Of a stretch of 64,000 nucleotides of DNA, positions 1 to 64,000 are shown piece by piece (position 1 is the first letter of the stretch; every line of letters starts with the position of its first letter). Under the pieces are notes generated by a model. It was given only the letters and a program-made list of their open reading frames with translations, had not been told where the DNA came from and searched no databases. The translations under genes and the position numbers were made by a program. This stretch comes from Bacteroidia bacterium. Its GTDB lineage: Bacteria > Bacteroidota > Bacteroidia > JADZBD01. The stretch lies in the NCBI GenBank assembly GCA_020852255.1, contig JADZBD010000018.1, positions 188,842 to 252,841 on the forward strand, given 5' to 3'.

Positions 1-2
1 CG

Positions 3-716
3 GAATTAAGAAGGGAAGAGAAGATGGAAGATGTGAACCACAAGGCGGCAGCTGCATTAGCGAGAAATGCTTCAGAGCGGGGCGTGAGCACCTTCATACA
101 TCTCAGTTCGGTTGGAGTAAGCGGTTTTGGTTTCCACCCCGCTAAAGCAGTTTGCACCGAAGAAACTCCCTGCACACCTCAGAATGAATACGAACGGACA
201 AAATGGCTGGGAGAACAGGAAGTGCTCCGTGCCGGCGATAAAGGAATGCGCACCGTCGTTTTGAGACCCACCAACGTATATGGTGAGGACCACCCGCGTC
301 AAGCACTTCTCATGCTCTTCCGAAGGGTGAAAAGCAGAAGTTTCCTGCCGTATACCAGAGGTAGTATGGTAAATTATCTCTACGTCGGAGATCTGGTAAG
401 CGTAATTGCCTGTTCTCTGCAAAACGCTGAAATGGCAGGTGTATTCCAGGTAGGGACTCCTTCTGAAACCGGTGATTTTCTTCAGGAGATTGCATGTGAA
501 CTTGACGAGAAACCTTCCGGTATACCCTTACCCGCATTTGCGGTAAGAATTGCCGCCACTCTTGCAGGAGGGGAAAACGGTCAGCGGCTGAGATCCTTGT
601 GTAACTTTGCGGAATACAGTTCTCAGAAACTTCTTCAAACAATACCCGTAACTTTTGATGAACAAGCCGGTATTAAAAATACAATTCAGTGGTACCAAAA
701 CAATAAAATGCTCTGA
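3..716 (+). CDS. NAD-dependent epimerase/dehydratase (extended SDR), 5' end cut by window
   Basis: This is the C-terminal part of an extended short-chain dehydrogenase/reductase that acts on nucleotide sugars. The reading frame is open to the left edge, so the N-terminal Rossmann GxxGxxG segment is missing because of the window boundary. An ATG at 24 is internal. Visible features are HLSSVGVSG (the catalytic Ser strand), YERTK (the YxxxK catalytic pair) and LRPTNVYGEDHPR, typical of the sugar-epimerase substrate region. The next gene starts directly after the stop codon, so this is the first visible gene of a polysaccharide operon. Epimerase, dehydratase and reductase activities cannot be separated from this fragment. 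Confidence 0.85.
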   Translation, partial: ELRREEKMEDVNHKAAAALARNASERGVSTFIHLSSVGVSGFGFHPAKAVCTEETPCTPQNEYERTKWLGEQEVLRAGDKGMRTVVLRPTNVYGEDHPRQALLMLFRRVKSRSFLPYTRGSMVNYLYVGDLVSVIACSLQNAEMAGVFQVGTPSETGDFLQEIACELDEKPSGIPLPAFAVRIAATLAGGENGQRLRSLCNFAEYSSQKLLQTIPVTFDEQAGIKNTIQWYQNNKML

Positions 717-1790
717 ATGAAGATATGTTACCTGGCAGACGGACAAAGTATTCATACCAGGAGATGGTGTTCTCACTTTAATGGACTAGGACATGAGATC
801 CATCTTATCACCTTTCGTCCTGCGGAGATCAACGGCGTACATGTACATTTTATTGATTCAGGAGAAATTTCCGCCGCCGGTGGAAACTGGAAAATGCTTT
901 TACATATTCCGGGAGTAAGAAAAATTATCAAAAAGATTCGTCCGGACATTCTTCATGCAATGTATGCCACTTCTTACGGCTCTCTGGCAGTTTACGGCGG
1001 AATGAAGCCAGTGGTAGTAACTGCCCTTGGATCGGATGTGCTGGTGAGTCCGTTTTATTCCCGTATATACCAAAGCCTCCTTCGATTTGTTTTCCGTAAA
1101 GCGGACTGGCTTACAGCCATGTCTGATCCAATGAAAGAGACGATGATTTCCCTGGGTGCAAAACCCGAAAAGATCACCACTGTGGTTTTTGGAATTGATA
1201 CGCAACTGTTTCATCCCGGGGGCAACCGGCCGGAAGCCGTTGTGCGCATTATCAGTACACGTAACCTGGAGGAGATCTATGATATTCCCTGCCTGTTAAA
1301 AGCTTTTCGTGAATTGCTTGGCAACCATCCGAATGCCTTTCTTGATTTGGTCGGAGACGGCACGCTCAGGAGCCAACTGGAACAAATGACCACGGATATT
1401 GGGATCAGGGATAAAGTTAAATTCCACGGACGTATACCGCAAGCGGAAATCGCCCGTTTGCTTCAGCGCTCGAATGTTTTTGTGAGTGCGGCACGTTCCG
1501 ATGGTAATAATATTTCGCTGAATGAAGCTATGAATTGCGGGTGCTATTGTATTGCATCAGATATCCCGGCTAACCGCGTCTGGATCAGAAACGGTGAGAA
1601 CGGCCTGCTTTACCCGCCGGGAGATCATGAATTGCTCTACCTTGCTCTCCACCAGGCTGTGATGGGAGGAGAAAAGATACGGGTTGCCGCAGCAGGGATG
1701 AATGAAAGACTGATTTCCGAAAAAGCGGACTGGAATGCGAACATGAAAATTGTTGAAGAAAAGTATCGTGAATTAATAAAAGAACCATGA
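717..1790 (+). CDS. GT4-family glycosyltransferase
   Basis: A 357-residue GT-B fold glycosyltransferase, probably adding a sugar from a nucleotide donor to a lipid-linked glycan on the cytoplasmic face. The N-terminus MKICYLADGQSIHTRRW is the usual acceptor-domain start. The donor domain holds LDLVGDGTLRSQLE and the C-terminal motif SLNEAMNCGCYCIASDIP with the conserved Glu residues of the family. The length is normal. The ATG abuts the stop codon of the upstream epimerase, and the next gene overlaps by four bases (ATGA), so translation is probably coupled. Donor and acceptor cannot be named from sequence. Confidence 0.9.
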   Translation: MKICYLADGQSIHTRRWCSHFNGLGHEIHLITFRPAEINGVHVHFIDSGEISAAGGNWKMLLHIPGVRKIIKKIRPDILHAMYATSYGSLAVYGGMKPVVVTALGSDVLVSPFYSRIYQSLLRFVFRKADWLTAMSDPMKETMISLGAKPEKITTVVFGIDTQLFHPGGNRPEAVVRIISTRNLEEIYDIPCLLKAFRELLGNHPNAFLDLVGDGTLRSQLEQMTTDIGIRDKVKFHGRIPQAEIARLLQRSNVFVSAARSDGNNISLNEAMNCGCYCIASDIPANRVWIRNGENGLLYPPGDHELLYLALHQAVMGGEKIRVAAAGMNERLISEKADWNANMKIVEEKYRELIKEP

Positions 1791-2314
1791 AACTGCTGAT
1801 CATCGGTGGCGGTGGCCACGGAAAAGTTATCGCGTATACAGCGCTGAGTGCCGGACATGAAGTGGCCGGTTTCCTTGACGACGGAGTGCCCTCAGGCAAG
1901 GAGATCATTCCGGGAATCAGGTGCCTCGGACCGGTTTCTGCCGTAACAGGCATACACGGAGCAACACATTTTCTTGCCGCCTCGGGAGATAATAACAAAA
2001 GGAAAGAGTGGTTCAGGGAATTTTCAGCCCTCCTGCCGGCTGCTGTACTGATTCACCCGACTGCAACGGTTTTTCCGGATGTAAAAATCGGCATGGGTAC
2101 GGTCGTTCTGGCGCATGCATCATTGATGTGCGGTGTTGTTTCCGGGGAAAATGTTGTTATCAATGCCGGAGTAGTAGTGGACCATGATTCTACCATTGGC
2201 GACCATGTGTTTATTTCTCCCGGAGCAGTCATCGGAAGCCGGTGCCTTCTGGGAGAGATGACCAGGATAGAAACAGGAGAAATTATAAAGCCAGGCACCT
2301 CCGGCAATGGTTAA
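1787..2314 (+). CDS. PglD/NeuD-like sugar O/N-acyltransferase, short C-terminus
   Basis: A 175-residue left-handed beta-helix acyltransferase. The N-terminal Rossmann-like part begins MKLLIIGGGGHGKV, the NeuD/PglD signature. Hexapeptide repeats follow, with VVVDHDSTIG carrying the His expected to be the catalytic base. Family members usually run to about 195-215 residues and end in extra hexapeptide coils with a GNPA-type motif. This protein stops after GEIIKPGTSGNG, so the last coil is missing. With the DegT aminotransferase and the PglC-like transferase downstream it could acetylate a UDP-4-amino sugar; that pathway role is inferred. It overlaps the upstream gene by 4 bases and the downstream gene by 8. 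Confidence 0.82.
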   Translation: MKLLIIGGGGHGKVIAYTALSAGHEVAGFLDDGVPSGKEIIPGIRCLGPVSAVTGIHGATHFLAASGDNNKRKEWFREFSALLPAAVLIHPTATVFPDVKIGMGTVVLAHASLMCGVVSGENVVINAGVVVDHDSTIGDHVFISPGAVIGSRCLLGEMTRIETGEIIKPGTSGNG

Positions 2315-4775
2315 TCGCCCCGGCATTCAAAAGGAAAGCGTGCCCGGCTGGTGCTGGGTTCTACTTTCCTTCTGCCTGCCCCTTCATCCCAGAATGGCCC
2401 CCGTAGCCGCAGGTATAGCCCTGGTGGTATGGATAGGATCCGGTAATTGGAAAGCTAAAGCAGGCAATATGAAAGCGAATGCAGGGTTGATCTTATTTCC
2501 CCTGTACTTCCTTCTGCATTTGGCAGGAATGGCCTGGACAGAAAACGCTTCTGCAGGATGGGCCGATGTGGAAACAAAACTATCCTTATTCATTCTTCCG
2601 GTCCTTTTCGCTGCCCAGGGTACTGTTCCGGCAGAACTTCTCCGCTCCGTAAAACGGGCGTTTGTCTGCGGGCTGATCCTTTCCGTGTTTATCGGGTTAA
2701 CATTTTCCTCCTGGAACTACTTTTACGAGTGGTGGCAGGTACGCACGGGCGAACTCAGCGGACAGTTTTATAATACTGATTTCTTCCTTGCAGGAAGATT
2801 TTCTCCTTTTGTGCACCCGGGATATTATGCGGTGTACCTTTCTTTCGGGATGTTCCTGATTATGGAAGAGGTACTGTTCAACTTCCGCTGTTCCGCCAGA
2901 GAGAAACGGGGAGCCGGATTCATAATAATCCTTTTCGGTGTTGCGGTGTTGCTGACAGTTTCCCGGATCGGGATGTTCTGCATCTTCCTGCTTGCCATCC
3001 GGTTACTCTATCTTCTCGCTTTCAAAAAGGGCAAGCCACTTTCAGCTTTGGCGGTAATACTAATCGTTGGAATCACAGGTATGCTGGTATACTTTAACAG
3101 TGCAACCATCCGTTACCGTGTGGAGCAAACCATAACGGGTTTTTCTTCAAACAACACGAAAGACAGCACAGACCTCCGGTCCGGTGTTTGGCATTCAGCC
3201 TGGGAAGCAGGGAAAGAGGACCGGCTTAAAGGCTCCGGCACAGGAGACGTGAAACAACTGCTTATAAAAAAGTACCGGGAAAATGGTCTCATCACAGCGG
3301 CTGACAAGGAACTCAATGCCCATAATCAATTCTTGCAAAGTACGGCCGCGCTGGGTTTGCCCGGATTGATCCTGCTCGCATTAACATTTATAATCACATT
3401 TTTAAAACCGAATTTTCAGCTCAGAGTATTATTGATGGTTTTGTTCGCTTTCATGCTTGTTGAATCTGTACTTGAAATACAGGCAGGAACTTTGTTCGTG
3501 GCATTCTGGATACCACTTATGTGCATCAGCGGAAATTCCGGGCGTAACGCAAAAAGATCACTCCTTATTGTCACACAGTACTTCCCTCCGGAAACGGGAG
3601 CGCCGCAAAACAGACTTTATGAATTGGCGTTAAGACTGAGAAAGTCAGGGATGGAAGTAAACGTGCTGACGGCACTTCCGAATTATCCAAGAATGGAAAT
3701 TATGAAGGGATACCGGAATGGTGAAAACAGGAAGGAAAACATGGAGGGGATGATCGTATACAGATGCTGGATTTATGTTTCTAAAAAACGATCGATTTTT
3801 CCACGTTTGCTTAATTATTTTTCATTTGTATGGACTTCGATGTGGGCCGGTCTGTTCCGGATACCCCGGCATGATATTATTCTTATAGAGTCTCCTCCTT
3901 TATTTCTGGGAATTTCCGGCAGATGGATTGCCTTCTGGAGAGGAAGCAACATGATCTTTAATGTTTCCGATCTGTGGCCGGAAAGCGCAGAAAAGCTGGG
4001 GTTAGTAAAAAACAGGCTTTTCCTGCGTGCAGCAACTGTTCTGGAGGAACAACTTTACCGCAAATCCTGGAAAATTACCGGCCAAACACAGGGAATTGTT
4101 AAAAATATTTCTGAACGATTTCCGGGGAAGAAAATCCATTGGCTTCCCAACGGGGTAGATCTCCGCTTGTATACTCCCGAACCCGGACAGGGTGAATGGC
4201 GGAAAAAAGCAGGCATTCCGGCCGAAAAACTGCTGATTACTTATGCAGGCATCATCGGACATGCGCAAGGGCTAGAAGTGATCCTGCGTGCGGCACATCG
4301 TCTGCAGGATTTGGAAAAAGTGCAGTTTCTCCTGTTGGGCGACGGTCCGGAGAAGGAAGGATTGATGACCATGGCCAGGCAACGCTTTCTCTCCAATGTG
4401 CTTTTTCTTGATCCCGTATCAAAAAAAGAAATGAGGGAAGTGGTGAGAGCCACGGATCTTGCTGTAGTGCCGCTTCGCAGGCTGGAGCTCTTTAAGGGAG
4501 CTATTCCCAGTAAAATCTTTGAAAATATAGCAATGAAAAAACCGGTGCTTCTGGGCGTAGACGGTGAAGCACGCTCCTTATTTATCGAGGAGGGTAAATG
4601 CGGTTACTATTTTGAGCCCGAAAACGATGAAGATCTCGCAAAAGCAGTCCGTCACGCTGCATCTAACCCGGAAGAACTGGAAACCATGGGGGAGAACGGG
4701 AGAGTTTATGCCGAAAAGCGCTTCAACCGTGAAATTATTGCCGCAGAGTTTATGCGGTTTATTGAAAACGACTGA
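2307..4775 (+). CDS. Fused O-antigen ligase/polymerase and GT4 glycosyltransferase
   Basis: One continuous 822-codon frame carries two proteins that are normally separate. Residues 1 to about 404 form a multi-pass membrane protein of the Wzy/WaaL O-antigen ligase type, with a periplasmic loop holding VHPGYYAVYLSF and a late NAHNQFLQ motif. From about residue 418 (KRSLLIVTQYFPPETGAPQ) to the end it is a WbuB-like GT4 glycosyltransferase, with NVSDLWPESAEKLG, LLGDGPEKEGL and an E-rich donor site near IPSKIFENIAMKKP. An in-frame ATG at 3519 sits at the junction, so a separate internal start is possible. No stop codon or frameshift separates the halves. The gene overlaps the acyltransferase start-to-stop by 8 bases. 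Confidence 0.85.
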   Translation: MVNRPGIQKESVPGWCWVLLSFCLPLHPRMAPVAAGIALVVWIGSGNWKAKAGNMKANAGLILFPLYFLLHLAGMAWTENASAGWADVETKLSLFILPVLFAAQGTVPAELLRSVKRAFVCGLILSVFIGLTFSSWNYFYEWWQVRTGELSGQFYNTDFFLAGRFSPFVHPGYYAVYLSFGMFLIMEEVLFNFRCSAREKRGAGFIIILFGVAVLLTVSRIGMFCIFLLAIRLLYLLAFKKGKPLSALAVILIVGITGMLVYFNSATIRYRVEQTITGFSSNNTKDSTDLRSGVWHSAWEAGKEDRLKGSGTGDVKQLLIKKYRENGLITAADKELNAHNQFLQSTAALGLPGLILLALTFIITFLKPNFQLRVLLMVLFAFMLVESVLEIQAGTLFVAFWIPLMCISGNSGRNAKRSLLIVTQYFPPETGAPQNRLYELALRLRKSGMEVNVLTALPNYPRMEIMKGYRNGENRKENMEGMIVYRCWIYVSKKRSIFPRLLNYFSFVWTSMWAGLFRIPRHDIILIESPPLFLGISGRWIAFWRGSNMIFNVSDLWPESAEKLGLVKNRLFLRAATVLEEQLYRKSWKITGQTQGIVKNISERFPGKKIHWLPNGVDLRLYTPEPGQGEWRKKAGIPAEKLLITYAGIIGHAQGLEVILRAAHRLQDLEKVQFLLLGDGPEKEGLMTMARQRFLSNVLFLDPVSKKEMREVVRATDLAVVPLRRLELFKGAIPSKIFENIAMKKPVLLGVDGEARSLFIEEGKCGYYFEPENDEDLAKAVRHAASNPEELETMGENGRVYAEKRFNREIIAAEFMRFIEND

Positions 4776-4789
4776 CGAAACATTTTACC

Positions 4790-4797
4790 TAATTTTG
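4790..4797 (+). promoter_or_regulatory. Bacteroidota -7 element (TAATTTTG) directly before the DegT start
   Basis: The octamer matches TAnnTTTG exactly and ends four bases before the ATG at 4802. It lies in the only intergenic gap of the polysaccharide operon (26 bases). No clear -33 TTTG was found at the expected distance. If it is used, the aminotransferase and the phosphoglycosyl transferase would have their own leaderless transcript. Confidence 0.5.
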
Positions 4798-4801
4798 AGC
4801 C

Positions 4802-6013
4802 ATGATCCCATTCTCACCACCCCGCGTAGACCAAAAAACAATCGATGCAGTTGTTGAGGTGCTGAAATCGGGCTGGATCACCACAGGTCCGCGCACAAAG
4901 CATTTTGAAAGAAGACTCACGGAATACAACGGGAATAAAGCAACCGTAGCACTGAATTCTGCCACCGCTGGTCTTGAGCTCGCGCTCCGTTGGTTTGGAG
5001 TGAGGGAAGGGGATGAAGTGATCCTTCCGGCGTATACCTATGCAGCAACGGCAAATGTAGTGGTCCATTGCGGGGCAAAACCTGTGTTTGTGGATGTGAA
5101 TCCGGATGATTTCAATATTTCTTTGCCGGCTATTAAAAAAGCAGTTAATTCTTCTACCAAGGTGATAATGCCGGTGGATTTTGGTGGATTTCCATGCGAC
5201 TATATTGCAATCAATGCGCTGGTGAATGAGAAAGAAATAAAAGCTTTGTTTTCTCCGGTTACTCCGGAACAGAAAAAACTGGGACGTATTCTGGTACTTT
5301 CCGATGCAGCACATTCCATCGGTGCTACGATGGGTCGCCAGCGCACCGGCAGCCTGACGGATATTTCGGTATTTTCTTTTCATACGGTGAAGAATCTGAC
5401 GACCTCTGAAGGCGGAGCCATTGCACTTAATCTGGAAGGATTCGATAACGAAGCGGTGTACCGGGAACTATGCATTAAAGGATTACACGGCCAGAATAAA
5501 GATGCACTGGCTAAAATGCAAAAAGGGAACTGGCGATATGATATTGTAGAGCCGGGCTTTAAATGTAATATGACGGATATTGTGGCGGCTATAGGCCTTG
5601 TGGAGCTGGATCGCTATGAGTCGGAAACACTTCCGCGACGAAAAGCTATTTGTGATCTGTACAGCGAGCGGTTTTCGAAAAAAGCGTGGGCGGAATTGCC
5701 GGTTATGCAAAAAGAAGGACGGAGATCGTGCTATCATCTGTATCCTTTACGGTTGCGTGGTGCAACCGAAGATATAAGAGATGCTATCATCAGAGATATT
5801 TTTGAGCAGGATGTAAGTGTGAATGTGCACTTCGTACCGGTTCCAATGATGAGTTATTATAAGAACCGGGGCTACTCCGTTTTGAATTACCCTACGGCGT
5901 ATGACAATTACTCCAGGGTGATCACACTCCCTGTTTATTTTGATCTCAGTCCGGGTGATCAGGAAAAAGTGATTGCTGCAGTGATACATGCAGTTGAAAA
6001 GAACCTGGGATGA
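4802..6013 (+). CDS. DegT/DnrJ/EryC1/StrS-family sugar aminotransferase
   Basis: A 403-residue PLP-dependent aminotransferase that would convert a 4-keto nucleotide sugar to the 4-amino sugar. Residues seen include GWITTGP near 24-30, SATAGLELAL (phosphate-binding region), DAAHSIGA with the PLP-ring Asp near 168, and FHTVKNLTTSEGG with the Schiff-base Lys near 197. An insertion of about 20 residues around 140-160 (NEKEIKALFSPVTPEQKK) separates it from the shortest family members. It follows a possible own promoter and overlaps the next gene by ATGA. In context it resembles PglE, the partner of PglD and PglC in diacetylbacillosamine synthesis; the exact sugar is inferred. Confidence 0.93.
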   Translation: MIPFSPPRVDQKTIDAVVEVLKSGWITTGPRTKHFERRLTEYNGNKATVALNSATAGLELALRWFGVREGDEVILPAYTYAATANVVVHCGAKPVFVDVNPDDFNISLPAIKKAVNSSTKVIMPVDFGGFPCDYIAINALVNEKEIKALFSPVTPEQKKLGRILVLSDAAHSIGATMGRQRTGSLTDISVFSFHTVKNLTTSEGGAIALNLEGFDNEAVYRELCIKGLHGQNKDALAKMQKGNWRYDIVEPGFKCNMTDIVAAIGLVELDRYESETLPRRKAICDLYSERFSKKAWAELPVMQKEGRRSCYHLYPLRLRGATEDIRDAIIRDIFEQDVSVNVHFVPVPMMSYYKNRGYSVLNYPTAYDNYSRVITLPVYFDLSPGDQEKVIAAVIHAVEKNLG

Positions 6014-6600
6014 TCAAGCGGTGTTTTGATTTTGTTTTTTCTTTGATTGGACTGATTATTCTGCTGCCTTTGTTTATCATCATTTCTCTGCTTGTTCTGC
6101 TGACCTCTTCCGGCGGAGTTTTTTTTACACAGAGAAGAGTAGGGAAGGAAGGCAAAGAATTTCAGCTGGTAAAATTCAGAACCATGCGGCCGGGTTCTCA
6201 CCGGCAAGGACTTCTTACAGTTGGAAGCGCAGACCCTCGTATCACAGGAATCGGGCGGTTTTTGCGAAAAACCAAACTCGATGAGTTTCCACAGTTATGG
6301 AATGTACTTGCCGGCGATATGTCTCTCGTGGGGCCCCGACCGGAAGTAAAAAAGTATACGGATCTTTATACTGAGGAGCAACGGCATGTGCTTTCGGTTC
6401 GTCCGGGCATTACGGATCTTGCATCCATTGAATATGCAAATGAGAACGACCTCCTGGCAGCGTCCGGTGATCCGGAGGCGTATTATATTCAGCAAATCAT
6501 GCCGGCAAAACTCCGTATTTCCCTGGATTACCTTCGTCGCCAAAGCTTTTTCCTTGACCTGAAAATTATCCTGAAAACCGTCATCCGCATCTTATCCTGA
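6010..6600 (+). CDS. PglC-like monotopic phosphoglycosyl transferase
   Basis: A 196-residue bacterial sugar transferase that transfers a sugar-1-phosphate from UDP-sugar to undecaprenyl phosphate, the first membrane step of glycan assembly. It has the single N-terminal re-entrant hydrophobic segment (about residues 8-33), VKFRTMRPG, the catalytic Asp-Glu in [14 protein letters not shown] and the MSLVGPRPE motif. The size fits the minimal PglC core, without the extra membrane domain of WcaJ/WbaP types. It overlaps the aminotransferase by ATGA and is the last gene of the polysaccharide operon. The next gene starts 90 bases later. Confidence 0.93.
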
Positions 6601-6690
6601 GGGCTGGCACCATGCCTTTCCACCTCACCCTGTTAATATTATTTTTTCAGCACTTAAACCAAGCCGGATTCTACCCGTAAATTCGCTTGA

Positions 6691-7578
6691 ATGAAACCGA
6701 AGGAGGTCAACGCCCTTATCAGCCTGCTTGACGATCCCGACTCAGGGATATTTGAGAACGTTCGCGAGAGGTTGATGTCAATGGGAGATGAGGTTATCCC
6801 GCAGCTGGAGCACGCGTGGGAGCATTCCTTTGACCCGTTGATGCAAAAGAGAATTGAGCAGATTATTCATACCATTCAGTTTGACCGCACCCGTAAGAGT
6901 TTTGCCGAATGGGCAGAGCCAGGTAAACAGGATTTGATGGAGGGAGTGATACTGGTGGCAAAAACCCAGTACCCCGACCTTGACCTGGATAAGATCCGTA
7001 AGCAGGTGGATCAGATCAAACAGGATGTCTGGCTTGAATTGAACAATAACCTTACAGCCTTTGAAAAAGTAAAGGTGCTGAATCATATACTTTTCGATGT
7101 TCATGGATTTTCAGGCAATACATCCAACTATCACGCGCCGCAGAATTCATACCTTAACAATGTACTGGAATCCAAAAAGGGCAACCCGCTCTCCTTGTCA
7201 ATTATCTATGCGCTGATCGCTCAGGAACTCGGAATCCCTGTCTATGGGGTGAATCTGCCTGAACATTTTGTGCTGGCATATGTAGATACTTACGAAAGCT
7301 GGCCATCGGAGAGAGACGACGATGACAAAGTGCTTTTTTATATCAATCCCTTCAGCAAAGGTGCCATCTTTACCCGGAAAGAAATTGAAGCATTCCTTAG
7401 ACAGCTTAAGCTTCCGGTTGATAGAAAATTTTACCTTCCTTGCACGAATGTTGATATGGTTCGGCGCTTGTTGAACAACCTTATCAATTCTTACGAAAAA
7501 CTGGGATATCCTTCCAAAGTGGAGGAAATGAAGGAACTTCTCGCATCCCTGAAAGAGAACGGATCAAATTCTTTGTAG
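6691..7578 (+). CDS. SirB1/transglutaminase-like family protein
   Basis: A 295-residue soluble protein of the SirB1 / transglutaminase-like core-2 family. The central region VKVLNHILFDVHGFSGNTSNYH and the GNPLSLSIIYALIAQELGIPVYGVNLPEHFVL stretch match the family, in which the canonical Cys of transglutaminases is usually replaced, as here by Ser. Function in the phylum is unknown; in other bacteria the gene often sits near tRNA- or heme-related genes. A degenerate -7 element (TAAATTCG, 6678-6685) ends five bases before the ATG. The 3' end overlaps the convergent phosphorylase gene by 15 bases. Confidence 0.82.
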   Translation: MKPKEVNALISLLDDPDSGIFENVRERLMSMGDEVIPQLEHAWEHSFDPLMQKRIEQIIHTIQFDRTRKSFAEWAEPGKQDLMEGVILVAKTQYPDLDLDKIRKQVDQIKQDVWLELNNNLTAFEKVKVLNHILFDVHGFSGNTSNYHAPQNSYLNNVLESKKGNPLSLSIIYALIAQELGIPVYGVNLPEHFVLAYVDTYESWPSERDDDDKVLFYINPFSKGAIFTRKEIEAFLRQLKLPVDRKFYLPCTNVDMVRRLLNNLINSYEKLGYPSKVEEMKELLASLKENGSNSL

Positions 7579-8442
7579 TACTGTTCGGATCAGATTTTGC
7601 ATGATCTCAGTATGCGCCGTCGAAAATTCCCGACGTAGTCTGTTCGCAACTACCGCACACACGGTTGCAGCCTTGTGCCCCGACAGCAGGGAAAGTCCAT
7701 ATAAAGCGGAAGTTTCCATCTCGAAATTGCATATTCTGAGCGAATCATGGGCAATATGGTAGAATGCGAGTTTACCCAGTCTTTCTTCCATGTTTTCAAG
7801 GAAAGCCTGAAGCCGAAGCTGACGCCCCTGTGGCCCGTAAAAACCGGGAGCTGTAGCCGTAATGCCGCTAACCATTCCTTCTCCTATACGTGAGCAGAGA
7901 ATGCTATCGCCCTCAAAAAATAAAGGCTTATGAAGGTGGAGAGGCCAATCCTTCATTTGTAAAAGAAACTGTTCCTGTAGGCTGAGATCGTGATGATTTT
8001 GTGCACCGCGGTAGTAGTTCATCAGTACATCCAGTCCCATCCCAAATGATGAAACAACAAAACTATCTACAGGTATATCTTCCTGAAGGGCTCCGCAGGT
8101 ACCGATGCGAACAATCTCCAGGGAACGCAATTCCTTTTTAACAGTGCGGGATGCAAAATCGATATTAGCCAGCGCATCCAGTTCGTTGATTACAATATCT
8201 ATGTTGTCCGTACCAATACCTGTACTTAATACAGTGATTCTCTTAGAATCGTACGCCCCTGTTACGCAGTGAAACTCCCTGTTACGTATCTCACATTCCC
8301 TTTTTGAAAAATGAGCCGCAACCATTTCCACCCGCCCGGGATCTCCGACAAGGATCACTTTGTCGGCCAGCTCCTGCGGATGCATCCCAAGATGATAGAT
8401 CCGGCCATGAGTGGTAAGAATGAGTTCTGAGGGAGGAATCAT
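7564..8442 (-). CDS. Uridine/nucleoside phosphorylase
   Basis: A 292-residue hexameric-type nucleoside phosphorylase that splits nucleosides, probably uridine, with phosphate for pyrimidine salvage. Visible motifs are VGDPGRVEMVAAHF (phosphate-binding Arg), VLSTGIGTDNIDIVINEL, IGTCGALQ and FEMETSALYGLSLLSGH with the ribose-binding Glu-Met-Glu. The start chosen is ATG at 8442, which gives the usual N-terminus (SELILTTHGRIYHLGMHPQ). A longer in-frame extension to 8559 would run into the divergent Usp gene and has no family resemblance. It is longer than E. coli Udp by about 40 residues, as common in Bacteroidota homologues. Confidence 0.9.
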   Translation of the reverse strand: MIPPSELILTTHGRIYHLGMHPQELADKVILVGDPGRVEMVAAHFSKRECEIRNREFHCVTGAYDSKRITVLSTGIGTDNIDIVINELDALANIDFASRTVKKELRSLEIVRIGTCGALQEDIPVDSFVVSSFGMGLDVLMNYYRGAQNHHDLSLQEQFLLQMKDWPLHLHKPLFFEGDSILCSRIGEGMVSGITATAPGFYGPQGRQLRLQAFLENMEERLGKLAFYHIAHDSLRICNFEMETSALYGLSLLSGHKAATVCAVVANRLRREFSTAHTEIMQNLIRTVLQRI

Positions 8443-8449
8443 AGATTTG
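8442..8449 (+). promoter_or_regulatory. Possible -7 element (TAGATTTG) upstream of the Usp gene
   Basis: An exact TAnnTTTG octamer on the plus strand, 56 bases before the Usp start at 8506. It partly overlaps the start codon of the divergent phosphorylase, so the two genes would share the 63-base region. No convincing -33 element was found. Confidence 0.3.
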
Positions 8450-8505
8450 CACCTTAAAGTTAATATTTTTACCTTGCAGCTTAGAGTCCACGTAATTAAG
8501 CAATT

Positions 8506-9390
8506 ATGACAGAAAAACATAAGCCGAAGGTGTTGATACCTTTCGATTTCTCGGATCAAAGCCGGATCGCGATTGAACAGGGAGGGGCCTTAGCTCAGCA
8601 AATTGATGCGGAATTGGTGATTCTGCACGTGATCGAGGAAACTGGTGCGCTTATACGTTTTTTTAGCAATGAACAGATGGAAGATGCTAAGAAAACGATA
8701 CAGAAGGAACTTGACAAGGTCGCCGCTGATGTGGAGACGCGTTATAAATCCCCGGTTGAATCCATGGTGGCACGGGGGAAGGTTCCAGAAAAGATTGCTG
8801 AAGTGGCGGATCTGGTAAACGCTACTTTCATAGTGATGGGAACCCATGGGGCGGATAAGATCAAAAAGAAATTTATAGGCAGCAACGCCCTCCGTACGCT
8901 GAGGGGTAGCCAGGTACCGGTAATCACCCTCCGGGGAAAGAAACACCGGAAAGGTTGTAAGAATATTGTACTTCCTCTGGACCTGACCAAGGAAACCAGG
9001 GAGAAAGTAACCCAATGTATCCACCTCGCAAAAATCTATGGTGCTACGGTGCGTGCCGTTTCGGTTCAGTTCACTACCGACGAATTTGTGGTAAACCGCC
9101 TTACACGTCAGATGCAGCAGGTTCATGCATTCCTGGAGAAGAACGGAGTCAAATGTACTTCCGAGCTGATCAAGGGAATCAAAGGCGAGGAGACCCTTGC
9201 GCAGTGTATCATTGATTATGCAAAAAAAGTGGAAGGCGACCTGATACTCATTATGACTCAGCAGGAAGTAGACTGGACGCCCTTCTTTGTGGGTTCCTCA
9301 GCTCAGGAGATCATTAATAATTCGGAGATCCCCGTACTGAGTATTATCCCGGAACCCAAAAAGGACCTGAGCGTATTTGTCCCGTATTAA
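8506..9390 (+). CDS. Tandem universal stress protein (two UspA domains)
   Basis: A 294-residue cytoplasmic protein with two Usp domains in tandem. The first (about 1-145) begins KVLIPFDFSDQSRIAIEQG and holds the nucleotide-binding loop VMGTHGADKIKKKFIGSNA, the Gx2Gx9G(S/N) pattern. The second (about 150-290) begins NIVLPLDLTKETREKV and has the more degenerate loop TQQEVDWTPFFVGSSAQE, in which the first Gly is missing. The second domain may therefore bind ATP poorly. The gene is monocistronic: a divergent phosphorylase lies upstream and a 136-base gap follows. It is probably a stress or dormancy factor. Confidence 0.93.
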   Translation: MTEKHKPKVLIPFDFSDQSRIAIEQGGALAQQIDAELVILHVIEETGALIRFFSNEQMEDAKKTIQKELDKVAADVETRYKSPVESMVARGKVPEKIAEVADLVNATFIVMGTHGADKIKKKFIGSNALRTLRGSQVPVITLRGKKHRKGCKNIVLPLDLTKETREKVTQCIHLAKIYGATVRAVSVQFTTDEFVVNRLTRQMQQVHAFLEKNGVKCTSELIKGIKGEETLAQCIIDYAKKVEGDLILIMTQQEVDWTPFFVGSSAQEIINNSEIPVLSIIPEPKKDLSVFVPY

Positions 9391-9526
9391 GTGGATCATT
9401 CTGAGCCCTTCCGGGCTTGATAGCCGGATGGATGATGACCTGACCTATGATGGATTCTGGTGTTTTCCTGCCCTGGAGATTAAACCTGGTTCAATGTTTG
9501 TAGTCGAACATTAAAATAATAATACC

Positions 9527-10564
9527 ATGAGAACTTTTTGGACAACTATAGGATTAAGCCTGGCCTTTGCCGGGTTTTCCCAAAACTCAGACCAAAGCAC
9601 TGTGCTTCCGGATCCGGCTGATTCCACCGGATTGCCCGGTGATCACTTCAGCCTGGAAGGTGCACTTGAAATGTTCAAGAAGGCCAGTAGTCTGGAGGAC
9701 TTCGAAAAAAAACTGAATGACCCTGCCAATAATGTGAACAATCTTGACTTAAACAACGACGGGAAGGTAGATTACGTAAGAGTTATAGATAAGATGCAGG
9801 ATAAAATACATGCTATTGTGCTGCAGGTTCCGGTCAATGAAAAGGAAAACCAGGATATTGCAGTGATTGAGATTGAAAAAGACGGGGATGCCTCCGCTTC
9901 GTTGCAGATCGTGGGCGATGAGGAACTCTACGGTGATAGTGTTTTCGTTGAACCTGTAGAGGAGGATGAGCTGAAGACCAACAATACCAAGGACGGGAAG
10001 GGTCCCTCCGCCGGGTTTGGATATGCTCCGCGGTATGTGATTGTGAATGTTTGGGGGTGGCCTTGTGTTCAGTATATCTATGCGCCTGCGTATGTAGTAT
10101 GGGTTTCCCCCTGGTATTGGGGATACTGGCCCGGCTGGTGGAGCCCCTGGGCATGTCACCCGTGGCGACATCACTGGTACCATTGCCATCATCACCATCA
10201 TTACCATCATCACTACTGGAGAGTACACAATCACCGCATGCACCACGTGCACAATTTCTATCACCCGCACAGAGTTCATTCTCCAAGCGTGAATGTGCGA
10301 TACAAAGCGAATCATACGGCCTACGGCGCCAGAAAAAAATCCTATCCGCCGAAGGTTAATCGTACACCACCCACCGGGAAAACGTACGGAGCACCCAAAA
10401 ACACCGCTCCGAATCAGAAAGGAAATAACGGAAAGCAACCGGTAAAAAAGACCAGCCCGAAATCACCAAAAACCAGCAAGCCACCGGTGAAAAAGAATAG
10501 CGGTAAGGCTCCGGGTGGTGGTCCGCCTAAAAGTAAGGGTGGGGGAGGAAAGAAAGGCCGTTAA
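9527..10564 (+). CDS. Exported protein with EF-hand-like loop and His/Trp/Tyr-rich core
   Basis: A 345-residue protein with an N-terminal signal peptide ending near GFSQN. Residues 35-150 form a conserved Bacteroidota domain with FSLEGALEMFKKASSLEDFEKKLN and the Ca-loop-like DLNNDGKVDYVRV. The middle (about 165-265) is extremely rich in His, Trp and Tyr, including HCHHHHHYHHHYW, and lacks hydrophobic helices. The tail is basic and rich in Pro, Gly and Lys, ending KSKGGGGKKGR. A metal- or surface-binding role is plausible for the His block, but no enzyme motif is visible. A large opposite-strand frame here is a by-product of His and Trp codons. The gene is flanked by gaps and appears monocistronic. 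Confidence 0.78.
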   Translation: MRTFWTTIGLSLAFAGFSQNSDQSTVLPDPADSTGLPGDHFSLEGALEMFKKASSLEDFEKKLNDPANNVNNLDLNNDGKVDYVRVIDKMQDKIHAIVLQVPVNEKENQDIAVIEIEKDGDASASLQIVGDEELYGDSVFVEPVEEDELKTNNTKDGKGPSAGFGYAPRYVIVNVWGWPCVQYIYAPAYVVWVSPWYWGYWPGWWSPWACHPWRHHWYHCHHHHHYHHHYWRVHNHRMHHVHNFYHPHRVHSPSVNVRYKANHTAYGARKKSYPPKVNRTPPTGKTYGAPKNTAPNQKGNNGKQPVKKTSPKSPKTSKPPVKKNSGKAPGGGPPKSKGGGGKKGR

Positions 10565-10608
10565 GATATTTTAGGATACCGATCAGCTGCATCTCGGCAT
10601 TATTCGAT

Positions 10609-10616
10609 TACTTTTG
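10609..10616 (+). promoter_or_regulatory. -7 element (TACTTTTG) for the DUF4920 lipoprotein gene
   Basis: An exact TAnnTTTG octamer, 16 bases before the ATG at 10633 in a 68-base gap. It predicts a leader of roughly ten bases for the two-gene lipoprotein transcript. Confidence 0.45.
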
Positions 10617-10632
10617 CCGAAAATCATAAACG

Positions 10633-11127
10633 ATGAAGCTGACCGGTATTCTTTTTCTTTTGAGTGCTCTTTTCCTCTGCTCCTGCAGTTCCCAGGAAGA
10701 AACACATCAAGAAACAACAACAGTAACAACCCTTTTCTTCGGAGATAGCATCACTGAAACAGACGCAGTGCCGTCTGCCGGGTTACTGGCACAAATGAAC
10801 GGGAGAGACTCCCTGAATGTTAAACTATCCGGAAAAATCACGGATGTATGCCAGAAGAAAGGTTGCTGGATGGAAATGGAAATCGGGGACGGGAAAACGA
10901 TGCGTGTATCGTTTAAGGATTACGCGTTTTTTGTACCCAAAGACGCTTCGGGCAAAACAGCGGTTATTGACGGCTATGCTAAAATTGACACCATTTCCGT
11001 GTCAGACCTTAAACATTATGCAGAAGATGCCGGAAAGAGCAAGGAAGAGATTGAGAAGATCACAGAACCTGAAGTGGAAATCACGTATGAAGCCAGTGGG
11101 GTAATTATAAAGGATGAACCGAAATGA
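10633..11127 (+). CDS. DUF4920 family lipoprotein
   Basis: A 164-residue predicted lipoprotein. The N-terminal hydrophobic segment ends in LFLCSCSS, giving a lipobox Cys for export and acylation. The mature part contains LSGKITDVCQKKGCWMEMEIGDGKTMRVSFKDYAFFVPKDASG, the signature of DUF4920. The Cys pair in VCQKKGCWM could bind a metal or form a disulfide. The gene overlaps the next by four bases (ATGA), so the two lipoproteins are probably made together. Function is unknown; the Cys-bearing downstream protein hints at redox or metal handling in the envelope, which is inference. Confidence 0.85.
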   Translation: MKLTGILFLLSALFLCSCSSQEETHQETTTVTTLFFGDSITETDAVPSAGLLAQMNGRDSLNVKLSGKITDVCQKKGCWMEMEIGDGKTMRVSFKDYAFFVPKDASGKTAVIDGYAKIDTISVSDLKHYAEDAGKSKEEIEKITEPEVEITYEASGVIIKDEPK

Positions 11128-11579
11128 GCCGGGAGCAGTTGAGTTGTATAGCCGGCGTACTGGCCATCGCCTTGTTTTTTATTTCCTGTAAGGAGCAGGC
11201 GCAGGAGACCAAACCCCTGACTCGGGCCGACAGCACTTCGCTGAACCCCAATGGCGACAGTGAATTAGCTAAATTGATGCGGGAAATGGCCTCGTTCATG
11301 GAGAATACACGCGAGCGTTTACAGAAGGGAGATTCTCTGCTTCCTTACCCGGAACATTTTATTCAAATACATACTGCTCAAAGTACACCGGACATGGTAG
11401 ACGAACAAACCATGCGGATAATGGGGAGCAGCTACCTTGAAGGACTCCGGATGCTCTACAAGGCTTCGCCCGATGCGCGCAAAGAAAATTTCAATGTGGC
11501 AGTTAATGCCTGTGTAGCCTGTCATGAATATGTTTGTCCGGGTCCGCTGAAGAGGATAGGAAAACTATCTATTCCTTAA
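11124..11579 (+). CDS. Small lipoprotein with a CxxCH haem-binding motif
   Basis: A 151-residue protein with an N-terminal hydrophobic segment ending in ALFFISCK, a lipobox-like export signal. A single c-type haem motif, NACVACHEYVCPGP, lies near the C-terminus, so it may be a small monohaem cytochrome. A Met-rich region (MRIMGSSYLEGLRMLY) upstream could supply the distal ligand. It overlaps the DUF4920 gene by ATGA. No full cytochrome c domain can be asserted by eye. The next gene is convergent, 39 bases away. Confidence 0.7.
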   Translation: MSREQLSCIAGVLAIALFFISCKEQAQETKPLTRADSTSLNPNGDSELAKLMREMASFMENTRERLQKGDSLLPYPEHFIQIHTAQSTPDMVDEQTMRIMGSSYLEGLRMLYKASPDARKENFNVAVNACVACHEYVCPGPLKRIGKLSIP

Positions 11580-11618
11580 CCAGTTTACGATGGCAGCAAT
11601 TCCTCGATAAGAGTTAAA

Positions 11619-12107
11619 TTAATTCGTTGTGAATTGCAGCAGTTCGTCCCAGGTCACAGGACCTTCGACAGAGAATCTTACTCCTTTCTCCCCTTTATAG
11701 TTAATCACAAGGGTAAAGGGAAGTGTTCCCGTCCAGGCAGAATCTATTTTTGGAATAAAATAATCCGCATTGTTTTCATCCAGTAATACAATTTCTGCAC
11801 CCGTTGGGTGTTTTTCAAGAAAGGGGAGGAGCTTGGACTTATAATCCTCTGCGAAATCCATGCTCACCATCAGCACCTTCACCTTCCAGTTACGCTCCTT
11901 TGCCTTCTGGTCTAACTCAGTAAAAAGCGGAAATTCTTCTACACAGGGTTTGCACCATGTTGCCCAGAAATTAATCACGTACACTGTGTCCTGAGAAGGG
12001 AATTTCTTTAAAAGTGAATCCAGTTTCAAAATCGCCGGTGCTTGAGCGAATCCGATGGAAGTACACAGAAATAGCCCAATAATCAGCAGATGTATTTTGT
12101 TCCGCAT
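11619..12107 (-). CDS. TlpA/ResA-like thioredoxin-fold protein
   Basis: A 162-residue exported thiol-disulfide protein. A signal peptide covers about residues 1-21 (ending GFAQA). The active site is FWATWCKPCVEEFP, the TlpA/ResA WCxxC motif, within VYVINFWATW. It is shorter than AhpC/TSA-type redoxins but complete for a TlpA domain. It lies four bases downstream of a small Cys/Met/His-rich membrane protein on the same strand, so the two probably form an operon. It may keep cysteines of that protein or of c-type cytochromes reduced; this partner assignment is inference. Confidence 0.88.
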   Translation of the reverse strand: MRNKIHLLIIGLFLCTSIGFAQAPAILKLDSLLKKFPSQDTVYVINFWATWCKPCVEEFPLFTELDQKAKERNWKVKVLMVSMDFAEDYKSKLLPFLEKHPTGAEIVLLDENNADYFIPKIDSAWTGTLPFTLVINYKGEKGVRFSVEGPVTWDELLQFTTN

Positions 12108-12111
12108 ATAC

Positions 12112-12489
12112 CTATTTGCGGATAACCGAATCTACAATGATGATCTTTTTCTCGATTTTTATATCCTCTTCCCCGCAACAGGCGCCGCCCTTTATTTCGG
12201 GTCCGCAACCAGCACCCTTGTCTTTAGGGTGAAACATCATCATTCTTTCACCTGGTCCGTCGCAAGACATCCCGGGGCCGCAATGTTCCCTCATTTGCAT
12301 CATTTTCACTTCTTTCCGGTGGTCAAATGCATGGATCAACACAAGAGACAGAGTAAAAACGCAAACCGTTAGAATGAAATATGAGGCATATTTGAAAATG
12401 TCATGAAGCGATTCTTTCTGTGCTTTCGCCAGCAGCATCAGGGCTCCCACCATCGCAATGAGTGTAAGCGGTATTGCAGCAAGTATCAT
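12112..12489 (-). CDS. Small two-helix membrane protein with a Cys/Met/His-rich segment
   Basis: A 125-residue protein not recognised as a named family. Two hydrophobic helices lie at about residues 2-21 and 33-52. The following soluble part is dense in metal ligands: MMQMREHCGPGMSCDGPG, ERMMMFHPKDKG and CGPEIKGGACCGEED, with Met, His and paired Cys. It ends in a charged IKIEKKIIIVDSV tail. It is upstream of and four bases from the TlpA-like gene, suggesting a linked redox or copper role (inference). A -7-like TAGGTTTG (12513-12520) lies 23 bases before the start on the minus strand. Confidence 0.65.
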   Translation of the reverse strand: MILAAIPLTLIAMVGALMLLAKAQKESLHDIFKYASYFILTVCVFTLSLVLIHAFDHRKEVKMMQMREHCGPGMSCDGPGERMMMFHPKDKGAGCGPEIKGGACCGEEDIKIEKKIIIVDSVIRK

Positions 12490-12647
12490 CGTTTAGAGTA
12501 TTGGTTAGAACGCAAACCTAACTCATTTTGCATCACTGAGTTTATTAAATAAGCTTAAACGGCAGCGTGATCAAATGCGGATTCGTCGAAGCAAAAGCAG
12601 GTTTCGTCCGTAATTATCTCCTTTATGAGATATTCGTTAATGGAAAC

Positions 12648-12692
12648 AAAAAAACGGGCTTCCTCTATGGGTAAACATGAGGATTAGCCCGT
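12648..12692 (-). terminator. Intrinsic terminator of the Cys-rich microprotein gene
   Basis: Read on the minus strand, a hairpin with outer stem ACGGGCT/AGCCCGT and inner stem of five pairs (TCCTC/GAGGA, separated by a two-base bulge) is followed by seven T residues. It starts 10 bases after the stop codon of the small gene at 12703-12849. This is a textbook rho-independent terminator and supports real transcription of that gene. Confidence 0.85.
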
Positions 12693-12702
12693 ATAACCCC
12701 AT

Positions 12703-12849
12703 CTAACGGATGTTCAAGGATTTGTTTACGATAACAAGGGCAAGGAGAAGCAAAGCACATCCTGTTAAGACTGCGATAATTTCTCCTTCTTTTCCGTTAG
12801 CCCTCGCGCATAGACAATTATTGCCTATACAACCGCAGGTGGTTATCAT
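12703..12849 (-). CDS. 48-residue Cys-rich membrane microprotein
   Basis: A small gene read directly from the sequence. The product begins MITTCGCIGNNCLCARANGK and continues with one hydrophobic helix (about residues 23-41), ending NKSLNIR. Four cysteines lie within the first 14 residues in a CGCx4CLC pattern, with a fifth at the start of the helix. It has no recognised family. Support for expression is positional: an exact TATATTTG promoter element ends five bases before the ATG, and an intrinsic terminator starts ten bases after the stop. The neighbouring small Cys-rich membrane protein and TlpA-like thioredoxin suggest a shared metal or redox theme, which is inference. Confidence 0.65.
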   Translation of the reverse strand: MITTCGCIGNNCLCARANGKEGEIIAVLTGCALLLLALVIVNKSLNIR

Positions 12850-12854
12850 ATAAG

Positions 12855-12862
12855 CAAATATA
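12855..12862 (-). promoter_or_regulatory. -7 element (TATATTTG) of the microprotein gene
   Basis: An exact TAnnTTTG octamer on the minus strand that ends five bases before the ATG at 12849. The usual distance from this element to the transcription start would place the start at or next to the ATG, predicting a leaderless mRNA. The rest of the stretch 12863-13001 shows no gene; it holds a small GTTAC-TTA-GTAAC palindrome at 12952-12964. Confidence 0.55.
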
Positions 12863-13001
12863 CCGAAAAAACATACAAAATCTCATAAGGGGGATAATTA
12901 CGGTTTCGTCGAATAAAGGGCCGGGCTGGTTGACAATGAACGAGCTAATTTGTTACTTAGTAACTCCTTAAGCTCTTTCCCTTCTAAACGAAACTCACTA
13001 A

Positions 13002-14627
13002 ATGAAGAAACTTTACTCAGTTTTTCTGGCCATTCTTTGCGGAACTACAGGATTCTCTCAGGTACCTAATCACAACGTTACCCTTGCGAACAATTATGTT
13101 TACACCGGGCAATCGCTGTCTAACATCTGGTACTATGTGGATGAGTTAGGTAATGAATACGCGCTGGTGGGAGCGCAGAATGGTATCGCCATCCTCAATG
13201 TTACCAATCCACTTGCTCCGGTTCCGGTATGCCAGCTTTCCGGACCTTCTTCCACCTGGAGAGAAATAAAAACAGTAGGAAATTATGCGTATGTAACCAC
13301 TGAAAGCGGAAGTGTAGGTTTGCAGATCGTGGATTTAAATCCTTTGCCTGCTGCACCTACTGTCTCGGATGTGTATTACTGGACCCCCACGATCAACAGT
13401 CAAACCCTCAGTACTATTCACGCATTGCATGCAGAAGCGGGACGACTCTATCTTTATGGAAGTAACATCGGTGCAAAAGGAGTGATCATCGCTGATGTTT
13501 CCGGTACTCCCACTGTTCCAGTCTATCTCGGGATGTGGAATGTAAACTATGTTCACGACGGATATGTACGCAACAATAAATGTTATGCCGGACACATTTA
13601 TGCCGGCCAGTTCTCTATCATGGATGTATCTAACCCCGCCAGCATCCCTACTGCCGTTCCTACTCAAACTACTCCCGGTGCTTTTACACACAATACCTGG
13701 CTTGCGACCCAGAATGATGATACATTGTATACAACGGATGAGGTGAATAATTCCTATCTCACTTCTTATGATATTTCCAACCCTGGTAATATCAAAGAAC
13801 TGGACCGTGTACAGTCACAGAATGCAGGGGGTGGTTCCATTGTGCACAACACGCATATAATCCGGAAAAACAACAATGATTTTGCAGTGACGTCGTGGTA
13901 TAAAGATGGGATCGTGATCACCGACTGCGGACGTCCCTGGAATCTGATCAATGTGGCCTGGTACGATACCTATACACAAGGCAGTGGTAGCGGATTCAAT
14001 GGATGTTGGGGCGTTTGTCCTTTCTTGCCTTCCGGAACCATTGTTGCGAGCGACATGGCTAACGGTGTGTTCGTTCTTACACCCACCTACCAGCGCGCCT
14101 GCTATCTGGAAGGTACAATAACAGATTTTGTCACGGGGCTTCCCATCAATGGCGCATCGGTGGTGATTAATACTATCAGCGTGAACACAACTTCTATCTC
14201 CAGCGGCTTTTACGCTACGGGCTACCATCTTTCCGGTAATTATACTGCCACGTATTCAAAAACAGGCTACTTCCCTCAAACGGTCAATGTGGTACTCAGC
14301 AATGGTGTTGTAACAATTCAGGACATTCAGCTGGTGCCCTTGAACGTAGGTTTATCGGATACACCATCAGAGTCAGATAAGATCAGCGTGACTCCAAATC
14401 CGTTCAGTGGGAATGCCAGTCTTTATTACGATTTCCATCAAGGATTTACCGGAGGAGATATCCTGGTGAAAGATCTGTTGGGAAGAACACTCCTGACGTA
14501 TAACGTAAGTGACCCTACCGGAGCTGTTGTGCTTGACGCGAATCTTTCTCCCGGCACCTACCTGGTCCATGCATTTGAGCACCGGCACCCGATCGGAAAG
14601 ACCGTTAAATTTATTAAACTGAACTAA
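13002..14627 (+). CDS. Choice-of-anchor B family protein with T9SS sorting domain (copy 1)
   Basis: A 541-residue secreted protein. A signal peptide ends near GFSQ. Residues about 20-370 form a choice-of-anchor B / LVIVD-repeat propeller with GNEYALVGAQNGIAILNVTNP, GSVGLQIVDLNPLP and THNTWLATQNDDTLYTTDEV. A carboxypeptidase-regulatory-like domain (about 375-450) follows, then a C-terminal T9SS type A domain (VTPNPFSGNASLYY to the Lys-rich end). It should cross the outer membrane through T9SS and be anchored or released. The next gene is a longer paralogue starting 31 bases later, almost certainly from a local duplication. The ligand is unknown. Confidence 0.92.
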   Translation: MKKLYSVFLAILCGTTGFSQVPNHNVTLANNYVYTGQSLSNIWYYVDELGNEYALVGAQNGIAILNVTNPLAPVPVCQLSGPSSTWREIKTVGNYAYVTTESGSVGLQIVDLNPLPAAPTVSDVYYWTPTINSQTLSTIHALHAEAGRLYLYGSNIGAKGVIIADVSGTPTVPVYLGMWNVNYVHDGYVRNNKCYAGHIYAGQFSIMDVSNPASIPTAVPTQTTPGAFTHNTWLATQNDDTLYTTDEVNNSYLTSYDISNPGNIKELDRVQSQNAGGGSIVHNTHIIRKNNNDFAVTSWYKDGIVITDCGRPWNLINVAWYDTYTQGSGSGFNGCWGVCPFLPSGTIVASDMANGVFVLTPTYQRACYLEGTITDFVTGLPINGASVVINTISVNTTSISSGFYATGYHLSGNYTATYSKTGYFPQTVNVVLSNGVVTIQDIQLVPLNVGLSDTPSESDKISVTPNPFSGNASLYYDFHQGFTGGDILVKDLLGRTLLTYNVSDPTGAVVLDANLSPGTYLVHAFEHRHPIGKTVKFIKLN

Positions 14628-14658
14628 GCCTGTTCATCAGACTACAAACGCCAAACCC

Positions 14659-17073
14659 ATGAAAAAAATTCTGACAATCGCTGCTATGGTGCTTTTATCG
14701 CTCGCCGGATGGGCGCAGGCACCTAATTATAATATTACGCTGGCTGCAAATATGACCTACAGCGGACAGTCATTATCCAACATCTGGTATTATGTAGATG
14801 AATTAGGCAATGAATACGCATTGGTGGGTGCCCAGAACGGCATTTCCATCGTGAATGTTACTAACCCATCCGCTCCTGTTCAGGTAGTGCAATTATCCGG
14901 TCCGTCCTCCAGCTGGAGAGAGATAAAAACCTGGGGCAATTATGCGTATGTGACAACAGAAGACGGCTCCGTGGGCCTGCAGATCGTAGATCTCAATCCC
15001 CTGCCGGCAGCGCCCACCGTATCCAATGTTTATTATTGGACGCCAACGATCAACAGCCAGACTTTGTCCACCATACACGCACTGCACATAGATGCCGGAC
15101 GGGTTTATCTCTACGGAAGTAATATTGGGGTAGGAGGGGTGCTTATTGCGGACATCTCTACTACACCAACTGCACCTGTTTATCTCGGACGCTGGAATCA
15201 GAATTATGTCCACGACGGTTTCGTCCGTAATAATAAATGCTATGCCGGACATATCTACGACGGATGGTTCTCGATTATGGATGTATCCAACCCTGCCAGT
15301 ATTCCCACCGCCGTTCCCACGCAAAGTACTCCGGGAAACTTTACACACAATACCTGGCTCGCAACAAACAACGATGACACAATATACACTACGGATGAGG
15401 TAAATAATTCTTACCTGACTTCTTATGATATTTCCAACCCGAATAATATAAAGGAGCTGGACCGTATACAGTCACAGAATACGGGCGGTGGATCCATTGT
15501 CCATAATACGCATATCATCAACGTAGGAGGAAACGACTATGCGGTAACCTCCTGGTATAAGGACGGAGTGGTGATCACCGATGTAGGCCGTCCTAAAAAT
15601 ATGGTGAATGTGGCCTGGTATGATACGTATACTCAGGGCTCGGGCGGAGGATTTTCTGGATGCTGGGGGGTTAACCCATTCCTTCCTTCCGGCCACCTTA
15701 TTGCTTCCGACATCAACAATGGCCTATTCGTTCTGGCTCCCACCTACCAGCGCGCCTGCTACCTTGAAGGAGTTGTAACTGATTTTGTTACCGGTCTTCC
15801 CATCAATACAGCATCTATTGTGATCACTACGCCGAACATCACTTCAGCTTCTGATCCTTCCGGGTGGTATGGAACAGGATATGCAGTAGCCGGCACTTAT
15901 TCGGTTACGTATTCAAAGCCAGGTTACGTCTCCCAAAATATTAACGTGACACTTGCCAACGGACAGGTTACGATCCAGAACGTTCAGCTGGTTCCTATTG
16001 CCACTGTTTCCATCGGCGGACAGGTTATCCAGTCATGGGACAATGCTCCGATTCCCGGAGCAAGAGTTAAGATATGGAACGGAACCTTCATGTTTGACAC
16101 CATTACAGACATAAACGGGAATTTCGTGTTCCCTACCGGCTATACCGGCACGTATGAAATGATGGCCGGAAAGTGGACTTACGTGACACGCTGTATTCCA
16201 AATACCGTGATCAGTTCTTCCACCAGTTCGCTTGTTATACCTCTGGACTCAGGGATATATGATGATTTCGCATTTGATTTCCTCTGGACACGTACCGGTA
16301 CCGCCACCGATGGTCTCTGGCAGAGAGGAGAACCCCTTGGCACATCCAACGGAAACAGCCAGGCTAACCCGGAATATGATGTAACACCTGATTGTTACGT
16401 CAATGCCTATGTAACAGGAAATACGGGCACATCTGCCGGCGATGATGATGTAGACGGTGGATGGACGATGATTACAAGTCAGGTGTTTGACCCCACTGGG
16501 TATATCAATCCAAAAATTGAGTATTCCCGTTGGTTTTATAACGGCGGCGGAAGCGGTAATCCGAATGACTCGCTGCGTATTCAGATTTTCAATGGCACAA
16601 CCACTGTGAATCTGGAGTTGGTTGTACCGTCCACTCCGGGACAAAGCACCTGGGTGAACCGCAGTTTCCTGCTGAATAGCCTTATTCCTGTTACATCCAC
16701 TATGCAGGTAAGAGTAAGAGCTGTTGACACCGGACCGGGGCACATTATGGAGGCAGGATTTGATCATTTGCGCATATCGGAGGGCAGTTTAACTGGAGAA
16801 CAGGAGCCGCTGAATCAGGAGCAGCAATTAGTAGTTGCCCCCAATCCCTTTATCAGTTCCACCACCGTTATGTATGCCTTTGCCGGGGCTCAGCAAAACA
16901 CCTTTATTTCTGTGATGGATCTGAGCGGACGGGTGCTGGCCATTTACCCCGTTAGTGATGCCGTAGGTTCTGTACAGATGGATCTTGTTCTGCCGGCCGG
17001 CACCTACTTCATTCAGGCAAACCGGGATGGCAACCGAATAGGCAAACCGGTGCGCGTGATTAAAGTAAAGTAA
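14659..17073 (+). CDS. Choice-of-anchor B family protein with T9SS sorting domain (copy 2, extended)
   Basis: An 804-residue paralogue of the upstream gene. The signal peptide ends near GWAQA. The first 450 residues align closely with copy 1 (same order of the propeller and the first carboxypeptidase-regulatory-like domain). About 270 residues are then added: a second regulatory-like domain (SIGGQVIQSWDNAPIPGARV) and a jelly-roll-like segment with DDDVDGGWTMITSQ and HIMEAGFDHLRIS. The T9SS type A domain follows (APNPFISSTTVMY). The insert looks like a gain in copy 2 or a loss in copy 1. An intrinsic terminator follows 18 bases after the stop codon. Confidence 0.92.
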   Translation: MKKILTIAAMVLLSLAGWAQAPNYNITLAANMTYSGQSLSNIWYYVDELGNEYALVGAQNGISIVNVTNPSAPVQVVQLSGPSSSWREIKTWGNYAYVTTEDGSVGLQIVDLNPLPAAPTVSNVYYWTPTINSQTLSTIHALHIDAGRVYLYGSNIGVGGVLIADISTTPTAPVYLGRWNQNYVHDGFVRNNKCYAGHIYDGWFSIMDVSNPASIPTAVPTQSTPGNFTHNTWLATNNDDTIYTTDEVNNSYLTSYDISNPNNIKELDRIQSQNTGGGSIVHNTHIINVGGNDYAVTSWYKDGVVITDVGRPKNMVNVAWYDTYTQGSGGGFSGCWGVNPFLPSGHLIASDINNGLFVLAPTYQRACYLEGVVTDFVTGLPINTASIVITTPNITSASDPSGWYGTGYAVAGTYSVTYSKPGYVSQNINVTLANGQVTIQNVQLVPIATVSIGGQVIQSWDNAPIPGARVKIWNGTFMFDTITDINGNFVFPTGYTGTYEMMAGKWTYVTRCIPNTVISSSTSSLVIPLDSGIYDDFAFDFLWTRTGTATDGLWQRGEPLGTSNGNSQANPEYDVTPDCYVNAYVTGNTGTSAGDDDVDGGWTMITSQVFDPTGYINPKIEYSRWFYNGGGSGNPNDSLRIQIFNGTTTVNLELVVPSTPGQSTWVNRSFLLNSLIPVTSTMQVRVRAVDTGPGHIMEAGFDHLRISEGSLTGEQEPLNQEQQLVVAPNPFISSTTVMYAFAGAQQNTFISVMDLSGRVLAIYPVSDAVGSVQMDLVLPAGTYFIQANRDGNRIGKPVRVIKVK

Positions 17074-17091
17074 CAGGCTGGAATTAGCAGA

Positions 17092-17121
17092 AAAGGGCCT
17101 CCGGTTCAGGGCCCTTTTTTT
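17092..17121 (+). terminator. Intrinsic terminator after the choice-of-anchor B pair
   Basis: An eight-pair stem AAAGGGCC/GGCCCTTT with a ten-base loop is followed by a run of seven T residues (17115-17121). It ends the two-gene T9SS cargo transcript and separates it from the DUF1599 operon. Confidence 0.85.
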
Positions 17122-17200
17122 ATGCTTCGTCATTGGCTTTAACGCATTGATCTCCAGTTCGATGATCGAATTTAAAAAGTCCGTATCTTCGAATCCCTCT

Positions 17201-17737
17201 ATGGTGAAGACAGGTGTACAATATGATGAACAGGTCAGGGCCTGCAAAAATATCTTTGTCAAAAAGATGAAGGACTACGGAAGTGCGTGGAGAGTACTGA
17301 GAACAGGTTCGATAACAGATCAGATATTTATTAAGGCAAACCGGATCAAGAACATCGAGGTAAAGGGCATGCAGAGGGTGGAGGAGGATGTGAGGAGTGA
17401 ATATATCGGCATTGTTAATTACAGCGTGATCGGGCTCATTCAACTGGCCATGGCCGATGATCCCAGAATGGAGATCAGTGCAGAGGAAGGAGGCAAACTT
17501 TTTGATAAATACATTGGCCTTGCCAAATCACTCATGGAAAATAAAAACCATGATTACGGCGAAGCCTGGAGAGAAATGAGAGTGAGTTCCCTGACGGATC
17601 TGCTCCTGATGAAGATCCACCGTATGAAGCAGATCGAAGACAATGACGGGAAGACAATGATCTCGGAAGGCCTTGACGCAAATTACATGGACATGATCAA
17701 CTACAGTTTATTTGCCCTTATACGCCTGAGCGAATGA
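17201..17737 (+). CDS. DUF1599 domain protein (two internal repeats)
   Basis: A 178-residue cytoplasmic protein of DUF1599, widespread in Bacteroidota and of unknown function. The sequence holds two copies of the same module: MKDYGSAWRVLRTGSITDQIFIKANRIKNIE and NKNHDYGEAWREMRVSSLTDLLLMKIHRMKQIE, each followed by an acidic turn and a NY-[ST] helix. The pattern of His, Asp and Glu resembles all-alpha nucleotide pyrophosphohydrolases, but this is only suggestive. The start is set at the ATG at 17201; a longer frame begins at 17147 but sits before a TATCTTCG promoter-like element (17184-17191). It overlaps the next gene by ATGA. Confidence 0.85.
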   Translation: MVKTGVQYDEQVRACKNIFVKKMKDYGSAWRVLRTGSITDQIFIKANRIKNIEVKGMQRVEEDVRSEYIGIVNYSVIGLIQLAMADDPRMEISAEEGGKLFDKYIGLAKSLMENKNHDYGEAWREMRVSSLTDLLLMKIHRMKQIEDNDGKTMISEGLDANYMDMINYSLFALIRLSE

Positions 17738-18861
17738 AAACTTTAGCCTATATCTTACGCTTGCTGGTAGGGGTTCTCTTTATTTTTTCCGGATTCATAA
17801 AGGCCAATGATCCCATGGGATTCGGCTTTAAGATGGAGGAGTATTTTACCGTTTTCGGTATGGACTGGGCAAAACCGCTTGCCCTTTCACTTTCTGTTTT
17901 TGTATGCATCTATGAGATAGTATTCGGCTTTTTTCTTCTGGCCGGCTACCGTGTTATGCTGACGCTGTGGGCACTGCTCCTGATGATTCTTTACTTCACG
18001 GCGCTGACCTTTTACTCTGCCTACTTCAATAAGGTGACCGACTGCGGATGTTTTGGTGATTTCCTGCATCTCAAACCATGGGAATCGTTCTGGAAAGACA
18101 TTGTTCTGATGGCTTTACTCATTTGCCTGTTCTTTTTCCGAAAGCATATTCGGCCGGTTTTCGGTGGAAAACTAATGGGGGTATTTCTCTTTCTTGTTAT
18201 AGCGGCTTCTGTAGCGTTTCCTGTTTATACTTACAATTACCTGCCGGTATTCGATTTCAGACCGTACAAAATCGGAACGAACATTATTGAAGCCAGCAGC
18301 ATCCCGGAAGGAGCTCCCTTAGGTAAAACCATGTCTTATTTTATTTACGAGAACCTGAAAACAGGAGAGAAAAAAGAATTTGACATGAACCATCTTCCCT
18401 GGCAGGATACCCTGACCTGGAAGTATTCAGAAAAAAGCAGAGACGTTATTCTGGAGGAAGCATATGTGCCACCGATCCACGATTTTCATATCAACACGCT
18501 CGATGGTTTTGAGTATACCGAAGATATCCTTAAGGACCCCGGATATAAATTCTTTCTCGTATCCTATTCCCTGGATATCGCAAATGAAAGTGCCTTTCGC
18601 GAGATGAATGATTTTGCAGAACTGTGCCGTAAAAACAACATTCCGTTTATGGTACTCACTGCATCCTCCGATCAGGTGGAAAGCTTCAAACAGAAACTCA
18701 GCCTGAATATGGATTTTTACCTCGTGGACGCCACCCAGCTGAAAACCATGATCAGGGCTAATCCCGGATTGGTAATGCTCAAAGGTCCTGTAGTGGTGGA
18801 TATGTGGCATTATCACTCTTTCCCGTCCTTTACTGAAGTGCAATCTCAATATATGAAATAG
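17734..18861 (+). CDS. BT_3928 family membrane protein (DoxX-like)
   Basis: A 375-residue membrane protein of the BT_3928 family. The N-terminal half has four to five transmembrane segments in a DoxX/MauE-like arrangement (LLVGVLFIFSGFIKANDP, KVTDCGCFGDFLHLKPWE with the CGCFGD motif). The C-terminal half, after an anchor helix near 145-165, is a thioredoxin-like periplasmic domain without an obvious CxxC. It probably belongs to envelope redox or quinone-linked functions. It overlaps DUF1599 by ATGA and shares one base with the following GTG start. DUF1599, BT_3928, tpiA and prmA are commonly neighbours in the phylum. Confidence 0.85.
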   Translation: MKTLAYILRLLVGVLFIFSGFIKANDPMGFGFKMEEYFTVFGMDWAKPLALSLSVFVCIYEIVFGFFLLAGYRVMLTLWALLLMILYFTALTFYSAYFNKVTDCGCFGDFLHLKPWESFWKDIVLMALLICLFFFRKHIRPVFGGKLMGVFLFLVIAASVAFPVYTYNYLPVFDFRPYKIGTNIIEASSIPEGAPLGKTMSYFIYENLKTGEKKEFDMNHLPWQDTLTWKYSEKSRDVILEEAYVPPIHDFHINTLDGFEYTEDILKDPGYKFFLVSYSLDIANESAFREMNDFAELCRKNNIPFMVLTASSDQVESFKQKLSLNMDFYLVDATQLKTMIRANPGLVMLKGPVVVDMWHYHSFPSFTEVQSQYMK

Positions 18862-20192
18862 TGCAGATAGGGTTGTTTATACTGAAAAAGATCGTTTACG
18901 GCTTCCTCGTTATGCTGGGGGTGACCACTGCTGTTTTTCTGATCTTCACCATTCTTCCGGGTGATCCTGCGCGACTGATGCTGAGTCAGAATGCCACACA
19001 GGAACAGATCGACGCGATCAATAAGGATCTGGGAAGAGACAGGCCATTGTATATGCAATATCTCCGGTTTGTAAATGATCTTTCGCCCTTATCGGTCCAT
19101 GATTTTTCAGACCCCGACGACTACTGGTATTTTAATACGTCAAAATATTCCGGCACACCACTTTTCAGTGTAACGGAAAACAAATCGCTGGTACTGAAGT
19201 ATCCTTACATGGGCAAATCCTACGTCACCAAGCGGAAAGTCTCGGATATTATTGTAAAAAAGCTCCCGTCAACGGCACTTCTTGCCGTTTCTTCCATTTG
19301 CCTGGCATCCTGCCTGGGGATTATCATCGGGATCATCTGCGCCGTAAGAAAGAATTCCCTGTTCGACCGTTCCGCGCTTGTATTCGCTGTATTAGGTATG
19401 GCCGGCCCCTCCTACGTAGTGGCCATCATTGTGGCAATGGCTTTCGGTTTTATGTGGACGAATGAGTTTCCTTTTCCGGTGATGTTTATCTTGTTCTTCG
19501 CGGCCTATACGGCCTGGTTTTTTTACAGATCTTACCGGGGGAAGTTGTCCGGGTCACCAAAATGGGAGAGTGTTTCCTTTTCATCGATGCTTGGCAATGC
19601 TGTATGGAAATCAGCTGTGTGGAGTGTGGTATCGTGGTCAGGGCTGTATATTGTTATGGCCACACTGGACATAGAAGATATTCCTGTGCTTAACTCCTAC
19701 ATCTACCTGCCTGGAACAACCTTGAAGAATCTTGGGGATCTTTACGAATATGACGATCTGGGCAACAAACATCTGGCACTGAAAAATATTATCCTGCCTG
19801 CCTTTACTCTCGGGATTCGCCCGCTCGCAATTGTTATTCAGCTGATGCGTTCTTCCCTGCTGGAGGTTCTTTCAATGGATTTTATCCGTACAGCAAAAGC
19901 AAAAGGACTTACATTTTATACTGTAATTGCAAAACATGCCCTTAAAAATGCGATGAATCCTGTGGTAACTGCCATCTCCGGATGGTTTGCAGGCCTGATG
20001 GCAGGAGCAGTATTTGTTGAAATGATTTTTTACTGGAAGGGACTGGGATCAGAAGTAGTTGATGCGCTGTTCAAACAGGATCTGCCGGTACTGATGGGAT
20101 GCGTTCTTGTATCGGGGCTGATTTTTGTACTGATCAATATTATAGTGGACATTGTTTATGGATTCCTTGATCCGAGGATCCGTGTGAATTGA
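18861..20192 (+). CDS. ABC transporter permease, DppB-like
   Basis: A 443-residue inner-membrane permease of the binding-protein-dependent type. The N-terminus GFLVMLGVTTAVFLIFTILPGDPAR matches DppB/OppB proteins, and the cytoplasmic EAA-like motif is RTAKAKGLTFYTVIAKHALKNAMNP. It is over 100 residues longer than typical DppB because of a periplasmic insertion at about residues 75-125 and another of about 60 residues in the middle. The start codon is GTG and overlaps the upstream stop by one base. No ATPase, second permease or binding protein lies in the window, so partners must be encoded elsewhere. The substrate is unknown. Confidence 0.9.
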   Translation: MQIGLFILKKIVYGFLVMLGVTTAVFLIFTILPGDPARLMLSQNATQEQIDAINKDLGRDRPLYMQYLRFVNDLSPLSVHDFSDPDDYWYFNTSKYSGTPLFSVTENKSLVLKYPYMGKSYVTKRKVSDIIVKKLPSTALLAVSSICLASCLGIIIGIICAVRKNSLFDRSALVFAVLGMAGPSYVVAIIVAMAFGFMWTNEFPFPVMFILFFAAYTAWFFYRSYRGKLSGSPKWESVSFSSMLGNAVWKSAVWSVVSWSGLYIVMATLDIEDIPVLNSYIYLPGTTLKNLGDLYEYDDLGNKHLALKNIILPAFTLGIRPLAIVIQLMRSSLLEVLSMDFIRTAKAKGLTFYTVIAKHALKNAMNPVVTAISGWFAGLMAGAVFVEMIFYWKGLGSEVVDALFKQDLPVLMGCVLVSGLIFVLINIIVDIVYGFLDPRIRVN

Positions 20193-20197
20193 TTCTC

Positions 20198-20950
20198 ATG
20201 GAACGAAAGGTGCTGATTGCTAACTGGAAGATGAATAAAAGTCTGCACGACGGACTTTCGCTCGCAGAACAAGTGGCTAACGGAGTAACACAAACTATAC
20301 GGCCGGTACAAGTTTTTATAGCCCCGCCTTTCCCGATCCTGCAAGCACTTGTTCAATCCCTTTCCGGAACAAAGGTGAGAGTGGCGGCTCAGAACTGCCA
20401 CGAACAAAGTTCAGGAGCATTCACGGGTGAAGTGTCAGCCGATTCACTGAAGTCTATAGGAGTTTCGGCAGTAATACTCGGCCATTCAGAACGAAGGAAG
20501 TATTTTAAGGAAAAGGACAAAACGATTTTTCTCAAAGCCCGTAAAGCCATCGAGCAGGGATTGCAGGTTGTAATCTGCGTTGGAGAAACCCAAAAGGAGA
20601 GAGAGGAGGGAAGGCACTTCAAGACCGTGGAATCCCAGCTACGTAAAACCGTTTGTAAGCTGAAAATTCGGGAACTGCAGCAAACCCTGGTAGCCTATGA
20701 ACCGGTTTGGGCCATTGGTACCGGTCATACAGCCAGCCCGGAGCAGGCTCGCGAAATGCATGCTTTTATTCGGTCGGTGATCGCGTCGAAGCGTGGAGAC
20801 CATGCACATTCGGTACCCATTCTTTACGGAGGATCCTGCAATGAGCAGAACGCGAAAAGCCTGTTCAGCCAGCCCGATATTGATGGTGGTCTTATCGGTG
20901 GTGCATCACTTCAGGCATCTTCCTTTCTCGCCATCCTGAATTCATTTTAA
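20198..20950 (+). CDS. tpiA: Triosephosphate isomerase
   Basis: A 250-residue glycolytic enzyme that interconverts dihydroxyacetone phosphate and glyceraldehyde 3-phosphate. Catalytic residues are all visible: the Lys in ANWKMN, the His in VILGHSERR and the Glu in AYEPVWAIGTG. The phosphate-binding loop is GGLIGGASL. The start is the ATG at 20198, five bases after the permease stop; an in-frame TTG at 20189 would overlap the permease stop and adds only three residues. The length equals the family norm. It shares one base with the prmA start (TAATG). Confidence 0.98.
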   Translation: MERKVLIANWKMNKSLHDGLSLAEQVANGVTQTIRPVQVFIAPPFPILQALVQSLSGTKVRVAAQNCHEQSSGAFTGEVSADSLKSIGVSAVILGHSERRKYFKEKDKTIFLKARKAIEQGLQVVICVGETQKEREEGRHFKTVESQLRKTVCKLKIRELQQTLVAYEPVWAIGTGHTASPEQAREMHAFIRSVIASKRGDHAHSVPILYGGSCNEQNAKSLFSQPDIDGGLIGGASLQASSFLAILNSF

Positions 20951-21789
20951 TGGATTACCTGGAGGTTTGTATCAGCCTCGAACCCAGAGAGCCCTGGGCC
21001 GATCTCCTTACGGTAGAACTGGCTTCTATTGGATTTGAATCATTTTTGGATACCGAAAGCGGAATAAACGCGTATATACCAGCTGGATTGTTCAGCAAAG
21101 AACGCTTTGACAAGATGATGGGAGACTATCACCCGACTTTTACCTTTCAGGTTCATATATCTACTATCCGGGGGCAGAACTGGAACCAGGAGTGGGAGAA
21201 CAACTTTCCTCCGATCCATATAGGTGATGAATTACTGGTCCGGGCGCCTTTTCATCCCCCAGGCGGTAACAAATTCAGTGAGGAGATCGTTATACAACCA
21301 AAGATGTCCTTTGGCACCGGCCACCATGCTACTACCTGTCTGATGCTTCAGGCCATTCTCCGTATTCCTTTGGAAGGTAAGGCGGTTGCTGATATCGGAT
21401 GCGGTACGGGAATACTGGGAATTCTGGCAGCCAAGAGGGGGGCAGGGGAAATCCTGGCTGTTGACATTGATGCCATAGCAGTGGAAAACACATCTGAAAA
21501 TGCGGCGATGAATGGCATTTTCGGCATTATTGTTGAAAAAGGAGGAGAAGATCGTTTACAGGGAAAATCTTTTCATGTTATTTTAGCTAACATCAATCGC
21601 AACGTGCTGGTTATCCATATGATAAGTTATGCTCGAGCCCTGGTTCAAGGCGGAGATCTCCTGCTCTCGGGATTCTTTTCCACCGATGCAGAGCTACTGG
21701 TGGCCGAGGGTAAGAAATTCGGTCTTAAAGAAATGACCCGGAAAGAGCAGAGCAGTTGGTGCATGCTGCATTTAAGGAAAGAAAGCTGA
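20950..21789 (+). CDS. prmA: Ribosomal protein L11 methyltransferase
   Basis: A 279-residue SAM-dependent methyltransferase that methylates ribosomal protein L11. The substrate-binding N-terminal domain (to about 110) is followed by the Rossmann domain with PKMSFGTGHHATT, VADIGCGTGILGILAAKRGA (SAM-binding) and the motif ILANINRNVL in place of NPPY. The ATG shares one base with the tpiA stop. The next gene starts three bases after the stop, so prmA is in the middle of a tightly coupled operon. Confidence 0.96.
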   Translation: MDYLEVCISLEPREPWADLLTVELASIGFESFLDTESGINAYIPAGLFSKERFDKMMGDYHPTFTFQVHISTIRGQNWNQEWENNFPPIHIGDELLVRAPFHPPGGNKFSEEIVIQPKMSFGTGHHATTCLMLQAILRIPLEGKAVADIGCGTGILGILAAKRGAGEILAVDIDAIAVENTSENAAMNGIFGIIVEKGGEDRLQGKSFHVILANINRNVLVIHMISYARALVQGGDLLLSGFFSTDAELLVAEGKKFGLKEMTRKEQSSWCMLHLRKES

Positions 21790-21792
21790 TCT

Positions 21793-24700
21793 ATGAAAAA
21801 GATACTGCTCGTTGCTGTTATCATGGGGTTGTCCGCCGGGATGGGGGCGCAATCGTTCAAGAGCTTCTCCCATGATTCTACAAAATTTTTAGGTGAACTG
21901 GCCGAATTCTTCGATCTCGCAAACAAGAAGGAAGGAAGAGAATTCGTGGAAGGTCAATTTCTGAATTACTGGATCAACGACAAATTCTCTAAACGCTACC
22001 AGTTTAACAACGACATGCGGGAATTTGTTTACCGGACCTGCGATGGACTTTTAAAAAAACAGTTCCGGCCGTATCCGGAATTCCACAATTTTATTAAAAC
22101 ATTCATGCACTACTTTGACAACAAGGTGCCTGAAAAAAATTATATCGCTTTCCGCGATGCCGTGGATAAAGTGATGAATGAAAAAAACAAAAAGAATATC
22201 ACCATCATTCTCGCTACCTTTGAAGGGCTCTTCCGGGGAAATGTTTTGTATAGTTCCAATGCGATTGAATGGGTAGCGAATAATGCAAACTACACAGTTT
22301 CCTCAGACACCGCCATCAAGATCAGCTGGACACAACTGGATCTGATAGGGGTAGTGAAAAATGACAGTCTTGTCATTCTCAACACTTCCGGCACCTATTT
22401 TCCGACTGCCAACAAATGGGTTGGAAAAATGGGTAAGGTCAACTGGACACGAACAGGATTGGATGAAAACCTTGTCTATGCAGAGCTCAGAAAATACGAT
22501 ATCAAACTCCGGGAGCCTACGTATGACGCGGACTCAGTAACGTTCTATCACAAGCAATATTTCACCAAGCCGCTGATCGGTCGTCTGGTAGATAAGGCGG
22601 TTGTGGACGCCAAACCGGAAAACGCCTCCTTTCCTAAATTCAACTCCTATACGAAGCGTTTTAAGATGAGCGGTGTAGCCGGTCCGAACGTAGATTTCGA
22701 TGGTGGATTTTCGATGAACGGGAACCGTTTCATCGGTGCGGGTAATAAGGAGGAGGACGCTCTGCTGATATTTAAACGCAACGGAAAGCCTTTTTTAATT
22801 GCCGCTTCAAAATCATTTATTTTCAAAGAAAAGTCTATTATTTCTCCCAGTGCCCAGATTGTAATGGTTCTGGATACTGATTCCGTGTACCACCCCGGGG
22901 TACAGCTGCTTTTGCAAACAGATAAACGGAAACTGACCTTGTTACGAACTTCGGAGGGAATTCAGAAAAGTCCTTATTACAACGATTACCATCGCGTGGA
23001 GATGCATGTGGAGGAGCTGGTATGGATGGTGGATTCCGCCAAGATTGACATGAAAACCATTACCGGCTCAACTCAGGGAGACGCGGATTTTGAATCTGTA
23101 AATTATTACCGGCAGGAACGTTTTGACGCACTGATGGGGATGGACCAATTGAACCCGCTAACCATCATTAAGGACTTTAGTGTTAAAAATGGAGGAGCCA
23201 GGGAATTCTCAGGTAAATCGCTCGCTTCGTACATGACCTACGACTTATACCAGATACAGCCACTGCTTGTACGACTGGCTACGGACGGCTACATTTCCTA
23301 TGATATCGAAGACGACGAAGTGATCGTGCACGAAAAGCTGTTTAATTACATCTGGGCCCGCGCCAAGAAGAAAGATTACGATGTGCTAAGCATCCATTCC
23401 GGGGTAAAGGGCGGAACAACCAACGCGGTACTCAGCCTGCTAAGTTATGATCTGAAAATATATGGCGTGCAATCCATCGCACTCTCTGATTCGCAGAATG
23501 TCCGAATCTATCCCAGCAAAGGCGAGGTAATTTTAAAGAAAAACCGGGGGATCAACTTTGCGGGATATGTCAAAGCGGGATTGTTCGATTTCTTTGGAAA
23601 AGATTTCTCCTTTGAATACGACCGTTTCAAGATTAACCTGAATAATATCGACTCGCTGAAAATGTCGGTGCTGGAGAAAGTAGGAGACAATGTTCAGGTG
23701 GTGAAAGTTAAAACGGTAATCGAAGATATTACCGGAGATCTGCTGATCGATGATATGGGAAATAAATCAGGACTAAAGTCGCAAAAATACCCAGGTTACC
23801 CTGTTTTCAATTCGAAAAAGAATTCATTTGTTTACTACGATCGGCGGTCAATTCACAAAGGCGTTTATAACAGGGACAAGTTTTATTTCAAGCTGGATCC
23901 CTTCAGTATTGATTCACTGGATAACTTTAAAAAGGAGTTTCTGGCACTGGACGGTGATTTTGTGTCCGCAGGCATCTTTCCCCAAATGCGCGAAACACTG
24001 AAAGTTCAGCCGGATTATTCGCTCGGTTTCGTAAAACAAACACCAACGGATGGCTTCGCACTCTATGGAAACAAAGGAACGTTCAACACCACACTCAAAC
24101 TGAGTCATAAAGGACTTCAGGGTGCAGGAGACATTAAATTCCTCACTTCCCAAACCTATTCCAGCGATATTCTGTTTTTCCCTGACTCGACCAATGCAAA
24201 TGCGAATTCATTCACCCTGGGACAGGTTCCCAAAGGAGGAAAGGTGGAATTTCCGAACGTATTTGCAGATACAGCCTATATTCACTTTGAACCCAAACGG
24301 GAACTGATGCAGATTTACAAAGTGGATAAACCTCTCGTGATGATGGACAGTATGGTAAAGTTCCACGGCAGACTTGATCTCCAGAAAACCGGACTGACAG
24401 GCAAAGGCCGGGCCGATTTTGCGAAGTCGGAGCTTACCGCCAATAAGGTTAATTTTAAAAACAAGAAATTCCAGTCCGATACGGCCGATTTTCGTCTTAA
24501 GTCCATGAATGAAAGTGTTTCCGCTTTCTCCACCCTGAACGTAAACGCGCTGGTTGATCTGGAAAAGAGAGAAGGAGATTTTAAATCCAACGGAAAAGGT
24601 TCGGTCGTGCGCTTCGACGTGAACAAGTACATCTGTTTTATGGACCGTTTCAAGTGGTTCATGGATAAAGATGAGATTGAATTGAGTTCCACCGATACGA

Positions 24701-26289
24701 AAAACCCGCCCCAGAACTCAGGTACAAGCGAAATAACATTTGAAGGTCCGGAATTCATTTCCGTCCATCCAAAACAGGACTCCCTTCGCTTTTATGCACC
24801 TCGTGCACGCTTTGATCTGAAGAACTTTATTATTTCTGCCAAAGAGGTAAAATACATCAACGTGGCGGATGCCCGTATTTATCCTGATTCAGGAAATGTG
24901 ACCATCCTGAAAGATGCAGAGATGAAAACGCTCAGCAATGCAAAGATTATTGCGAACTCTGTAACCAAATACCATACGTTATATGAGGTGAACGCAAATA
25001 TTTTTGCGCGCAAAAGCTATTCGGCTTCGGGAAAGTATGATTACGTTGATGAAAACAAAAAGAAACAGACGATCTTCTTTAGTTCCATCACGGTGGACAC
25101 TACATTTCAGACTTTTGCTGATGCGGAAATAAAAGACACTTCAAAATTCATGCTCAGCCCGAATTTTGGTTACAAAGGTAAAGTGAAGCTTCGTGCAACC
25201 AATCAGTTCCTGCTGTTCGACGGATACTGCAGTATTGCGCACGGTTGTAAATCTATTCCTAATTCAGCATTTAAATTCACCTCCCAGATCAATCCCGAAA
25301 AGATTCTTATACCGGTAGCATCCGATGTGAGAGATCCGGAAGACCGTCAGCTGGGATCGGGTATCATGTCAACCGTGGATTCAAACGCCATTTACACCGC
25401 TTTTCTATCCAAACGATATGCGAAAAACGATGTGGAAGTGCTGGCCTCCGAAGGTTTCCTTTTCTTTGACAAGGTTACGCGTGAATACCGGATCGCCTCC
25501 AAGGAAAAATTGACAGAACGTAATCTTGCCGGACAGTTCATCAGCCTGGATGCCAATAGCTGTATGGTGTACGGTGAGGGTAAGATCAATCTCGGCAGCG
25601 ACCTGGGCCAGGTGAAGCTGACAGCGGTGGGAACTGCAAATCATAATCTCCAGAATGATTCTGCCTATTTTGACCTGATGATTCTGATGGACTTCTTTTT
25701 TGACGCTGGGGCACTGGAAAAAATGGCGGAAGGACTTAACGGCTGCGTGGGCGTTACACCCGTGAATTTTAACCGAAGTGTCTACGAGAAGGGATTACGC
25801 GAAATGCTTGGGAAGGATCAGGCCGACAAGTTGATATCGGAAGTCAATCTTTACGGTAAGTTCAAGAAATTTCCGGATGAACTTGAGAAAGGAATTTTCT
25901 TCACAGACCTGAAAATGAGATGGAATCCCCGTACCAAATCATACATCAGCTCAGGAAAAATCGGTGTGGGGAATATTCTAAAGTATCAGGTTAACAAGCA
26001 ATATTACGGCTATATCGAACTTAAAAGGAAACGCTCCGGCGATGAGCTGACAATCTACATTGAATGTGATGCCGGCACCTGGTATTATTTCAATTATACC
26101 AATGGACTGATGCAATCCATTTCAGGGAAAGATGATTTCAACACAATTATCAAGGAGCTGAAACCGGACAAAAGGCAAAAGGAAGTGGAGAAGGGGCAGA
26201 AGTCATACCAGTTCAGCCTGTCAACGAAAACAAAACGCGATCTTTTCCTGAAGAAAATGAAGCAGAACGACAACAGCGGAGACGATTAA
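21793..26289 (+). CDS. Very large exported protein of unknown function (1498 aa)
   Basis: A 1498-residue protein with a clear signal peptide ending near GMGAQS and no later membrane helix. No named domain was recognised. The body is rich in beta-type repeats of the form SNAxIxANxVxKxxxxYEVNANIFARKSY, with many short Lys/Asp-rich strands, which recall OstA/LptA-like or AsmA-like extended beta structures; this resemblance is by eye only. It has a Cys pair in DGYCSIAHGCKS. No T9SS sorting domain is seen at the Lys/Asp-rich C-terminus. It starts three bases after prmA and ends against a convergent helicase gene. An envelope-biogenesis or lipid-transport role is a hypothesis. Confidence 0.8.
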   Translation: MKKILLVAVIMGLSAGMGAQSFKSFSHDSTKFLGELAEFFDLANKKEGREFVEGQFLNYWINDKFSKRYQFNNDMREFVYRTCDGLLKKQFRPYPEFHNFIKTFMHYFDNKVPEKNYIAFRDAVDKVMNEKNKKNITIILATFEGLFRGNVLYSSNAIEWVANNANYTVSSDTAIKISWTQLDLIGVVKNDSLVILNTSGTYFPTANKWVGKMGKVNWTRTGLDENLVYAELRKYDIKLREPTYDADSVTFYHKQYFTKPLIGRLVDKAVVDAKPENASFPKFNSYTKRFKMSGVAGPNVDFDGGFSMNGNRFIGAGNKEEDALLIFKRNGKPFLIAASKSFIFKEKSIISPSAQIVMVLDTDSVYHPGVQLLLQTDKRKLTLLRTSEGIQKSPYYNDYHRVEMHVEELVWMVDSAKIDMKTITGSTQGDADFESVNYYRQERFDALMGMDQLNPLTIIKDFSVKNGGAREFSGKSLASYMTYDLYQIQPLLVRLATDGYISYDIEDDEVIVHEKLFNYIWARAKKKDYDVLSIHSGVKGGTTNAVLSLLSYDLKIYGVQSIALSDSQNVRIYPSKGEVILKKNRGINFAGYVKAGLFDFFGKDFSFEYDRFKINLNNIDSLKMSVLEKVGDNVQVVKVKTVIEDITGDLLIDDMGNKSGLKSQKYPGYPVFNSKKNSFVYYDRRSIHKGVYNRDKFYFKLDPFSIDSLDNFKKEFLALDGDFVSAGIFPQMRETLKVQPDYSLGFVKQTPTDGFALYGNKGTFNTTLKLSHKGLQGAGDIKFLTSQTYSSDILFFPDSTNANANSFTLGQVPKGGKVEFPNVFADTAYIHFEPKRELMQIYKVDKPLVMMDSMVKFHGRLDLQKTGLTGKGRADFAKSELTANKVNFKNKKFQSDTADFRLKSMNESVSAFSTLNVNALVDLEKREGDFKSNGKGSVVRFDVNKYICFMDRFKWFMDKDEIELSSTDTKNPPQNSGTSEITFEGPEFISVHPKQDSLRFYAPRARFDLKNFIISAKEVKYINVADARIYPDSGNVTILKDAEMKTLSNAKIIANSVTKYHTLYEVNANIFARKSYSASGKYDYVDENKKKQTIFFSSITVDTTFQTFADAEIKDTSKFMLSPNFGYKGKVKLRATNQFLLFDGYCSIAHGCKSIPNSAFKFTSQINPEKILIPVASDVRDPEDRQLGSGIMSTVDSNAIYTAFLSKRYAKNDVEVLASEGFLFFDKVTREYRIASKEKLTERNLAGQFISLDANSCMVYGEGKINLGSDLGQVKLTAVGTANHNLQNDSAYFDLMILMDFFFDAGALEKMAEGLNGCVGVTPVNFNRSVYEKGLREMLGKDQADKLISEVNLYGKFKKFPDELEKGIFFTDLKMRWNPRTKSYISSGKIGVGNILKYQVNKQYYGYIELKRKRSGDELTIYIECDAGTWYYFNYTNGLMQSISGKDDFNTIIKELKPDKRQKEVEKGQKSYQFSLSTKTKRDLFLKKMKQNDNSGDD

Positions 26290-28653
26290 TTATGTCACAA
26301 TTGTCAGCCGGGCAAACTTAAGAATCAGCTGTTTTTCACCGTTATTCTCAAAAAGTACCGTGGCTTTACTGTTTGGGAAATCCCCTTCCAGTTTCAACAC
26401 CTTTCCTCTCCCGAAGCGCTCATGTTCCACACTCATTCCGGGCTTCAGATCCTTCAGGTGTGAGTGATCATACGGGGCTGGGGCTGATTTTGCCAGACTG
26501 GCCTTCACAAGATTCTTTTTCGGTGAAGGTTTAGTTCCGCCTTTTACTTTAGCAAATGAACCGGCTGTTTCCGGTTCATTGAATTTCCGGAAAACCTTGG
26601 GACGTTCTTCCTGGTAAGGATGATTTTCCCTGGATGGTTTAGATTTCCCGGCATCTACACAATCGGAATCTATCTCCTCGATAAAACGGCTTGGTTCGCA
26701 GTTCTGAAGATTTCCCCACTTGTACCGGGTTTCTGCGTAAGAAATGCAAAGCCGTTTTTCAGCTCGTGTTACGGCCACATAGAACAGCCGCCGTTCCTCC
26801 TCCAGCTCACTCCTGGATGTGAGCGCGTACTGCGATGGAAACAAATTCTCCTCCAGCCCTACGATGAATACATTCGGAAATTCCAGGCCCTTGCTCGCAT
26901 GAATAGTCATCAGGGAAACCCTGTCCTTGCCATCGTCTTCATCTTCATCGGCATCCGTTAACAGAGCAATGTCTGCCATGTATTCATCCAGTCCGTGAAA
27001 TTCCTTCTCTTCTCCCGGAAGTGCATCTTCCGGAAGATCAATGGCCGGCCGGTCACCTTCAGAAAATTCCTTCATTCCGTTGAGAAGTTCCTGAACGTTC
27101 TCGTAACGATTCACCCCTTCCGGTGTTTTATCGTTATGCATTTCCTTGAGCAGCCCTGAAGCCGTGGCGATTTCCATGCCAAGTTCAAAAGCATTTTTTT
27201 CTTTGAGCCGGTTGGACAATGATTTGATCAGTGCGGAAAAATCAGCAATCCTGTTGCGGGTCACAGCGGAGATGTCTAAAGAGAAATCATTAATATTCTC
27301 TATAACGCTGAAGGTGCTCACGTCGTGATCCGTAGCGGCAAGAATCAATTTGTGAAGTGATGTTTCTCCTATGCCGCGGGTAGGGTAGTTGATAACCCGC
27401 TTGAGGGACTCTTCGTCGTGATTGTTGAGTACAAGGCGAAAATATGCGAGGATGTCTTTAATCTCCTTGCGTTGATAGAAGGAGAGCCCACCGTAAATTC
27501 TGTATGGGATACTGTGCTTACGCAAGGCCTCTTCAATTGCCCGGCTCTGTGCGTTAGTGCGATACAGAACTGCAAATTCCCTGTTCCAGGCCTTGAAGTT
27601 CATCTTTATGTCAAAGATCCGGCGCGCAACAAGATGACCTTCCTCGTTATCCGAAACTGCTTTCAGAAGATGTATTTTTTCACCAGGGGGATTTTTAGTC
27701 CATACGGTTTTTTCCAGCTGTTCTTTGTTGTTCTTTATTACGCTATTCGCAGCGGTTACAATGGTATTGGAGCTCCGGTAATTCTGCTCCAGCTTGAATT
27801 TCTGAAGTTCGGGGTAGTCTTTCCCGAAGTTCAGTATATTCTGAATATTTGCACCACGGAAAGCGTAGATACTCTGGGCATCGTCGCCCACCACGCAGAT
27901 ATTACGAAAGGCAGCGGCCAGTTGTTTAACGATGACATATTGTGAAAAGTTGGTATCCTGATACTCATCTACCATAATGTATTTAAACCGGTGCTGATAT
28001 TTTACAAGTATGTCATTGTGATCCCGGAGTAATACATTGGTGTTATAGAGCAGGTCATCGAAATCCATGGCCGCCGCCTTAAAAAGCCGGGCCTGATAAA
28101 TCCGGTAGACCAGCCCGATCTTGGGCTTTCCGCTCAGCTTATCGTCTTCCTGAATCTGGGGATTATTATTGTAGGAAGATGCACTCATGAGATTATTCTT
28201 TGCCGCTGAGATCCGTGACTGGACCATATTTGGCTTATAGATTTTCTCGTCCAGCTGCTGTTCGCGCAGGATTTCCTTGATCAGGCTCCGGGAATCGTCG
28301 GTATCGTAAATCGTAAAATTCTGAGGATATCCAAGTTTTTCATGTTCCGCCCGCAGGATGCGGGAAAACACAGAATGGAACGTTCCCATCCATAGATTTT
28401 TCGCTTCATTCCCACCCACCAGTTTGCGAATGCGCTCCTTCATTTCTCTCGCCGCCTTATTTGTAAATGTGAGCGCGAGGATATTAAAGGGATCCACTCC
28501 CTTTTTCATCAGGTAAGCTATACGATAGGTGAGCACCCGTGTTTTTCCCGACCCGGCACCGGCCACAATCATAACCGGTCCTTCGGTGCAGCGTACAGCG
28601 TTCTGCTGCACTGGATTTAGTTCTTCCACAAAGCTGACCGATCCTTTTGCCAT
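26290..28653 (-). CDS. pcrA: UvrD/PcrA-type ATP-dependent DNA helicase
   Basis: A 787-residue superfamily 1A 3'-5' helicase for repair and replication-conflict removal. Motifs in order are LNPVQQNAV (Q motif), GAGSGKTRVL (Walker A), TFTNKAAREMKERI, VDEYQDTNFSQY (Walker B), VVGDDAQSIYAFRGA, LEQNYRSS, LMTIHASKGLEFPNVF and VAVTRAEKRL. The C-terminus (MSVEHERFGRGKVLKLEG) is the Tudor-like domain of PcrA that contacts RNA polymerase. The start is the ATG at 28653; the two codons upstream belong to a promoter element (TAATTTTG). The gene ends on the base next to the stop of the convergent 1498-residue gene. Confidence 0.95.
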   Translation of the reverse strand: MAKGSVSFVEELNPVQQNAVRCTEGPVMIVAGAGSGKTRVLTYRIAYLMKKGVDPFNILALTFTNKAAREMKERIRKLVGGNEAKNLWMGTFHSVFSRILRAEHEKLGYPQNFTIYDTDDSRSLIKEILREQQLDEKIYKPNMVQSRISAAKNNLMSASSYNNNPQIQEDDKLSGKPKIGLVYRIYQARLFKAAAMDFDDLLYNTNVLLRDHNDILVKYQHRFKYIMVDEYQDTNFSQYVIVKQLAAAFRNICVVGDDAQSIYAFRGANIQNILNFGKDYPELQKFKLEQNYRSSNTIVTAANSVIKNNKEQLEKTVWTKNPPGEKIHLLKAVSDNEEGHLVARRIFDIKMNFKAWNREFAVLYRTNAQSRAIEEALRKHSIPYRIYGGLSFYQRKEIKDILAYFRLVLNNHDEESLKRVINYPTRGIGETSLHKLILAATDHDVSTFSVIENINDFSLDISAVTRNRIADFSALIKSLSNRLKEKNAFELGMEIATASGLLKEMHNDKTPEGVNRYENVQELLNGMKEFSEGDRPAIDLPEDALPGEEKEFHGLDEYMADIALLTDADEDEDDGKDRVSLMTIHASKGLEFPNVFIVGLEENLFPSQYALTSRSELEEERRLFYVAVTRAEKRLCISYAETRYKWGNLQNCEPSRFIEEIDSDCVDAGKSKPSRENHPYQEERPKVFRKFNEPETAGSFAKVKGGTKPSPKKNLVKASLAKSAPAPYDHSHLKDLKPGMSVEHERFGRGKVLKLEGDFPNSKATVLFENNGEKQLILKFARLTIVT

Positions 28654-28656
28654 ACC

Positions 28657-28664
28657 CAAAATTA
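28657..28664 (-). promoter_or_regulatory. -7 element (TAATTTTG) of the helicase gene
   Basis: An exact TAnnTTTG octamer on the minus strand, ending three bases before the ATG at 28653. The in-frame TTG at 28659 lies inside it and is therefore rejected as a start codon. It predicts a leaderless transcript. Confidence 0.5.
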
Positions 28665-28730
28665 CCGGTTTTGAGGCTGCACAGCGGTGCTGTTAATAAA
28701 ATTAGGTTTGATTCAGAACTTCCGTTTCTG

Positions 28731-29918
28731 CTACTCAACGAAGAGTGCGAGTCCTTTGAGGTATTCACCCTCCGGATGAAAAATACTGGCTGGATGATCG
28801 GCAGGATGCGAAAGATGATGCATGATCCGCACATTCCTCCGGGCATTGATTGCGGCACTCCTAACGGTACTCTCGAATAATATCCGGTCAACAACGCCGG
28901 AACATGAAAAAGTAAATAGAATTCCCCCCTTTCTGATCTTACGGATGGCTTCTGTGTTGAGCCGCTTATATCCCATGACTGCCTGGTGACGGGCATCGTG
29001 GTGCTTTGCAAAGGCGGGAGGATCGAGAACAATAACATCATGTTCGCCTTCATGCTGTTCAAAATAATCAAAGGTGTCGGCCGTGTGAAAACCGGCATCC
29101 ATGTAACCGGGATCATTCCTCCGCATATTTTCCTGTGCCATTACAATGGCCCTTTCTGAAACATCAACTGAATCTACCCTGCTTGCCCCACCCATCATTG
29201 CATATACCGAAAACCCACCCGTGTAGGAGAAGGTATTCAGCACCCGTTTCCCCCTGCAATAGCGGGAAAGCAGGTTACGGTTATCCCGCTGATCAAGAAA
29301 AAAGCCGGTTTTCTGCCCCTGTTCCCAGTCTACCCTGAAGGAATATCCGTTTTCCCTGACCAGGGACTCGTGATCTGCGGCGCCTGTCAGGTAGGTGTTT
29401 TCCACCTTCAGGCCGCGCTTTTGAAGCGTATCTGCACTTTTATCGTAAACAGCCTTTAAGCGATCGTCCAAATGCAGATGAAGTGCCTCTGCAATACGTT
29501 GCCTGGCATTCCACATGCCAAAAGTATGGCACTGTATTACGGCTGTATGGGCATAGAGATCAATAATAAGTCCCGGCAAACCGTCGCCTTCTCCAAAAAC
29601 CAGCCGGTACGCATTGGTTTTTTCATCCGAGCCCAGACCAATGGAATACCTGTACCGAATGGCGTCGCCCAACGCCTTTTCCCAGAATTGGTCTCCATAA
29701 TCTTCAAGGTTAAAACAGAAGAGCCGGACCATGATGGAGGACTCGGAAAAGTGTCCAATCCCTAAAAAATCATTTTTTGAACTTCGCACCTCCACCGCAT
29801 CACCTTCTTTGATTCCGGGATCCTTCTTCGCTACGGCGCCGGAAAAGATCCATGGATGCCTCCGGCGAGGGCCTTCTTCCTTACCCGACCTGAGCATAAT
29901 AAGTGGAAGGGGGCTCAT
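28731..29918 (-). CDS. rlmI: RlmI-like 23S rRNA cytosine methyltransferase
   Basis: A 395-residue class I SAM-dependent rRNA methyltransferase of the RlmI/RlmK family. The N-terminal PUA domain has HPWIFSGAVAKKD and GDAVEVRSSKNDFLGIGHFS. A central domain (FGEGDGLPGLIIDLY) precedes the catalytic domain with GKRVLNTFSYTGGFSVYAMMGGA (SAM-binding) and VLDPPAFAKHHD. By family it methylates a cytosine of 23S rRNA; the precise base is not certain in this phylum. It overlaps the DUF1015 gene by four bases, so the pair is one transcript. A separate promoter for the helicase lies just downstream. Confidence 0.88.
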   Translation of the reverse strand: MSPLPLIMLRSGKEEGPRRRHPWIFSGAVAKKDPGIKEGDAVEVRSSKNDFLGIGHFSESSIMVRLFCFNLEDYGDQFWEKALGDAIRYRYSIGLGSDEKTNAYRLVFGEGDGLPGLIIDLYAHTAVIQCHTFGMWNARQRIAEALHLHLDDRLKAVYDKSADTLQKRGLKVENTYLTGAADHESLVRENGYSFRVDWEQGQKTGFFLDQRDNRNLLSRYCRGKRVLNTFSYTGGFSVYAMMGGASRVDSVDVSERAIVMAQENMRRNDPGYMDAGFHTADTFDYFEQHEGEHDVIVLDPPAFAKHHDARHQAVMGYKRLNTEAIRKIRKGGILFTFSCSGVVDRILFESTVRSAAINARRNVRIMHHLSHPADHPASIFHPEGEYLKGLALFVE

Positions 29919-31165
29919 TTTTCCTGTTCGGATATCGGATAAATTACCAGCCCGCTCCTCATCTTAGGTTCTACCCACGTTGTCTTGGGCGGCATAATAT
30001 TGTTAGTATCTGCGATGAGCTTAACGTCCTCCAGTTTCACCGGACAAAGAGAAAACGCCAGTGTGAATTCCCCTGAATCTACAATCTTCTCGAGCCCCTC
30101 CATACCTCGAACTCCGGAAACAAAGCCAATCCGGGGATCGGTCTTCAGATCACGAATTTCCAAGAGTGGTTCCAGTATGCGCCGGGTTAGTATCTCTGAA
30201 TCCAGCGATTCCACGGGACCTTTAGACCACCGTTCTCGTTTTAATGTAAGCCTGTACCACTTCCCGGCCAAATACATCCCTAACTGGTGTTTTACTTTTG
30301 GTGAGAAAAAACTCTTTCTGGTTACAATATCGAAATCCAGAGACAGGGCACGAATAAAATCTTCTTCCTTCCATTCATTCAGGTCTCTGACCACCCGATT
30401 GTAGTCATAAACCTTTAATTGCGATTCGGAGAGGAAAATACCGAGATAAAAGTTCCAGGGCTCTTTGCCGGTGTATGTTCCTTTTCTTTCACGTTTTCGC
30501 TTTCCGAGAAGTGCGGAGGAGGCAGAACGGTGATGGCCGTCTGCGATGTATATTTTTTTAGTTTTCCCGAAACGATCCCTGATCTTTTTTACCACCGCAG
30601 GGTCCCGTATGATCCAGAGCGTGTGCCGAACTTTGTCGGTTGTGGTGAAATCGAACTCGGCCCGGAACCGCATCTGACGGGCGATCAAACGGTTCACCGC
30701 TTTGTCGTCCGGATAAAAGAATAAAACCGGCTCTGCATTAAAGTCACAAACATCAAGGTATTCCATGAGTTTCTGCTCCCTGTCGGTCAGAGTCGCTTCA
30801 TGGACTCGTATCACACCAGTGAAATAATCATCAATGCATGTACGGGCAATAAGCCCCGTGTATTCATGAAGTCCCTTGATCTGACGATAGAGGTAGTAGG
30901 CTTCTTTTTTGTCCTGAAGAAGAATTCCTTCATTCATGAAATCAGTGAACCGCTCCTTTGTTTTCCGGAGACGCTCCGGACTGCCGGGTGTTGTTCGGGT
31001 TCCGTCTTTATAATCGGGATGGATTACGTGCAGAAACGTAAACGGATTTCCTGCAAGTTTTTCCTTCAGATCATCGCGTGTATAGGAATCAACAGGACGT
31101 GAAGCCACCAGGTGCGCTTTGTCAAAACATGGTCTAATGCCCTTAAAAGGAAGAACAATGGCCAT
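29915..31165 (-). CDS. DUF1015 family protein
   Basis: A 416-residue soluble protein of DUF1015. Motifs seen are PFKGIRP at the N-terminus, YYLYRQIKG, and the strongly conserved IADGHHRSASSALL, with FYLGIFLSESQLKVYDYNRVV later. The His pair in DGHHR suggests a catalytic or metal site. In the phylum it is often near serine-biosynthesis genes, and it was once proposed as a kinase-like enzyme, but no function is established. It overlaps the RlmI-like gene by ATGA. A TATATTTG element lies 31 bases before the start on the minus strand. Confidence 0.88.
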   Translation of the reverse strand: MAIVLPFKGIRPCFDKAHLVASRPVDSYTRDDLKEKLAGNPFTFLHVIHPDYKDGTRTTPGSPERLRKTKERFTDFMNEGILLQDKKEAYYLYRQIKGLHEYTGLIARTCIDDYFTGVIRVHEATLTDREQKLMEYLDVCDFNAEPVLFFYPDDKAVNRLIARQMRFRAEFDFTTTDKVRHTLWIIRDPAVVKKIRDRFGKTKKIYIADGHHRSASSALLGKRKRERKGTYTGKEPWNFYLGIFLSESQLKVYDYNRVVRDLNEWKEEDFIRALSLDFDIVTRKSFFSPKVKHQLGMYLAGKWYRLTLKRERWSKGPVESLDSEILTRRILEPLLEIRDLKTDPRIGFVSGVRGMEGLEKIVDSGEFTLAFSLCPVKLEDVKLIADTNNIMPPKTTWVEPKMRSGLVIYPISEQEK

Positions 31166-31196
31166 GACTTTTGTATATCCTATTGGTTTACAGGCA

Positions 31197-31204
31197 CAAA
31201 TATA
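31197..31204 (-). promoter_or_regulatory. -7 element (TATATTTG) of the DUF1015-rlmI operon
   Basis: An exact TAnnTTTG octamer on the minus strand in the 166-base divergent region between DUF1015 and lemA, with a predicted leader of about 25 bases. No clear -33 TTTG was found; a CAA at 31219-31221 is slightly too close. Confidence 0.45.
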
Positions 31205-31331
31205 CCCGTTTTGGCTATCAATCTGTCAGGTTTCCTGCTAAAACAGCATAATTTTCGTCAAAATGTCCCCATTTCAGGAAGGGTATATCATTTGATTCTA
31301 TGGCGTACATTTAACCTACAAACCAAACAAA

Positions 31332-31931
31332 ATGAACAAAGGATTAATCGTAGCTGGAGGGATAGGCGTATTCCTTCTGATCATCCTGATGAATGGATGC
31401 AGTACCTATAACAGCATGGTGGAGAAAAATGAAGATGTGACCGGAAAATGGCAGCAGGTAGAGACACAGTATCAGCGCAGAATGGATCTGATACCAAATA
31501 TCGTTAAAACGGTAGAGGCCTATGCCAATTTTGAAAAGAGTACACTGGTAGAGGTTACGAATGCACGTGCTACCGCTACTTCAATAAAAATTGACCCTTC
31601 TAAACTGGATGCCCAGTCTATTGCCAACTTTGAAAAAGCTCAGGGGGCTGTTACGGGGGCGCTTAGTAAACTGCTTGTTACATTTGAGCGGTATCCGGAT
31701 CTGAAAGCGAACCAGAATTTCATGGCACTGATGACAGAACTGGAAGGAACGGAAAACAGAATCGCCGAGTCGCGAAGGGATTTCAACCTTTCAGCACAGG
31801 GGTACAATACGTACATCAAGAAGTTCCCTACCAATCTGTGGGCTGGCATTTTCAACTTTGACGCGCGTAGTTATTTTGAATCGGCGGATGGTGCCGATAA
31901 GGCGCCCGAAGTTAAATTTGATATGAAGTAA
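31332..31931 (+). CDS. LemA family protein
   Basis: A 199-residue LemA protein. It has one N-terminal transmembrane helix (about residues 4-22) followed by a long helical bundle, with the family motifs EDVTGKWQQVETQYQRRMDLIPNIVKTVEAYA and FMALMTELEGTENRIAESRRDFN. A Cys follows the hydrophobic helix (LMNGCSTYNS), so a lipoprotein anchor is also possible. LemA proteins usually sit upstream of TPM-domain proteins, as here. The function is thought to be in envelope homeostasis, with no defined activity. The following gene begins one base after the stop codon. Confidence 0.93.
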   Translation: MNKGLIVAGGIGVFLLIILMNGCSTYNSMVEKNEDVTGKWQQVETQYQRRMDLIPNIVKTVEAYANFEKSTLVEVTNARATATSIKIDPSKLDAQSIANFEKAQGAVTGALSKLLVTFERYPDLKANQNFMALMTELEGTENRIAESRRDFNLSAQGYNTYIKKFPTNLWAGIFNFDARSYFESADGADKAPEVKFDMK

Positions 31932-31932
31932 A

Positions 31933-32370
31933 ATGGGCGGTTTCCGTCATTTTTTCTCGGAAGAGGATAAGAAAAATATTGCGGTAGCTATCTCGGAGGT
32001 GGAGAAATATACCAGCGGTGAAGTACGTGTCCACCTGGAGGATCATTGCAAGGGAGATGTACTCAAGCGTGCCGAATTTCATTTCGGAAAACTCCAGATG
32101 CACAATACAAAGGAGCGTACCGGTATTCTTTTCTACCTCGCTGTGAAGGACAGGTTATTTGCTATTTACGGGGATCAAGGTATACATGCACGTGTTCCTG
32201 AAAACTACTGGGATGGTATTCGGGACAGGATGCTTGATTACTTTCGCAGATCCGAATTTGCAGCCGGCGTCATCGAGGGAATCCGGATGGCAGGGGAACA
32301 GCTGAAAGAGCATTTTCCTGCTGCCTCCCGCAACGACAATGAGCTTTCCAATGAAGTGAGCAGCTCATGA
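31933..32370 (+). CDS. TPM-domain protein, soluble
   Basis: A 145-residue TPM (TLP18.3/Psb32/MOLO-1) domain without signal peptide or membrane helix. Motifs are FSEEDKKNIAVAISEVEKYTSGEVRVHLEDHC, TKERTGILFYLAVKDRLFAIYGDQGIHARVP and the GIRMAGEQLKEHFP end. It starts one base after lemA and overlaps the second TPM gene by ATGA. Such a pair of TPM proteins, one soluble and one membrane-bound, is usual behind lemA in Bacteroidota. TPM domains elsewhere act in membrane protein complex repair or as acid phosphatases; the activity here is unknown. Confidence 0.88.
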   Translation: MGGFRHFFSEEDKKNIAVAISEVEKYTSGEVRVHLEDHCKGDVLKRAEFHFGKLQMHNTKERTGILFYLAVKDRLFAIYGDQGIHARVPENYWDGIRDRMLDYFRRSEFAAGVIEGIRMAGEQLKEHFPAASRNDNELSNEVSSS

Positions 32371-33137
32371 AAACATTCGCAATTATTCTGGGGCTTATTT
32401 TTTGCGCGTTTTCTATGTCCGGGCAAGACGCGAGGGCCGACAAGGTTCCCGATCCACCCTCACCTTACCGGTGGGTGGTCAATTTATCGGAACAGGAAAC
32501 AGAATTTATCAGTACCTCCGGCGCTCAAACCCTGCATAATACGTTGGAGGAATTTGCAGTTCAGACCTCGAATCAGATCGTTGTTCTGATCGTGGACGAT
32601 TACAACGGACTTAGTGGAATTGAATATGCAACCGAAGTGGGACGCAAATGGGGCGTGGGCGGAAAAGATAAAGACAACGGTGTGGTTGTACTCATTGATC
32701 CTGCCGGAGGCGAAGGAGAAAAAAATATCACCATTGCCGTTGGTCATGGTCTGGAAGGTGCCATTCCAGATATCTACTCCAAGCAAATAGAACAGGAAAT
32801 GATCGCCTATTTTAAAACAGGCAATTCGGAAGAAGGAATTATCCGGGGGGTTACCCTCCTGATGGATGCGGCAAAAGGAGAATACACTGAATTTTCGGGC
32901 CAAAGTGTATGGTCAATTCCGACCTGGTACATTATACTGGCCTTCCTTATCGGAATACTGGCCCTGGCCTTCTTCACGAAAGGGGGTGGTGGCGGCACGA
33001 TTAGCAGAGGCGGCTGGCACGGACGCTTTGGAGGGTTCAGTAGCTTTGGGGGTTTTGGAGGAGGAGGGGGAGGGTTCAGTTCCGGAGGTTTCGGCGGAGG
33101 AAGCTTCGGCGGAGGCGGCTCTTCAAGTAACTGGTGA
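32367..33137 (+). CDS. TPM-domain membrane protein with Gly/Ser-rich tail (YgcG-like)
   Basis: A 256-residue protein with a signal peptide (ending near SGQDA), a TPM domain at about 45-175 (QTSNQIVVLIVDDYNGLSGIEYATEVGRKWGVGGKDKDNG, ITIAVGHGLEGAIPD), one transmembrane helix (IILAFLIGILALAFF, about 190-207) and a Gly/Phe/Ser-rich tail ending GGGGSSSNW. This is the standard YgcG arrangement with the TPM domain outside the cytoplasmic membrane. It is the third gene of the LemA-TPM-TPM unit and is followed 29 bases later by clpS. Confidence 0.92.
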   Translation: MKTFAIILGLIFCAFSMSGQDARADKVPDPPSPYRWVVNLSEQETEFISTSGAQTLHNTLEEFAVQTSNQIVVLIVDDYNGLSGIEYATEVGRKWGVGGKDKDNGVVVLIDPAGGEGEKNITIAVGHGLEGAIPDIYSKQIEQEMIAYFKTGNSEEGIIRGVTLLMDAAKGEYTEFSGQSVWSIPTWYIILAFLIGILALAFFTKGGGGGTISRGGWHGRFGGFSSFGGFGGGGGGFSSGGFGGGSFGGGGSSSNW

Positions 33138-33166
33138 TCACCTGAAAATGTGTAAATTTACATGCC

Positions 33167-33451
33167 ATGAAACGCAACAGTACTCAAACAGAAAAACAAA
33201 CAGTAAAGCAAACATTACTGCTTGAAAATGAGGTAAAAGACCTTATTCTCTGGAACGATGACGTTAATACATTTGAATTTGTAATCGAAACCCTTGTTGA
33301 CTTGTGTAAACACGACCCTATCCAGGCTGAACAATGTACCATGCTGGTTCACTATAGCGGGAAGTGTGCGGTTAAAAAAGGGGAATATTATAAGTTATTA
33401 CCAATACAGAATGCTTTCTCCGAGCGCGGACTTACAAGCACCATAGAATAA
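33167..33451 (+). CDS. clpS: ATP-dependent Clp protease adaptor ClpS
   Basis: A 94-residue adaptor that delivers N-degron substrates to a ClpA/ClpC-type unfoldase. The core is present: ILWNDDVNTFEFVIETLVDLCKH (family consensus LxNDDxxTxxFV), the helix QCTMLVHYSGKCAVKKG in place of the usual HxxGxA, and ERGLTSTIE at the end. The His-x-x-Gly region reads VHYSGKC. A clpC gene lies in the same window at 40.2-42.8 kb. A TAAATTTA promoter-like element (33153-33160) ends six bases before the ATG. The M48 protease gene begins one base after the stop. Confidence 0.9.
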   Translation: MKRNSTQTEKQTVKQTLLLENEVKDLILWNDDVNTFEFVIETLVDLCKHDPIQAEQCTMLVHYSGKCAVKKGEYYKLLPIQNAFSERGLTSTIE

Positions 33452-33452
33452 C

Positions 33453-34262
33453 ATGAAAAAACAATGGGTTCCCCTTCTTCTGACCGGCCTTTTCATTATT
33501 GCTGCGTGCGCACCCGTAACCAAGGTTCCAATAACAAACAGGAAGCAACGGCTCATTTATACCCAGGGCGATATGAATGCGCTCTCCTTTACAAGTTATT
33601 CGGATTTCCTTTCGAAGAACCCAGCGTTACCTGCCAATGACCCTCAGGTGGTTCTGGTTCGTAAGGTGGGAGGAAAGATACAGAAGGCTGTGGAAGAATT
33701 TATGACAGCAGATGGGAAGGCCGACTGGATCAAAGATTACAAATGGGAATTTAATGTTGTCAACGCAGGTGAAGTGAATGCCTGGTGTATGCCGGGTGGG
33801 AAAGTGATGGTGTATACCGGATTGCTCCCGGTAACCCAGGACGAGGAAGGACTTGCTGTTGTGATGGGACACGAGATCGCGCATGCCATTGCCCAGCATG
33901 GCAACGAACGAATGAGTCAGCAATACCGGGCTCAGAATATCGGTAAGGCCGGACAGGCGCTCGTAGGAGTGGGTGCCGGACAAGGTGCAGCAGATCTTTT
34001 CGGAGCCACTTACGGAGTTGGAGCCGGGCTTACCCTGCTGAAGTATTCCCGTACACATGAATCGGAGGCCGATAAACTTGGAGTGGTGTTCATGGCTATG
34101 GCGGGATACGATCCAGAAAAATCAATAGAATTCTGGACACGAATGTCGGCCAATGGTGGAGGCGGAGGGATGCAGATGCTCAGTACGCATCCGAGCGATC
34201 AAAAACGTATTGATGATCTGAAAAAATTTATGCCAAAGGCAAAAAGTTACTTTAAAAAATGA
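33453..34262 (+). CDS. M48 family zinc metalloprotease lipoprotein
   Basis: A 269-residue exported protease of the M48 family, LoiP/BepA-like. The N-terminal segment ends in FIIAACAP, a lipobox giving an acylated Cys. The zinc site is GHEIAHAIAQHGNERM (HExxH), with the third ligand Glu in HESEADKLGVVFMAMAGYDP. A Gly-rich stretch (GVGAGQGAADLFG) lies between. The C-terminal STHPSDQKRIDDLKKFMP is a family mark. It is one base from clpS and overlaps the nfeD gene by ATGA. It would degrade misfolded envelope proteins. Confidence 0.93.
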   Translation: MKKQWVPLLLTGLFIIAACAPVTKVPITNRKQRLIYTQGDMNALSFTSYSDFLSKNPALPANDPQVVLVRKVGGKIQKAVEEFMTADGKADWIKDYKWEFNVVNAGEVNAWCMPGGKVMVYTGLLPVTQDEEGLAVVMGHEIAHAIAQHGNERMSQQYRAQNIGKAGQALVGVGAGQGAADLFGATYGVGAGLTLLKYSRTHESEADKLGVVFMAMAGYDPEKSIEFWTRMSANGGGGGMQMLSTHPSDQKRIDDLKKFMPKAKSYFKK

Positions 34263-34723
34263 CGCTGACCGGAATCATACTGCTTATTGCCCTGGCGCTG
34301 GTTCTTCTGGTGATAGAGATTCTGTTTGTGCCGGGAATGATTCTTGGAACCATTTCCTTCCTGATGATGTGCGCAGGGGTATATCTTGCGTATAGAGAAC
34401 ATGGAGACGAAGTAGGACATATTGTGTTTGCTTGTACTGCGCTTGCCGGAGGCGGACTAACCTGGTGGGCCTTTAAGACAGATGTGTGGACCAAAGTATC
34501 TGTGAATACCCATATGGATGGGAGGGCTAATCTGATAGAACATCTGAATATCAAAGACGGAGACACGGGTCAATCTGTTTCACGCCTTGCCCCCATGGGA
34601 AAAGCCTTGCTCAATGGTCACCTCGTGGAAGTGCAGGCCTTCGAAGGATTCATTGACGAGAACCGAGAAATTATTGTTCACCAGGTATCGCCTGCAAAAA
34701 TTATCGTAAAACTTAAAACCTGA
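34259..34723 (+). CDS. NfeD family protein, short form
   Basis: A 154-residue membrane protein of the short NfeD type. Transmembrane helices cover about residues 3-22, 25-45 and 55-75 ([45 protein letters not shown]). A C-terminal OB-fold domain follows with [45 protein letters not shown]. NfeD proteins of this kind pair with flotillin-like proteins, and the next gene, seven bases on, encodes FloA. It overlaps the protease gene by ATGA. The pair organises membrane microdomains in Firmicutes; here the role is by analogy. Confidence 0.9.
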
Positions 34724-34730
34724 CCTCTAC

Positions 34731-35720
34731 ATGAACCAATCCACTCTTATTTTCTATGCAGCCGTTGCAATTGGCGGACTGATTTTTATGATTATTTTCT
34801 TTCGATTCCTGCCTGTGGGACTCTGGATATCAGCTCGTTTATCGGGTGTAAAAGTATCCCTGATCCAGCTGGCACTGATGCGCATCCGGAAAGTTCCGCC
34901 TTCTACGATCACCAATGCCATGATTACGTCGCATAAAGCAGGCATACAGCTCACACGTGATGAACTGGAAGCGCACTTTCTTGCCGGAGGCAGAGTGCAG
35001 GGCGTGGTGAATGCACTGATCTCCGCTGATAAAGCAAACATTCCGCTGAACTTCAAACTCGCTACCGCGATTGATCTGGCAGGTCGCGATGTGTTCGATG
35101 CCGTTCAGGTTTCTGTTAATCCAAGAGTGATAGATACCCCGCCGGTAAGTGCCGTTGCAAAGGATGGTATTCAGCTCATTGTTAAAGCCCGGGTTACGGT
35201 TCGCGCCAATATTAATCAGCTGGTTGGAGGTGCAGGCGAAGAAACCATTCTTGCCAGGGTGGGAGAGGGGATTGTAACTACCATCGGTTCAAGTATGGAC
35301 CACAAAAAGGTGATGGAGAATCCGGATCAGATTTCCAAGACTGTATTGGCAAAAGGACTGGATGCCGGAACGGCGTTCGAAATCCTTTCAATTGATATCG
35401 CGGATATTGACATCTCGGAAAATATCGGGGCGAAACTACAGGCCGAACAAGCCGGCGCTGACCTGAAAGTAGCGCAGGCTAAAGCTGAGGAGCGGCGCGC
35501 AATGGCGGTGGCCTATGAGCAGGAGATGCGTGCGAAGGCCCAGGAGGCAAAAGCGAAAGTTATCGAAGCGGAAGCGCAGATCCCCCTTGCAATGGCAGAG
35601 GCTTTCCGTAGCGGGAATATGGGCATCATGGATTATTACAAGATGCAGAATATTCAGGCTGATACTAATATGCGCGATAGCATTGCGAAACCCGGTCAGG
35701 ATAAGCCCAAGAAAGACTGA
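34731..35720 (+). CDS. floA: Flotillin-like protein FloA
   Basis: A 329-residue SPFH-domain protein. A membrane segment at about residues 8-30 is followed by the SPFH core with [68 protein letters not shown] and a coiled coil rich in Ala, Lys and Glu ([34 protein letters not shown]). The FloA end ([32 protein letters not shown]) is recognisable. It forms membrane microdomains and pairs with NfeD. It is the last gene of the envelope operon and is followed by an intrinsic terminator. Confidence 0.95.
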
Positions 35721-35739
35721 TCCGGTTTATTCATTAAAT

Positions 35740-35773
35740 CCCTCCTGACCAATAAGTTGGGAGGGCTTTTTTA
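35740..35773 (+). terminator. Intrinsic terminator after floA
   Basis: A stem CCCTCC/GGAGGG (35740-35745 and 35760-35765) is followed by CTTTTTTAT. It ends the envelope operon just before the tRNA promoter. Confidence 0.8.
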
Positions 35774-35787
35774 TGAGGTTTATTTTA

Positions 35788-35795
35788 TATCTTTG
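35788..35795 (+). promoter_or_regulatory. -7 element (TATCTTTG) of the tRNA cluster
   Basis: An exact TAnnTTTG octamer ending 12 bases before the mature 5' end of the first tRNA. The T-rich end of the floA terminator lies about 15-20 bases upstream and may double as a weak -33 element. It is the expected promoter of the three-tRNA transcript. Confidence 0.6.
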
Positions 35796-35807
35796 CCCTC
35801 CTTTTTG

Positions 35808-35881
35808 GGACCCGTAGCTTAACTGGATAGAGCATCTGACTACGGATCAGAAGGTTGGGGGTTCGACTCCCTCCGGGTCCG
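35808..35881 (+). tRNA. tRNA-Arg (anticodon ACG)
   Basis: A complete cloverleaf of 74 bases. Acceptor stem GGACCCG/CGGGTCC, D arm with GCTTAACTGGATAGAGC, anticodon stem TCTGA/TCAGA with loop CTACGGA, and T arm around GGTTCGACTCC. The anticodon is ACG, read as ICG after deamination, for CGU/CGC/CGA. The discriminator is G. CCA is not encoded. Confidence 0.96.
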
Positions 35882-35920
35882 CCTTCGGTCACCAAAGCTC
35901 AATGAGCGAAGGTGACCTTA
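35882..35920 (+). repeat. Strong hairpin in tRNA spacer 1
   Basis: GGTCACC (35887-35893) pairs with GGTGACC (35911-35917), and inside it GCTC pairs with GAGC around an AAT loop. A competing pairing CCTTCG/CGAAGG (35882-35887 with 35907-35912) overlaps the same bases. No T-tract follows, so it looks more like a processing or attenuating structure than a simple terminator. Confidence 0.6.
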
Positions 35921-35936
35921 TTGTTTAACTGAAATT

Positions 35937-36011
35937 CGGGGTGTAGCGTAGCCCGGTTATCGCGCATGGTTTGGGACCATGAGATCGCAGGTTCGAATCC
36001 TGCCACCCCGA
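35937..36011 (+). tRNA. tRNA-Pro (anticodon TGG)
   Basis: A 75-base cloverleaf. Acceptor stem CGGGGTG/CACCCCG, anticodon stem CATGG/CCATG with loop TTTGGGA (anticodon TGG), T arm GCAGG/CCTGC with TTCGAAT, discriminator A. The C1-G72 start pair is typical of bacterial tRNA-Pro. CCA is not encoded. Confidence 0.96.
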
Positions 36012-36013
36012 CA

Positions 36014-36043
36014 ACCGTTTGCCTGTGTACTCAGGCAAATGGT
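36014..36043 (+). repeat. Strong hairpin in tRNA spacer 2
   Basis: TTTGCCTG (36018-36025) pairs with CAGGCAAA (36032-36039) around a six-base loop. The stem extends with ACC/GGT (36014-36016 and 36041-36043) past a G-T pair. Like the hairpin in spacer 1 it lies between two tRNAs and has no T-tract directly behind it. Confidence 0.6.
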
Positions 36044-36066
36044 CTTGTCGAGCGAAATCGAGTCAT

Positions 36067-36140
36067 GGTCCCGTAGCTCAGCTGGATAGAGCAGCTGCCT
36101 TCTAAGCAGCAGGTCACACGTTCGAATCGTGTCGGGATCA
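36067..36140 (+). tRNA. tRNA-Arg (anticodon TCT)
   Basis: A 74-base cloverleaf. Acceptor stem GGTCCCG/CGGGATC (with one G-T pair), anticodon stem GCTGC/GCAGC with loop CTTCTAA (anticodon TCT, reads AGA/AGG), T arm CACACG/CGTGTC region with TTCGAAT, discriminator A. CCA is not encoded. Confidence 0.96.
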
Positions 36141-36141
36141 C

Positions 36142-36159
36142 AAACTACTGGAGTTTTTT
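36142..36159 (+). terminator. Weak possible terminator after the tRNA cluster
   Basis: A five-pair stem AAACT/AGTTT with a five-base loop (36142-36156) merges into a run of T residues to 36159. It follows the last tRNA by one base. The stem is short and AT-rich, so the call is tentative. Confidence 0.3.
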
Positions 36160-36187
36160 CTTTAGTTTAGCGCATATCTTCCGCGAT

Positions 36188-36751
36188 GTGCTGAAAGGCT
36201 TTAAAAACAAAGTGGGTCGTTATATCCTTCGCCAGGAACTCCAGAACCTGCCCCGGCAACGCGCATTCCTGAATCTGGATGAATCAAAAACCATTGGAAT
36301 CTTGTTCTCCTTCACAACTCCGGAAGAATTTGACCTGCTGAAGAAATATGTTGGGTATCTCAAAGATCATAAGAAAAAAGTGAAAGCTTTCGGGTATGTA
36401 GATGCAGACACTGAACCGCCCGGGCTATCCTACTCTAAAGTCGAATTTGAATTTTTTACCAGAAAAGATCTGAATTGGTACGGACGCCCCACCAATGTAT
36501 ACACACAAAATTTCATGGACGAAGAGAGAGATGTTCTTATTGACCTGAATCTGACGGATGTTGTTCCTTTAAAGTTCATGGCAGCGAAGGCAAACTCTAA
36601 ATTCAAAATTGGAAAACTCTCGAATGAGAATAAAAAGTATTACGATATGCTCATTGAATACGATAAAACAAAAACATTTAAATTTTTTCTCGCACAGGTA
36701 GACACGTACCTGCTCATGATCAACAAAAAGGAAAACAGCGTACAAAAATGA
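36188..36751 (+). CDS. DUF6913 family protein
   Basis: A 187-residue soluble protein of DUF6913, a Bacteroidota family usually found next to dapA. It begins LKGFKNKVGRYILRQEL and has a basic N-terminal helix and an alpha/beta body with TIGILFSFTTPEEFDLLKKYVGYLKDHKKKVKAFGYVD, and DVLIDLNLTDVVPLKFMAAKANSKFKIG. The function is unknown. The start is GTG at 36188, because no ATG gives the conserved N-terminus in this frame. It overlaps dapA by ATGA. Confidence 0.83.
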   Translation: MLKGFKNKVGRYILRQELQNLPRQRAFLNLDESKTIGILFSFTTPEEFDLLKKYVGYLKDHKKKVKAFGYVDADTEPPGLSYSKVEFEFFTRKDLNWYGRPTNVYTQNFMDEERDVLIDLNLTDVVPLKFMAAKANSKFKIGKLSNENKKYYDMLIEYDKTKTFKFFLAQVDTYLLMINKKENSVQK

Positions 36752-37635
36752 GAAAAGCTCCAGACCTGACCGGAACCGGCGTAGCCATAGTAACCCCGTT
36801 TAAAGCAAAGGGAAAGGTGGATTATAAGGGATTGAAAAATGTGCTGGAACATATTATCCGGGGTGGAGTAGAGTATGTGGTAGTGCTTGGCACCACCGGT
36901 GAATCAGCAACGCTGGACAAGGAGGAAAAGAAGGAAGTACTTTCTTTTATTGTGGAAAAAACGATGGGGAGAGTCCCTGTTGTGGCAGGTATTGGAGGAA
37001 ATCATACGACCGAAGTAATCAAAGGCTTTTCTTCCCTCCCTCTTAAAGGAGTTTCAGCCATACTGTCGGTTTCTCCCTACTATAATAAACCTAATCAGAG
37101 AGGAATCTATGCGCATTACAAAGCACTGGCCGGAGAATCTCCGTTGCCTTTGATCCTCTATAATGTGCCCGGTAGAACAGCCATGAATCTCACAGCCGAA
37201 ACCACCCTGAAGATTGCGCATGATTTTCCGAACATTATCGCAACGAAAGAGGCTTCCGGTAATCTGGAGCAGGTCATGAGTATCATAAAACACAAGCCTA
37301 AAAACTTTAAAGTGATATCCGGCGACGATAATCTCACCCTTCCTATGATTGCCTGCGGAGCAGAAGGTGTGATTTCCGTTGTAGCCAATGCCTATCCGAA
37401 CGTCTTTTCAGAGATGGTACGCCAGGCGCTTAAAAATAATTACAGCAAAGCCAGGGATCTGCATTACAAACTGACAGATATTACAGGTCTTTTATTTGCA
37501 GACGGTTCGCCCGGAGGGGTGAAGGCTGCATTGGAGATGTTGGGCATTTGCAGATCAGATGTAAGACTGCCCCTGGTCAAAATATCCGACCATGTACAAA
37601 GGATGCTTAAGAAGCAAATGGAAACCATAAAATGA
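36748..37635 (+). CDS. dapA: 4-hydroxy-tetrahydrodipicolinate synthase
   Basis: A 295-residue TIM-barrel enzyme that condenses pyruvate with aspartate semialdehyde, the first committed step of lysine and diaminopimelate synthesis in the cytoplasm. Seen are VLGTTGESATLDKEEK (Thr-Thr of the catalytic triad), the Tyr in LILYNVPGRTAMN and the Schiff-base Lys in IIATKEASGNLEQV, plus VISVVANAYPN. The length is that of the family. It overlaps DUF6913 and the following DUF167 gene by four bases each. Confidence 0.97.
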   Translation: MRKAPDLTGTGVAIVTPFKAKGKVDYKGLKNVLEHIIRGGVEYVVVLGTTGESATLDKEEKKEVLSFIVEKTMGRVPVVAGIGGNHTTEVIKGFSSLPLKGVSAILSVSPYYNKPNQRGIYAHYKALAGESPLPLILYNVPGRTAMNLTAETTLKIAHDFPNIIATKEASGNLEQVMSIIKHKPKNFKVISGDDNLTLPMIACGAEGVISVVANAYPNVFSEMVRQALKNNYSKARDLHYKLTDITGLLFADGSPGGVKAALEMLGICRSDVRLPLVKISDHVQRMLKKQMETIK

Positions 37636-37904
37636 GACTGACCGTACATGCCAAGCCCGGCGCAAGAAAAAATGAGGTTGAATACCTCGAAGACGGATCT
37701 GTAAGGGTGTGGTTGCGCTCCGGTCCTGTAGACGGAAAAGCAAATAAAGAGTTGATTGAATACCTTTCCCAGATACTTGGTACGCCCAAACGGAACGTCC
37801 GCATCCATACCGGTTCTGCAGGAAGATATAAATTGATGGACATAGATCTTGAGGAGAAAGAGGTGAAGGAAATCCTTGAAGCTTACCGCGTTCCTAAGCC
37901 CTGA
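37632..37904 (+). CDS. DUF167 / YggU family protein
   Basis: A 90-residue protein of DUF167. Family features are LTVHAKPGARKNEVEYLEDGSVRVWLRS, GPVDGKANKELIEYLSQILGTPKRNVRIHTGSAGRYKLMDI. The fold is small alpha/beta and probably cytoplasmic; no activity is known. It overlaps dapA by ATGA and closes that three-gene unit. The next gene starts 39 bases on behind its own promoter-like TATCTTTA. Confidence 0.92.
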   Translation: MRLTVHAKPGARKNEVEYLEDGSVRVWLRSGPVDGKANKELIEYLSQILGTPKRNVRIHTGSAGRYKLMDIDLEEKEVKEILEAYRVPKP

Positions 37905-37943
37905 GCCTACGCTTCCGGTGTAATCTTAGTATCTTTACAGACA

Positions 37944-38492
37944 GTGCAACGTTCCGATCTCTCCAGTTACAGTAATTCCTGGTACTCTCCAGGAGCTGGA
38001 ATTGTAACGCGTTCACTTTGGTACCTGATCCATGCTGCATTCTTTAACTCCGCATACCCCTTCGGTCGTGTCAGGGTTTTCTGGCTGCGTGCTTTCGGGG
38101 CAAAAGTGGGAAAAGGTGTGGTTGTGAAACCTCATGTGAAGATAAAATATCCCTGGCGATTAAAGATCGGGAATTATTGCTGGATCGGAGAAGAGGTATG
38201 GATCGACAATCTGGAGAACGTGATCATCGGCGATCATGTTTGCATTTCACAGGGCGCTATGCTCCTCACCGGAAATCACAATTATACGAAGCCAACATTC
38301 GACCTTATGGTAAATGGGATCACGCTTGAAGATGGGGTATGGATAGGAGCCCAGTCGTTGGTTGCCCCCGGCGTTACATGTAAAAGCCACAGTGTGCTTT
38401 CGGTCAAATCTGTTGCGGTGAACGACCTCGATGCTTATGGTATTTATCATGGTAATCCGGCTGTCAAAGTAAAAGAACGCATTATTGTCTGA
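37944..38492 (+). CDS. WcaF-like putative colanic acid biosynthesis acetyltransferase
   Basis: A 182-residue left-handed beta-helix acetyltransferase of the WcaF type, modifying a surface sugar. It has the pre-helix FNSAYPFGRVRVFWLRAFGAKVGKGVVVKPHVKIKYPW, the catalytic His region LLTGNHNYTKPTFDL and the ending GIYHGNPAVKVKER. The start is GTG at 37944, six bases after TATCTTTA (37930-37937). With the GT2 gene behind it this forms a second, smaller glycan locus; the target polysaccharide is not identified. Confidence 0.88.
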   Translation: MQRSDLSSYSNSWYSPGAGIVTRSLWYLIHAAFFNSAYPFGRVRVFWLRAFGAKVGKGVVVKPHVKIKYPWRLKIGNYCWIGEEVWIDNLENVIIGDHVCISQGAMLLTGNHNYTKPTFDLMVNGITLEDGVWIGAQSLVAPGVTCKSHSVLSVKSVAVNDLDAYGIYHGNPAVKVKERIIV

Positions 38493-38522
38493 CATGCTGA
38501 ACTTCTGCTTTCGCTCCCCACT

Positions 38523-39263
38523 TTGAAGATCTCTGTTATAACAGTTTGCTATAATTCTGCTAAAACCTTAGGAGACACGCTCCAGTCTGTTGTATCGCAG
38601 GATCACGACAATAAGGAATACATTGTTGTAGATGGCGGGTCGTCAGATCAAAGCCTGCAAATCATTCAGAGCTTTGGCACTAAGATCAATCGTTTTGTTT
38701 CTGAAAAAGACAACGGCCTGTATGATGCGTTGAATAAGGGAATAGGCCTGGCCACCGGAGAGGTGATCTCCATCCTTCATTCCGACGACAGGTTTGCTCA
38801 TGGACATGTACTCAGCGATGTAGCGGATGCATTTAACAAAAACAACTGCGAGAGTTTGTATGGCGACCTGGATTACATGGACGGATCCATGCAGAAGGTG
38901 GTTCGGAAATGGAGAAGTGGTCCATACAATCGCTCGCGCTTTTTATCCGGCTGGATGCCCCCGCATCCTGCATTTTTTCTGAAACGTTCTGCTTATGAAA
39001 ATTTCGGGACTTTCAATACAGCATTTACCATTTCAGCGGATTACGAGTTGATGCTCCGGATGCTCTATAAAAACAAGGTAAGCAGCTTTCATTTGCCAGC
39101 CGTGTTGGTAAAGATGAGAGTAGGAGGGAAGAGCAATGTCTCTATCAGGAACCGGGTTAATGCCAATCAGGAAGATCGAAAAGCCTGGGAGGTGAATGGT
39201 ATTCAGCCGCGATGGTATACGCTTACAATAAAACCACTAAGAAAACTGGGGCAGTTCTTTTAG
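38523..39263 (+). CDS. GT2-family glycosyltransferase
   Basis: A 246-residue WbbD/PgaC-like GT-A glycosyltransferase. The N-terminus KISVITVCYNSAKTLGDTLQSVVSQ is standard, with YIVVDGGSSDQSLQII (nucleotide-binding), the DxD-like LHSDDRFAHG and the acceptor region GWMPPHPAFFLKRSAYE. No ATG exists in frame before KISVITV and a TGA lies 11 codons upstream, so a TTG start at 38523 is forced. It overlaps the convergent DUF6089 gene by four bases. Probably works with the WcaF-like gene. Confidence 0.9.
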   Translation: MKISVITVCYNSAKTLGDTLQSVVSQDHDNKEYIVVDGGSSDQSLQIIQSFGTKINRFVSEKDNGLYDALNKGIGLATGEVISILHSDDRFAHGHVLSDVADAFNKNNCESLYGDLDYMDGSMQKVVRKWRSGPYNRSRFLSGWMPPHPAFFLKRSAYENFGTFNTAFTISADYELMLRMLYKNKVSSFHLPAVLVKMRVGGKSNVSIRNRVNANQEDRKAWEVNGIQPRWYTLTIKPLRKLGQFF

Positions 39264-40204
39264 AATTTAGCTCGGCTTTTCCGCTTCTTGTACTTCCTTG
39301 TCTTGAAGTAGCTGCTGTAACGCGACTTAGAGAATCTTGATTTCCCTCTCAGCACATAGCTGTAATTGAATGTGGTGAAGAGGTAGGAGTCATTGTGCGT
39401 GGGATCTCCCCGTTTGGCACCGTAACTTAGAATGGGATCCCATGCGTAATTGTTGGGATTCTCCATTTCTGTATTGTTCGGATCATAACCGGAGGCGTAA
39501 TCATTGTATACCTGCTGCTGCCATGCATTGGCATCGGCAGAGAGGGTGGAGGGATCCTTGTAGGTAGTGCTTATATCATCAAGATAATCGGTAAACATGG
39601 TTCGCCAGCCGAGTTCCCATCCAATACGATGTTCCCGCTTGATGGTAAAGAATAATCCAACGCCGGTAGGAACTACGACGGTAATTTTGGAATATTTCAC
39701 CCCTTCGTTCATCATCGGACGAAGAGGTGTCCATGAACCATTAAGTTTTCCTTTTGGATTGTGGTAAAGTCCGCCCACGCCGGCAAATGCATAAAAACGT
39801 AAATCATTGCGGAAGCGATAGCTTCTTCCAATATCCGAGACTTCGTAAAAAATGAACTCACCGGTGATGGCCAGCTCAAAGATATCATTGCGTACATGAA
39901 GGTTTCTGCCCACCCGGCCCGGATTGGTGGAAAGTGAATCGGCTCCTTCCAGACGGGCATAAGTAATCATTCCTTTCAGTAGGATCTGCGGATGAAACTT
40001 GTACCGGGCGAATCCATTGATGTCCCAGCGTGTTTCACGTAACTTCAGATCAGACACAAAGTCACGGCGCGTTTTTTCCTTGCCTCCCATTTCTCCAAGG
40101 ATATTGGCAAAGCCGATCCCGCCTCCGAAATCCCAACGGAACTGAGCCGTGACAACCAGAGGCAGAAGGCACACTAAAAGACCTATACTACGTTGAAAAC
40201 GCAT
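39260..40204 (-). CDS. DUF6089 family outer-membrane beta-barrel protein
   Basis: A 314-residue protein with a signal peptide ending near VVTAQ and a beta-strand-rich body with alternating hydrophobics. The opening FRWDFGGGIGFANILGEMGGKEKTRRDFVSDLK is the DUF6089 mark. It ends in a Lys/Arg-rich tail (KTRKYKKRKSRAKF). Related proteins are predicted outer-membrane barrels of unknown function. The start is the ATG at 40204; a TTG nine bases upstream falls inside the TATCTTTG promoter element. Transcription starts probably at the ATG. Confidence 0.85.
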   Translation of the reverse strand: MRFQRSIGLLVCLLPLVVTAQFRWDFGGGIGFANILGEMGGKEKTRRDFVSDLKLRETRWDINGFARYKFHPQILLKGMITYARLEGADSLSTNPGRVGRNLHVRNDIFELAITGEFIFYEVSDIGRSYRFRNDLRFYAFAGVGGLYHNPKGKLNGSWTPLRPMMNEGVKYSKITVVVPTGVGLFFTIKREHRIGWELGWRTMFTDYLDDISTTYKDPSTLSADANAWQQQVYNDYASGYDPNNTEMENPNNYAWDPILSYGAKRGDPTHNDSYLFTTFNYSYVLRGKSRFSKSRYSSYFKTRKYKKRKSRAKF

Positions 40205-40210
40205 TACCTG

Positions 40211-40218
40211 CAAAGATA
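40211..40218 (-). promoter_or_regulatory. -7 element (TATCTTTG) of the DUF6089 gene
   Basis: An exact TAnnTTTG octamer on the minus strand, six bases before the ATG at 40204. It is in the 34-base gap between clpC and the DUF6089 gene and predicts a leaderless transcript for the latter. Confidence 0.55.
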
Positions 40219-40238
40219 AGGAAAGGGGAGGAGAATCT

Positions 40239-42788
40239 CTATTCCTCCTTTTTGTTCTTCTTTGTTGGCTTGGAATTTGGCTTTATTACGCTGATTTTCA
40301 GCTCATTCTTGTCCTTATCCAGGCTTACCTCAATGCCATCTCCTTCGGTGAGATTGCTTTTGATTATTTCCTCTGCCAGGGGGTCTTCGATGTACTTCTG
40401 AATAGCTCGTTTCAGTGGGCGAGCTCCAAACTGCTGATCATAGCCCTTGTCTGTAATAAATTCTTTCGCCGGATTAGTGATGGTGATGCTGTAACCCAAT
40501 CCACCAATTCGTCCGTAAAGCTTCTCCAACTCAATATCAATGATCTTGTAGATATCCTCTTTGCTGAGCTGATTGAATACAACCACATCGTCAATCCGGT
40601 TAAGAAATTCAGGCGCAAATGCTTTCTTCAGCGCACCCTCGATTACATTTCGGGCATGATCTTCCGACTGGTCCTGTTTGGCATTTGTGGTAAATCCAAC
40701 TCCCTGTCCGAAATCCTTCAGCTGACGGGAACCAATATTGGATGTCATGATGATGATGGTATTTTTGAAATCCACCTTTCTACCCAGTGAATCCGTCAGC
40801 TGACCATCGTCTAGAACCTGCAGGAGCAGATTGAATACATCCGGATGTGCTTTCTCAATCTCGTCGAGGAGTACCACCGCATAAGGTCTGCGGCGCACTT
40901 TTTCAGTCAACTGTCCGCCTTCCTCATAGCCAACATATCCCGGAGGAGCACCTACCAGACGTGACACCGCAAATTTTTCCATGTACTCACTCATATCAAT
41001 GCGGATCATCGACTCCTCGGAGTCGAACAAGTAGCGTGAAAGAATTTTTGCCAGCTGCGTTTTTCCGACCCCGGTAGGTCCGAGGAATATAAACGAGCCG
41101 ATCGGCTTATTAGGATCTTTGAGTCCGGCCCGGTTACGCTGGATAGCCTTCACGACTTTAGCGACCGCCTGATCCTGCCCAATGACCTTCCCTTTTAATT
41201 CATCCGCCATGCTTACCAGCTTATTGCTTTCGCTCTGGGCAATCCGTTTCATTGGGATACCGGTCATCATAGCCACCACTTCAGCAACATTTTCATCCGA
41301 AACAGTCTGGCGGTGTTGTTTGGTTTCTTCTTCCCAGGCCTTTTTGGCAGCTTCCAGCTGCTCGGCCAGCTGACGTTCAGAGTCACGCAGCCGGGCGGCT
41401 TCTTCATATTTTTGGGAGCGTACCACTTTATTCTTTTCTTCTTTTACATCCTCAATCTTCTTTTCAATATCAAGAATGTTCTTTGGTACCTGAATATTCG
41501 TGATATGCACTCTTGAACCAGCTTCATCCAGTGCGTCAATGGCTTTATCAGGAAGGTGCCGGTCAGTAATATAGCGCGCAGTCAGATTGACACACGCCTT
41601 GATTGCTTCTTCTGTATACGTTACGTTATGGTGATCCTCGTATTTGGACTTGATGTTGTTGAGGATTTGAATGGTTTCCTCTACGGTAGTGGGTTCAACG
41701 ATTACTTTCTGGAAACGGCGCTCAAGTGCTCCGTCTTTTTCGATATACTGCCGGTATTCATCCAGCGTTGTGGCGCCAATACACTGAATTTCGCCTCGTG
41801 CCAGTGCAGGCTTAAACATATTGGAGGCGTCCAGGGAACCGGAAGCTCCGCCGGCACCGATAATAGTATGAATTTCATCAATGAACAGGATCACGTCAGG
41901 AGATTTTTCCAGTTCATTCATGACCGCCTTCATTCTTTCTTCAAACTGTCCGCGGTATTTGGTTCCCGCTACCAGCGACGCAAGGTCCAGTGTAACCACC
42001 CGCTTATTGAAAAGCACGCGGGAAACCTTACGCTGAATGATACGCAGTGCCAGTCCTTCCGCAATAGCCGATTTTCCAACACCCGGTTCACCAATCAGGA
42101 TCGGGTTGTTCTTCTTACGCCGTGAAAGTATCTGAGAAACCCGCTCAATCTCCTTTTCCCTTCCAACAATAGGATCGAGCTTTCCTTCTTCCGCCATTCG
42201 CGTAAGGTCGCGTCCGAAATTATCGAGAACGGGCGTCTTGGATTTGCTGTCGCTGCCCTTTTTTGGCGTGGAAAATGAAGCGTTTTCGTCCTGATCGTCA
42301 TCGTCTGCAGGATTAGCAGGAAATTCCGCCCGCGTATCTGTGTTGCCGGTACTGTTCATGTTCTGTAATTCTTCTTTGATTGTTTCATAATCCACGGAGA
42401 ACTTCTTCAGCGAGCGCGTGGCCACACTCTCTGCATCTTTTAGTATAGAAAGCAGAAGGTGCTCCGTTCCTATCACTGCACTTTTAAAAAGTTTCGCCTC
42501 CAGATAGGTCACTTTCAGCGTACGCTCTGCCTGTTTGAGCAGGGTGATATTGTCAAGATTGGTCACTGATTTCCTGGAAACCGGGGCAATAGAGACCTCA
42601 ATTTCCTTCCGTAATTCTGATAAATCCACGTCCAGCGTTTTCAGCAGCCGGATAGCCATTCCTTCTCCTTCCCGAATCATTCCCAGTAACAGGTGCTCTG
42701 TACCAATGTAGTCGTGCCCCAGTCGTAGCGCCTCCTCCCGGCTATAGGTGATCACGTCTCTTACTCGCGGCGAAAATTTTGCTTCCAT
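40239..42788 (-). CDS. clpC: ATP-dependent Clp protease ATP-binding subunit ClpC
   Basis: An 849-residue Hsp100 unfoldase. It has two Clp-N repeats (about 1-145), a first AAA domain with GEPGVGKSA and [10 protein letters not shown], a UVR motif in the middle domain ([15 protein letters not shown]), a second AAA domain with GPTGVGKTQ and [15 protein letters not shown] and a D2-small domain. The VGF tripeptide in [11 protein letters not shown] is in the place of the ClpP-docking loop, so it should work with ClpP. With the ClpS adaptor also in this window, it is the likely unfoldase that receives N-degron substrates. A -7 element lies about 58 bases upstream. Confidence 0.96.
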
Positions 42789-42846
42789 AGAGGGTCTTTT
42801 TCCGTTCGATTCCGGGGTTTGATAAAGTTAAACAATTCGTGTCATT

Positions 42847-42854
42847 CAAATATA
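42847..42854 (-). promoter_or_regulatory. -7 element (TATATTTG) of clpC
   Basis: An exact TAnnTTTG octamer on the minus strand, about 58 bases before the clpC ATG. It would give a leader of about 50 bases, longer than for many genes here. It lies in the 250-base divergent region shared with gyrA. Confidence 0.45.
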
Positions 42855-42903
42855 CCACATCGGACTAAAAACAGGGGAGGGTAGGGAGCATTTTTTCAAC
42901 CCG

Positions 42904-42933
42904 TTTGTGTTGATAATTAGAATATTAGTGTTG
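42904..42933 (+). promoter_or_regulatory. gyrA promoter with -33 TTTG and -7 TAGTGTTG, plus twin repeats
   Basis: A TTTG (42904-42907), an 18-base spacer and TAGTGTTG (42926-42933) fit the Bacteroidota -33/-7 pattern with one mismatch in the -7. The ten bases GTGTTGATAA occur twice, at 42907-42916 and 42928-42937, exactly 21 bases apart, i.e. two helical turns. The predicted gyrA leader is about 100 bases. Confidence 0.5.
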
Positions 42934-43038
42934 ATAAGTCCAACTCCATAATTACCCTGAAAATACCCGAAAAAAGTACCTTCGGGGACCCTTGCTTTAA
43001 GGAGAAAAACCACAAAAACCGGACCTATTCAACGCGCT

Positions 43039-45600
43039 ATGGCAGAAGGAGAGAAGATTATTGATATTAATATTGAAAATGAGATGAAAACAGCCTACAT
43101 CGACTACTCGATGTCGGTGATCGTCTCCCGTGCTTTACCTGATGTAAGGGACGGACTGAAGCCCGTTCACCGAAGGGTGCTGTTCGGGATGCAGGAACTG
43201 GGCGTGCTCTCCAATCGTCCGTATAAGAAATCAGCCAGAATTGTGGGGGAAGTACTCGGAAAGTATCACCCACATGGCGACACGGCGGTATATGATACCA
43301 TGGTACGGATGGCACAGGAGTGGAGTCTTCGGTATCCGCTGGTAGACGGGCAAGGAAACTACGGAAGCATTGACGGTGATTCTCCAGCTGCCATGCGTTA
43401 TACAGAAGCAAGGCTGAGAAAGATAGCGGAGGAGATGCTGTCAGATATTGACAAGAATACAGTTGATTTCAAACCTAATTTTGATGATTCTCTGGAGGAG
43501 CCTACCGTTCTTCCGTCCAGGATGCCTAATCTTCTGGTGAACGGAGCCAGCGGCATTGCTGTGGGAATGGCCACCAATATGGCTCCTCACAATCTGACCG
43601 AAGTGATCAATGCCACCATCGCCTATATCGAAAACAAGGAGATTCCGGTGACAGGTCTCATGAAATATGTGACGGCTCCTGATTTCCCAACTGCAGGGAT
43701 TATTTACGGCTATGAAGGTGTTCGTGAAGGATATGAAACAGGACGAGGCCGGGTGGTGATCCGTTCACGCGCAACGATTGAGCCCTGGAAGGACCGGGAA
43801 CGAATCGTGGTAACAGAAATACCCTATCAGGTAAATAAAGCCGAACTGATCAAGCGCACCGCAGAGTTGATCAACGATAAAAAGATTGAGGGTATCTCTG
43901 ATATTCGTGATGAAAGTAACCGGGAAGGAATCCGGATCGTGTATGAATTAAAGAAGGATGCCATTGGCAATGTGGTGCTGAACAACCTGTTCAAGCATAC
44001 CAGCCTGCAGACGACTTTTTCAATCAACAATATTGCCTTGGTTGGAGGACGTCCCATGTTGCTGAATCTGAAGGATCAAATTAAATATTATGTAGAACAC
44101 CGGCATGAGGTGGTAATCAGGCGCACCAAGTTTGAACTGGAACAAGCCGAAAAACGCGCCCATATTCTCGAGGGATATCTTAAAGCGCTGGATCACCTGG
44201 ATGAGGTGATCAGACTGATCCGGGAATCTGCCACGCCCCAGGAAGCGCAGGAGGGACTGATAAAGCAATTCGGACTGAGTGAGATTCAGGCGAAGGCAAT
44301 ACTGGAGCTCCGACTGCGCGTACTTACCGGTATGGAGCGCGACAAGATCAAGGAAGAATATGCAACACTGATGGAGTTGATCTCCTTCCTGAAGGAAGTA
44401 CTGGCCAGCGAACCCTTGCGAATGGAGATCATCAAGGACGAACTGGGAGAGATCCGGGAGAAATACGGCGATGAGCGTCGAACGGAACTGGTGCTCGCTG
44501 CCGGCGAGTTCCGGATGGAGGATATGATCGCCGATGAAGATGTGGTGATCACCATTTCCCATATGGGGTATATCAAACGGACGCCACTAACAGAATACCG
44601 GCGGCAGAACAGGGGAGGAACCGGTTCACGCGGATCCTCCACCAGGGAGGAGGATTTCCTGGAACACCTGTTTGTCGCATCCACTCATAACTATATTCTC
44701 TTCTTCACGGAAAAGGGAATGTGCTTCTGGTTAAAGGCATTCGAGATACCTGAAGGAAACAAGACCAGCAAAGGCCGTGCTATTCAGAATCTGGTCAACC
44801 TGCAACCGGGAGACAAGGTGAAAGCCTACATCAATGTGAAAAATCTGACTGACGAATCCTATATCAACAACAATTATATTGTGATGTGTACCCGAAAAGG
44901 TGTGATCAAGAAAACCACACTGGAAGCGTATTCCCGGCCACGCACCAACGGTATTATTGCCATTACGATCCGCGAAGGTGATTCGCTGCTGGAGGCCTGC
45001 ATGACCAACGGACAAAATGAGATCATGCTGGCTGCCAAAGAAGGAAAAGTGTGCCGGTTCAATGAATCCGTAGTGCGCCCGATGGGTAGGGGCGCATCAG
45101 GCGTAACAGGAATGAATCTGGATGAGGAGGAATATAAAGACAACGAAGTTGTGGGTATGATCTGTCTGAACGACAGCAAGACGAATGTGCTGGTGGTTTC
45201 AGAAAAGGGTTATGGCAAGCGTTCCGACATTGAGGAATACCGGATCACCAACAGGGGAGGAAAGGGTGTGAAGACGATTAATATCACTGACAAAACCGGG
45301 AAACTGGTTGCCATCAAGGAGGTAAATGATAAGAACGATCTTATGATCATCACCCGGTCGGGTATCACCATTCGCATGGCTGTGGCTGATCTGCGGGTGA
45401 TGGGAAGGGCAACGCAGGGAGTCCGGCTTATCAATCTCCGGGAAGAAGATGAAATCGGGGCAGTGGCAAAGGTGGACATTGATGAGGAGAATGTGCCCGA
45501 AACGAATGGAGAAAATGGACCCGAAGCGTCTGATCAGGAGAAAGGAGGGGAAGAAAATGGCTCACAAATTGATACTACGGAGGAAAATAGCCCCGAATAA
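43039..45600 (+). CDS. gyrA: DNA gyrase subunit A
   Basis: An 853-residue type II topoisomerase subunit that cuts and passes DNA to introduce negative supercoils. The winged-helix domain carries the catalytic Tyr in [10 protein letters not shown] (Tyr 121) and the quinolone region [10 protein letters not shown], with Thr at the Ser-83-equivalent position and Asp at the 87-equivalent. The C-terminal domain has the GyrA-box-like segment [13 protein letters not shown] and several six-bladed propeller repeats. The tail is acidic ([20 protein letters not shown] onwards). The start is the ATG at 43039. A TPR protein gene follows 12 bases later. Confidence 0.98.
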
Positions 45601-45612
45601 TAACATAAACCT

Positions 45613-46863
45613 ATGAAAAACAACCTTTTGATTGTCGCTCTGATTCTGGCTGGCTTCCCATTGCTTGCACAGCAAAACAAAGTGGTCAGTGCAATCAAGT
45701 ACCTCGAAGAGTACAAACAAACACGGGAAGAGGAAACCTTGCTCAAAGCAAGGGAACGTATCGACACGGCTTGTAATCACCCCGACACACGCGACAAAGC
45801 TAAAACCTGGCACGTGAAGGGGGAGGTCTATTATGTACTATTCAACCATGAATGGGAAAAAATCAAAAAGGCGAGTAAGGAAACCGACGACAAGAAGAAG
45901 AACACGGAAGCTTTTTCCAAAGTAGACATGTCGAATCTTGAGGTAGCACTTACTGCATTCAAAAAATGCCTGGAACTGGATGTAAAGAAGGATTACTCAG
46001 AAGATAAAAAAAGTATCGCCGTAGGGATGCAATTCATTTATGAAAAAGCTGTAAGTCTCTATAACAGCAAAGACTTTTCCAGCGCATCTAAATACTTTGA
46101 AGCTTATTCTGTGGCCAGCAGTTTATATCTCGGAAAAGCCGACACCAACGGTCTGGAAAATGCAGAAGTGGCGGCCGGCTATGCAAAAGAATATGACAGG
46201 GCCATTGGTTTGGCAATGAAACTGATTGGAATGAACGTAAAGAAGGAAATGAATTATGAAAAGATACTGGATTACTATAAACTGAAAAAAGACAACGATG
46301 GACTGAACGCGTGGGTAAAAAAGGGCCGCGCAGATTTTCCCAATAATATCAAGTTCATCATCGAAGAGCTTAACAGTTATATTTCTCAGGGAAAGTCCAT
46401 CGAAGCGCTGGACATCCTGGAACTGGCTATTCAAAAAGATCCGGGCAATGCGGATTTGTACCGGGTAAAAGGTCAAACCTATACCAATCTGGCATTTCCT
46501 GAGGGAGATAAAAAGCCTGCGGATTTCGACAAATACGTAAAGCAAGCTGAGGTAGCACTATTGAAATCCAATGAGTTAAAGCCTAACGATTCCCATATAT
46601 TATACAGCATTGGCGCCTTTTATAATAACTGGGGAGCATTTGTTTTCAACCAGGCCCAAAATGAAAAGGATATGAGTAAATTAGCGGCAGGAGAGAAAGC
46701 TGCGGAAGATATCTTTAAGAAGGCTATCCCGTATCTGGAGAAAGAAATTGAGATTGATCCCACTGATAAGGATGCTTTAAGAGCATTAAAGCAACTCTAC
46801 CTCAAGACAGGGCAGGGGGATTCGGAAAAGTTTAAAAAGGTCGACAATATGCTTAAGAACTAA
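45613..46863 (+). CDS. Exported TPR-repeat protein
   Basis: A 416-residue protein with a signal peptide ending near LLAQQ, then mostly helical, with tetratricopeptide-like repeats around SSASKYFEAYSVASSLYLGKADTNGLENAEVAAGYAKEYDRAIG, KSIEALDILELAIQKDPGNADLYRVKGQTY and PYLEKEIEIDPTDKDALRALKQLYLKTG. It probably acts as a periplasmic scaffold. It lies 12 bases after gyrA and is followed by a terminator, so it may be co-transcribed with gyrA. No enzymatic motif is seen. Confidence 0.85.
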   Translation: MKNNLLIVALILAGFPLLAQQNKVVSAIKYLEEYKQTREEETLLKARERIDTACNHPDTRDKAKTWHVKGEVYYVLFNHEWEKIKKASKETDDKKKNTEAFSKVDMSNLEVALTAFKKCLELDVKKDYSEDKKSIAVGMQFIYEKAVSLYNSKDFSSASKYFEAYSVASSLYLGKADTNGLENAEVAAGYAKEYDRAIGLAMKLIGMNVKKEMNYEKILDYYKLKKDNDGLNAWVKKGRADFPNNIKFIIEELNSYISQGKSIEALDILELAIQKDPGNADLYRVKGQTYTNLAFPEGDKKPADFDKYVKQAEVALLKSNELKPNDSHILYSIGAFYNNWGAFVFNQAQNEKDMSKLAAGEKAAEDIFKKAIPYLEKEIEIDPTDKDALRALKQLYLKTGQGDSEKFKKVDNMLKN

Positions 46864-46898
46864 AGCCATGGTTTTTGAGAAATGTTGATTCTTTCATG

Positions 46899-46930
46899 AC
46901 CCCCGCAGAGATGCGGGGGTTTGTGTTTTA
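46899..46930 (+). terminator. Intrinsic terminator after the TPR gene
   Basis: A nine-pair perfect stem ACCCCCGCA/TGCGGGGGT (46899-46907 and 46912-46920) with a GAGA tetraloop, followed by TTGTGTTTTA. It ends the gyrA-TPR transcript and marks the left edge of the accessory-looking stretch. Confidence 0.85.
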
Positions 46931-46959
46931 ATACGATATTCATGATAATCAGTTAGATA

Positions 46960-46971
46960 TATGTTAACATA
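46960..46971. promoter_or_regulatory. 12-bp perfect palindrome TATGTTAACATA
   Basis: A perfect 12-base palindrome in the noncoding stretch upstream of the winged-helix gene at 47078. It could be an operator half-site pair; no regulator is known. The region is visibly richer in A and T than the flanking genes. Confidence 0.4.
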
Positions 46972-46977
46972 ATGTTT

Positions 46978-47029
46978 ATTATAGGCAACATTCAATTTAT
47001 CTATTGTCAGCTAAGAATTTGCCTATAAT
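46978..47029. repeat. 11-bp perfect inverted repeat around a 30-base spacer
   Basis: ATTATAGGCAA (46978-46988) and TTGCCTATAAT (47019-47029) are exact reverse complements. The second arm ends 48 bases before the start of the winged-helix gene and 36 bases before its possible -7 element. The arrangement fits an operator bound by a dimer or a pair of dimers, possibly the downstream protein itself; that is inference. Confidence 0.5.
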
Positions 47030-47077
47030 TAGCATTGATGTTAAGGAAGTCGCCCTCACACGCTGTATATTTATGGG

Positions 47078-47446
47078 ATGAGGCCAGCAGAGAAATTGGT
47101 TTACGGAAAGGTTAAGAGCGAACTCCGGCCACTCTCAGAAATTCAAAATGAATTAGGTGTCACTTATCAGGAAGTGTACGGGATTGCAATGGACTTGGTG
47201 AAGGAAGGATTAATCAGGGATAAGGTAATAGGAATTGAGACTTATGTATGTAGGGTAATTGAAAAAGACAAGAAGAGTTTGATTGAAAAATATTGGTGGG
47301 TAATTGGATTGCTTGCCTATTTTGGTGGTGTGTATTCTCCAATACTTACCGATATGGCGAGGAAATATACCCTACCACAAAGCATCCAAGAACAAATAGA
47401 ACCCACAAAACAAGACTCAGCACGGTATCGCCCCCGCACTTTTTAG
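47078..47446 (+). CDS. Winged-helix-like protein with one membrane helix, unrecognised
   Basis: A 122-residue protein of no recognised family. Residues 1-60 look like a small winged helix (LVYGKVKSELRPLSEIQNELGVTYQEVYGIAMDLVKEGLIRDKV). A transmembrane helix follows at about 75-95 (YWWVIGLLAYFGGVYSPIL), then a short polar tail ending RYRPRTF. A membrane-bound DNA-binding protein is therefore possible. The base composition is more AT-rich than neighbouring genes, suggesting transfer. A TATATTTA element (47066-47073) ends four bases before the ATG. An 11-bp inverted repeat lies upstream and a long inverted repeat downstream. Confidence 0.55.
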   Translation: MRPAEKLVYGKVKSELRPLSEIQNELGVTYQEVYGIAMDLVKEGLIRDKVIGIETYVCRVIEKDKKSLIEKYWWVIGLLAYFGGVYSPILTDMARKYTLPQSIQEQIEPTKQDSARYRPRTF

Positions 47447-47512
47447 CGGAGTTTTCTTTTCCTTTTTGTACAGGCTTTTCCCTAACTACGTTAGGTCGCC
47501 TTTCAAAAAGAC

Positions 47513-47627
47513 GAATCAAGCCCCATTCCTCGCCTCATTTTGCGAAATACGCAAAACCGTAATCCTCCGTCCTCATAAAAATTCGGACTCTCAGTCTTAC
47601 TTTTCGGCGAGGAATGGGGCTTGATTC
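47513..47627. repeat. Perfect 22-bp inverted repeat with 71-base structured loop
   Basis: The 22 bases at 47513-47534 (GAATCAAGCC... to ...CTCGCC) are the exact reverse complement of 47606-47627. Beyond a seven-base one-sided bulge five more pairs form (TTTCA 47501-47505 with TGAAA 47628-47632). Inside the loop TTTTGCG/CGCAAAA (47538-47544 and 47550-47556) makes a second perfect hairpin, and GACT/AGTC a third. There is no ORF here. It could be a MITE-like element or a structured RNA. The stretch 47447-47763 has no other gene; a CCTAAC/GTTAGG hairpin lies at 47481-47495. Confidence 0.75.
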
Positions 47628-47738
47628 TGAAAAGCAAACATCTTGTTAATTCATTGACTGCCATAACATAATGCAATCCATTATAGGATAAGTTACATGA
47701 AAGTAGTTTACGGTGTATTATGCGGGGTTTCTACGATG

Positions 47739-47746
47739 TATATTTG
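47739..47746 (+). promoter_or_regulatory. -7 element (TATATTTG) of the STAS-like gene
   Basis: An exact TAnnTTTG octamer, 17 bases before the GTG at 47764. It falls inside the longer open frame that begins at 47713, arguing that the longer start is not used. Confidence 0.5.
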
Positions 47747-47763
47747 ATCCATTATATCCTCAG

Positions 47764-48174
47764 GTGAGTAATAGTGTTCTTCTTGCCCATACAAAACTGA
47801 CACTCCGGGCCGATGGTGTTGTGGAGATAGTCTGTGGTGATGAAGTACATTACAAACGCACGCATGTTGAAGAACTAAATAGCGGGCTTGAACAATTACT
47901 GGGGAATTCAAAAGCTTGTTTGCTGGTGTTAGTCGGCAAGCATACTTCGATCTCCAAAGATGGCCGGGAATATTCCGCAACTCCAGAGGCTACCCGCTTT
48001 TCTATTGCAGAAGCCTATGTGCTTCAAAATATGGCTCAACGGATCGTTGGAAACTTCTATATCCGGATGGATAAACCACCTGTTCCTACGCGGATGTTCA
48101 GCCATACGAATGAAGCTGAAAAATGGTTCAAAAAATTCTACGGTACTACCGGTGCCGGCCCAGAAGAATTATAG
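47764..48174 (+). CDS. STAS/SpoIIAA-like protein (DUF7793-type)
   Basis: A 136-residue soluble protein resembling Bacteroidota STAS-like proteins of the DUF7793 type. Features are HTKLTLRADGVVEIVCGDEVHYKRTHVEELNSGLEQLLGNSKACLLVLVGKHTSISKDGREYSATPEATRF and IVGNFYIRMDKPPVPTRMFSHTNEAEKWFKKF. The fold would be an alternating alpha/beta without catalytic residues. The start is taken as GTG at 47764 behind the -7 element; a longer frame from 47713 is possible but includes the promoter. The 3' end overlaps the convergent membrane gene by 29 bases. Confidence 0.72.
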   Translation: MSNSVLLAHTKLTLRADGVVEIVCGDEVHYKRTHVEELNSGLEQLLGNSKACLLVLVGKHTSISKDGREYSATPEATRFSIAEAYVLQNMAQRIVGNFYIRMDKPPVPTRMFSHTNEAEKWFKKFYGTTGAGPEEL

Positions 48175-48439
48175 CAAGAGTACCTCCGCCCGTTATTCCC
48201 AGCAACATGGATGTAAACAATACAACCACGTCCATTACGCCGTCAAATACATTGCTACCCCTGTCCGAAAGAAAATAAAGCCCTGCCCAGGCTGCACCGG
48301 CACATAGCATTGCCCCCAACGTAAATTTCAAAACATTACCCGGACTCCTCCTCCACTTCGGATGTAATTCCAGAATAACAAATCCAACGAATGAAGAGAG
48401 GATGGCCAGCGCCACCAGTACCAGTAAAATAAGAATCAT
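48146..48439 (-). CDS. Small three-helix membrane protein
   Basis: A 97-residue protein of no recognised family, nearly all membrane-embedded. Helices cover about residues 2-24, 36-56 and 66-90 (TSMLLGITGGGTLAIILLG), with a short WRRSPGNV loop. It lies eight bases after the MuiA-like gene on the same strand and its end overlaps the convergent STAS-like gene by 29 bases. The role is unknown. It probably is co-transcribed with the MuiA-like and PorP/SprF-like genes. Confidence 0.6.
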   Translation of the reverse strand: MILILLVLVALAILSSFVGFVILELHPKWRRSPGNVLKFTLGAMLCAGAAWAGLYFLSDRGSNVFDGVMDVVVLFTSMLLGITGGGTLAIILLGRHR

Positions 48440-48446
48440 AGTTCGC

Positions 48447-50054
48447 TCAGAATGACGGGCTGCTGATGGTCCGGTACTTCTTTTTCTTAGGTTTCATGGA
48501 TTTCGGATACTTTACGGAAAAGTTAAAGTTAATGGTTTTCACCTCACCTGGTTGCAGCGTTAGCTTCCATGTTACCTGTCCGGAAGGCTTATCATATATT
48601 CCTCCGCTCAGTTCCGCTATATGGATGTCTATCCTGCTATCGTTATCCATCGGCACCTGATCCGAAATGCTAAGTGTGAGTGTGGATTCCCGGTTGTTTT
48701 TAACTGTAATCTCATATTTGAAGGTTTCCTTCTCATAGTTTCCGATGATCTGCCGGTCGTTACGCTCTGATTTCTTTACCCTGGAAATAGCAATTTTACT
48801 GTCGCGCCCAAGACTTAATTCCAGTGTGTCGGAAATCTCGCGTACATTAATTCTTGATTGTCCGATGTAGGTGCCGTTAAAATAGATGGATGCATTTCCG
48901 GAAACCAGGTTCAGATCCGTCCATCCTACCACTTTTGCAATCAGGAATGCATCCTTATCCATTTTTGGAACAGAAACATACTCATACCGGGCATCCAGCA
49001 TTTTATTATTCACGTCCACCAGGTAAGGCTTACTATCTGAAGGAATCGTATAGGGTAATGCAATATCAAACTCCGCATTGAGCTCATCTACCTCCACCAT
49101 CTTGAACTCCACATTGGCGTTATCTTTCTTTAACTGCACAATCTGGCTTTGCTGGTAGGAATAATTGGCGTTTTCTTCTGATGTTCTCTGCTCGCCGGTA
49201 AAAGACCAATCATCCAGCTTAGGATATTGGGCACCCATCCGCGGATCGGCTGTGGATAGTTTTAATTTAACATTCACCCAGTCTACTCCGGTATTGTTAA
49301 AAATATTTGCCTTATAAAGCATTTCCACCGGCTTCGTTACACCTTCCACCCGGATATCATATTTCGGGGTCCAGCCGGCATCCGCCACCCTGTATTTGAG
49401 GTCAAATCCACAGCTTCCCCCCTCCCCTGCCAGTAATAGAACACTCACCTCTGAACTTGGCGGATTGATGCGTAAGTTTAATTCATTATACTGTTTACTC
49501 AGCAAATCAAGTCGTTGTGACCACCGCACCTCCTGCTTTCCGATCTTGTATAATTCCATATTAATGTCTGTAATCCGTTTGCGGAAGAAATCCGCACTTT
49601 TCTCGGTTTCGGATGCCGGCTGCCCTTTATCCTTTCCAAGGATTGCATCGTTTTTCGAAAGAAGCTCCTTTTCCTGAGTAAGAGCATCCTTCCTGCCACG
49701 CAACAAGGCTAGTTCATCCTTTACCAACTCTATACTATCGCGGATGGGACGGATCTTTGTATTATCGGGAACCGGCTGAAGAAAATTGTTTCCGCTGAAT
49801 ACCGAAAGAATGACGGCGCTCTTCTTATTTATATCCACTATTATGCTTCCCGGATCAAGCTTGGCTGAAAGGTTTGTGAATTTGACCAGGTTCTTTCCCT
49901 TTTGGAGATTCAAATCGGCATGATACCTTAGTTCAGCACCTGTTAAAAACACAGTTACCTGATAAGGTTTTGGCTCGCTGTTTACTTCCGGCACCTCTTC
50001 TGCGAAAGCCATCATGCTGAGCACCAGGAGAATGATCATCGTTACTTTTTTCAT
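48447..50054 (-). CDS. MuiA-family (DUF4139/DUF4140) exported protein
   Basis: A 535-residue protein of the mucoidy-inhibitor A family. A signal peptide ends near AFAEE. The DUF4140 N-terminal domain has VTVFLTGAELRYHADLNLQKGKN and a coiled coil (LVKDELALLRGRKDALTQEKELLSKNDAI). The DUF4139 domain follows (VADAGWTPKYDIRVEGVTKPVEMLYKANIFNNTGVDW and LTLQPGEVKTINFNFSVKYPKS). The name comes from a plasmid gene that alters colony mucoidy; the mechanism is unknown. The start is three bases after the PorP/SprF gene, so the pair is one operon. Confidence 0.88.
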   Translation of the reverse strand: MKKVTMIILLVLSMMAFAEEVPEVNSEPKPYQVTVFLTGAELRYHADLNLQKGKNLVKFTNLSAKLDPGSIIVDINKKSAVILSVFSGNNFLQPVPDNTKIRPIRDSIELVKDELALLRGRKDALTQEKELLSKNDAILGKDKGQPASETEKSADFFRKRITDINMELYKIGKQEVRWSQRLDLLSKQYNELNLRINPPSSEVSVLLLAGEGGSCGFDLKYRVADAGWTPKYDIRVEGVTKPVEMLYKANIFNNTGVDWVNVKLKLSTADPRMGAQYPKLDDWSFTGEQRTSEENANYSYQQSQIVQLKKDNANVEFKMVEVDELNAEFDIALPYTIPSDSKPYLVDVNNKMLDARYEYVSVPKMDKDAFLIAKVVGWTDLNLVSGNASIYFNGTYIGQSRINVREISDTLELSLGRDSKIAISRVKKSERNDRQIIGNYEKETFKYEITVKNNRESTLTLSISDQVPMDNDSRIDIHIAELSGGIYDKPSGQVTWKLTLQPGEVKTINFNFSVKYPKSMKPKKKKYRTISSPSF

Positions 50055-50057
50055 ACG

Positions 50058-50981
50058 TTATTTTTGATCTTGTAAGCGAATCTTCAGCAACAATTCATGC
50101 GAAGGATTCCAATGTATTTTATTGTTAAGTATATACGGCTTCATATCATAACTGTAGCTTATTAAAGCCTGTTCACCAAAAAGAAAGAAGCCAGCCCGCC
50201 AGGTCATATGACCGTAATACGGTCCCACCCGCTTATATCCCAAACCGGCTACTATCTTTTTATGTATATAATAGTTGGCCTGAAATTGCACAAGAGAATA
50301 CGTTGCGTTCGATTCACGGATCTCAAATCCACGATCAAAAGAGGCAAAAAGAAGCACTTGAGATGCTCGTGTAACCGCGAAATGATAGAGGCCGTGAACG
50401 CTCCATGTCTTACCGGGCGACAGCTCTGTAAGTGTATCGCTGTCAAGCACCTTCCAGTGAATGTCGCGGAGGCTGAAACCGGCATACTTTCCTGCTTGTC
50501 CGTACAATGTGATGCCGAAGTCTGAAGAAAGATATTGGCGGTGAAGTGGGTATGGCCAGGGAGCAAATTCGGGAGAGGCTGTGAATGTCGGGTACGGATA
50601 CGCCAGGTCCAGCTTCGTGTATTTTAATCCTGCCCCCGCGCACAGATACATCTTGTCCAGAAATACTACACGGTAGGCCCACCGGAGTCCTGTGCTGGCG
50701 GTGTTTTGGGTATCAAAGCCATCCTTATACTCCGCAAAAAAACCCAGGGCCTGATTGATACGAGAAGAATACAGGTTCACGCTCAGGCTTCCCAGATTGG
50801 CATGCATGGGGTGATTTCTCCACTGGCTGCGTGCGATGAGAGAGAACTGGCCCCGGTCGGGACCGATAATCAGCGCAGGGTTCAGCGTTCCCATCACTCC
50901 GTTGTACTGATTAAAGTAGGCGGGTTGGGAATGCAGCCGCAGAAATACAGCTACCAAAAGAAGCAAAACTGTTTGTCTCAT
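50058..50981 (-). CDS. PorP/SprF family T9SS membrane protein
   Basis: A 307-residue beta-barrel-like protein. A signal peptide (ending near LHSQP) precedes YFNQYNGVMGTLNPALIIGPDRGQFSLIARSQWRN, the PorP/SprF mark. The rest is rich in amphipathic strands and ends in LLKIRLQDQK. Members are outer-membrane partners of T9SS-secreted proteins. The start codon ATG directly follows the seven-T tract of an intrinsic terminator that ends the upstream redoxin gene, leaving no room for a separate promoter between them. The MuiA-like gene lies three bases downstream. Confidence 0.88.
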   Translation of the reverse strand: MRQTVLLLLVAVFLRLHSQPAYFNQYNGVMGTLNPALIIGPDRGQFSLIARSQWRNHPMHANLGSLSVNLYSSRINQALGFFAEYKDGFDTQNTASTGLRWAYRVVFLDKMYLCAGAGLKYTKLDLAYPYPTFTASPEFAPWPYPLHRQYLSSDFGITLYGQAGKYAGFSLRDIHWKVLDSDTLTELSPGKTWSVHGLYHFAVTRASQVLLFASFDRGFEIRESNATYSLVQFQANYYIHKKIVAGLGYKRVGPYYGHMTWRAGFFLFGEQALISYSYDMKPYILNNKIHWNPSHELLLKIRLQDQK

Positions 50982-51017
50982 AAAAAAAGCCCCAAAGTGA
51001 CTCTGTCGCTTTGGGGC
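50982..51017 (-). terminator. Intrinsic terminator whose T-tract abuts the PorP/SprF start codon
   Basis: Read on the minus strand, a nine-pair stem GCCCCAAAG/CTTTGGGGC (51017-51009 with 50997-50989), extended by GAC/GTC inside, is followed by seven T residues at 50988-50982. The ATG at 50981 begins immediately after. It lies about 20 bases after the redoxin stop codon. Any transcription from the redoxin promoter into PorP/SprF must read through it. Confidence 0.85.
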
Positions 51018-51037
51018 CGGCGATATTAAGTTCTCTT

Positions 51038-51658
51038 TTAGTGTTTGTGCTCGACGCGTTTAATGGAACATCCGATCGACTTAGTAGAATTGATCTCCAC
51101 TTTTTTTCCGTCAATCACGCTGCTCAGGGCATCGCGGAGGTACCATGTTTTGATGGCACTCATATCTTTCGGGCTATCATCAATTCCCCCTTTGTATACC
51201 AGCTTGCCGTCTTTGTCAAAAAGGAAAACATGAGGCGTTTTGCTGGCTCCGAAAGCGTCGGCCACCTCTGAATTGGCATCCAGCACATAAGGAACTGTGT
51301 ACTTGTTATCAGCAGCATATTTCTTCATGGCATCAAACGAATCTTCGTTGCCACGATACGCCTCGTTGGAATTCACCAGCACCACTCCGATATCGGAAAG
51401 TGTAGCCTGCAGGATTCCTTCCTGGATCCGCGACTGATACATGGCAACATAAGGGCAGGTATTGCAGGTGAAAATCACCAGCAGTCCTTTTTTCATTTTG
51501 CTCTCGTTCATTGTCACTTCTTTGCCGGAGACATCTTTCATCTTAATATCTCCTTTGGGCATTACAGCTCCGATCTCGAGCTCAGCAGGAGTATGGAGCG
51601 TAAATGCGGCCAGACTCAGTGCGGCGATAGCGCCGGCGATAAATACTTTTCCTTTCAT
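51038..51658 (-). CDS. Redoxin-family thioredoxin-like exported protein
   Basis: A 206-residue AhpC/TSA-like redoxin. A signal peptide or anchor covers about residues 1-22 (AGAIAALSLAAFTLH). The active site is VIFTCNTCPYVAMYQSRIQEG, with a CxxC pair, and NSNEAYRGNEDSFDAMKKYA. The later segment FGASKTPHVFLFDKDGKLVYKGGIDD has the cis-Pro. It probably acts as an exported thiol-disulfide reductase or peroxiredoxin-like protein. Its own promoter may be TAACCTTG (51666-51673, one mismatch), seven bases before the ATG. A strong terminator follows its stop codon. Confidence 0.88.
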   Translation of the reverse strand: MKGKVFIAGAIAALSLAAFTLHTPAELEIGAVMPKGDIKMKDVSGKEVTMNESKMKKGLLVIFTCNTCPYVAMYQSRIQEGILQATLSDIGVVLVNSNEAYRGNEDSFDAMKKYAADNKYTVPYVLDANSEVADAFGASKTPHVFLFDKDGKLVYKGGIDDSPKDMSAIKTWYLRDALSSVIDGKKVEINSTKSIGCSIKRVEHKH

Positions 51659-51748
51659 GGGATCACAAGGTTATTAGGGTTCAGAACGTAAATTTAATGA
51701 ATTTAGTTCTTTACTAATAAAAATCATGCCAAAATGCTGAAAATCAGT

Positions 51749-53092
51749 CTACTTGTATTCATTCAGCCGCTCCTTGTAAAGAAACTTGCTTTGCTGTGAT
51801 TCAAACGGCCGGTAGATATACCAGGCATATCCGTCCTTCACCCGAATCTTTCCCACATAAGGAAAATACAAGCGTGAAACGCTGATCACCTTCCCGGAAC
51901 GGATATCAATCTCTTTCAGTGAATAATAACCGTCTTTTAGGAACAATCCGAAAACACGCGAACCGTTTTCTTCCCGAATTAGTCTTCTCCTCCACTCTCT
52001 CCACTTTTCAGGCTTATGATAGTTTATAGAGGAAGAATCCAGCACCTTACCGTCTTTATCCATCCGATATAAGTAGTTTTTGTAATGTTCAAACAGGTAA
52101 AGGGTATCGCTGATTACAAAAAGCGGTGCATACAGCGGAGTAAAATAGCGTGAACCTGAAAAATTCGTCATGTAAGCCGCGATCTCGCGTTTATCAATTC
52201 CGGTTGCGAGTTCCATTTTCCGGGCATATACTTTTTGCCGTGTGGTTAGAAAATCGTACTCAAAGGAATACATGAGTGCCAGGTCTTCATCCAGTATATG
52301 ACGCAACCGAACGGCCACACTGTCTGACGGATCCCAGCTGTAATAGCTGAATTCGGGATAGTCATCCCTGTAATCAGAAAAAACAATTTTGCCGGCAACG
52401 GTATCTATACAAGGGCGTATCAGGTGTTCGAATTCTTCCGGAGGAACCGAAACAAGTCGAAGATTATTTTCTTTAACCAGTACACGGTAAACAGAATCTT
52501 TTCCGATCACATTTACATTTCCCAGAAAATCACGGAAGAGCTCTTCTCCGTTCACCGGTATTGGGAAAGTGCTAATGATCCTGCTGTCTTTATCCGCCAG
52601 CATTACTTTGCTCTTTTCCGGTTTTTTTTCGAAGGTTAGCAGCACGATCTGTTCTCCAAAGAATTCGAAATCATTAATAAAGAACCTGGATGAGCCTATC
52701 ACAGTATCCGGCTTGTGGCTTCCGCTGATCAGCACCGGTTCGAACATGATTTGGGAAGGCTGCAGGCTTACGAGAATGAACGCGGAATCTCCGTTCGGGG
52801 GGATTGTTGCCCAGGCTGTATCATAGGAAATATGTGTGAAGCGCAGCCGGACCGGTTTATCTCCTTCGGTATTTATACGAAAACATCCTGTAGACCCGGT
52901 AACTGATTTCTTGCCCGACTGCATTATTCGGATATTCACTCCGGGTATGGCCTTACCAGTGTTCTTATCCGTCACAATGCCTGTCACTAGTATTTGCCCA
53001 TGCACCAGCAACGGAATCAAACTCCCAAGCAGCAACAGTACCACACGTGAAAAGATCATATTATCAGAACGCCGCAGGCGTACTAATTCCAT
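51749..53092 (-). CDS. Exported protein with carboxypeptidase-like domain and 6-bladed propeller
   Basis: A 447-residue exported protein. The signal peptide ends near LLVHGQ. A carboxypeptidase D regulatory-like domain (ILVTGIVTDKNTGKAIPGVNIRIMQSGKKSVTGSTGCFRINTEGDKPVRLRFTHISYDT) precedes a 6-bladed beta-propeller region (from about 115 to the end) with repeated YRVLVKENN- and LYLFEHYKNYLYRMDKDGKVL-type strands. Such proteins occur in gut and aquatic Bacteroidota, usually with unknown ligands. An internal ATG at 53059 (residue 12) gives a signal peptide too and may be the true start. Monocistronic by position. Confidence 0.78.
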   Translation of the reverse strand: MELVRLRRSDNMIFSRVVLLLLGSLIPLLVHGQILVTGIVTDKNTGKAIPGVNIRIMQSGKKSVTGSTGCFRINTEGDKPVRLRFTHISYDTAWATIPPNGDSAFILVSLQPSQIMFEPVLISGSHKPDTVIGSSRFFINDFEFFGEQIVLLTFEKKPEKSKVMLADKDSRIISTFPIPVNGEELFRDFLGNVNVIGKDSVYRVLVKENNLRLVSVPPEEFEHLIRPCIDTVAGKIVFSDYRDDYPEFSYYSWDPSDSVAVRLRHILDEDLALMYSFEYDFLTTRQKVYARKMELATGIDKREIAAYMTNFSGSRYFTPLYAPLFVISDTLYLFEHYKNYLYRMDKDGKVLDSSSINYHKPEKWREWRRRLIREENGSRVFGLFLKDGYYSLKEIDIRSGKVISVSRLYFPYVGKIRVKDGYAWYIYRPFESQQSKFLYKERLNEYK

Positions 53093-53154
53093 AAAACTTT
53101 GGAAAAAGAGGGAAATAACTAACCGTTGCTGAGCAAACCGGAAAACACTCCGGA

Positions 53155-54222
53155 TCAGATCTTCAGCATCCAGTTATGGACATCCTCGGCTTTACCACGA
53201 CGGATATTTTCCAGTTCGGTGGCCACCCTGTTAGAGAATATTCTCTCCTCGGCCGGAGGGAGTACGTAATCTTTTCCTTCGAAGCCAAAAGCACTCATAG
53301 GTGCGATTGTTGCTGCCGTTCCCACTCCAAACATGTCCTGGAGCGTTTCTTTCCGGTGTGCATCAATCACCTCATCAATACTTATTTTGCGTTCTTGTAC
53401 ACGGTAACCCCAGTCACGTGCAAGGGTAAGCACACTGTCGCGTGTTATGCCGGCAAGAATCGTATCTCCGAGAGGCGGAGTGATGACGATATCATCAATC
53501 ACTACAATGATATTCATCGTTCCTGATTCCTCCAGGAAACGGTGGTTTCGGGCATCGGTCCAGATGATCTGCTGGTAGCCTCTTTGCTGAGCCAGCTTGG
53601 TTGGGAAGAGGGATCGTCCGTAGTTGCCTGCAGCCTTTACAAACCCGATACCTCCTTCCACAGCCCGAATGTAATTGGTCTCAACCAGCACCTTAATAGG
53701 AGCTGAGTAATAGGCTCCGGCGGGAGCAGTAAAGATCATGAAACGATAACTATCAGAAGGCTTTACACCAATGTATTCATCGGTGGAAAAGATAAACGGA
53801 CGTATGTAAAGTGATGTTCCCGGCTTGGAGGGCACCCAGTTCTTATCCAGCCGCAACAACTCCCGTAAGCCTTCAATAAAAAGATCTTCGGGAACATTTG
53901 GAATTGTCATTCGCTCGGCGGAGATATTCAGCCGCTTCCAGTTGTCATAGGGGCGCGATACCAGTATCTCACCTTTTTCTGTTTTGTAGGCCTTTAATCC
54001 CTCGAAAATCGCCTGTCCGTAATGCAGCGCACTCATACTTGGTGCGATGGACATTTTCTCGTAAGGAGTAATCCGGATATCCTGCCACTGGCCATCCTGA
54101 TAATCCGCCAAAAGCATGTGGTCCGAGAATATTTTTCCGAATGCGATATTGTCCGGATCCATTTCCTGAATTCTGGATTTGGATACCTTTCGGATATTGA
54201 TCTTCAGGGCAGTGTCGATCAT
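53155..54222 (-). CDS. ilvE: Branched-chain amino acid aminotransferase
   Basis: A 355-residue PLP enzyme of fold type IV that makes or degrades leucine, isoleucine and valine. The Schiff-base Lys is in GGIGFVKAAGNYGRSL. Other marks are MSALHYGQAIFEGLKAYK, LYIRPFIFSTDEYIGVKPS, FLEESGTMNI and GTAATIAPMSAFGFEG. The start is the ATG at 54222; the frame continues upstream to a TTG at 54252, which is inside the promoter region (TATCTTTA, 54240-54247). It is divergent from the CASTOR/POLLUX-like gene, whose start is 60 bases away. Confidence 0.95.
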   Translation of the reverse strand: MIDTALKINIRKVSKSRIQEMDPDNIAFGKIFSDHMLLADYQDGQWQDIRITPYEKMSIAPSMSALHYGQAIFEGLKAYKTEKGEILVSRPYDNWKRLNISAERMTIPNVPEDLFIEGLRELLRLDKNWVPSKPGTSLYIRPFIFSTDEYIGVKPSDSYRFMIFTAPAGAYYSAPIKVLVETNYIRAVEGGIGFVKAAGNYGRSLFPTKLAQQRGYQQIIWTDARNHRFLEESGTMNIIVVIDDIVITPPLGDTILAGITRDSVLTLARDWGYRVQERKISIDEVIDAHRKETLQDMFGVGTAATIAPMSAFGFEGKDYVLPPAEERIFSNRVATELENIRRGKAEDVHNWMLKI

Positions 54223-54282
54223 AGCTGGTCTCTTTTCAGTAAAGATAACCAAAAAGAATTAATTTTAAATCAAAATTATATC

Positions 54283-56169
54283 ATGCGCTCTCCTTCTCTG
54301 TCTCAGCGTTTTCGTTACTGGTTTGACAATACACTCTCTAAAGGAACCATTGCCATTATTGCCTGGTTGGCCGTGCTATCCGGCCTGGTTGTTATGTGCG
54401 CTGCCGTTATCCTTGCGATCACAGGATTCGGGGGTGAAGAGCAGGGATTCATCGAAGGAGCATGGCAAAGTTTGATGCGTGCAATGGACGCTGGAAATCT
54501 TGCCGGCGACGAAGGCTGGCCCTTGCGCATCATCATGTTTGCCGTTACTATTGCGGGAATTTTTATTGTAAGTATACTGATTGGTACGCTCACCTCCGGC
54601 ATCGAAGCCAAGCTGGAGGAAATGAGAAAGGGAAAGTCCCTGGTGATCGAGCATAATCATACACTCATCTTGGGCTGGTCTGCCAAGATCTATCCTGTTA
54701 TTTCCGAGCTCATCATCGCCAATCTGAATCAGAAGAAACCCCGGATTGTGATTATGGCCGACAAGGATAAAGTCGAGATGGAAGATGAGATCCGGTCTCG
54801 CTTTCCCGAAACAAGAAACACAAAGATTATCTGCCGATCGGGAAGTCCACTCGATTTGAATGAACTGGAGATTGTAAGTCCTCATAATGCGCGATCCATT
54901 GTTATTCTTTCGCCGGAATCAGAGAATCCGGATACAGAAGTGATCAAAGCGATTCTGGCGATCACCAATAATCCCCGGCGAAAGAAAGAAAAGTATCATA
55001 TCGTGGCAGAAATACGGGAGGAACAGAATATGGAGGCGGCCCGGCTGGTGGGAAATGATGAGGCGGTATTGGTGCTGGCCGGTGAACTGATTGCCCGTGT
55101 AACCGCTCAAACCTGCAGACAAAGCGGCTTATCGGTGGTATACACAGAATTACTTGACTTCGACGGAGCAGAAATCTATTTCAGTGCGGAAGATAAACTG
55201 GCTGGAAAGACCTACCGGGAAGCGCTTTTCGCTTATGAGGAATCGGCCGTTATCGGACTCTTCCGAAAAAATGGAACCGTGGATATCAATCCCCCTGCCG
55301 GAACGCGTATCGAAAAGGGAGATCAGGTAATTGCTATCTCCGAGGATGACGATACGCTGGTTATCAGCGGGAAATCTCAATTTGATGTAGATAACGCAGC
55401 CCTAGCCAAAGGGATGGCTGCCACGTCTTCTGCGGAACGAACCCTCCTCCTTGGATGGAACGAAAAAGGAATTACTATTATCAGAGAGCTTGGCAATTAT
55501 ATTAAGGAAGGTTCGGAAATACAAGTTGTTTCGGAAAATGAATCTGCCGCCGCCGATGTGATGAAACTGAGCGAAGAGCTTCCCACCCTCAGGATCGGTC
55601 ACAAGTTGATGGATACCACGCTGCGGGTGAATCTGGAATCACTGAATGTGGATAGTTTTGATCACATCATCATTTTATGTTATACAGGAATGGATGTACA
55701 ACAATCCGACGCGAAGACGCTGATCACCCTGCTTCATCTGCGCAGCATCGCAGATCAGCAGCAAAAAGATCTCAATATAGTGAGCGAGATGCTGGATGTA
55801 CGTAACCGTGAACTGGCTGAAGTAACCAAAGCAGACGATTTTATTGTAAGCGATAAACTTATAAGTCTCATGCTCTCTCAGCTCAGCGAGAACAAACATC
55901 TTAAGGCAGTATTTGACGATCTTTTCTCCTCAGAAGGCAGTGAAATCTATCTGAAGCCGGCCTGTGACTACGTCATTGCGGAAACCTCCGTGAATTTTTA
56001 TACAGTAATGGAATCTGCCCTGCAGAAAAATGAAACGGCCATCGGCTATAAGATCGCCGCCAAGTCGAAGGATGCTGGTGCCGGTTACGGAGTAAAGGTA
56101 AATCCGGTTAAATCCGATAAGATCCGGTTTGTCCCTGAAGATAAGATCATTGTTCTGGCGGACAACTGA
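54283..56169 (+). CDS. CASTOR/POLLUX-like putative ion channel
   Basis: A 628-residue channel-like protein. Two transmembrane helices (about 20-46 and 80-105) flank a pore-like segment (LMRAMDAGNLAGDEGWPLR), followed by LIGTLTSGIEAKLEEMRKGKSLVIEHNHTLILGWSAKIYPVISELIIA, the TrkA-N/RCK-like regulatory domain of the CASTOR/POLLUX family. A second RCK-like domain starts near ERTLLLGWNEKGITIIRELGNYIKEGS. It would conduct or gate cations with ligand control. The start is taken as ATG at 54283 with MRSPSLSQRFRYWFDN; the frame extends upstream through unrelated sequence to 54022, which overlaps ilvE. TAATTTTA at 54260-54267 may be its -7. Confidence 0.88.
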   Translation: MRSPSLSQRFRYWFDNTLSKGTIAIIAWLAVLSGLVVMCAAVILAITGFGGEEQGFIEGAWQSLMRAMDAGNLAGDEGWPLRIIMFAVTIAGIFIVSILIGTLTSGIEAKLEEMRKGKSLVIEHNHTLILGWSAKIYPVISELIIANLNQKKPRIVIMADKDKVEMEDEIRSRFPETRNTKIICRSGSPLDLNELEIVSPHNARSIVILSPESENPDTEVIKAILAITNNPRRKKEKYHIVAEIREEQNMEAARLVGNDEAVLVLAGELIARVTAQTCRQSGLSVVYTELLDFDGAEIYFSAEDKLAGKTYREALFAYEESAVIGLFRKNGTVDINPPAGTRIEKGDQVIAISEDDDTLVISGKSQFDVDNAALAKGMAATSSAERTLLLGWNEKGITIIRELGNYIKEGSEIQVVSENESAAADVMKLSEELPTLRIGHKLMDTTLRVNLESLNVDSFDHIIILCYTGMDVQQSDAKTLITLLHLRSIADQQQKDLNIVSEMLDVRNRELAEVTKADDFIVSDKLISLMLSQLSENKHLKAVFDDLFSSEGSEIYLKPACDYVIAETSVNFYTVMESALQKNETAIGYKIAAKSKDAGAGYGVKVNPVKSDKIRFVPEDKIIVLADN

Positions 56170-56210
56170 GTCAAAGGATACGTTTTCCATCCCCTACTCT
56201 ATTGTCGGAA

Positions 56211-58541
56211 TTACCTGTTAGAATCTTCCGTTCTTATGTGCTTAAACGGGATCTCTATGCCAAAAGTAAAATTCCGTCCCGCGTTCTGTATTCCAATATA
56301 CCTAAGCCGGCTCAGGTGCGCCGCATAGTTTGTGTTCAGTAGGTTATGTACACCGGCTCTGAATTTAATTTCCGTATTTTTTACTTTGTAAGAAATTCCG
56401 CCTCCCAATCCCAGCAACAGATACATGGAACTGGGTGTCTCAAAATAAGCCACGCGATACTGTTCCATATTCAGGTCCGCTGTAAGTTTAAGCCATGCCG
56501 CTTTCCAGCGGCTTCCGTTTCTACCCACCGATGGTTCAAATTTAATATCCGTGATTACCCTGGGTGCAGGAATCATCGGAAGCGGAGTGGAACCGGGAAG
56601 TGAGGTTCCTTCCACCCAACTGAATACATTACGAATGTGCAGTTTCTCAATGGGATGCCAGTCGGCCATCATCTCCCCGCCGTATAACAGGGCATCTGAC
56701 TGGGCATGAATGAATATCTCCAGTGTGTCGCCGTCCTCTATGAACATCGCATCGCCGGCCCTGAGCAAATAGGTGTAATCACTAATGATATTCACAAAAA
56801 AAGAAGGCTCCAGGTGAAATTTTTTCTTTTCTAAAATCAGTCCGAGATCATACTGAAAACTCATCTCCTGCTTCATTCCCGGATTTCCATATTCAAAGCG
56901 CTGCGTTCCTTCGTGCACTCCGGCAGCATACAGTTCGAAGGGATTAGGCGCACGGAATCCGGAGCTGATCGAGTTTTTAATGCTCAGAACCGGAGACAAG
57001 CGCAAGGTAAGACCGGTAGAAAAGCTGGGTCCGTAAAAATGATGTACGGTGTCGTTGAATGCCTGAAAAGGTCCGCCTTCCAGTGGACGACCGTAAGCAT
57101 CCACTGCTGTGCTGAATATCTCCATGCCGCGGTAACTGTAGCGCAAACCCATACTGAAGGTGCTTTTTTTCAGTGTTCTTTTTGAGAACAGGAAAAGGCC
57201 GGCATCGGATATCCTGAATTCGGGAATAAGCAGTTCTTCTCCTCTGATCCTGTTCGCTTGATACATGCCGTTAAGTCCCCATATAAATTCCCATCCGCCG
57301 GTACGTGGACGGTGAAACTGAATATCCAGTGTGGTGCTAAAAAGGTTGAATTGCATCGCAGCAGTATCTATTGATCCTTCATATTCCTTGCGGATGTTTT
57401 CTTGCCATCCCGCTATGATGTCTACATGATATTTTTCACGCAGCAGATGTGTCCGTGAGGTCCATTTCCGGTGTTCGACTTGCTGAAACGGCAGGGCCAG
57501 TCTTCTTCCTTTAAGAAAATCTTCCGTAACAGTGTTACCCTCTTCATCCGTAAATGCACCGAGTGAATCCCTCTCACCCTCCATCAGTCCGATTGTACTT
57601 TTCCAAACAGAAAGCGCATGCTGAGAATAACCCCACTTCTTCTGCCATCCGAAACCCGCCATCACACTCATTTCGCGGAACATTGAATTGTAAACGATTT
57701 CCTCCGGCGTACGGTAATTTCCCGCATTTTTATAGGATGTGCGGAATTTCCACAGGACCCCGTTTCTGTTTCCCTGCAGGAAGGCCGACAGCCCGTACTG
57801 CCTGTTATTGCTCTGCATCTCTGAAAACACTTCTCCTTCTATGCTATTCCAGGGCGAAGGAAAAGGTTCGAGAACATTGATCACTCCGCCCATTGCATCT
57901 GAACCATAAATGAGACTGGCAGGGCCGCGCATCACCTCTATTCTTTCTGCTCCAAAGGCGTCAAGTTCTACGCCGTGCTCATCACCCCATTGTTGTCCTT
58001 CTTGCCGTACGCCGTCGTGCAATACAAGAATACGGTTGAACCCAAGGCCCCTGATCACCGGCTTGGATACCTGTGGGCCGGTGGAAACCTGTGAAACGCC
58101 GGGTGTTTTTGAAATTACGTCAATAATATTCGACGGAGCATTCTCTCTCCACTCATTTTTATTCATGGAATGTACCGGAGCACTGTTCTCTTCATGATCC
58201 GAACCGGTCAGATTTCCTGTAATAACCACTTCATGTCCTTCGATCACGGATTCTTCCAGTGTAATCAGCAACAAGGTGTCGCCGCTGAAACGTACATCCA
58301 GCAGCAGTGTTTTATATCCCAGCCGCCTGAATTGAAGCAATGCATGATCACAGGAGAGATTCCGGAAAGTGAATTTTCCGTCCGTCCCGGTAATTTGCCT
58401 GAGCCGAAGGTCGGGAATGGTTACCTCCACATCCGGCAACGGCAGTAAAGAATCTGATACTACTTTCCCTGAAAGGGTTTGTTGTGAATATCCCGGCATA
58501 ACAAAGCTCATTATGGCCAGGAGTAAAAAAAGATATCTCAC
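56211..58541 (-). CDS. TonB-dependent receptor
   Basis: A 776-residue outer-membrane transporter. A signal peptide ends near PGYSQ. A carboxypeptidase-like domain (QTLSGKVVSDSLLPLPDVEVTIPDLRLRQITGTDGKFTFRNLS) precedes the plug domain with SNIIDVISKTPGVSQ and RVMRGPASLIYGSDAMGGVINV-type motifs, and a 22-strand barrel ending LNTNYAAHLSRLRYIGIQNAGRNFTFGIEIPF. The plug has VRQEGQQWGDEHGVELDAFG, a His-containing stretch seen in metal-linked receptors. The start codon is GTG. It lies 34 bases after a small His-rich gene, so it is probably the receptor of a metal-uptake pair; the substrate is not proven. Confidence 0.9.
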   Translation of the reverse strand: MRYLFLLLAIMSFVMPGYSQQTLSGKVVSDSLLPLPDVEVTIPDLRLRQITGTDGKFTFRNLSCDHALLQFRRLGYKTLLLDVRFSGDTLLLITLEESVIEGHEVVITGNLTGSDHEENSAPVHSMNKNEWRENAPSNIIDVISKTPGVSQVSTGPQVSKPVIRGLGFNRILVLHDGVRQEGQQWGDEHGVELDAFGAERIEVMRGPASLIYGSDAMGGVINVLEPFPSPWNSIEGEVFSEMQSNNRQYGLSAFLQGNRNGVLWKFRTSYKNAGNYRTPEEIVYNSMFREMSVMAGFGWQKKWGYSQHALSVWKSTIGLMEGERDSLGAFTDEEGNTVTEDFLKGRRLALPFQQVEHRKWTSRTHLLREKYHVDIIAGWQENIRKEYEGSIDTAAMQFNLFSTTLDIQFHRPRTGGWEFIWGLNGMYQANRIRGEELLIPEFRISDAGLFLFSKRTLKKSTFSMGLRYSYRGMEIFSTAVDAYGRPLEGGPFQAFNDTVHHFYGPSFSTGLTLRLSPVLSIKNSISSGFRAPNPFELYAAGVHEGTQRFEYGNPGMKQEMSFQYDLGLILEKKKFHLEPSFFVNIISDYTYLLRAGDAMFIEDGDTLEIFIHAQSDALLYGGEMMADWHPIEKLHIRNVFSWVEGTSLPGSTPLPMIPAPRVITDIKFEPSVGRNGSRWKAAWLKLTADLNMEQYRVAYFETPSSMYLLLGLGGGISYKVKNTEIKFRAGVHNLLNTNYAAHLSRLRYIGIQNAGRNFTFGIEIPFKHIRTEDSNR

Positions 58542-58575
58542 GGTATTTGGTTTTAGCGATTGACAAAAAAATAAG

Positions 58576-58914
58576 TCAGGCTAAAACCGGAGGTCCCCGT
58601 AAATGTACGGAGCAGAATGTGTTTGGTCTGGTAAAATCTACAAACAGCCGGAAGGAGTTTTCGGAAAACGAAAAGATCAGTTCCGGGAGCACGTTGCTGA
58701 CATAGGTATCCTGATGGAAATTATACTCACAGAGCACGCAATGCTTCTCCTCTTTGGGATGATAATGACGCGCCTTAGGGTCTTCCGCTTTATGGGATAG
58801 AATGCATGCCGGTTCCTCCGAATGGTGTTCTAACTTGTGCAGATGCTGCAGGATGCCCGGCACATAAGACCAGATTAACACCAGCAGAATCAGCACGGAA
58901 CGGGCAACGTTCAT
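58576..58914 (-). CDS. Small His-rich exported protein upstream of the TonB receptor
   Basis: A 112-residue protein with an N-terminal helix (ILLVLIWSYVPGI) that may be a signal peptide or anchor. The body is His-rich: LQHLHKLEHHSEEPACILSHKAEDPKARHYHPKEEKHCVLCEYNFHQ, with a CVLC pair. It ends in FCSVHLRGPPVLA, an RGPP-type end reminiscent of small metal-associated proteins (DUF2946-like). A TAATTTTA element ends four bases before the ATG. It probably is co-transcribed with the TonB receptor downstream and may bind zinc, cobalt or copper in the periplasm; metal identity is inference. Confidence 0.65.
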   Translation of the reverse strand: MNVARSVLILLVLIWSYVPGILQHLHKLEHHSEEPACILSHKAEDPKARHYHPKEEKHCVLCEYNFHQDTYVSNVLPELIFSFSENSFRLFVDFTRPNTFCSVHLRGPPVLA

Positions 58915-58937
58915 GTATTAAAATTACTAAATAATCC

Positions 58938-59846
58938 TCAGCGGGAAATCCAGACTTTTAACCCGATGCCGGTAGAGGTAAGCTCCATGACCGGACGAAT
59001 CAAAAAATCAATGAAAGGATGCAGGTAAGAATTGGTATTAAAAACATGTAATTCCCTTACTCTCAGTCCGCGGGAAGCAGCATACTTCCTAAAAGATAAT
59101 GGAGTGAATTCATACAAATGAAAGGGCCGGTGCATCGGACTCAGATTCATTACCCACCGTGTACCGCGCATTCGGAACTGCAGCCGGGCGATCCGTGACA
59201 CCAGCCAGTTGGCATGCGGCACCTCTATATGAATCACACCGGTTTCGCTGAGATGACGAACAGCGCGGTCAAGGCTGCCGGCCGGATCAGGCAGATGCTC
59301 GAGTACTGCTCCGAAATTTATAAAATCGAATGGCATCCCGGGAAACTCCCAGGTGTCAGCGGTTGCTCTGGTAATGCGGTCTGCCAGACCCGGATCTCTC
59401 CGGACCGACAATTCACTGAAAGAGGCCGACGGTTCTATGCCCCGTACATCCATTCCCGCTCCGGCCATCAGAGATGCAGCAAATCCCATTCCGCTTCCAA
59501 TGTCAAGGGCTTTCTTTCCTGAAGTATTGCCAAGATATTTCCGCAAGGTGGAAAGTTCTCCCTGAAAATACCCTTCAGCGGGCTGAAGCTGCGCTTTCTT
59601 CCAGTATTCTTCAGCTGGAACATCGTACAGCATCTCCGGCGAGGGAGGCAGTGGCATGGGATCGGGAAAGATCAGACCACAGGCACCACATTTCTTAATG
59701 TCGATTTTCACATCACCCTGCCTTCGTACCGGGAAGAATCCCTGAGATCTGCTAAGCCTGTGCCCCATATAAATAAACCGTTCCCTTCCCGATTCGCACA
59801 TGGGGCAGGCGCTGATAGCTGAAAACTGAAATTTTTCCGGGCTCAC
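58938..59846 (-). CDS. Class I SAM-dependent methyltransferase with N-terminal zinc ribbon
   Basis: A 302-residue methyltransferase. The N-terminal zinc-ribbon pair CPMCESGR and CGACGLIFPDP is followed by KKALDIGSGMGFAASLMAGAGMDVRGIEPS (SAM-binding), FDFINFGAVLEHLPDPAGSLDRAVRHLSETGVIHIEVPHA. This is the common Methyltransf_23 type that often modifies lipids, sugars or small molecules. The start is GTG at 59846; an out-of-frame ATG is just upstream and an in-frame TAA precedes the GTG. A TATCTTTA element (59856-59863) ends nine bases before the start codon. The substrate is unknown. Confidence 0.85.
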   Translation of the reverse strand: MSPEKFQFSAISACPMCESGRERFIYMGHRLSRSQGFFPVRRQGDVKIDIKKCGACGLIFPDPMPLPPSPEMLYDVPAEEYWKKAQLQPAEGYFQGELSTLRKYLGNTSGKKALDIGSGMGFAASLMAGAGMDVRGIEPSASFSELSVRRDPGLADRITRATADTWEFPGMPFDFINFGAVLEHLPDPAGSLDRAVRHLSETGVIHIEVPHANWLVSRIARLQFRMRGTRWVMNLSPMHRPFHLYEFTPLSFRKYAASRGLRVRELHVFNTNSYLHPFIDFLIRPVMELTSTGIGLKVWISR

Positions 59847-59867
59847 TTATGGCCATAAAGATAACAC

Positions 59868-60251
59868 TCATTCCATGTTCTTAACAATGAGGAATTCGTG
59901 TTCGGGTAATTCCAGTATGCCATACTCGTAAACGTATAAATACTCCTCCCCACCGGTAAGGCGCCGGGTGGTGTGATAGGGAAAAAGATATCCCAGTTCA
60001 GCCAGCTGCTCTCTCCTGACCTTCGACACCCCCGCTTCCAGAAAATGCCTGAGAATACGGCGGTTTCTCCTTAAACGATTGTCGGTATTACGGATAAAAT
60101 TGGTATCCACCGACCGGCTGCGGTTATTGAATGAGGTACGGCAGTGATCATCACAAAATTTCTTATCCGATCTTCCGCTCAGCGTTTCATTGCACTCGAG
60201 GCATTGTTTCGTTTCGGGAAGATGCGATTGGGCAAGGGCAGGTTTTAACAT
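59868..60251 (-). CDS. Zinc-ribbon protein, conserved in Bacteroidota, function unknown
   Basis: A 127-residue protein with a zinc ribbon at about residues 18-38 (KQCLECNETLSGRSDKKFCDDHCRTSFNN, a CxxC and CxxxC set). A basic helix follows (RNTDNRLRRNRRILRHFLEAGVSKVRREQLAELGYLFPYH) and an acidic C-terminus (EEYLYVYEYGILELPEHEF). It could bind nucleic acid through the basic helix. The ATG at 60251 is preferred over the upstream GTG at 60287, which has no family-like sequence. It ends 22 bases after the methyltransferase start on the same strand. Confidence 0.75.
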   Translation of the reverse strand: MLKPALAQSHLPETKQCLECNETLSGRSDKKFCDDHCRTSFNNRSRSVDTNFIRNTDNRLRRNRRILRHFLEAGVSKVRREQLAELGYLFPYHTTRRLTGGEEYLYVYEYGILELPEHEFLIVKNME

Positions 60252-60380
60252 ATACAATCGGGTGTAAATGATTACTATCCGGATCACCGCCGCTTAGTGA
60301 CGGAGATTTGTCCCGAAAATAAACCGAACGTATATGCAAATGACGGATCGGTTTTAAAGTAAAACCAAAAACTTAAAACC

Positions 60381-60722
60381 ATGAACAAACTGAAAAACAA
60401 AGTTCAGCTGATCGGTTACCTGGGAGGAGATCCTGAGATCAAAGCTTTCGGGGAAAACGGGCGTTTGGCCAAATTCAGCCTCGCCACCAATGAATCCTTT
60501 AAAAATGCCAAGGGCGAAAAAGTCCAGGAGACGCAATGGCATAATCTGGTAGCCTGGAATACGACGGCAAATTTTGCTGAGAAATACCTCAAGAAGGGTA
60601 CAGAGGTAGCTGTTGAAGGAAAACTGGTGAATCGAAACTACACCGCCAAGGACGGTACCAAGAAGTACACAACCGAAATTGAGGTGAACGAAGTACTCAT
60701 CATTTCCAAGAAAAACTCCTGA
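60381..60722 (+). CDS. ssb: Single-stranded DNA-binding protein, short form
   Basis: A 113-residue SSB that coats ssDNA in replication and repair. The OB fold is complete: NKVQLIGYLGGDPEIKAFGENGRLAKFSLATNESFKNAKGEKVQETQWHNLVAWNTTANFAEKYLKKGTEVAVEGKLVNRNYTAKDGTKKYTTEIEVNEVLII. The disordered linker and the acidic C-terminal tip (DDDIPF-type) that recruits partner proteins are absent. The protein is therefore a short paralogue or a specialised SSB; a full-length copy is probably elsewhere. A strong terminator with a TTCG tetraloop follows. Confidence 0.9.
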   Translation: MNKLKNKVQLIGYLGGDPEIKAFGENGRLAKFSLATNESFKNAKGEKVQETQWHNLVAWNTTANFAEKYLKKGTEVAVEGKLVNRNYTAKDGTKKYTTEIEVNEVLIISKKNS

Positions 60723-60729
60723 AGTGGAA

Positions 60730-60756
60730 AGCCCCGGTTCGCCGGGGCTCTTTTTT
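60730..60756 (+). terminator. Intrinsic terminator after ssb with a TTCG tetraloop
   Basis: An eight-pair stem AGCCCCGG/CCGGGGCT (60730-60737 and 60742-60749) with a TTCG loop is followed by C and six T residues. It ends ssb. The leftward flank has only three T on the other strand, so termination of the convergent SiaC gene here would be weaker. Confidence 0.9.
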
Positions 60757-61132
60757 ATACCGCAATGATGCAGAATTCAACCGACGACAGCAGTTTTGAA
60801 AAACGGTCGCCCGCAGCCTGCATATCTGCATCTTCTTTATGATGCTGCCAGATCACCCTCACTTTACTCCGGTTGTTCAATTCCTGAAGCATCATCAGTA
60901 TTTTAAAAATCTGCTTGGCGGAAGCCGTATTGAAATATTCCAGATTGAAAATAAACTCTGTTTCTGTCTGCGGGGTAAGGGTATAATCAGCAAGCCAGCT
61001 CAATATGGGAGTGTAAAATCCGGCAGCGTCTTCGGGATAGCTACGATAATGCATTTCGAATTTCCCGGTCGCCGGATCCAGAAAAACCTCGGGAGTGTCG
61101 TTAGAACGTGTAATGCGAAATACCTCAGGCAT
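60755..61132 (-). CDS. SiaC/DUF1987 family regulatory phosphoprotein
   Basis: A 125-residue soluble protein of the SiaC (DUF1987) family. It begins with the domain EVFRITRSNDTPEVFLDPATGKFEMHYRSYPED and has ETEFIFNLEYFNTASAKQIFKILMMLQEL, where the Thr/Ser of YFNTASAK is the likely phosphorylation site by analogy with Pseudomonas. The family member there is phosphorylated by SiaB and controls the diguanylate cyclase SiaD. The gene starts six bases after the SiaB-like gene on the same strand. A diguanylate cyclase partner is not in the window. Confidence 0.85.
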   Translation of the reverse strand: MPEVFRITRSNDTPEVFLDPATGKFEMHYRSYPEDAAGFYTPILSWLADYTLTPQTETEFIFNLEYFNTASAKQIFKILMMLQELNNRSKVRVIWQHHKEDADMQAAGDRFSKLLSSVEFCIIAV

Positions 61133-61138
61133 TGAACT

Positions 61139-62254
61139 TCAGTCTGGTATGCACAGACCCAAAGTTAATAAAGAATAGGAGTCATCCAACCTGATGAAAT
61201 CGTAACTAATTGAAGATCTGCACTTTAGCCGCATATCTATGAGTCCCAGCCCTGCTCCCTTAGCGCCCGGAACATCCTCATCCATAAGTTTGGCAACATA
61301 AAACCGCTCCAATTCCTCTTTGTCAAAAGTGTTCACATGGTCAATTTTTGCTTTTAGTGGGGCGATCTTTTCATTGCGAATCAAACTGCCGGCATAAAGA
61401 AGAGTCCGTTGGTCTTTCCTGCCGATCAGGAAAATCCCAGGCCGGGCATTATCAGCGGTGGCTATCCGCGCATCACCGTGTTTATATATATTCTGCAGCA
61501 GCTCAACGATCAGATTAAATACTTTTCTGCGGGATGTTTCACTCTTCCCCTCTCCCATTTTACCTTCAATCATTCCCAACACTCCTCTTACGTTTTCTTG
61601 TGTAAAATTACCCTGATAAACCAGTTGTATGCTACGGTCGCACATCAGGCGAAAGAATTCCCGTGCCGATGTAAAATTCACCTCTTGTGATACAGGAAAA
61701 ACCGTTTCACTGGGTCCCACTTTGATCTGAAAATAAAAATCGCATTCCTCACCGGCAGAATCTTCAAAGTAGTAATTGAGTTTATTGCCGGAACGCCGCG
61801 CCATTTCGATCAGTCCCAGCCCGGCTCCTCCTTTCTTACTGATCTCTCCTGCCTGAAGTATTTCTGCACTGTAATTTTTAAGATTGTCCTGATCCAGGCT
61901 ATTCACCATATCGAGTTTAGACCGAAGGGCTTTCGCGGTAGTCTTCTGTATCTTGTTGCAGGATGTAATATAATATCCGTTGTTGATACCTTGAATAATA
62001 AAAAAACCCGGCGTTTCATCGCTTGCTTGCCCGGTCTCGGAGTGTCTGGTGATGTTCTGAAGCGATTCCACCATTATGAAATACACTTTTTTACGGATGC
62101 GGGTGCTCTCCCCAATGCTGTCCATGGTGGATTCGGCAAAGGAAAGGATGCTTCCGGTCAGATCATGGTTAAACTCCCCGTTGTACAGGTAATTCAGATC
62201 ATATTTTTCCATTTCCCGGAAAAGACGGGATATTACGGGGAAGTCGGACAACAT
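61139..62254 (-). CDS. Tandem SiaB-like (DUF6272) protein kinase
   Basis: A 371-residue protein made of two SiaB-like (DUF6272) modules with GHKL-type ATP sites. Module one (about 1-180) has YFIMVESLQNITRHSE (N box) and SKKGGAGLGLIEMARR (G box). Module two (about 190-371) has FNLIVELLQNIYKHGD and AKGAGLGLIDMRLKCR. SiaB kinases usually have one module of about 180 residues, so this is a duplication. It is six bases upstream of the SiaC-like gene and should phosphorylate its product. In the phylum the pair may regulate surface attachment; here this is by analogy. Confidence 0.83.
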   Translation of the reverse strand: MLSDFPVISRLFREMEKYDLNYLYNGEFNHDLTGSILSFAESTMDSIGESTRIRKKVYFIMVESLQNITRHSETGQASDETPGFFIIQGINNGYYITSCNKIQKTTAKALRSKLDMVNSLDQDNLKNYSAEILQAGEISKKGGAGLGLIEMARRSGNKLNYYFEDSAGEECDFYFQIKVGPSETVFPVSQEVNFTSAREFFRLMCDRSIQLVYQGNFTQENVRGVLGMIEGKMGEGKSETSRRKVFNLIVELLQNIYKHGDARIATADNARPGIFLIGRKDQRTLLYAGSLIRNEKIAPLKAKIDHVNTFDKEELERFYVAKLMDEDVPGAKGAGLGLIDMRLKCRSSISYDFIRLDDSYSLLTLGLCIPD

Positions 62255-62298
62255 AATGGTTTGTTAAGATACGAATTTCAGTGAAACTACTTGTTTGG

Positions 62299-62306
62299 TA
62301 TCTTTG
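62299..62306 (+). promoter_or_regulatory. -7 element (TATCTTTG) of the TauE-like gene
   Basis: An exact TAnnTTTG octamer, four bases before the ATG at 62311. It predicts a leaderless mRNA. It is in the 56-base divergent gap between the SiaB-like and TauE-like genes. Confidence 0.55.
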
Positions 62307-62310
62307 AGGC

Positions 62311-63105
62311 ATGGCACTTAGCGGCGCGCTCATCCTTATCCTGCTTGTTTCTGCAGGCGCAGCCTTTCTTACTTTTTTTTCGGGATTCGGACTGGGCACC
62401 ATTCTGCTTCCTGTTTTTAGCATTTTCTTACCTGTGGAGGTGGCCGTAGGGGCTACTGCCCTGGTGCATTTTATTACCAATATAATCAAGGGCTCTTTGG
62501 TTTTCCGCCATGCAGACCGCGGCATCGTAATTCGATTCGGCACGGTTTCCATCCTCGGAGCGCTGGCGGGTGCGTGGCTATTCACCCTGATGGACGCGGA
62601 AATTTTGCGGAAATTTTCTATTGGCAGCCTTGCATTCGAAATGAACCTGCCCGGCATAGTCATTGGCACCATTCTTATCGTATTCTCCTTTCTCGAGATG
62701 TTACCCGCCGGAAAGGGTTTTCAAATAGGGCGATCGTATCTTCTTTCAGGTGGATTTATTTCCGGATTTTTCGGCGGGCTCTCCGGTCATCAGGGGGCGC
62801 TTCGTACGGCTTTTCTCGCACGCACAGGGCTGGGAAAGGAAGCTTTTGTTGCTACAGGTGTACTCATCGCCTGCCTGGTCGACATTACCCGTATCCCCGT
62901 ATATGCAGGGAAGCTTACTTCATACGCCCAATGGGAAGATCCACTTTTCATTACTACGCTTGTCTGTTCCTGTACAGGAGCGGCAGCAGGCGCAGTTATT
63001 GGTAACTACACGCTGAAAAAATCAAGTTATTCTTTTGTACGGTCCGTTGTGAGTGTATTTCTGCTGCTGATGGGCATCCTGATGATAATGGGGATCCGTT
63101 GGTAG
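62311..63105 (+). CDS. TauE/SafE family sulfite/organic-anion exporter
   Basis: A 264-residue membrane protein with seven to eight transmembrane helices. It has the family pattern AAFLTFFSGFGLGTILLPVFSIFLPVEVAVGATALVHFITNIIKG at the start and LSGGFISGFFGGLSGHQGALRTAFLARTGL in the second half. Members export sulfite, sulfonates or other small anions; the substrate here is unknown. The last 84 bases overlap the convergent rhomboid gene. A TATCTTTG promoter lies directly before the ATG. Confidence 0.88.
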   Translation: MALSGALILILLVSAGAAFLTFFSGFGLGTILLPVFSIFLPVEVAVGATALVHFITNIIKGSLVFRHADRGIVIRFGTVSILGALAGAWLFTLMDAEILRKFSIGSLAFEMNLPGIVIGTILIVFSFLEMLPAGKGFQIGRSYLLSGGFISGFFGGLSGHQGALRTAFLARTGLGKEAFVATGVLIACLVDITRIPVYAGKLTSYAQWEDPLFITTLVCSCTGAAAGAVIGNYTLKKSSYSFVRSVVSVFLLLMGILMIMGIRW

Positions 63106-63750
63106 ATTCCCGTCACGATGATGCTGTCGTGATCTGTAATCGTCCGTAAGATGGTCATCGTCCGGTAATTCCTCTTCCCTTTCTTCCGATGGTCCGGCCC
63201 GCCGTTTCAGAAATGCAAGAGCCACGCCACTCACAGCCCCCGACAGGTGTCCTTCCCAGGAAATTCCGGGATCAAGAGGCAACACTCCCCAGATTAAACT
63301 GCCGTAGAGGAATAATACAATGGCACTTATAAAAAGCAGGCGCCTCTCCCAGCGTATTATTCCACTGAAAAATAAAAATGCGGCAAGCCCGTAAATAATC
63401 CCACTGGCGCCAATGTGATTGGTGCCGGATTGCCCAATTATCCACGTGAACAGGCCAGAAAATATCCAGATCATGGCAACTACCTGGTAGGAGACTTCGC
63501 GGTAAGTATACAACGTTAGTAGCGTAAGAAGAAAAATGGGAAGTGTGTTTGAAAAAAGATGTTCCCAGTTTTCGTGAAGCAGTGGTGAAAGCAGGATGCC
63601 GTAGGCATGGGTTGTTTCGCGCGGTACAATTCCAGGTAAACTGTTACCTAACAGAGTATGCGTAACCGCAAAACTGATCCAAAGCACGGCGGTAAACAGG
63701 AAGGCGGATAACACCGAAATATTCCACCTTCGGCGTTCGGTTTCCTTCAT
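63022..63750 (-). CDS. Rhomboid family intramembrane serine protease
   Basis: A 242-residue membrane protease. About six transmembrane helices carry LLHENWEHLFSNTLPIFLLTLL (loop with the WR/HxxxN region), the nucleophile Ser in NHIGASGIIYGLAAFLF and the catalytic His in SWEGHLSGAVSGVALAF. The tail after residue 185 is hydrophilic and His/Asp-rich, and its last 84 bases lie on the opposite strand of the TauE gene. The start is the ATG at 63750, which overlaps the upstream T9SS gene stop by ATGA; a longer GTG frame to 63792 would overlap that gene by 46 bases. Confidence 0.88.
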   Translation of the reverse strand: MKETERRRWNISVLSAFLFTAVLWISFAVTHTLLGNSLPGIVPRETTHAYGILLSPLLHENWEHLFSNTLPIFLLTLLTLYTYREVSYQVVAMIWIFSGLFTWIIGQSGTNHIGASGIIYGLAAFLFFSGIIRWERRLLFISAIVLFLYGSLIWGVLPLDPGISWEGHLSGAVSGVALAFLKRRAGPSEEREEELPDDDHLTDDYRSRQHHRDGNLPTDPHYHQDAHQQQKYTHNGPYKRIT

Positions 63751-64000
63751 TTTTCTTCTGTAATCATCAGCAGGCGTGTGATGTCTCTGCACGGTCCGCC
63801 GGTTCTGACAAAATATATTCCTTGTTGCATACCGGTAAGGTTAACCGGTATTTCCATCTGACCGGGTTGCATGGGAATCTGCTGCCTGAAAACGATCCGG
63901 CCCAGCACATCAGCGATAAGTAATTCTGTATCCTGGTCTTCTGAAGGTACTCCGAAACGCAGGGTTACTGTTCCGGAAACCGGGTTGGGTATGAGCAGTA
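63747..64000 (-). CDS. C-terminal end of a T9SS-exported protein, cut by window
   Basis: Reading the minus strand from the window edge gives 83 residues ending in TEEK and a TGA at 63749-63747. The sequence begins LLIPNPVSGTVTLRFGVPSEDQ and continues VLGRIVFRQQIPMQPG and GIYFVRTGG, a standard type A T9SS C-terminal domain (NPxxGTxxL, VLGRxVxxQ, GxYFVR). The body of the protein lies beyond the window, so the function cannot be stated. The stop overlaps the rhomboid start by ATGA, so the two are co-transcribed. Confidence 0.85.
   Translation of the reverse strand, partial: LLIPNPVSGTVTLRFGVPSEDQDTELLIADVLGRIVFRQQIPMQPGQMEIPVNLTGMQQGIYFVRTGGPCRDITRLLMITEEK

Follow-up and report, generated by a model that had tools for sequence, protein, structure and literature searches.

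Introduction

Several kinds of element exploit the Xer machinery of their host at dif, the chromosomal dimer-resolution site. In CTX-phi, attP is a pair of inverted dif-like sites whose centres measure 12 and 5-7 bp, and it is active only when folded (PMC4246890). Among the microvirus proviruses of Bacteroidetes, BMV4-6 have a further dif-like site close to one terminus (PMC3091885). The dif (pdif) modules of Acinetobacter consist of small genes between alternating Xer sites, in C and D modules (PMC13141974, PMC12907356). In the literature that we searched, dif modules are described in Acinetobacter only, and Xer-exploiting elements of Bacteroidetes only as complete single-stranded DNA (ssDNA) proviruses.

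Here we describe an islet in a Bacteroidia genome, within a stretch of 64,000 nucleotides analysed as a whole (the window). An earlier note on this DNA held that no known element type fits the locus; elements that exploit Xer at dif do match its layout. As in CTX-phi, inverted dif-like sites with altered centres lie at a predicted dif and may fold in ssDNA into one candidate Xer-type site, and there is no integrase of its own. In contrast to CTX-phi, the islet is ∼0.7 kb long and lacks phage genes, its host is of Bacteroidota type, and the folded pair includes dif itself, with its sites 28 bp apart rather than ∼90 bp. With BMV1-7 and the PhiCjT23-like prophages of Flavobacterium it shares the phylum, possible terminal direct dif-like repeats and, in the case of BMV4-6, the additional site close to one terminus (PMC3091885; PMC9719478), but those prophages span ∼5-8 kb and carry capsid and Rep genes, which the islet does not. 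The resemblance to pdif modules lies in the alternating orientation of the flanking sites, with the gene and hairpin of the islet in a D-type interval (sites 2-3); however, pdif spacers are 6 bp, whereas those of islet sites 2 and 3 are 7 and 9 bp, and in the islet the main dif is involved and no module shuffling is seen.

Results

Site 1 is a candidate chromosomal dif

Site 1 has the 28-bp format of known dif sites, with a 6-bp centre flanked by two arms of 11 bp: on the minus strand, the XerC arm GTTGCCTATAA, the centre TAAACA and the XerD arm TTATGTTAACA. Scored with a matrix whose sole source was the E. coli, B. subtilis and F. alni dif sequences of PMC3025954, this site reaches 19.3, the highest value in the ∼1.01 Mb (∼31%) of the genome scanned for rival sites, where the runner-up scores 16.4; none of 300 shuffles of the islet reaches it. 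The stricter motif NATAA-N5..7-TTATGTTAA has its single occurrence in 792 kb of the genome at site 1, and 20 of the 28 positions are identical to E. coli dif. Site 1 lies at the terminus: summed along all 270,825 bp of this one contig, with the others not joined to it, the GC skew has its maximum at window position 47332, within the islet and 370 bp from the site. The host encodes an XerD-like protein (329.5 bits against an equivalog cut-off of 329.6) and an XerC-like protein (321.6 bits against 335.15).

The other genome of the order compared, and the sole relative from the same family, is G001, whose GyrA is 76% identical. Here a terminator-like hairpin comes after the gyrA-TPR unit, then a dif-like site (AAATTACATAA-TTTATA-TTATGTTAAAT) in the orientation of site 1, and then rluD. 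The dif-like site lies 93 bp after the TPR stop in G001 and 98 bp after it in the window, and in this one relative 16 of the 28 positions are identical to site 1. As the earlier note's suggestion of an accessory unit would have it, the islet is missing after gyrA-TPR in this family relative, although the right flank differs, being rluD in G001 and the STAS-like DUF7793 gene in the window. The GC skew of G001 fits a terminus close to the left contig end, without being decisive. A second islet copy, a free form or a precise empty site with both flanks was not found.

Site 1 is almost certainly dif, as predicted from its top matrix score, the nearby GC-skew maximum, the syntenic site in G001 and the XerC/XerD-like genes of the host. 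This offers a concrete dif candidate in a lineage whose dif has hardly been studied. The features that the earlier note had listed (the terminator, a 12-bp palindrome, an 11-bp inverted repeat, the open reading frame and the perfect 22-bp repeat) are all present. The upstream repeats, which it took to be operator-like, are better read as Xer sites of dif type, located at the replication terminus; the palindrome (TATGTTAACATA, 46961-46972) falls within the XerD-like arm of site 1.

Two further dif-like sites alternate in orientation

Site 2, TTTGCCTATAA-TTAGCAT-TGATGTTAAGG with a 7-bp centre, is the second-best dif match of the islet, and its score is attained by one of 300 islet shuffles. Together with site 1 it accounts for the upstream inverted repeat, which is perfect over 11 bp (46978-46988/47019-47029; equalled in 1% of 1000 dinucleotide shuffles) and extends to 18 bp at 89%. 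As ssDNA, sites 1 and 2 can pair in a single hairpin, with a stem that restores a dif-like duplex (z = -4.4 for the plus strand and -4.6 for the minus strand), and none of 200 shuffles is equally stable.

Site 3, which the earlier note had overlooked, reads TTATCCTATAA-TGGATTGCA-TTATGTTATGG with a 9-bp centre. Its dif score of 9.6 is not significant alone, and the case for it rests on similarity to site 1, to which it aligns locally as a direct repeat (p = 0.044 by shuffling, with the flanking motif chosen post hoc). The pair TAACATAATG..ATTATAGG is confined to sites 1 and 3 in the 3.28 Mb searched; likewise, AACATAATG..ATTATAGG occurs at 46966 and 47665 and at no other place in 3.28 Mb. ATTATAGG itself lies at 46978, at 47022 (an inverted half) and at 47680. 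The site order is D/C, C/D, D/C on strands -,+,-, such that orientation alternates; the centres measure 6, 7 and 9 bp. Sites 1 and 3 are in direct orientation, although site 3 is weak as a dif-like site, and site 3 as the end of an element is weakly supported.

An orphan gene and a single-copy hairpin occupy the islet

The codon score of the islet's open reading frame (0.019) falls where the lowest-scoring real genes meet the highest-scoring shadow frames, and its GC3 is 0.39 against 0.44-0.56 in the long neighbours, so that the frame is probably a genuine, if atypical, gene. The earlier note had described its product as a winged-helix protein with one membrane helix. The protein does look like an HTH domain with a single membrane segment behind it, a plausible but weak reading: there is one hydrophobic segment, the best family hint is TrmB (E=0.04), and Foldseek returns generic HTH folds only, at E above 1. 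No confident family was found in Pfam, NCBIfam, PHROGs, PADLOC or PDB sequence. ToxR/CadC-like tethered winged-helix regulators also combine an HTH domain with one membrane helix (PMC5430869), but the orphan protein has neither a sequence match to them nor a sensory domain, only a short polar tail. FtsK-gamma appears in the Foldseek list among generic winged-helix folds; mimicry of it was rejected, the direct comparison with a gamma sequence giving 1.6 bits.

The protein has no match in phages and no relative among 84,980 species genomes or in viral contigs, and phage and plasmid searches with DNA and protein returned no relative of the islet. Across 395 genomes of the class and 395 of the phylum, the only convincing match is in genome G205; matches in G192, G064 and G426 sit in unrelated longer genes and were discarded. 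The 0.7-kb islet holds no second gene, and no replication, transfer, capsid, recombinase or integrase gene. At a guess, the protein could be a regulator or an immunity protein of the element.

Downstream of the gene lies the 22-bp inverted repeat, the window's only perfect repeat of at least 13 bp with a loop of up to 150 nt. Its fold has z = -8.8 against shuffles, and it is single copy in the genome, allowing up to 3 mismatches. No comparable repeat (arm of at least 18 bp, loop of 20-150) occurs in the remaining 948 kb of the genome or in 194 kb of a relative. The arm pair is absent from the 84,980 species genomes, and at 2 mismatches the arms give only singletons across the 395 class genomes. 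Adjoining it is a nested palindrome, likewise present once in the genome, which the earlier note had missed. An Rfam scan of 45000-49500 found nothing at E up to 1, and long repeats show no enrichment near dif-like motifs in 200 viral stretches. The perfection and size of the hairpin suggest a function in ssDNA or a recent origin by template switching; one guess is a structured single-strand site, for example a replication or packaging signal.

A relative of the orphan protein lies among dif-like sites in G205

G205 belongs to another Bacteroidota family, and its homologue of the orphan protein (41% over 54 residues, E=5e-5) sits in an islet where there are three or four dif-like sites. Of the dif matches in the 72.6-kb contig, the top two (31295-31323 and 33313-33340) both fall in this islet, and a third islet site with a perfect XerD arm is at 33638-33665. 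The islet also contains a 25-bp perfect inverted repeat with a loop of 51, the contig's only one of at least 15 bp, ∼3 kb from the gene homologous to the orphan gene. A methyltransferase and small HTH/membrane-like genes are present as well; the further small genes are winged-helix/membrane-like by eye, and neighbouring ones tried as homologues of the orphan protein were rejected, being alike in layout but not in sequence. The GC skew of this short contig is not informative. From its sequence, the G205 islet looks like a multi-module Xer cassette array. Within it, as beside the 22-bp repeat of the window, there is a nested palindrome, here around a dif-like core at L049 13310-13345 and with no significant fold; ∼85 bp separate it from the long repeat that follows.

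Table 1. Features of the islet, its flanks and compared loci (window coordinates unless a contig or locus is named)
Feature	Position	Strand	Basis or remarks
Intrinsic terminator of the gyrA-TPR unit, left core-genome border	46898-46921	plus	
Site 1, candidate chromosomal dif	46962-46989	minus	dif matrix score, motif, GC skew, G001 synteny
Single-stranded hairpin of sites 1+2	46964-47045	both	folding against shuffles
Site 2, inverted dif-like copy	47018-47046	plus	dif matrix
Orphan gene	47078-47446	plus	ORF, 122 aa
Orphan protein layout (probable)			HTH/winged-helix N-domain ∼1-65, one hydrophobic segment ∼72-90, short polar tail
Nested palindrome CTTTTTG..GGC..CCTAAC-TAC-GTTAGG..GCC..CAAAAAG	47462-47510		folding z = -3.5
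Perfect 22-bp inverted repeat, 71-nt loop with inner 7-bp hairpin	47513-47534/47606-47627		repeat search, folding
Site 3, degenerate dif-like copy, proposed right end	47661-47691	minus	likeness to site 1
STAS-like DUF7793 gene, right flank	47713-48174	plus	E=3.9e-17; true start perhaps GTG 47764
Other DUF7793 genes of the genome	C16:200302-200661, C16:221046-221372, C16:12730-13053, C20:74153-74395, C10:74513-74737		
G205 islet	L049 8970-14320 (G205:C4:28970-34320)		dif-like sites 8972(+), 11296(-), ∼13314(+), 13639(-)

Discussion

The earlier note's view of the islet as an accessory, compact unit fits, since it is absent from the G001 locus, its repeat arms have no other occurrence in the genome and its protein has no family; the description as AT-rich is only partly right, with G+C of 36-45% against ∼39-49% nearby. 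Because the repeats can be read as dif and two degenerate copies around an orphan gene and a hairpin, the islet is, on balance, probably a minimal or decayed Xer-integrated element, or a dif module, at dif. The ∼700 bp from site 1 to site 3 would then be an element that entered through recombination at dif by the host XerC/XerD, with the gene for one orphan DNA-binding/membrane protein and the long hairpin as cargo and the degenerate Xer sites 2 and 3, which it may itself have brought, as bounds. A circular form, possibly single-stranded, would have moved into the chromosome by recombining with dif; the single-stranded route is hypothetical. The outcome would be one good dif with a 6-bp centre and altered-centre copies that recombine poorly, so that the insert would now be stable. 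The 7- and 9-bp centres depart from standard 6-bp sites, which argues against an element, as do the weakness of site 3, the lack of replication, capsid and recombinase genes, the failure to find a second copy, a free form or an empty site with both flanks, the differing right flank in G001, the viral stretches in which long repeats show no enrichment, and the shortness of the G205 homology, with the repeat there ∼3 kb from the gene. As regards replication and transfer functions, the islet is at best a remnant or a satellite.

The locus may instead be an ordinary intergenic region of the terminus, a doubtful reading that nevertheless deserves weight: site 1 would be dif, sites 2 and 3 would be chance or local AT-rich duplications with no Xer insertion, and the orphan gene and hairpin would merely have accumulated where sequence changes fast. 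The poor score of site 3, a direct-repeat p of only 0.044, the lack of a mobility gene and the differing right flank in G001, which indicates that the area rearranges, are all as such a region would have them. However, the site 2 score arises in just one of 300 shuffles, the paired motif is limited to sites 1 and 3 in 3.28 Mb, and the only relative of the orphan protein likewise lies amid dif-like sites near a long repeat. We regard as improbable a model in which the winged-helix protein binds the upstream inverted repeat to regulate itself and perhaps the DUF7793 gene too. A probable HTH domain and the placing of ATTATAGG upstream of both genes, with a third half-copy before DUF7793, would suit such an operator, but these letters also make up a dif-like site close to the GC-skew maximum, and at the corresponding position G001, which lacks the gene, carries a dif-like site.

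The 22-bp repeat could also be a separate MITE-like or IS-end remnant of 115 bp that landed in the islet. Its terminal repeats are perfect and AAAAG lies 2 bp outside each end as a possible 5-bp duplication; yet AAAAG is of low complexity, the genome holds one copy, the arm pair is missing from the 84,980 species genomes and the class-genome matches are singletons, leaving this origin improbable too. Scarcely credible is an integron gene cassette with an attC hairpin: a small orphan gene does precede a hairpin, and GTTRRRY occurs at 46952 and 47490, but there is no same-strand RYYYAAC partner and the genome has no integron integrase above cut-off. A multi-copy repeat was rejected, the islet repeats being single copy in the genome.

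If the islet is indeed a small Xer-integrated unit, a sub-kilobase, dif-bounded pairing of an orphan gene with a hairpin would add to the kinds of element using the host dimer-resolution machinery, and such units could account for the clustering of small unclassifiable genes at termini. It seems unlikely, if conceivable, that the islet represents a novel kind of very small Xer-dependent cassette in Bacteroidota, moved as folded ssDNA and with G205 as a multi-module example. This kind would be defined by alternating dif-like sites, a (winged-)HTH/membrane gene and a perfect hairpin, with no replication or integration genes of its own.

ACGCTGTATATTT and ACGATGTATATTT, at 47060-47072 and 47733-47745, stand upstream of the islet gene and of DUF7793. 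The likeness of TATATTTG to the Bacteroidetes -7 promoter element suggests that DUF7793 starts at GTG 47764. A shared promoter region for the two genes was tried and rejected (p = 0.044 strict, 0.44 permissive). DUF7793 (STAS-like) genes number six in this genome and five in the relative, and most of them stand alone, in varied contexts; none of the other DUF7793 loci adjoins an islet-type gene. The genome also encodes a 397-aa tyrosine recombinase (L048 7446-8639, contig C9), which is near the XerA and integron integrase families, below their cut-offs, and has a possible HARP-like N-terminal domain.
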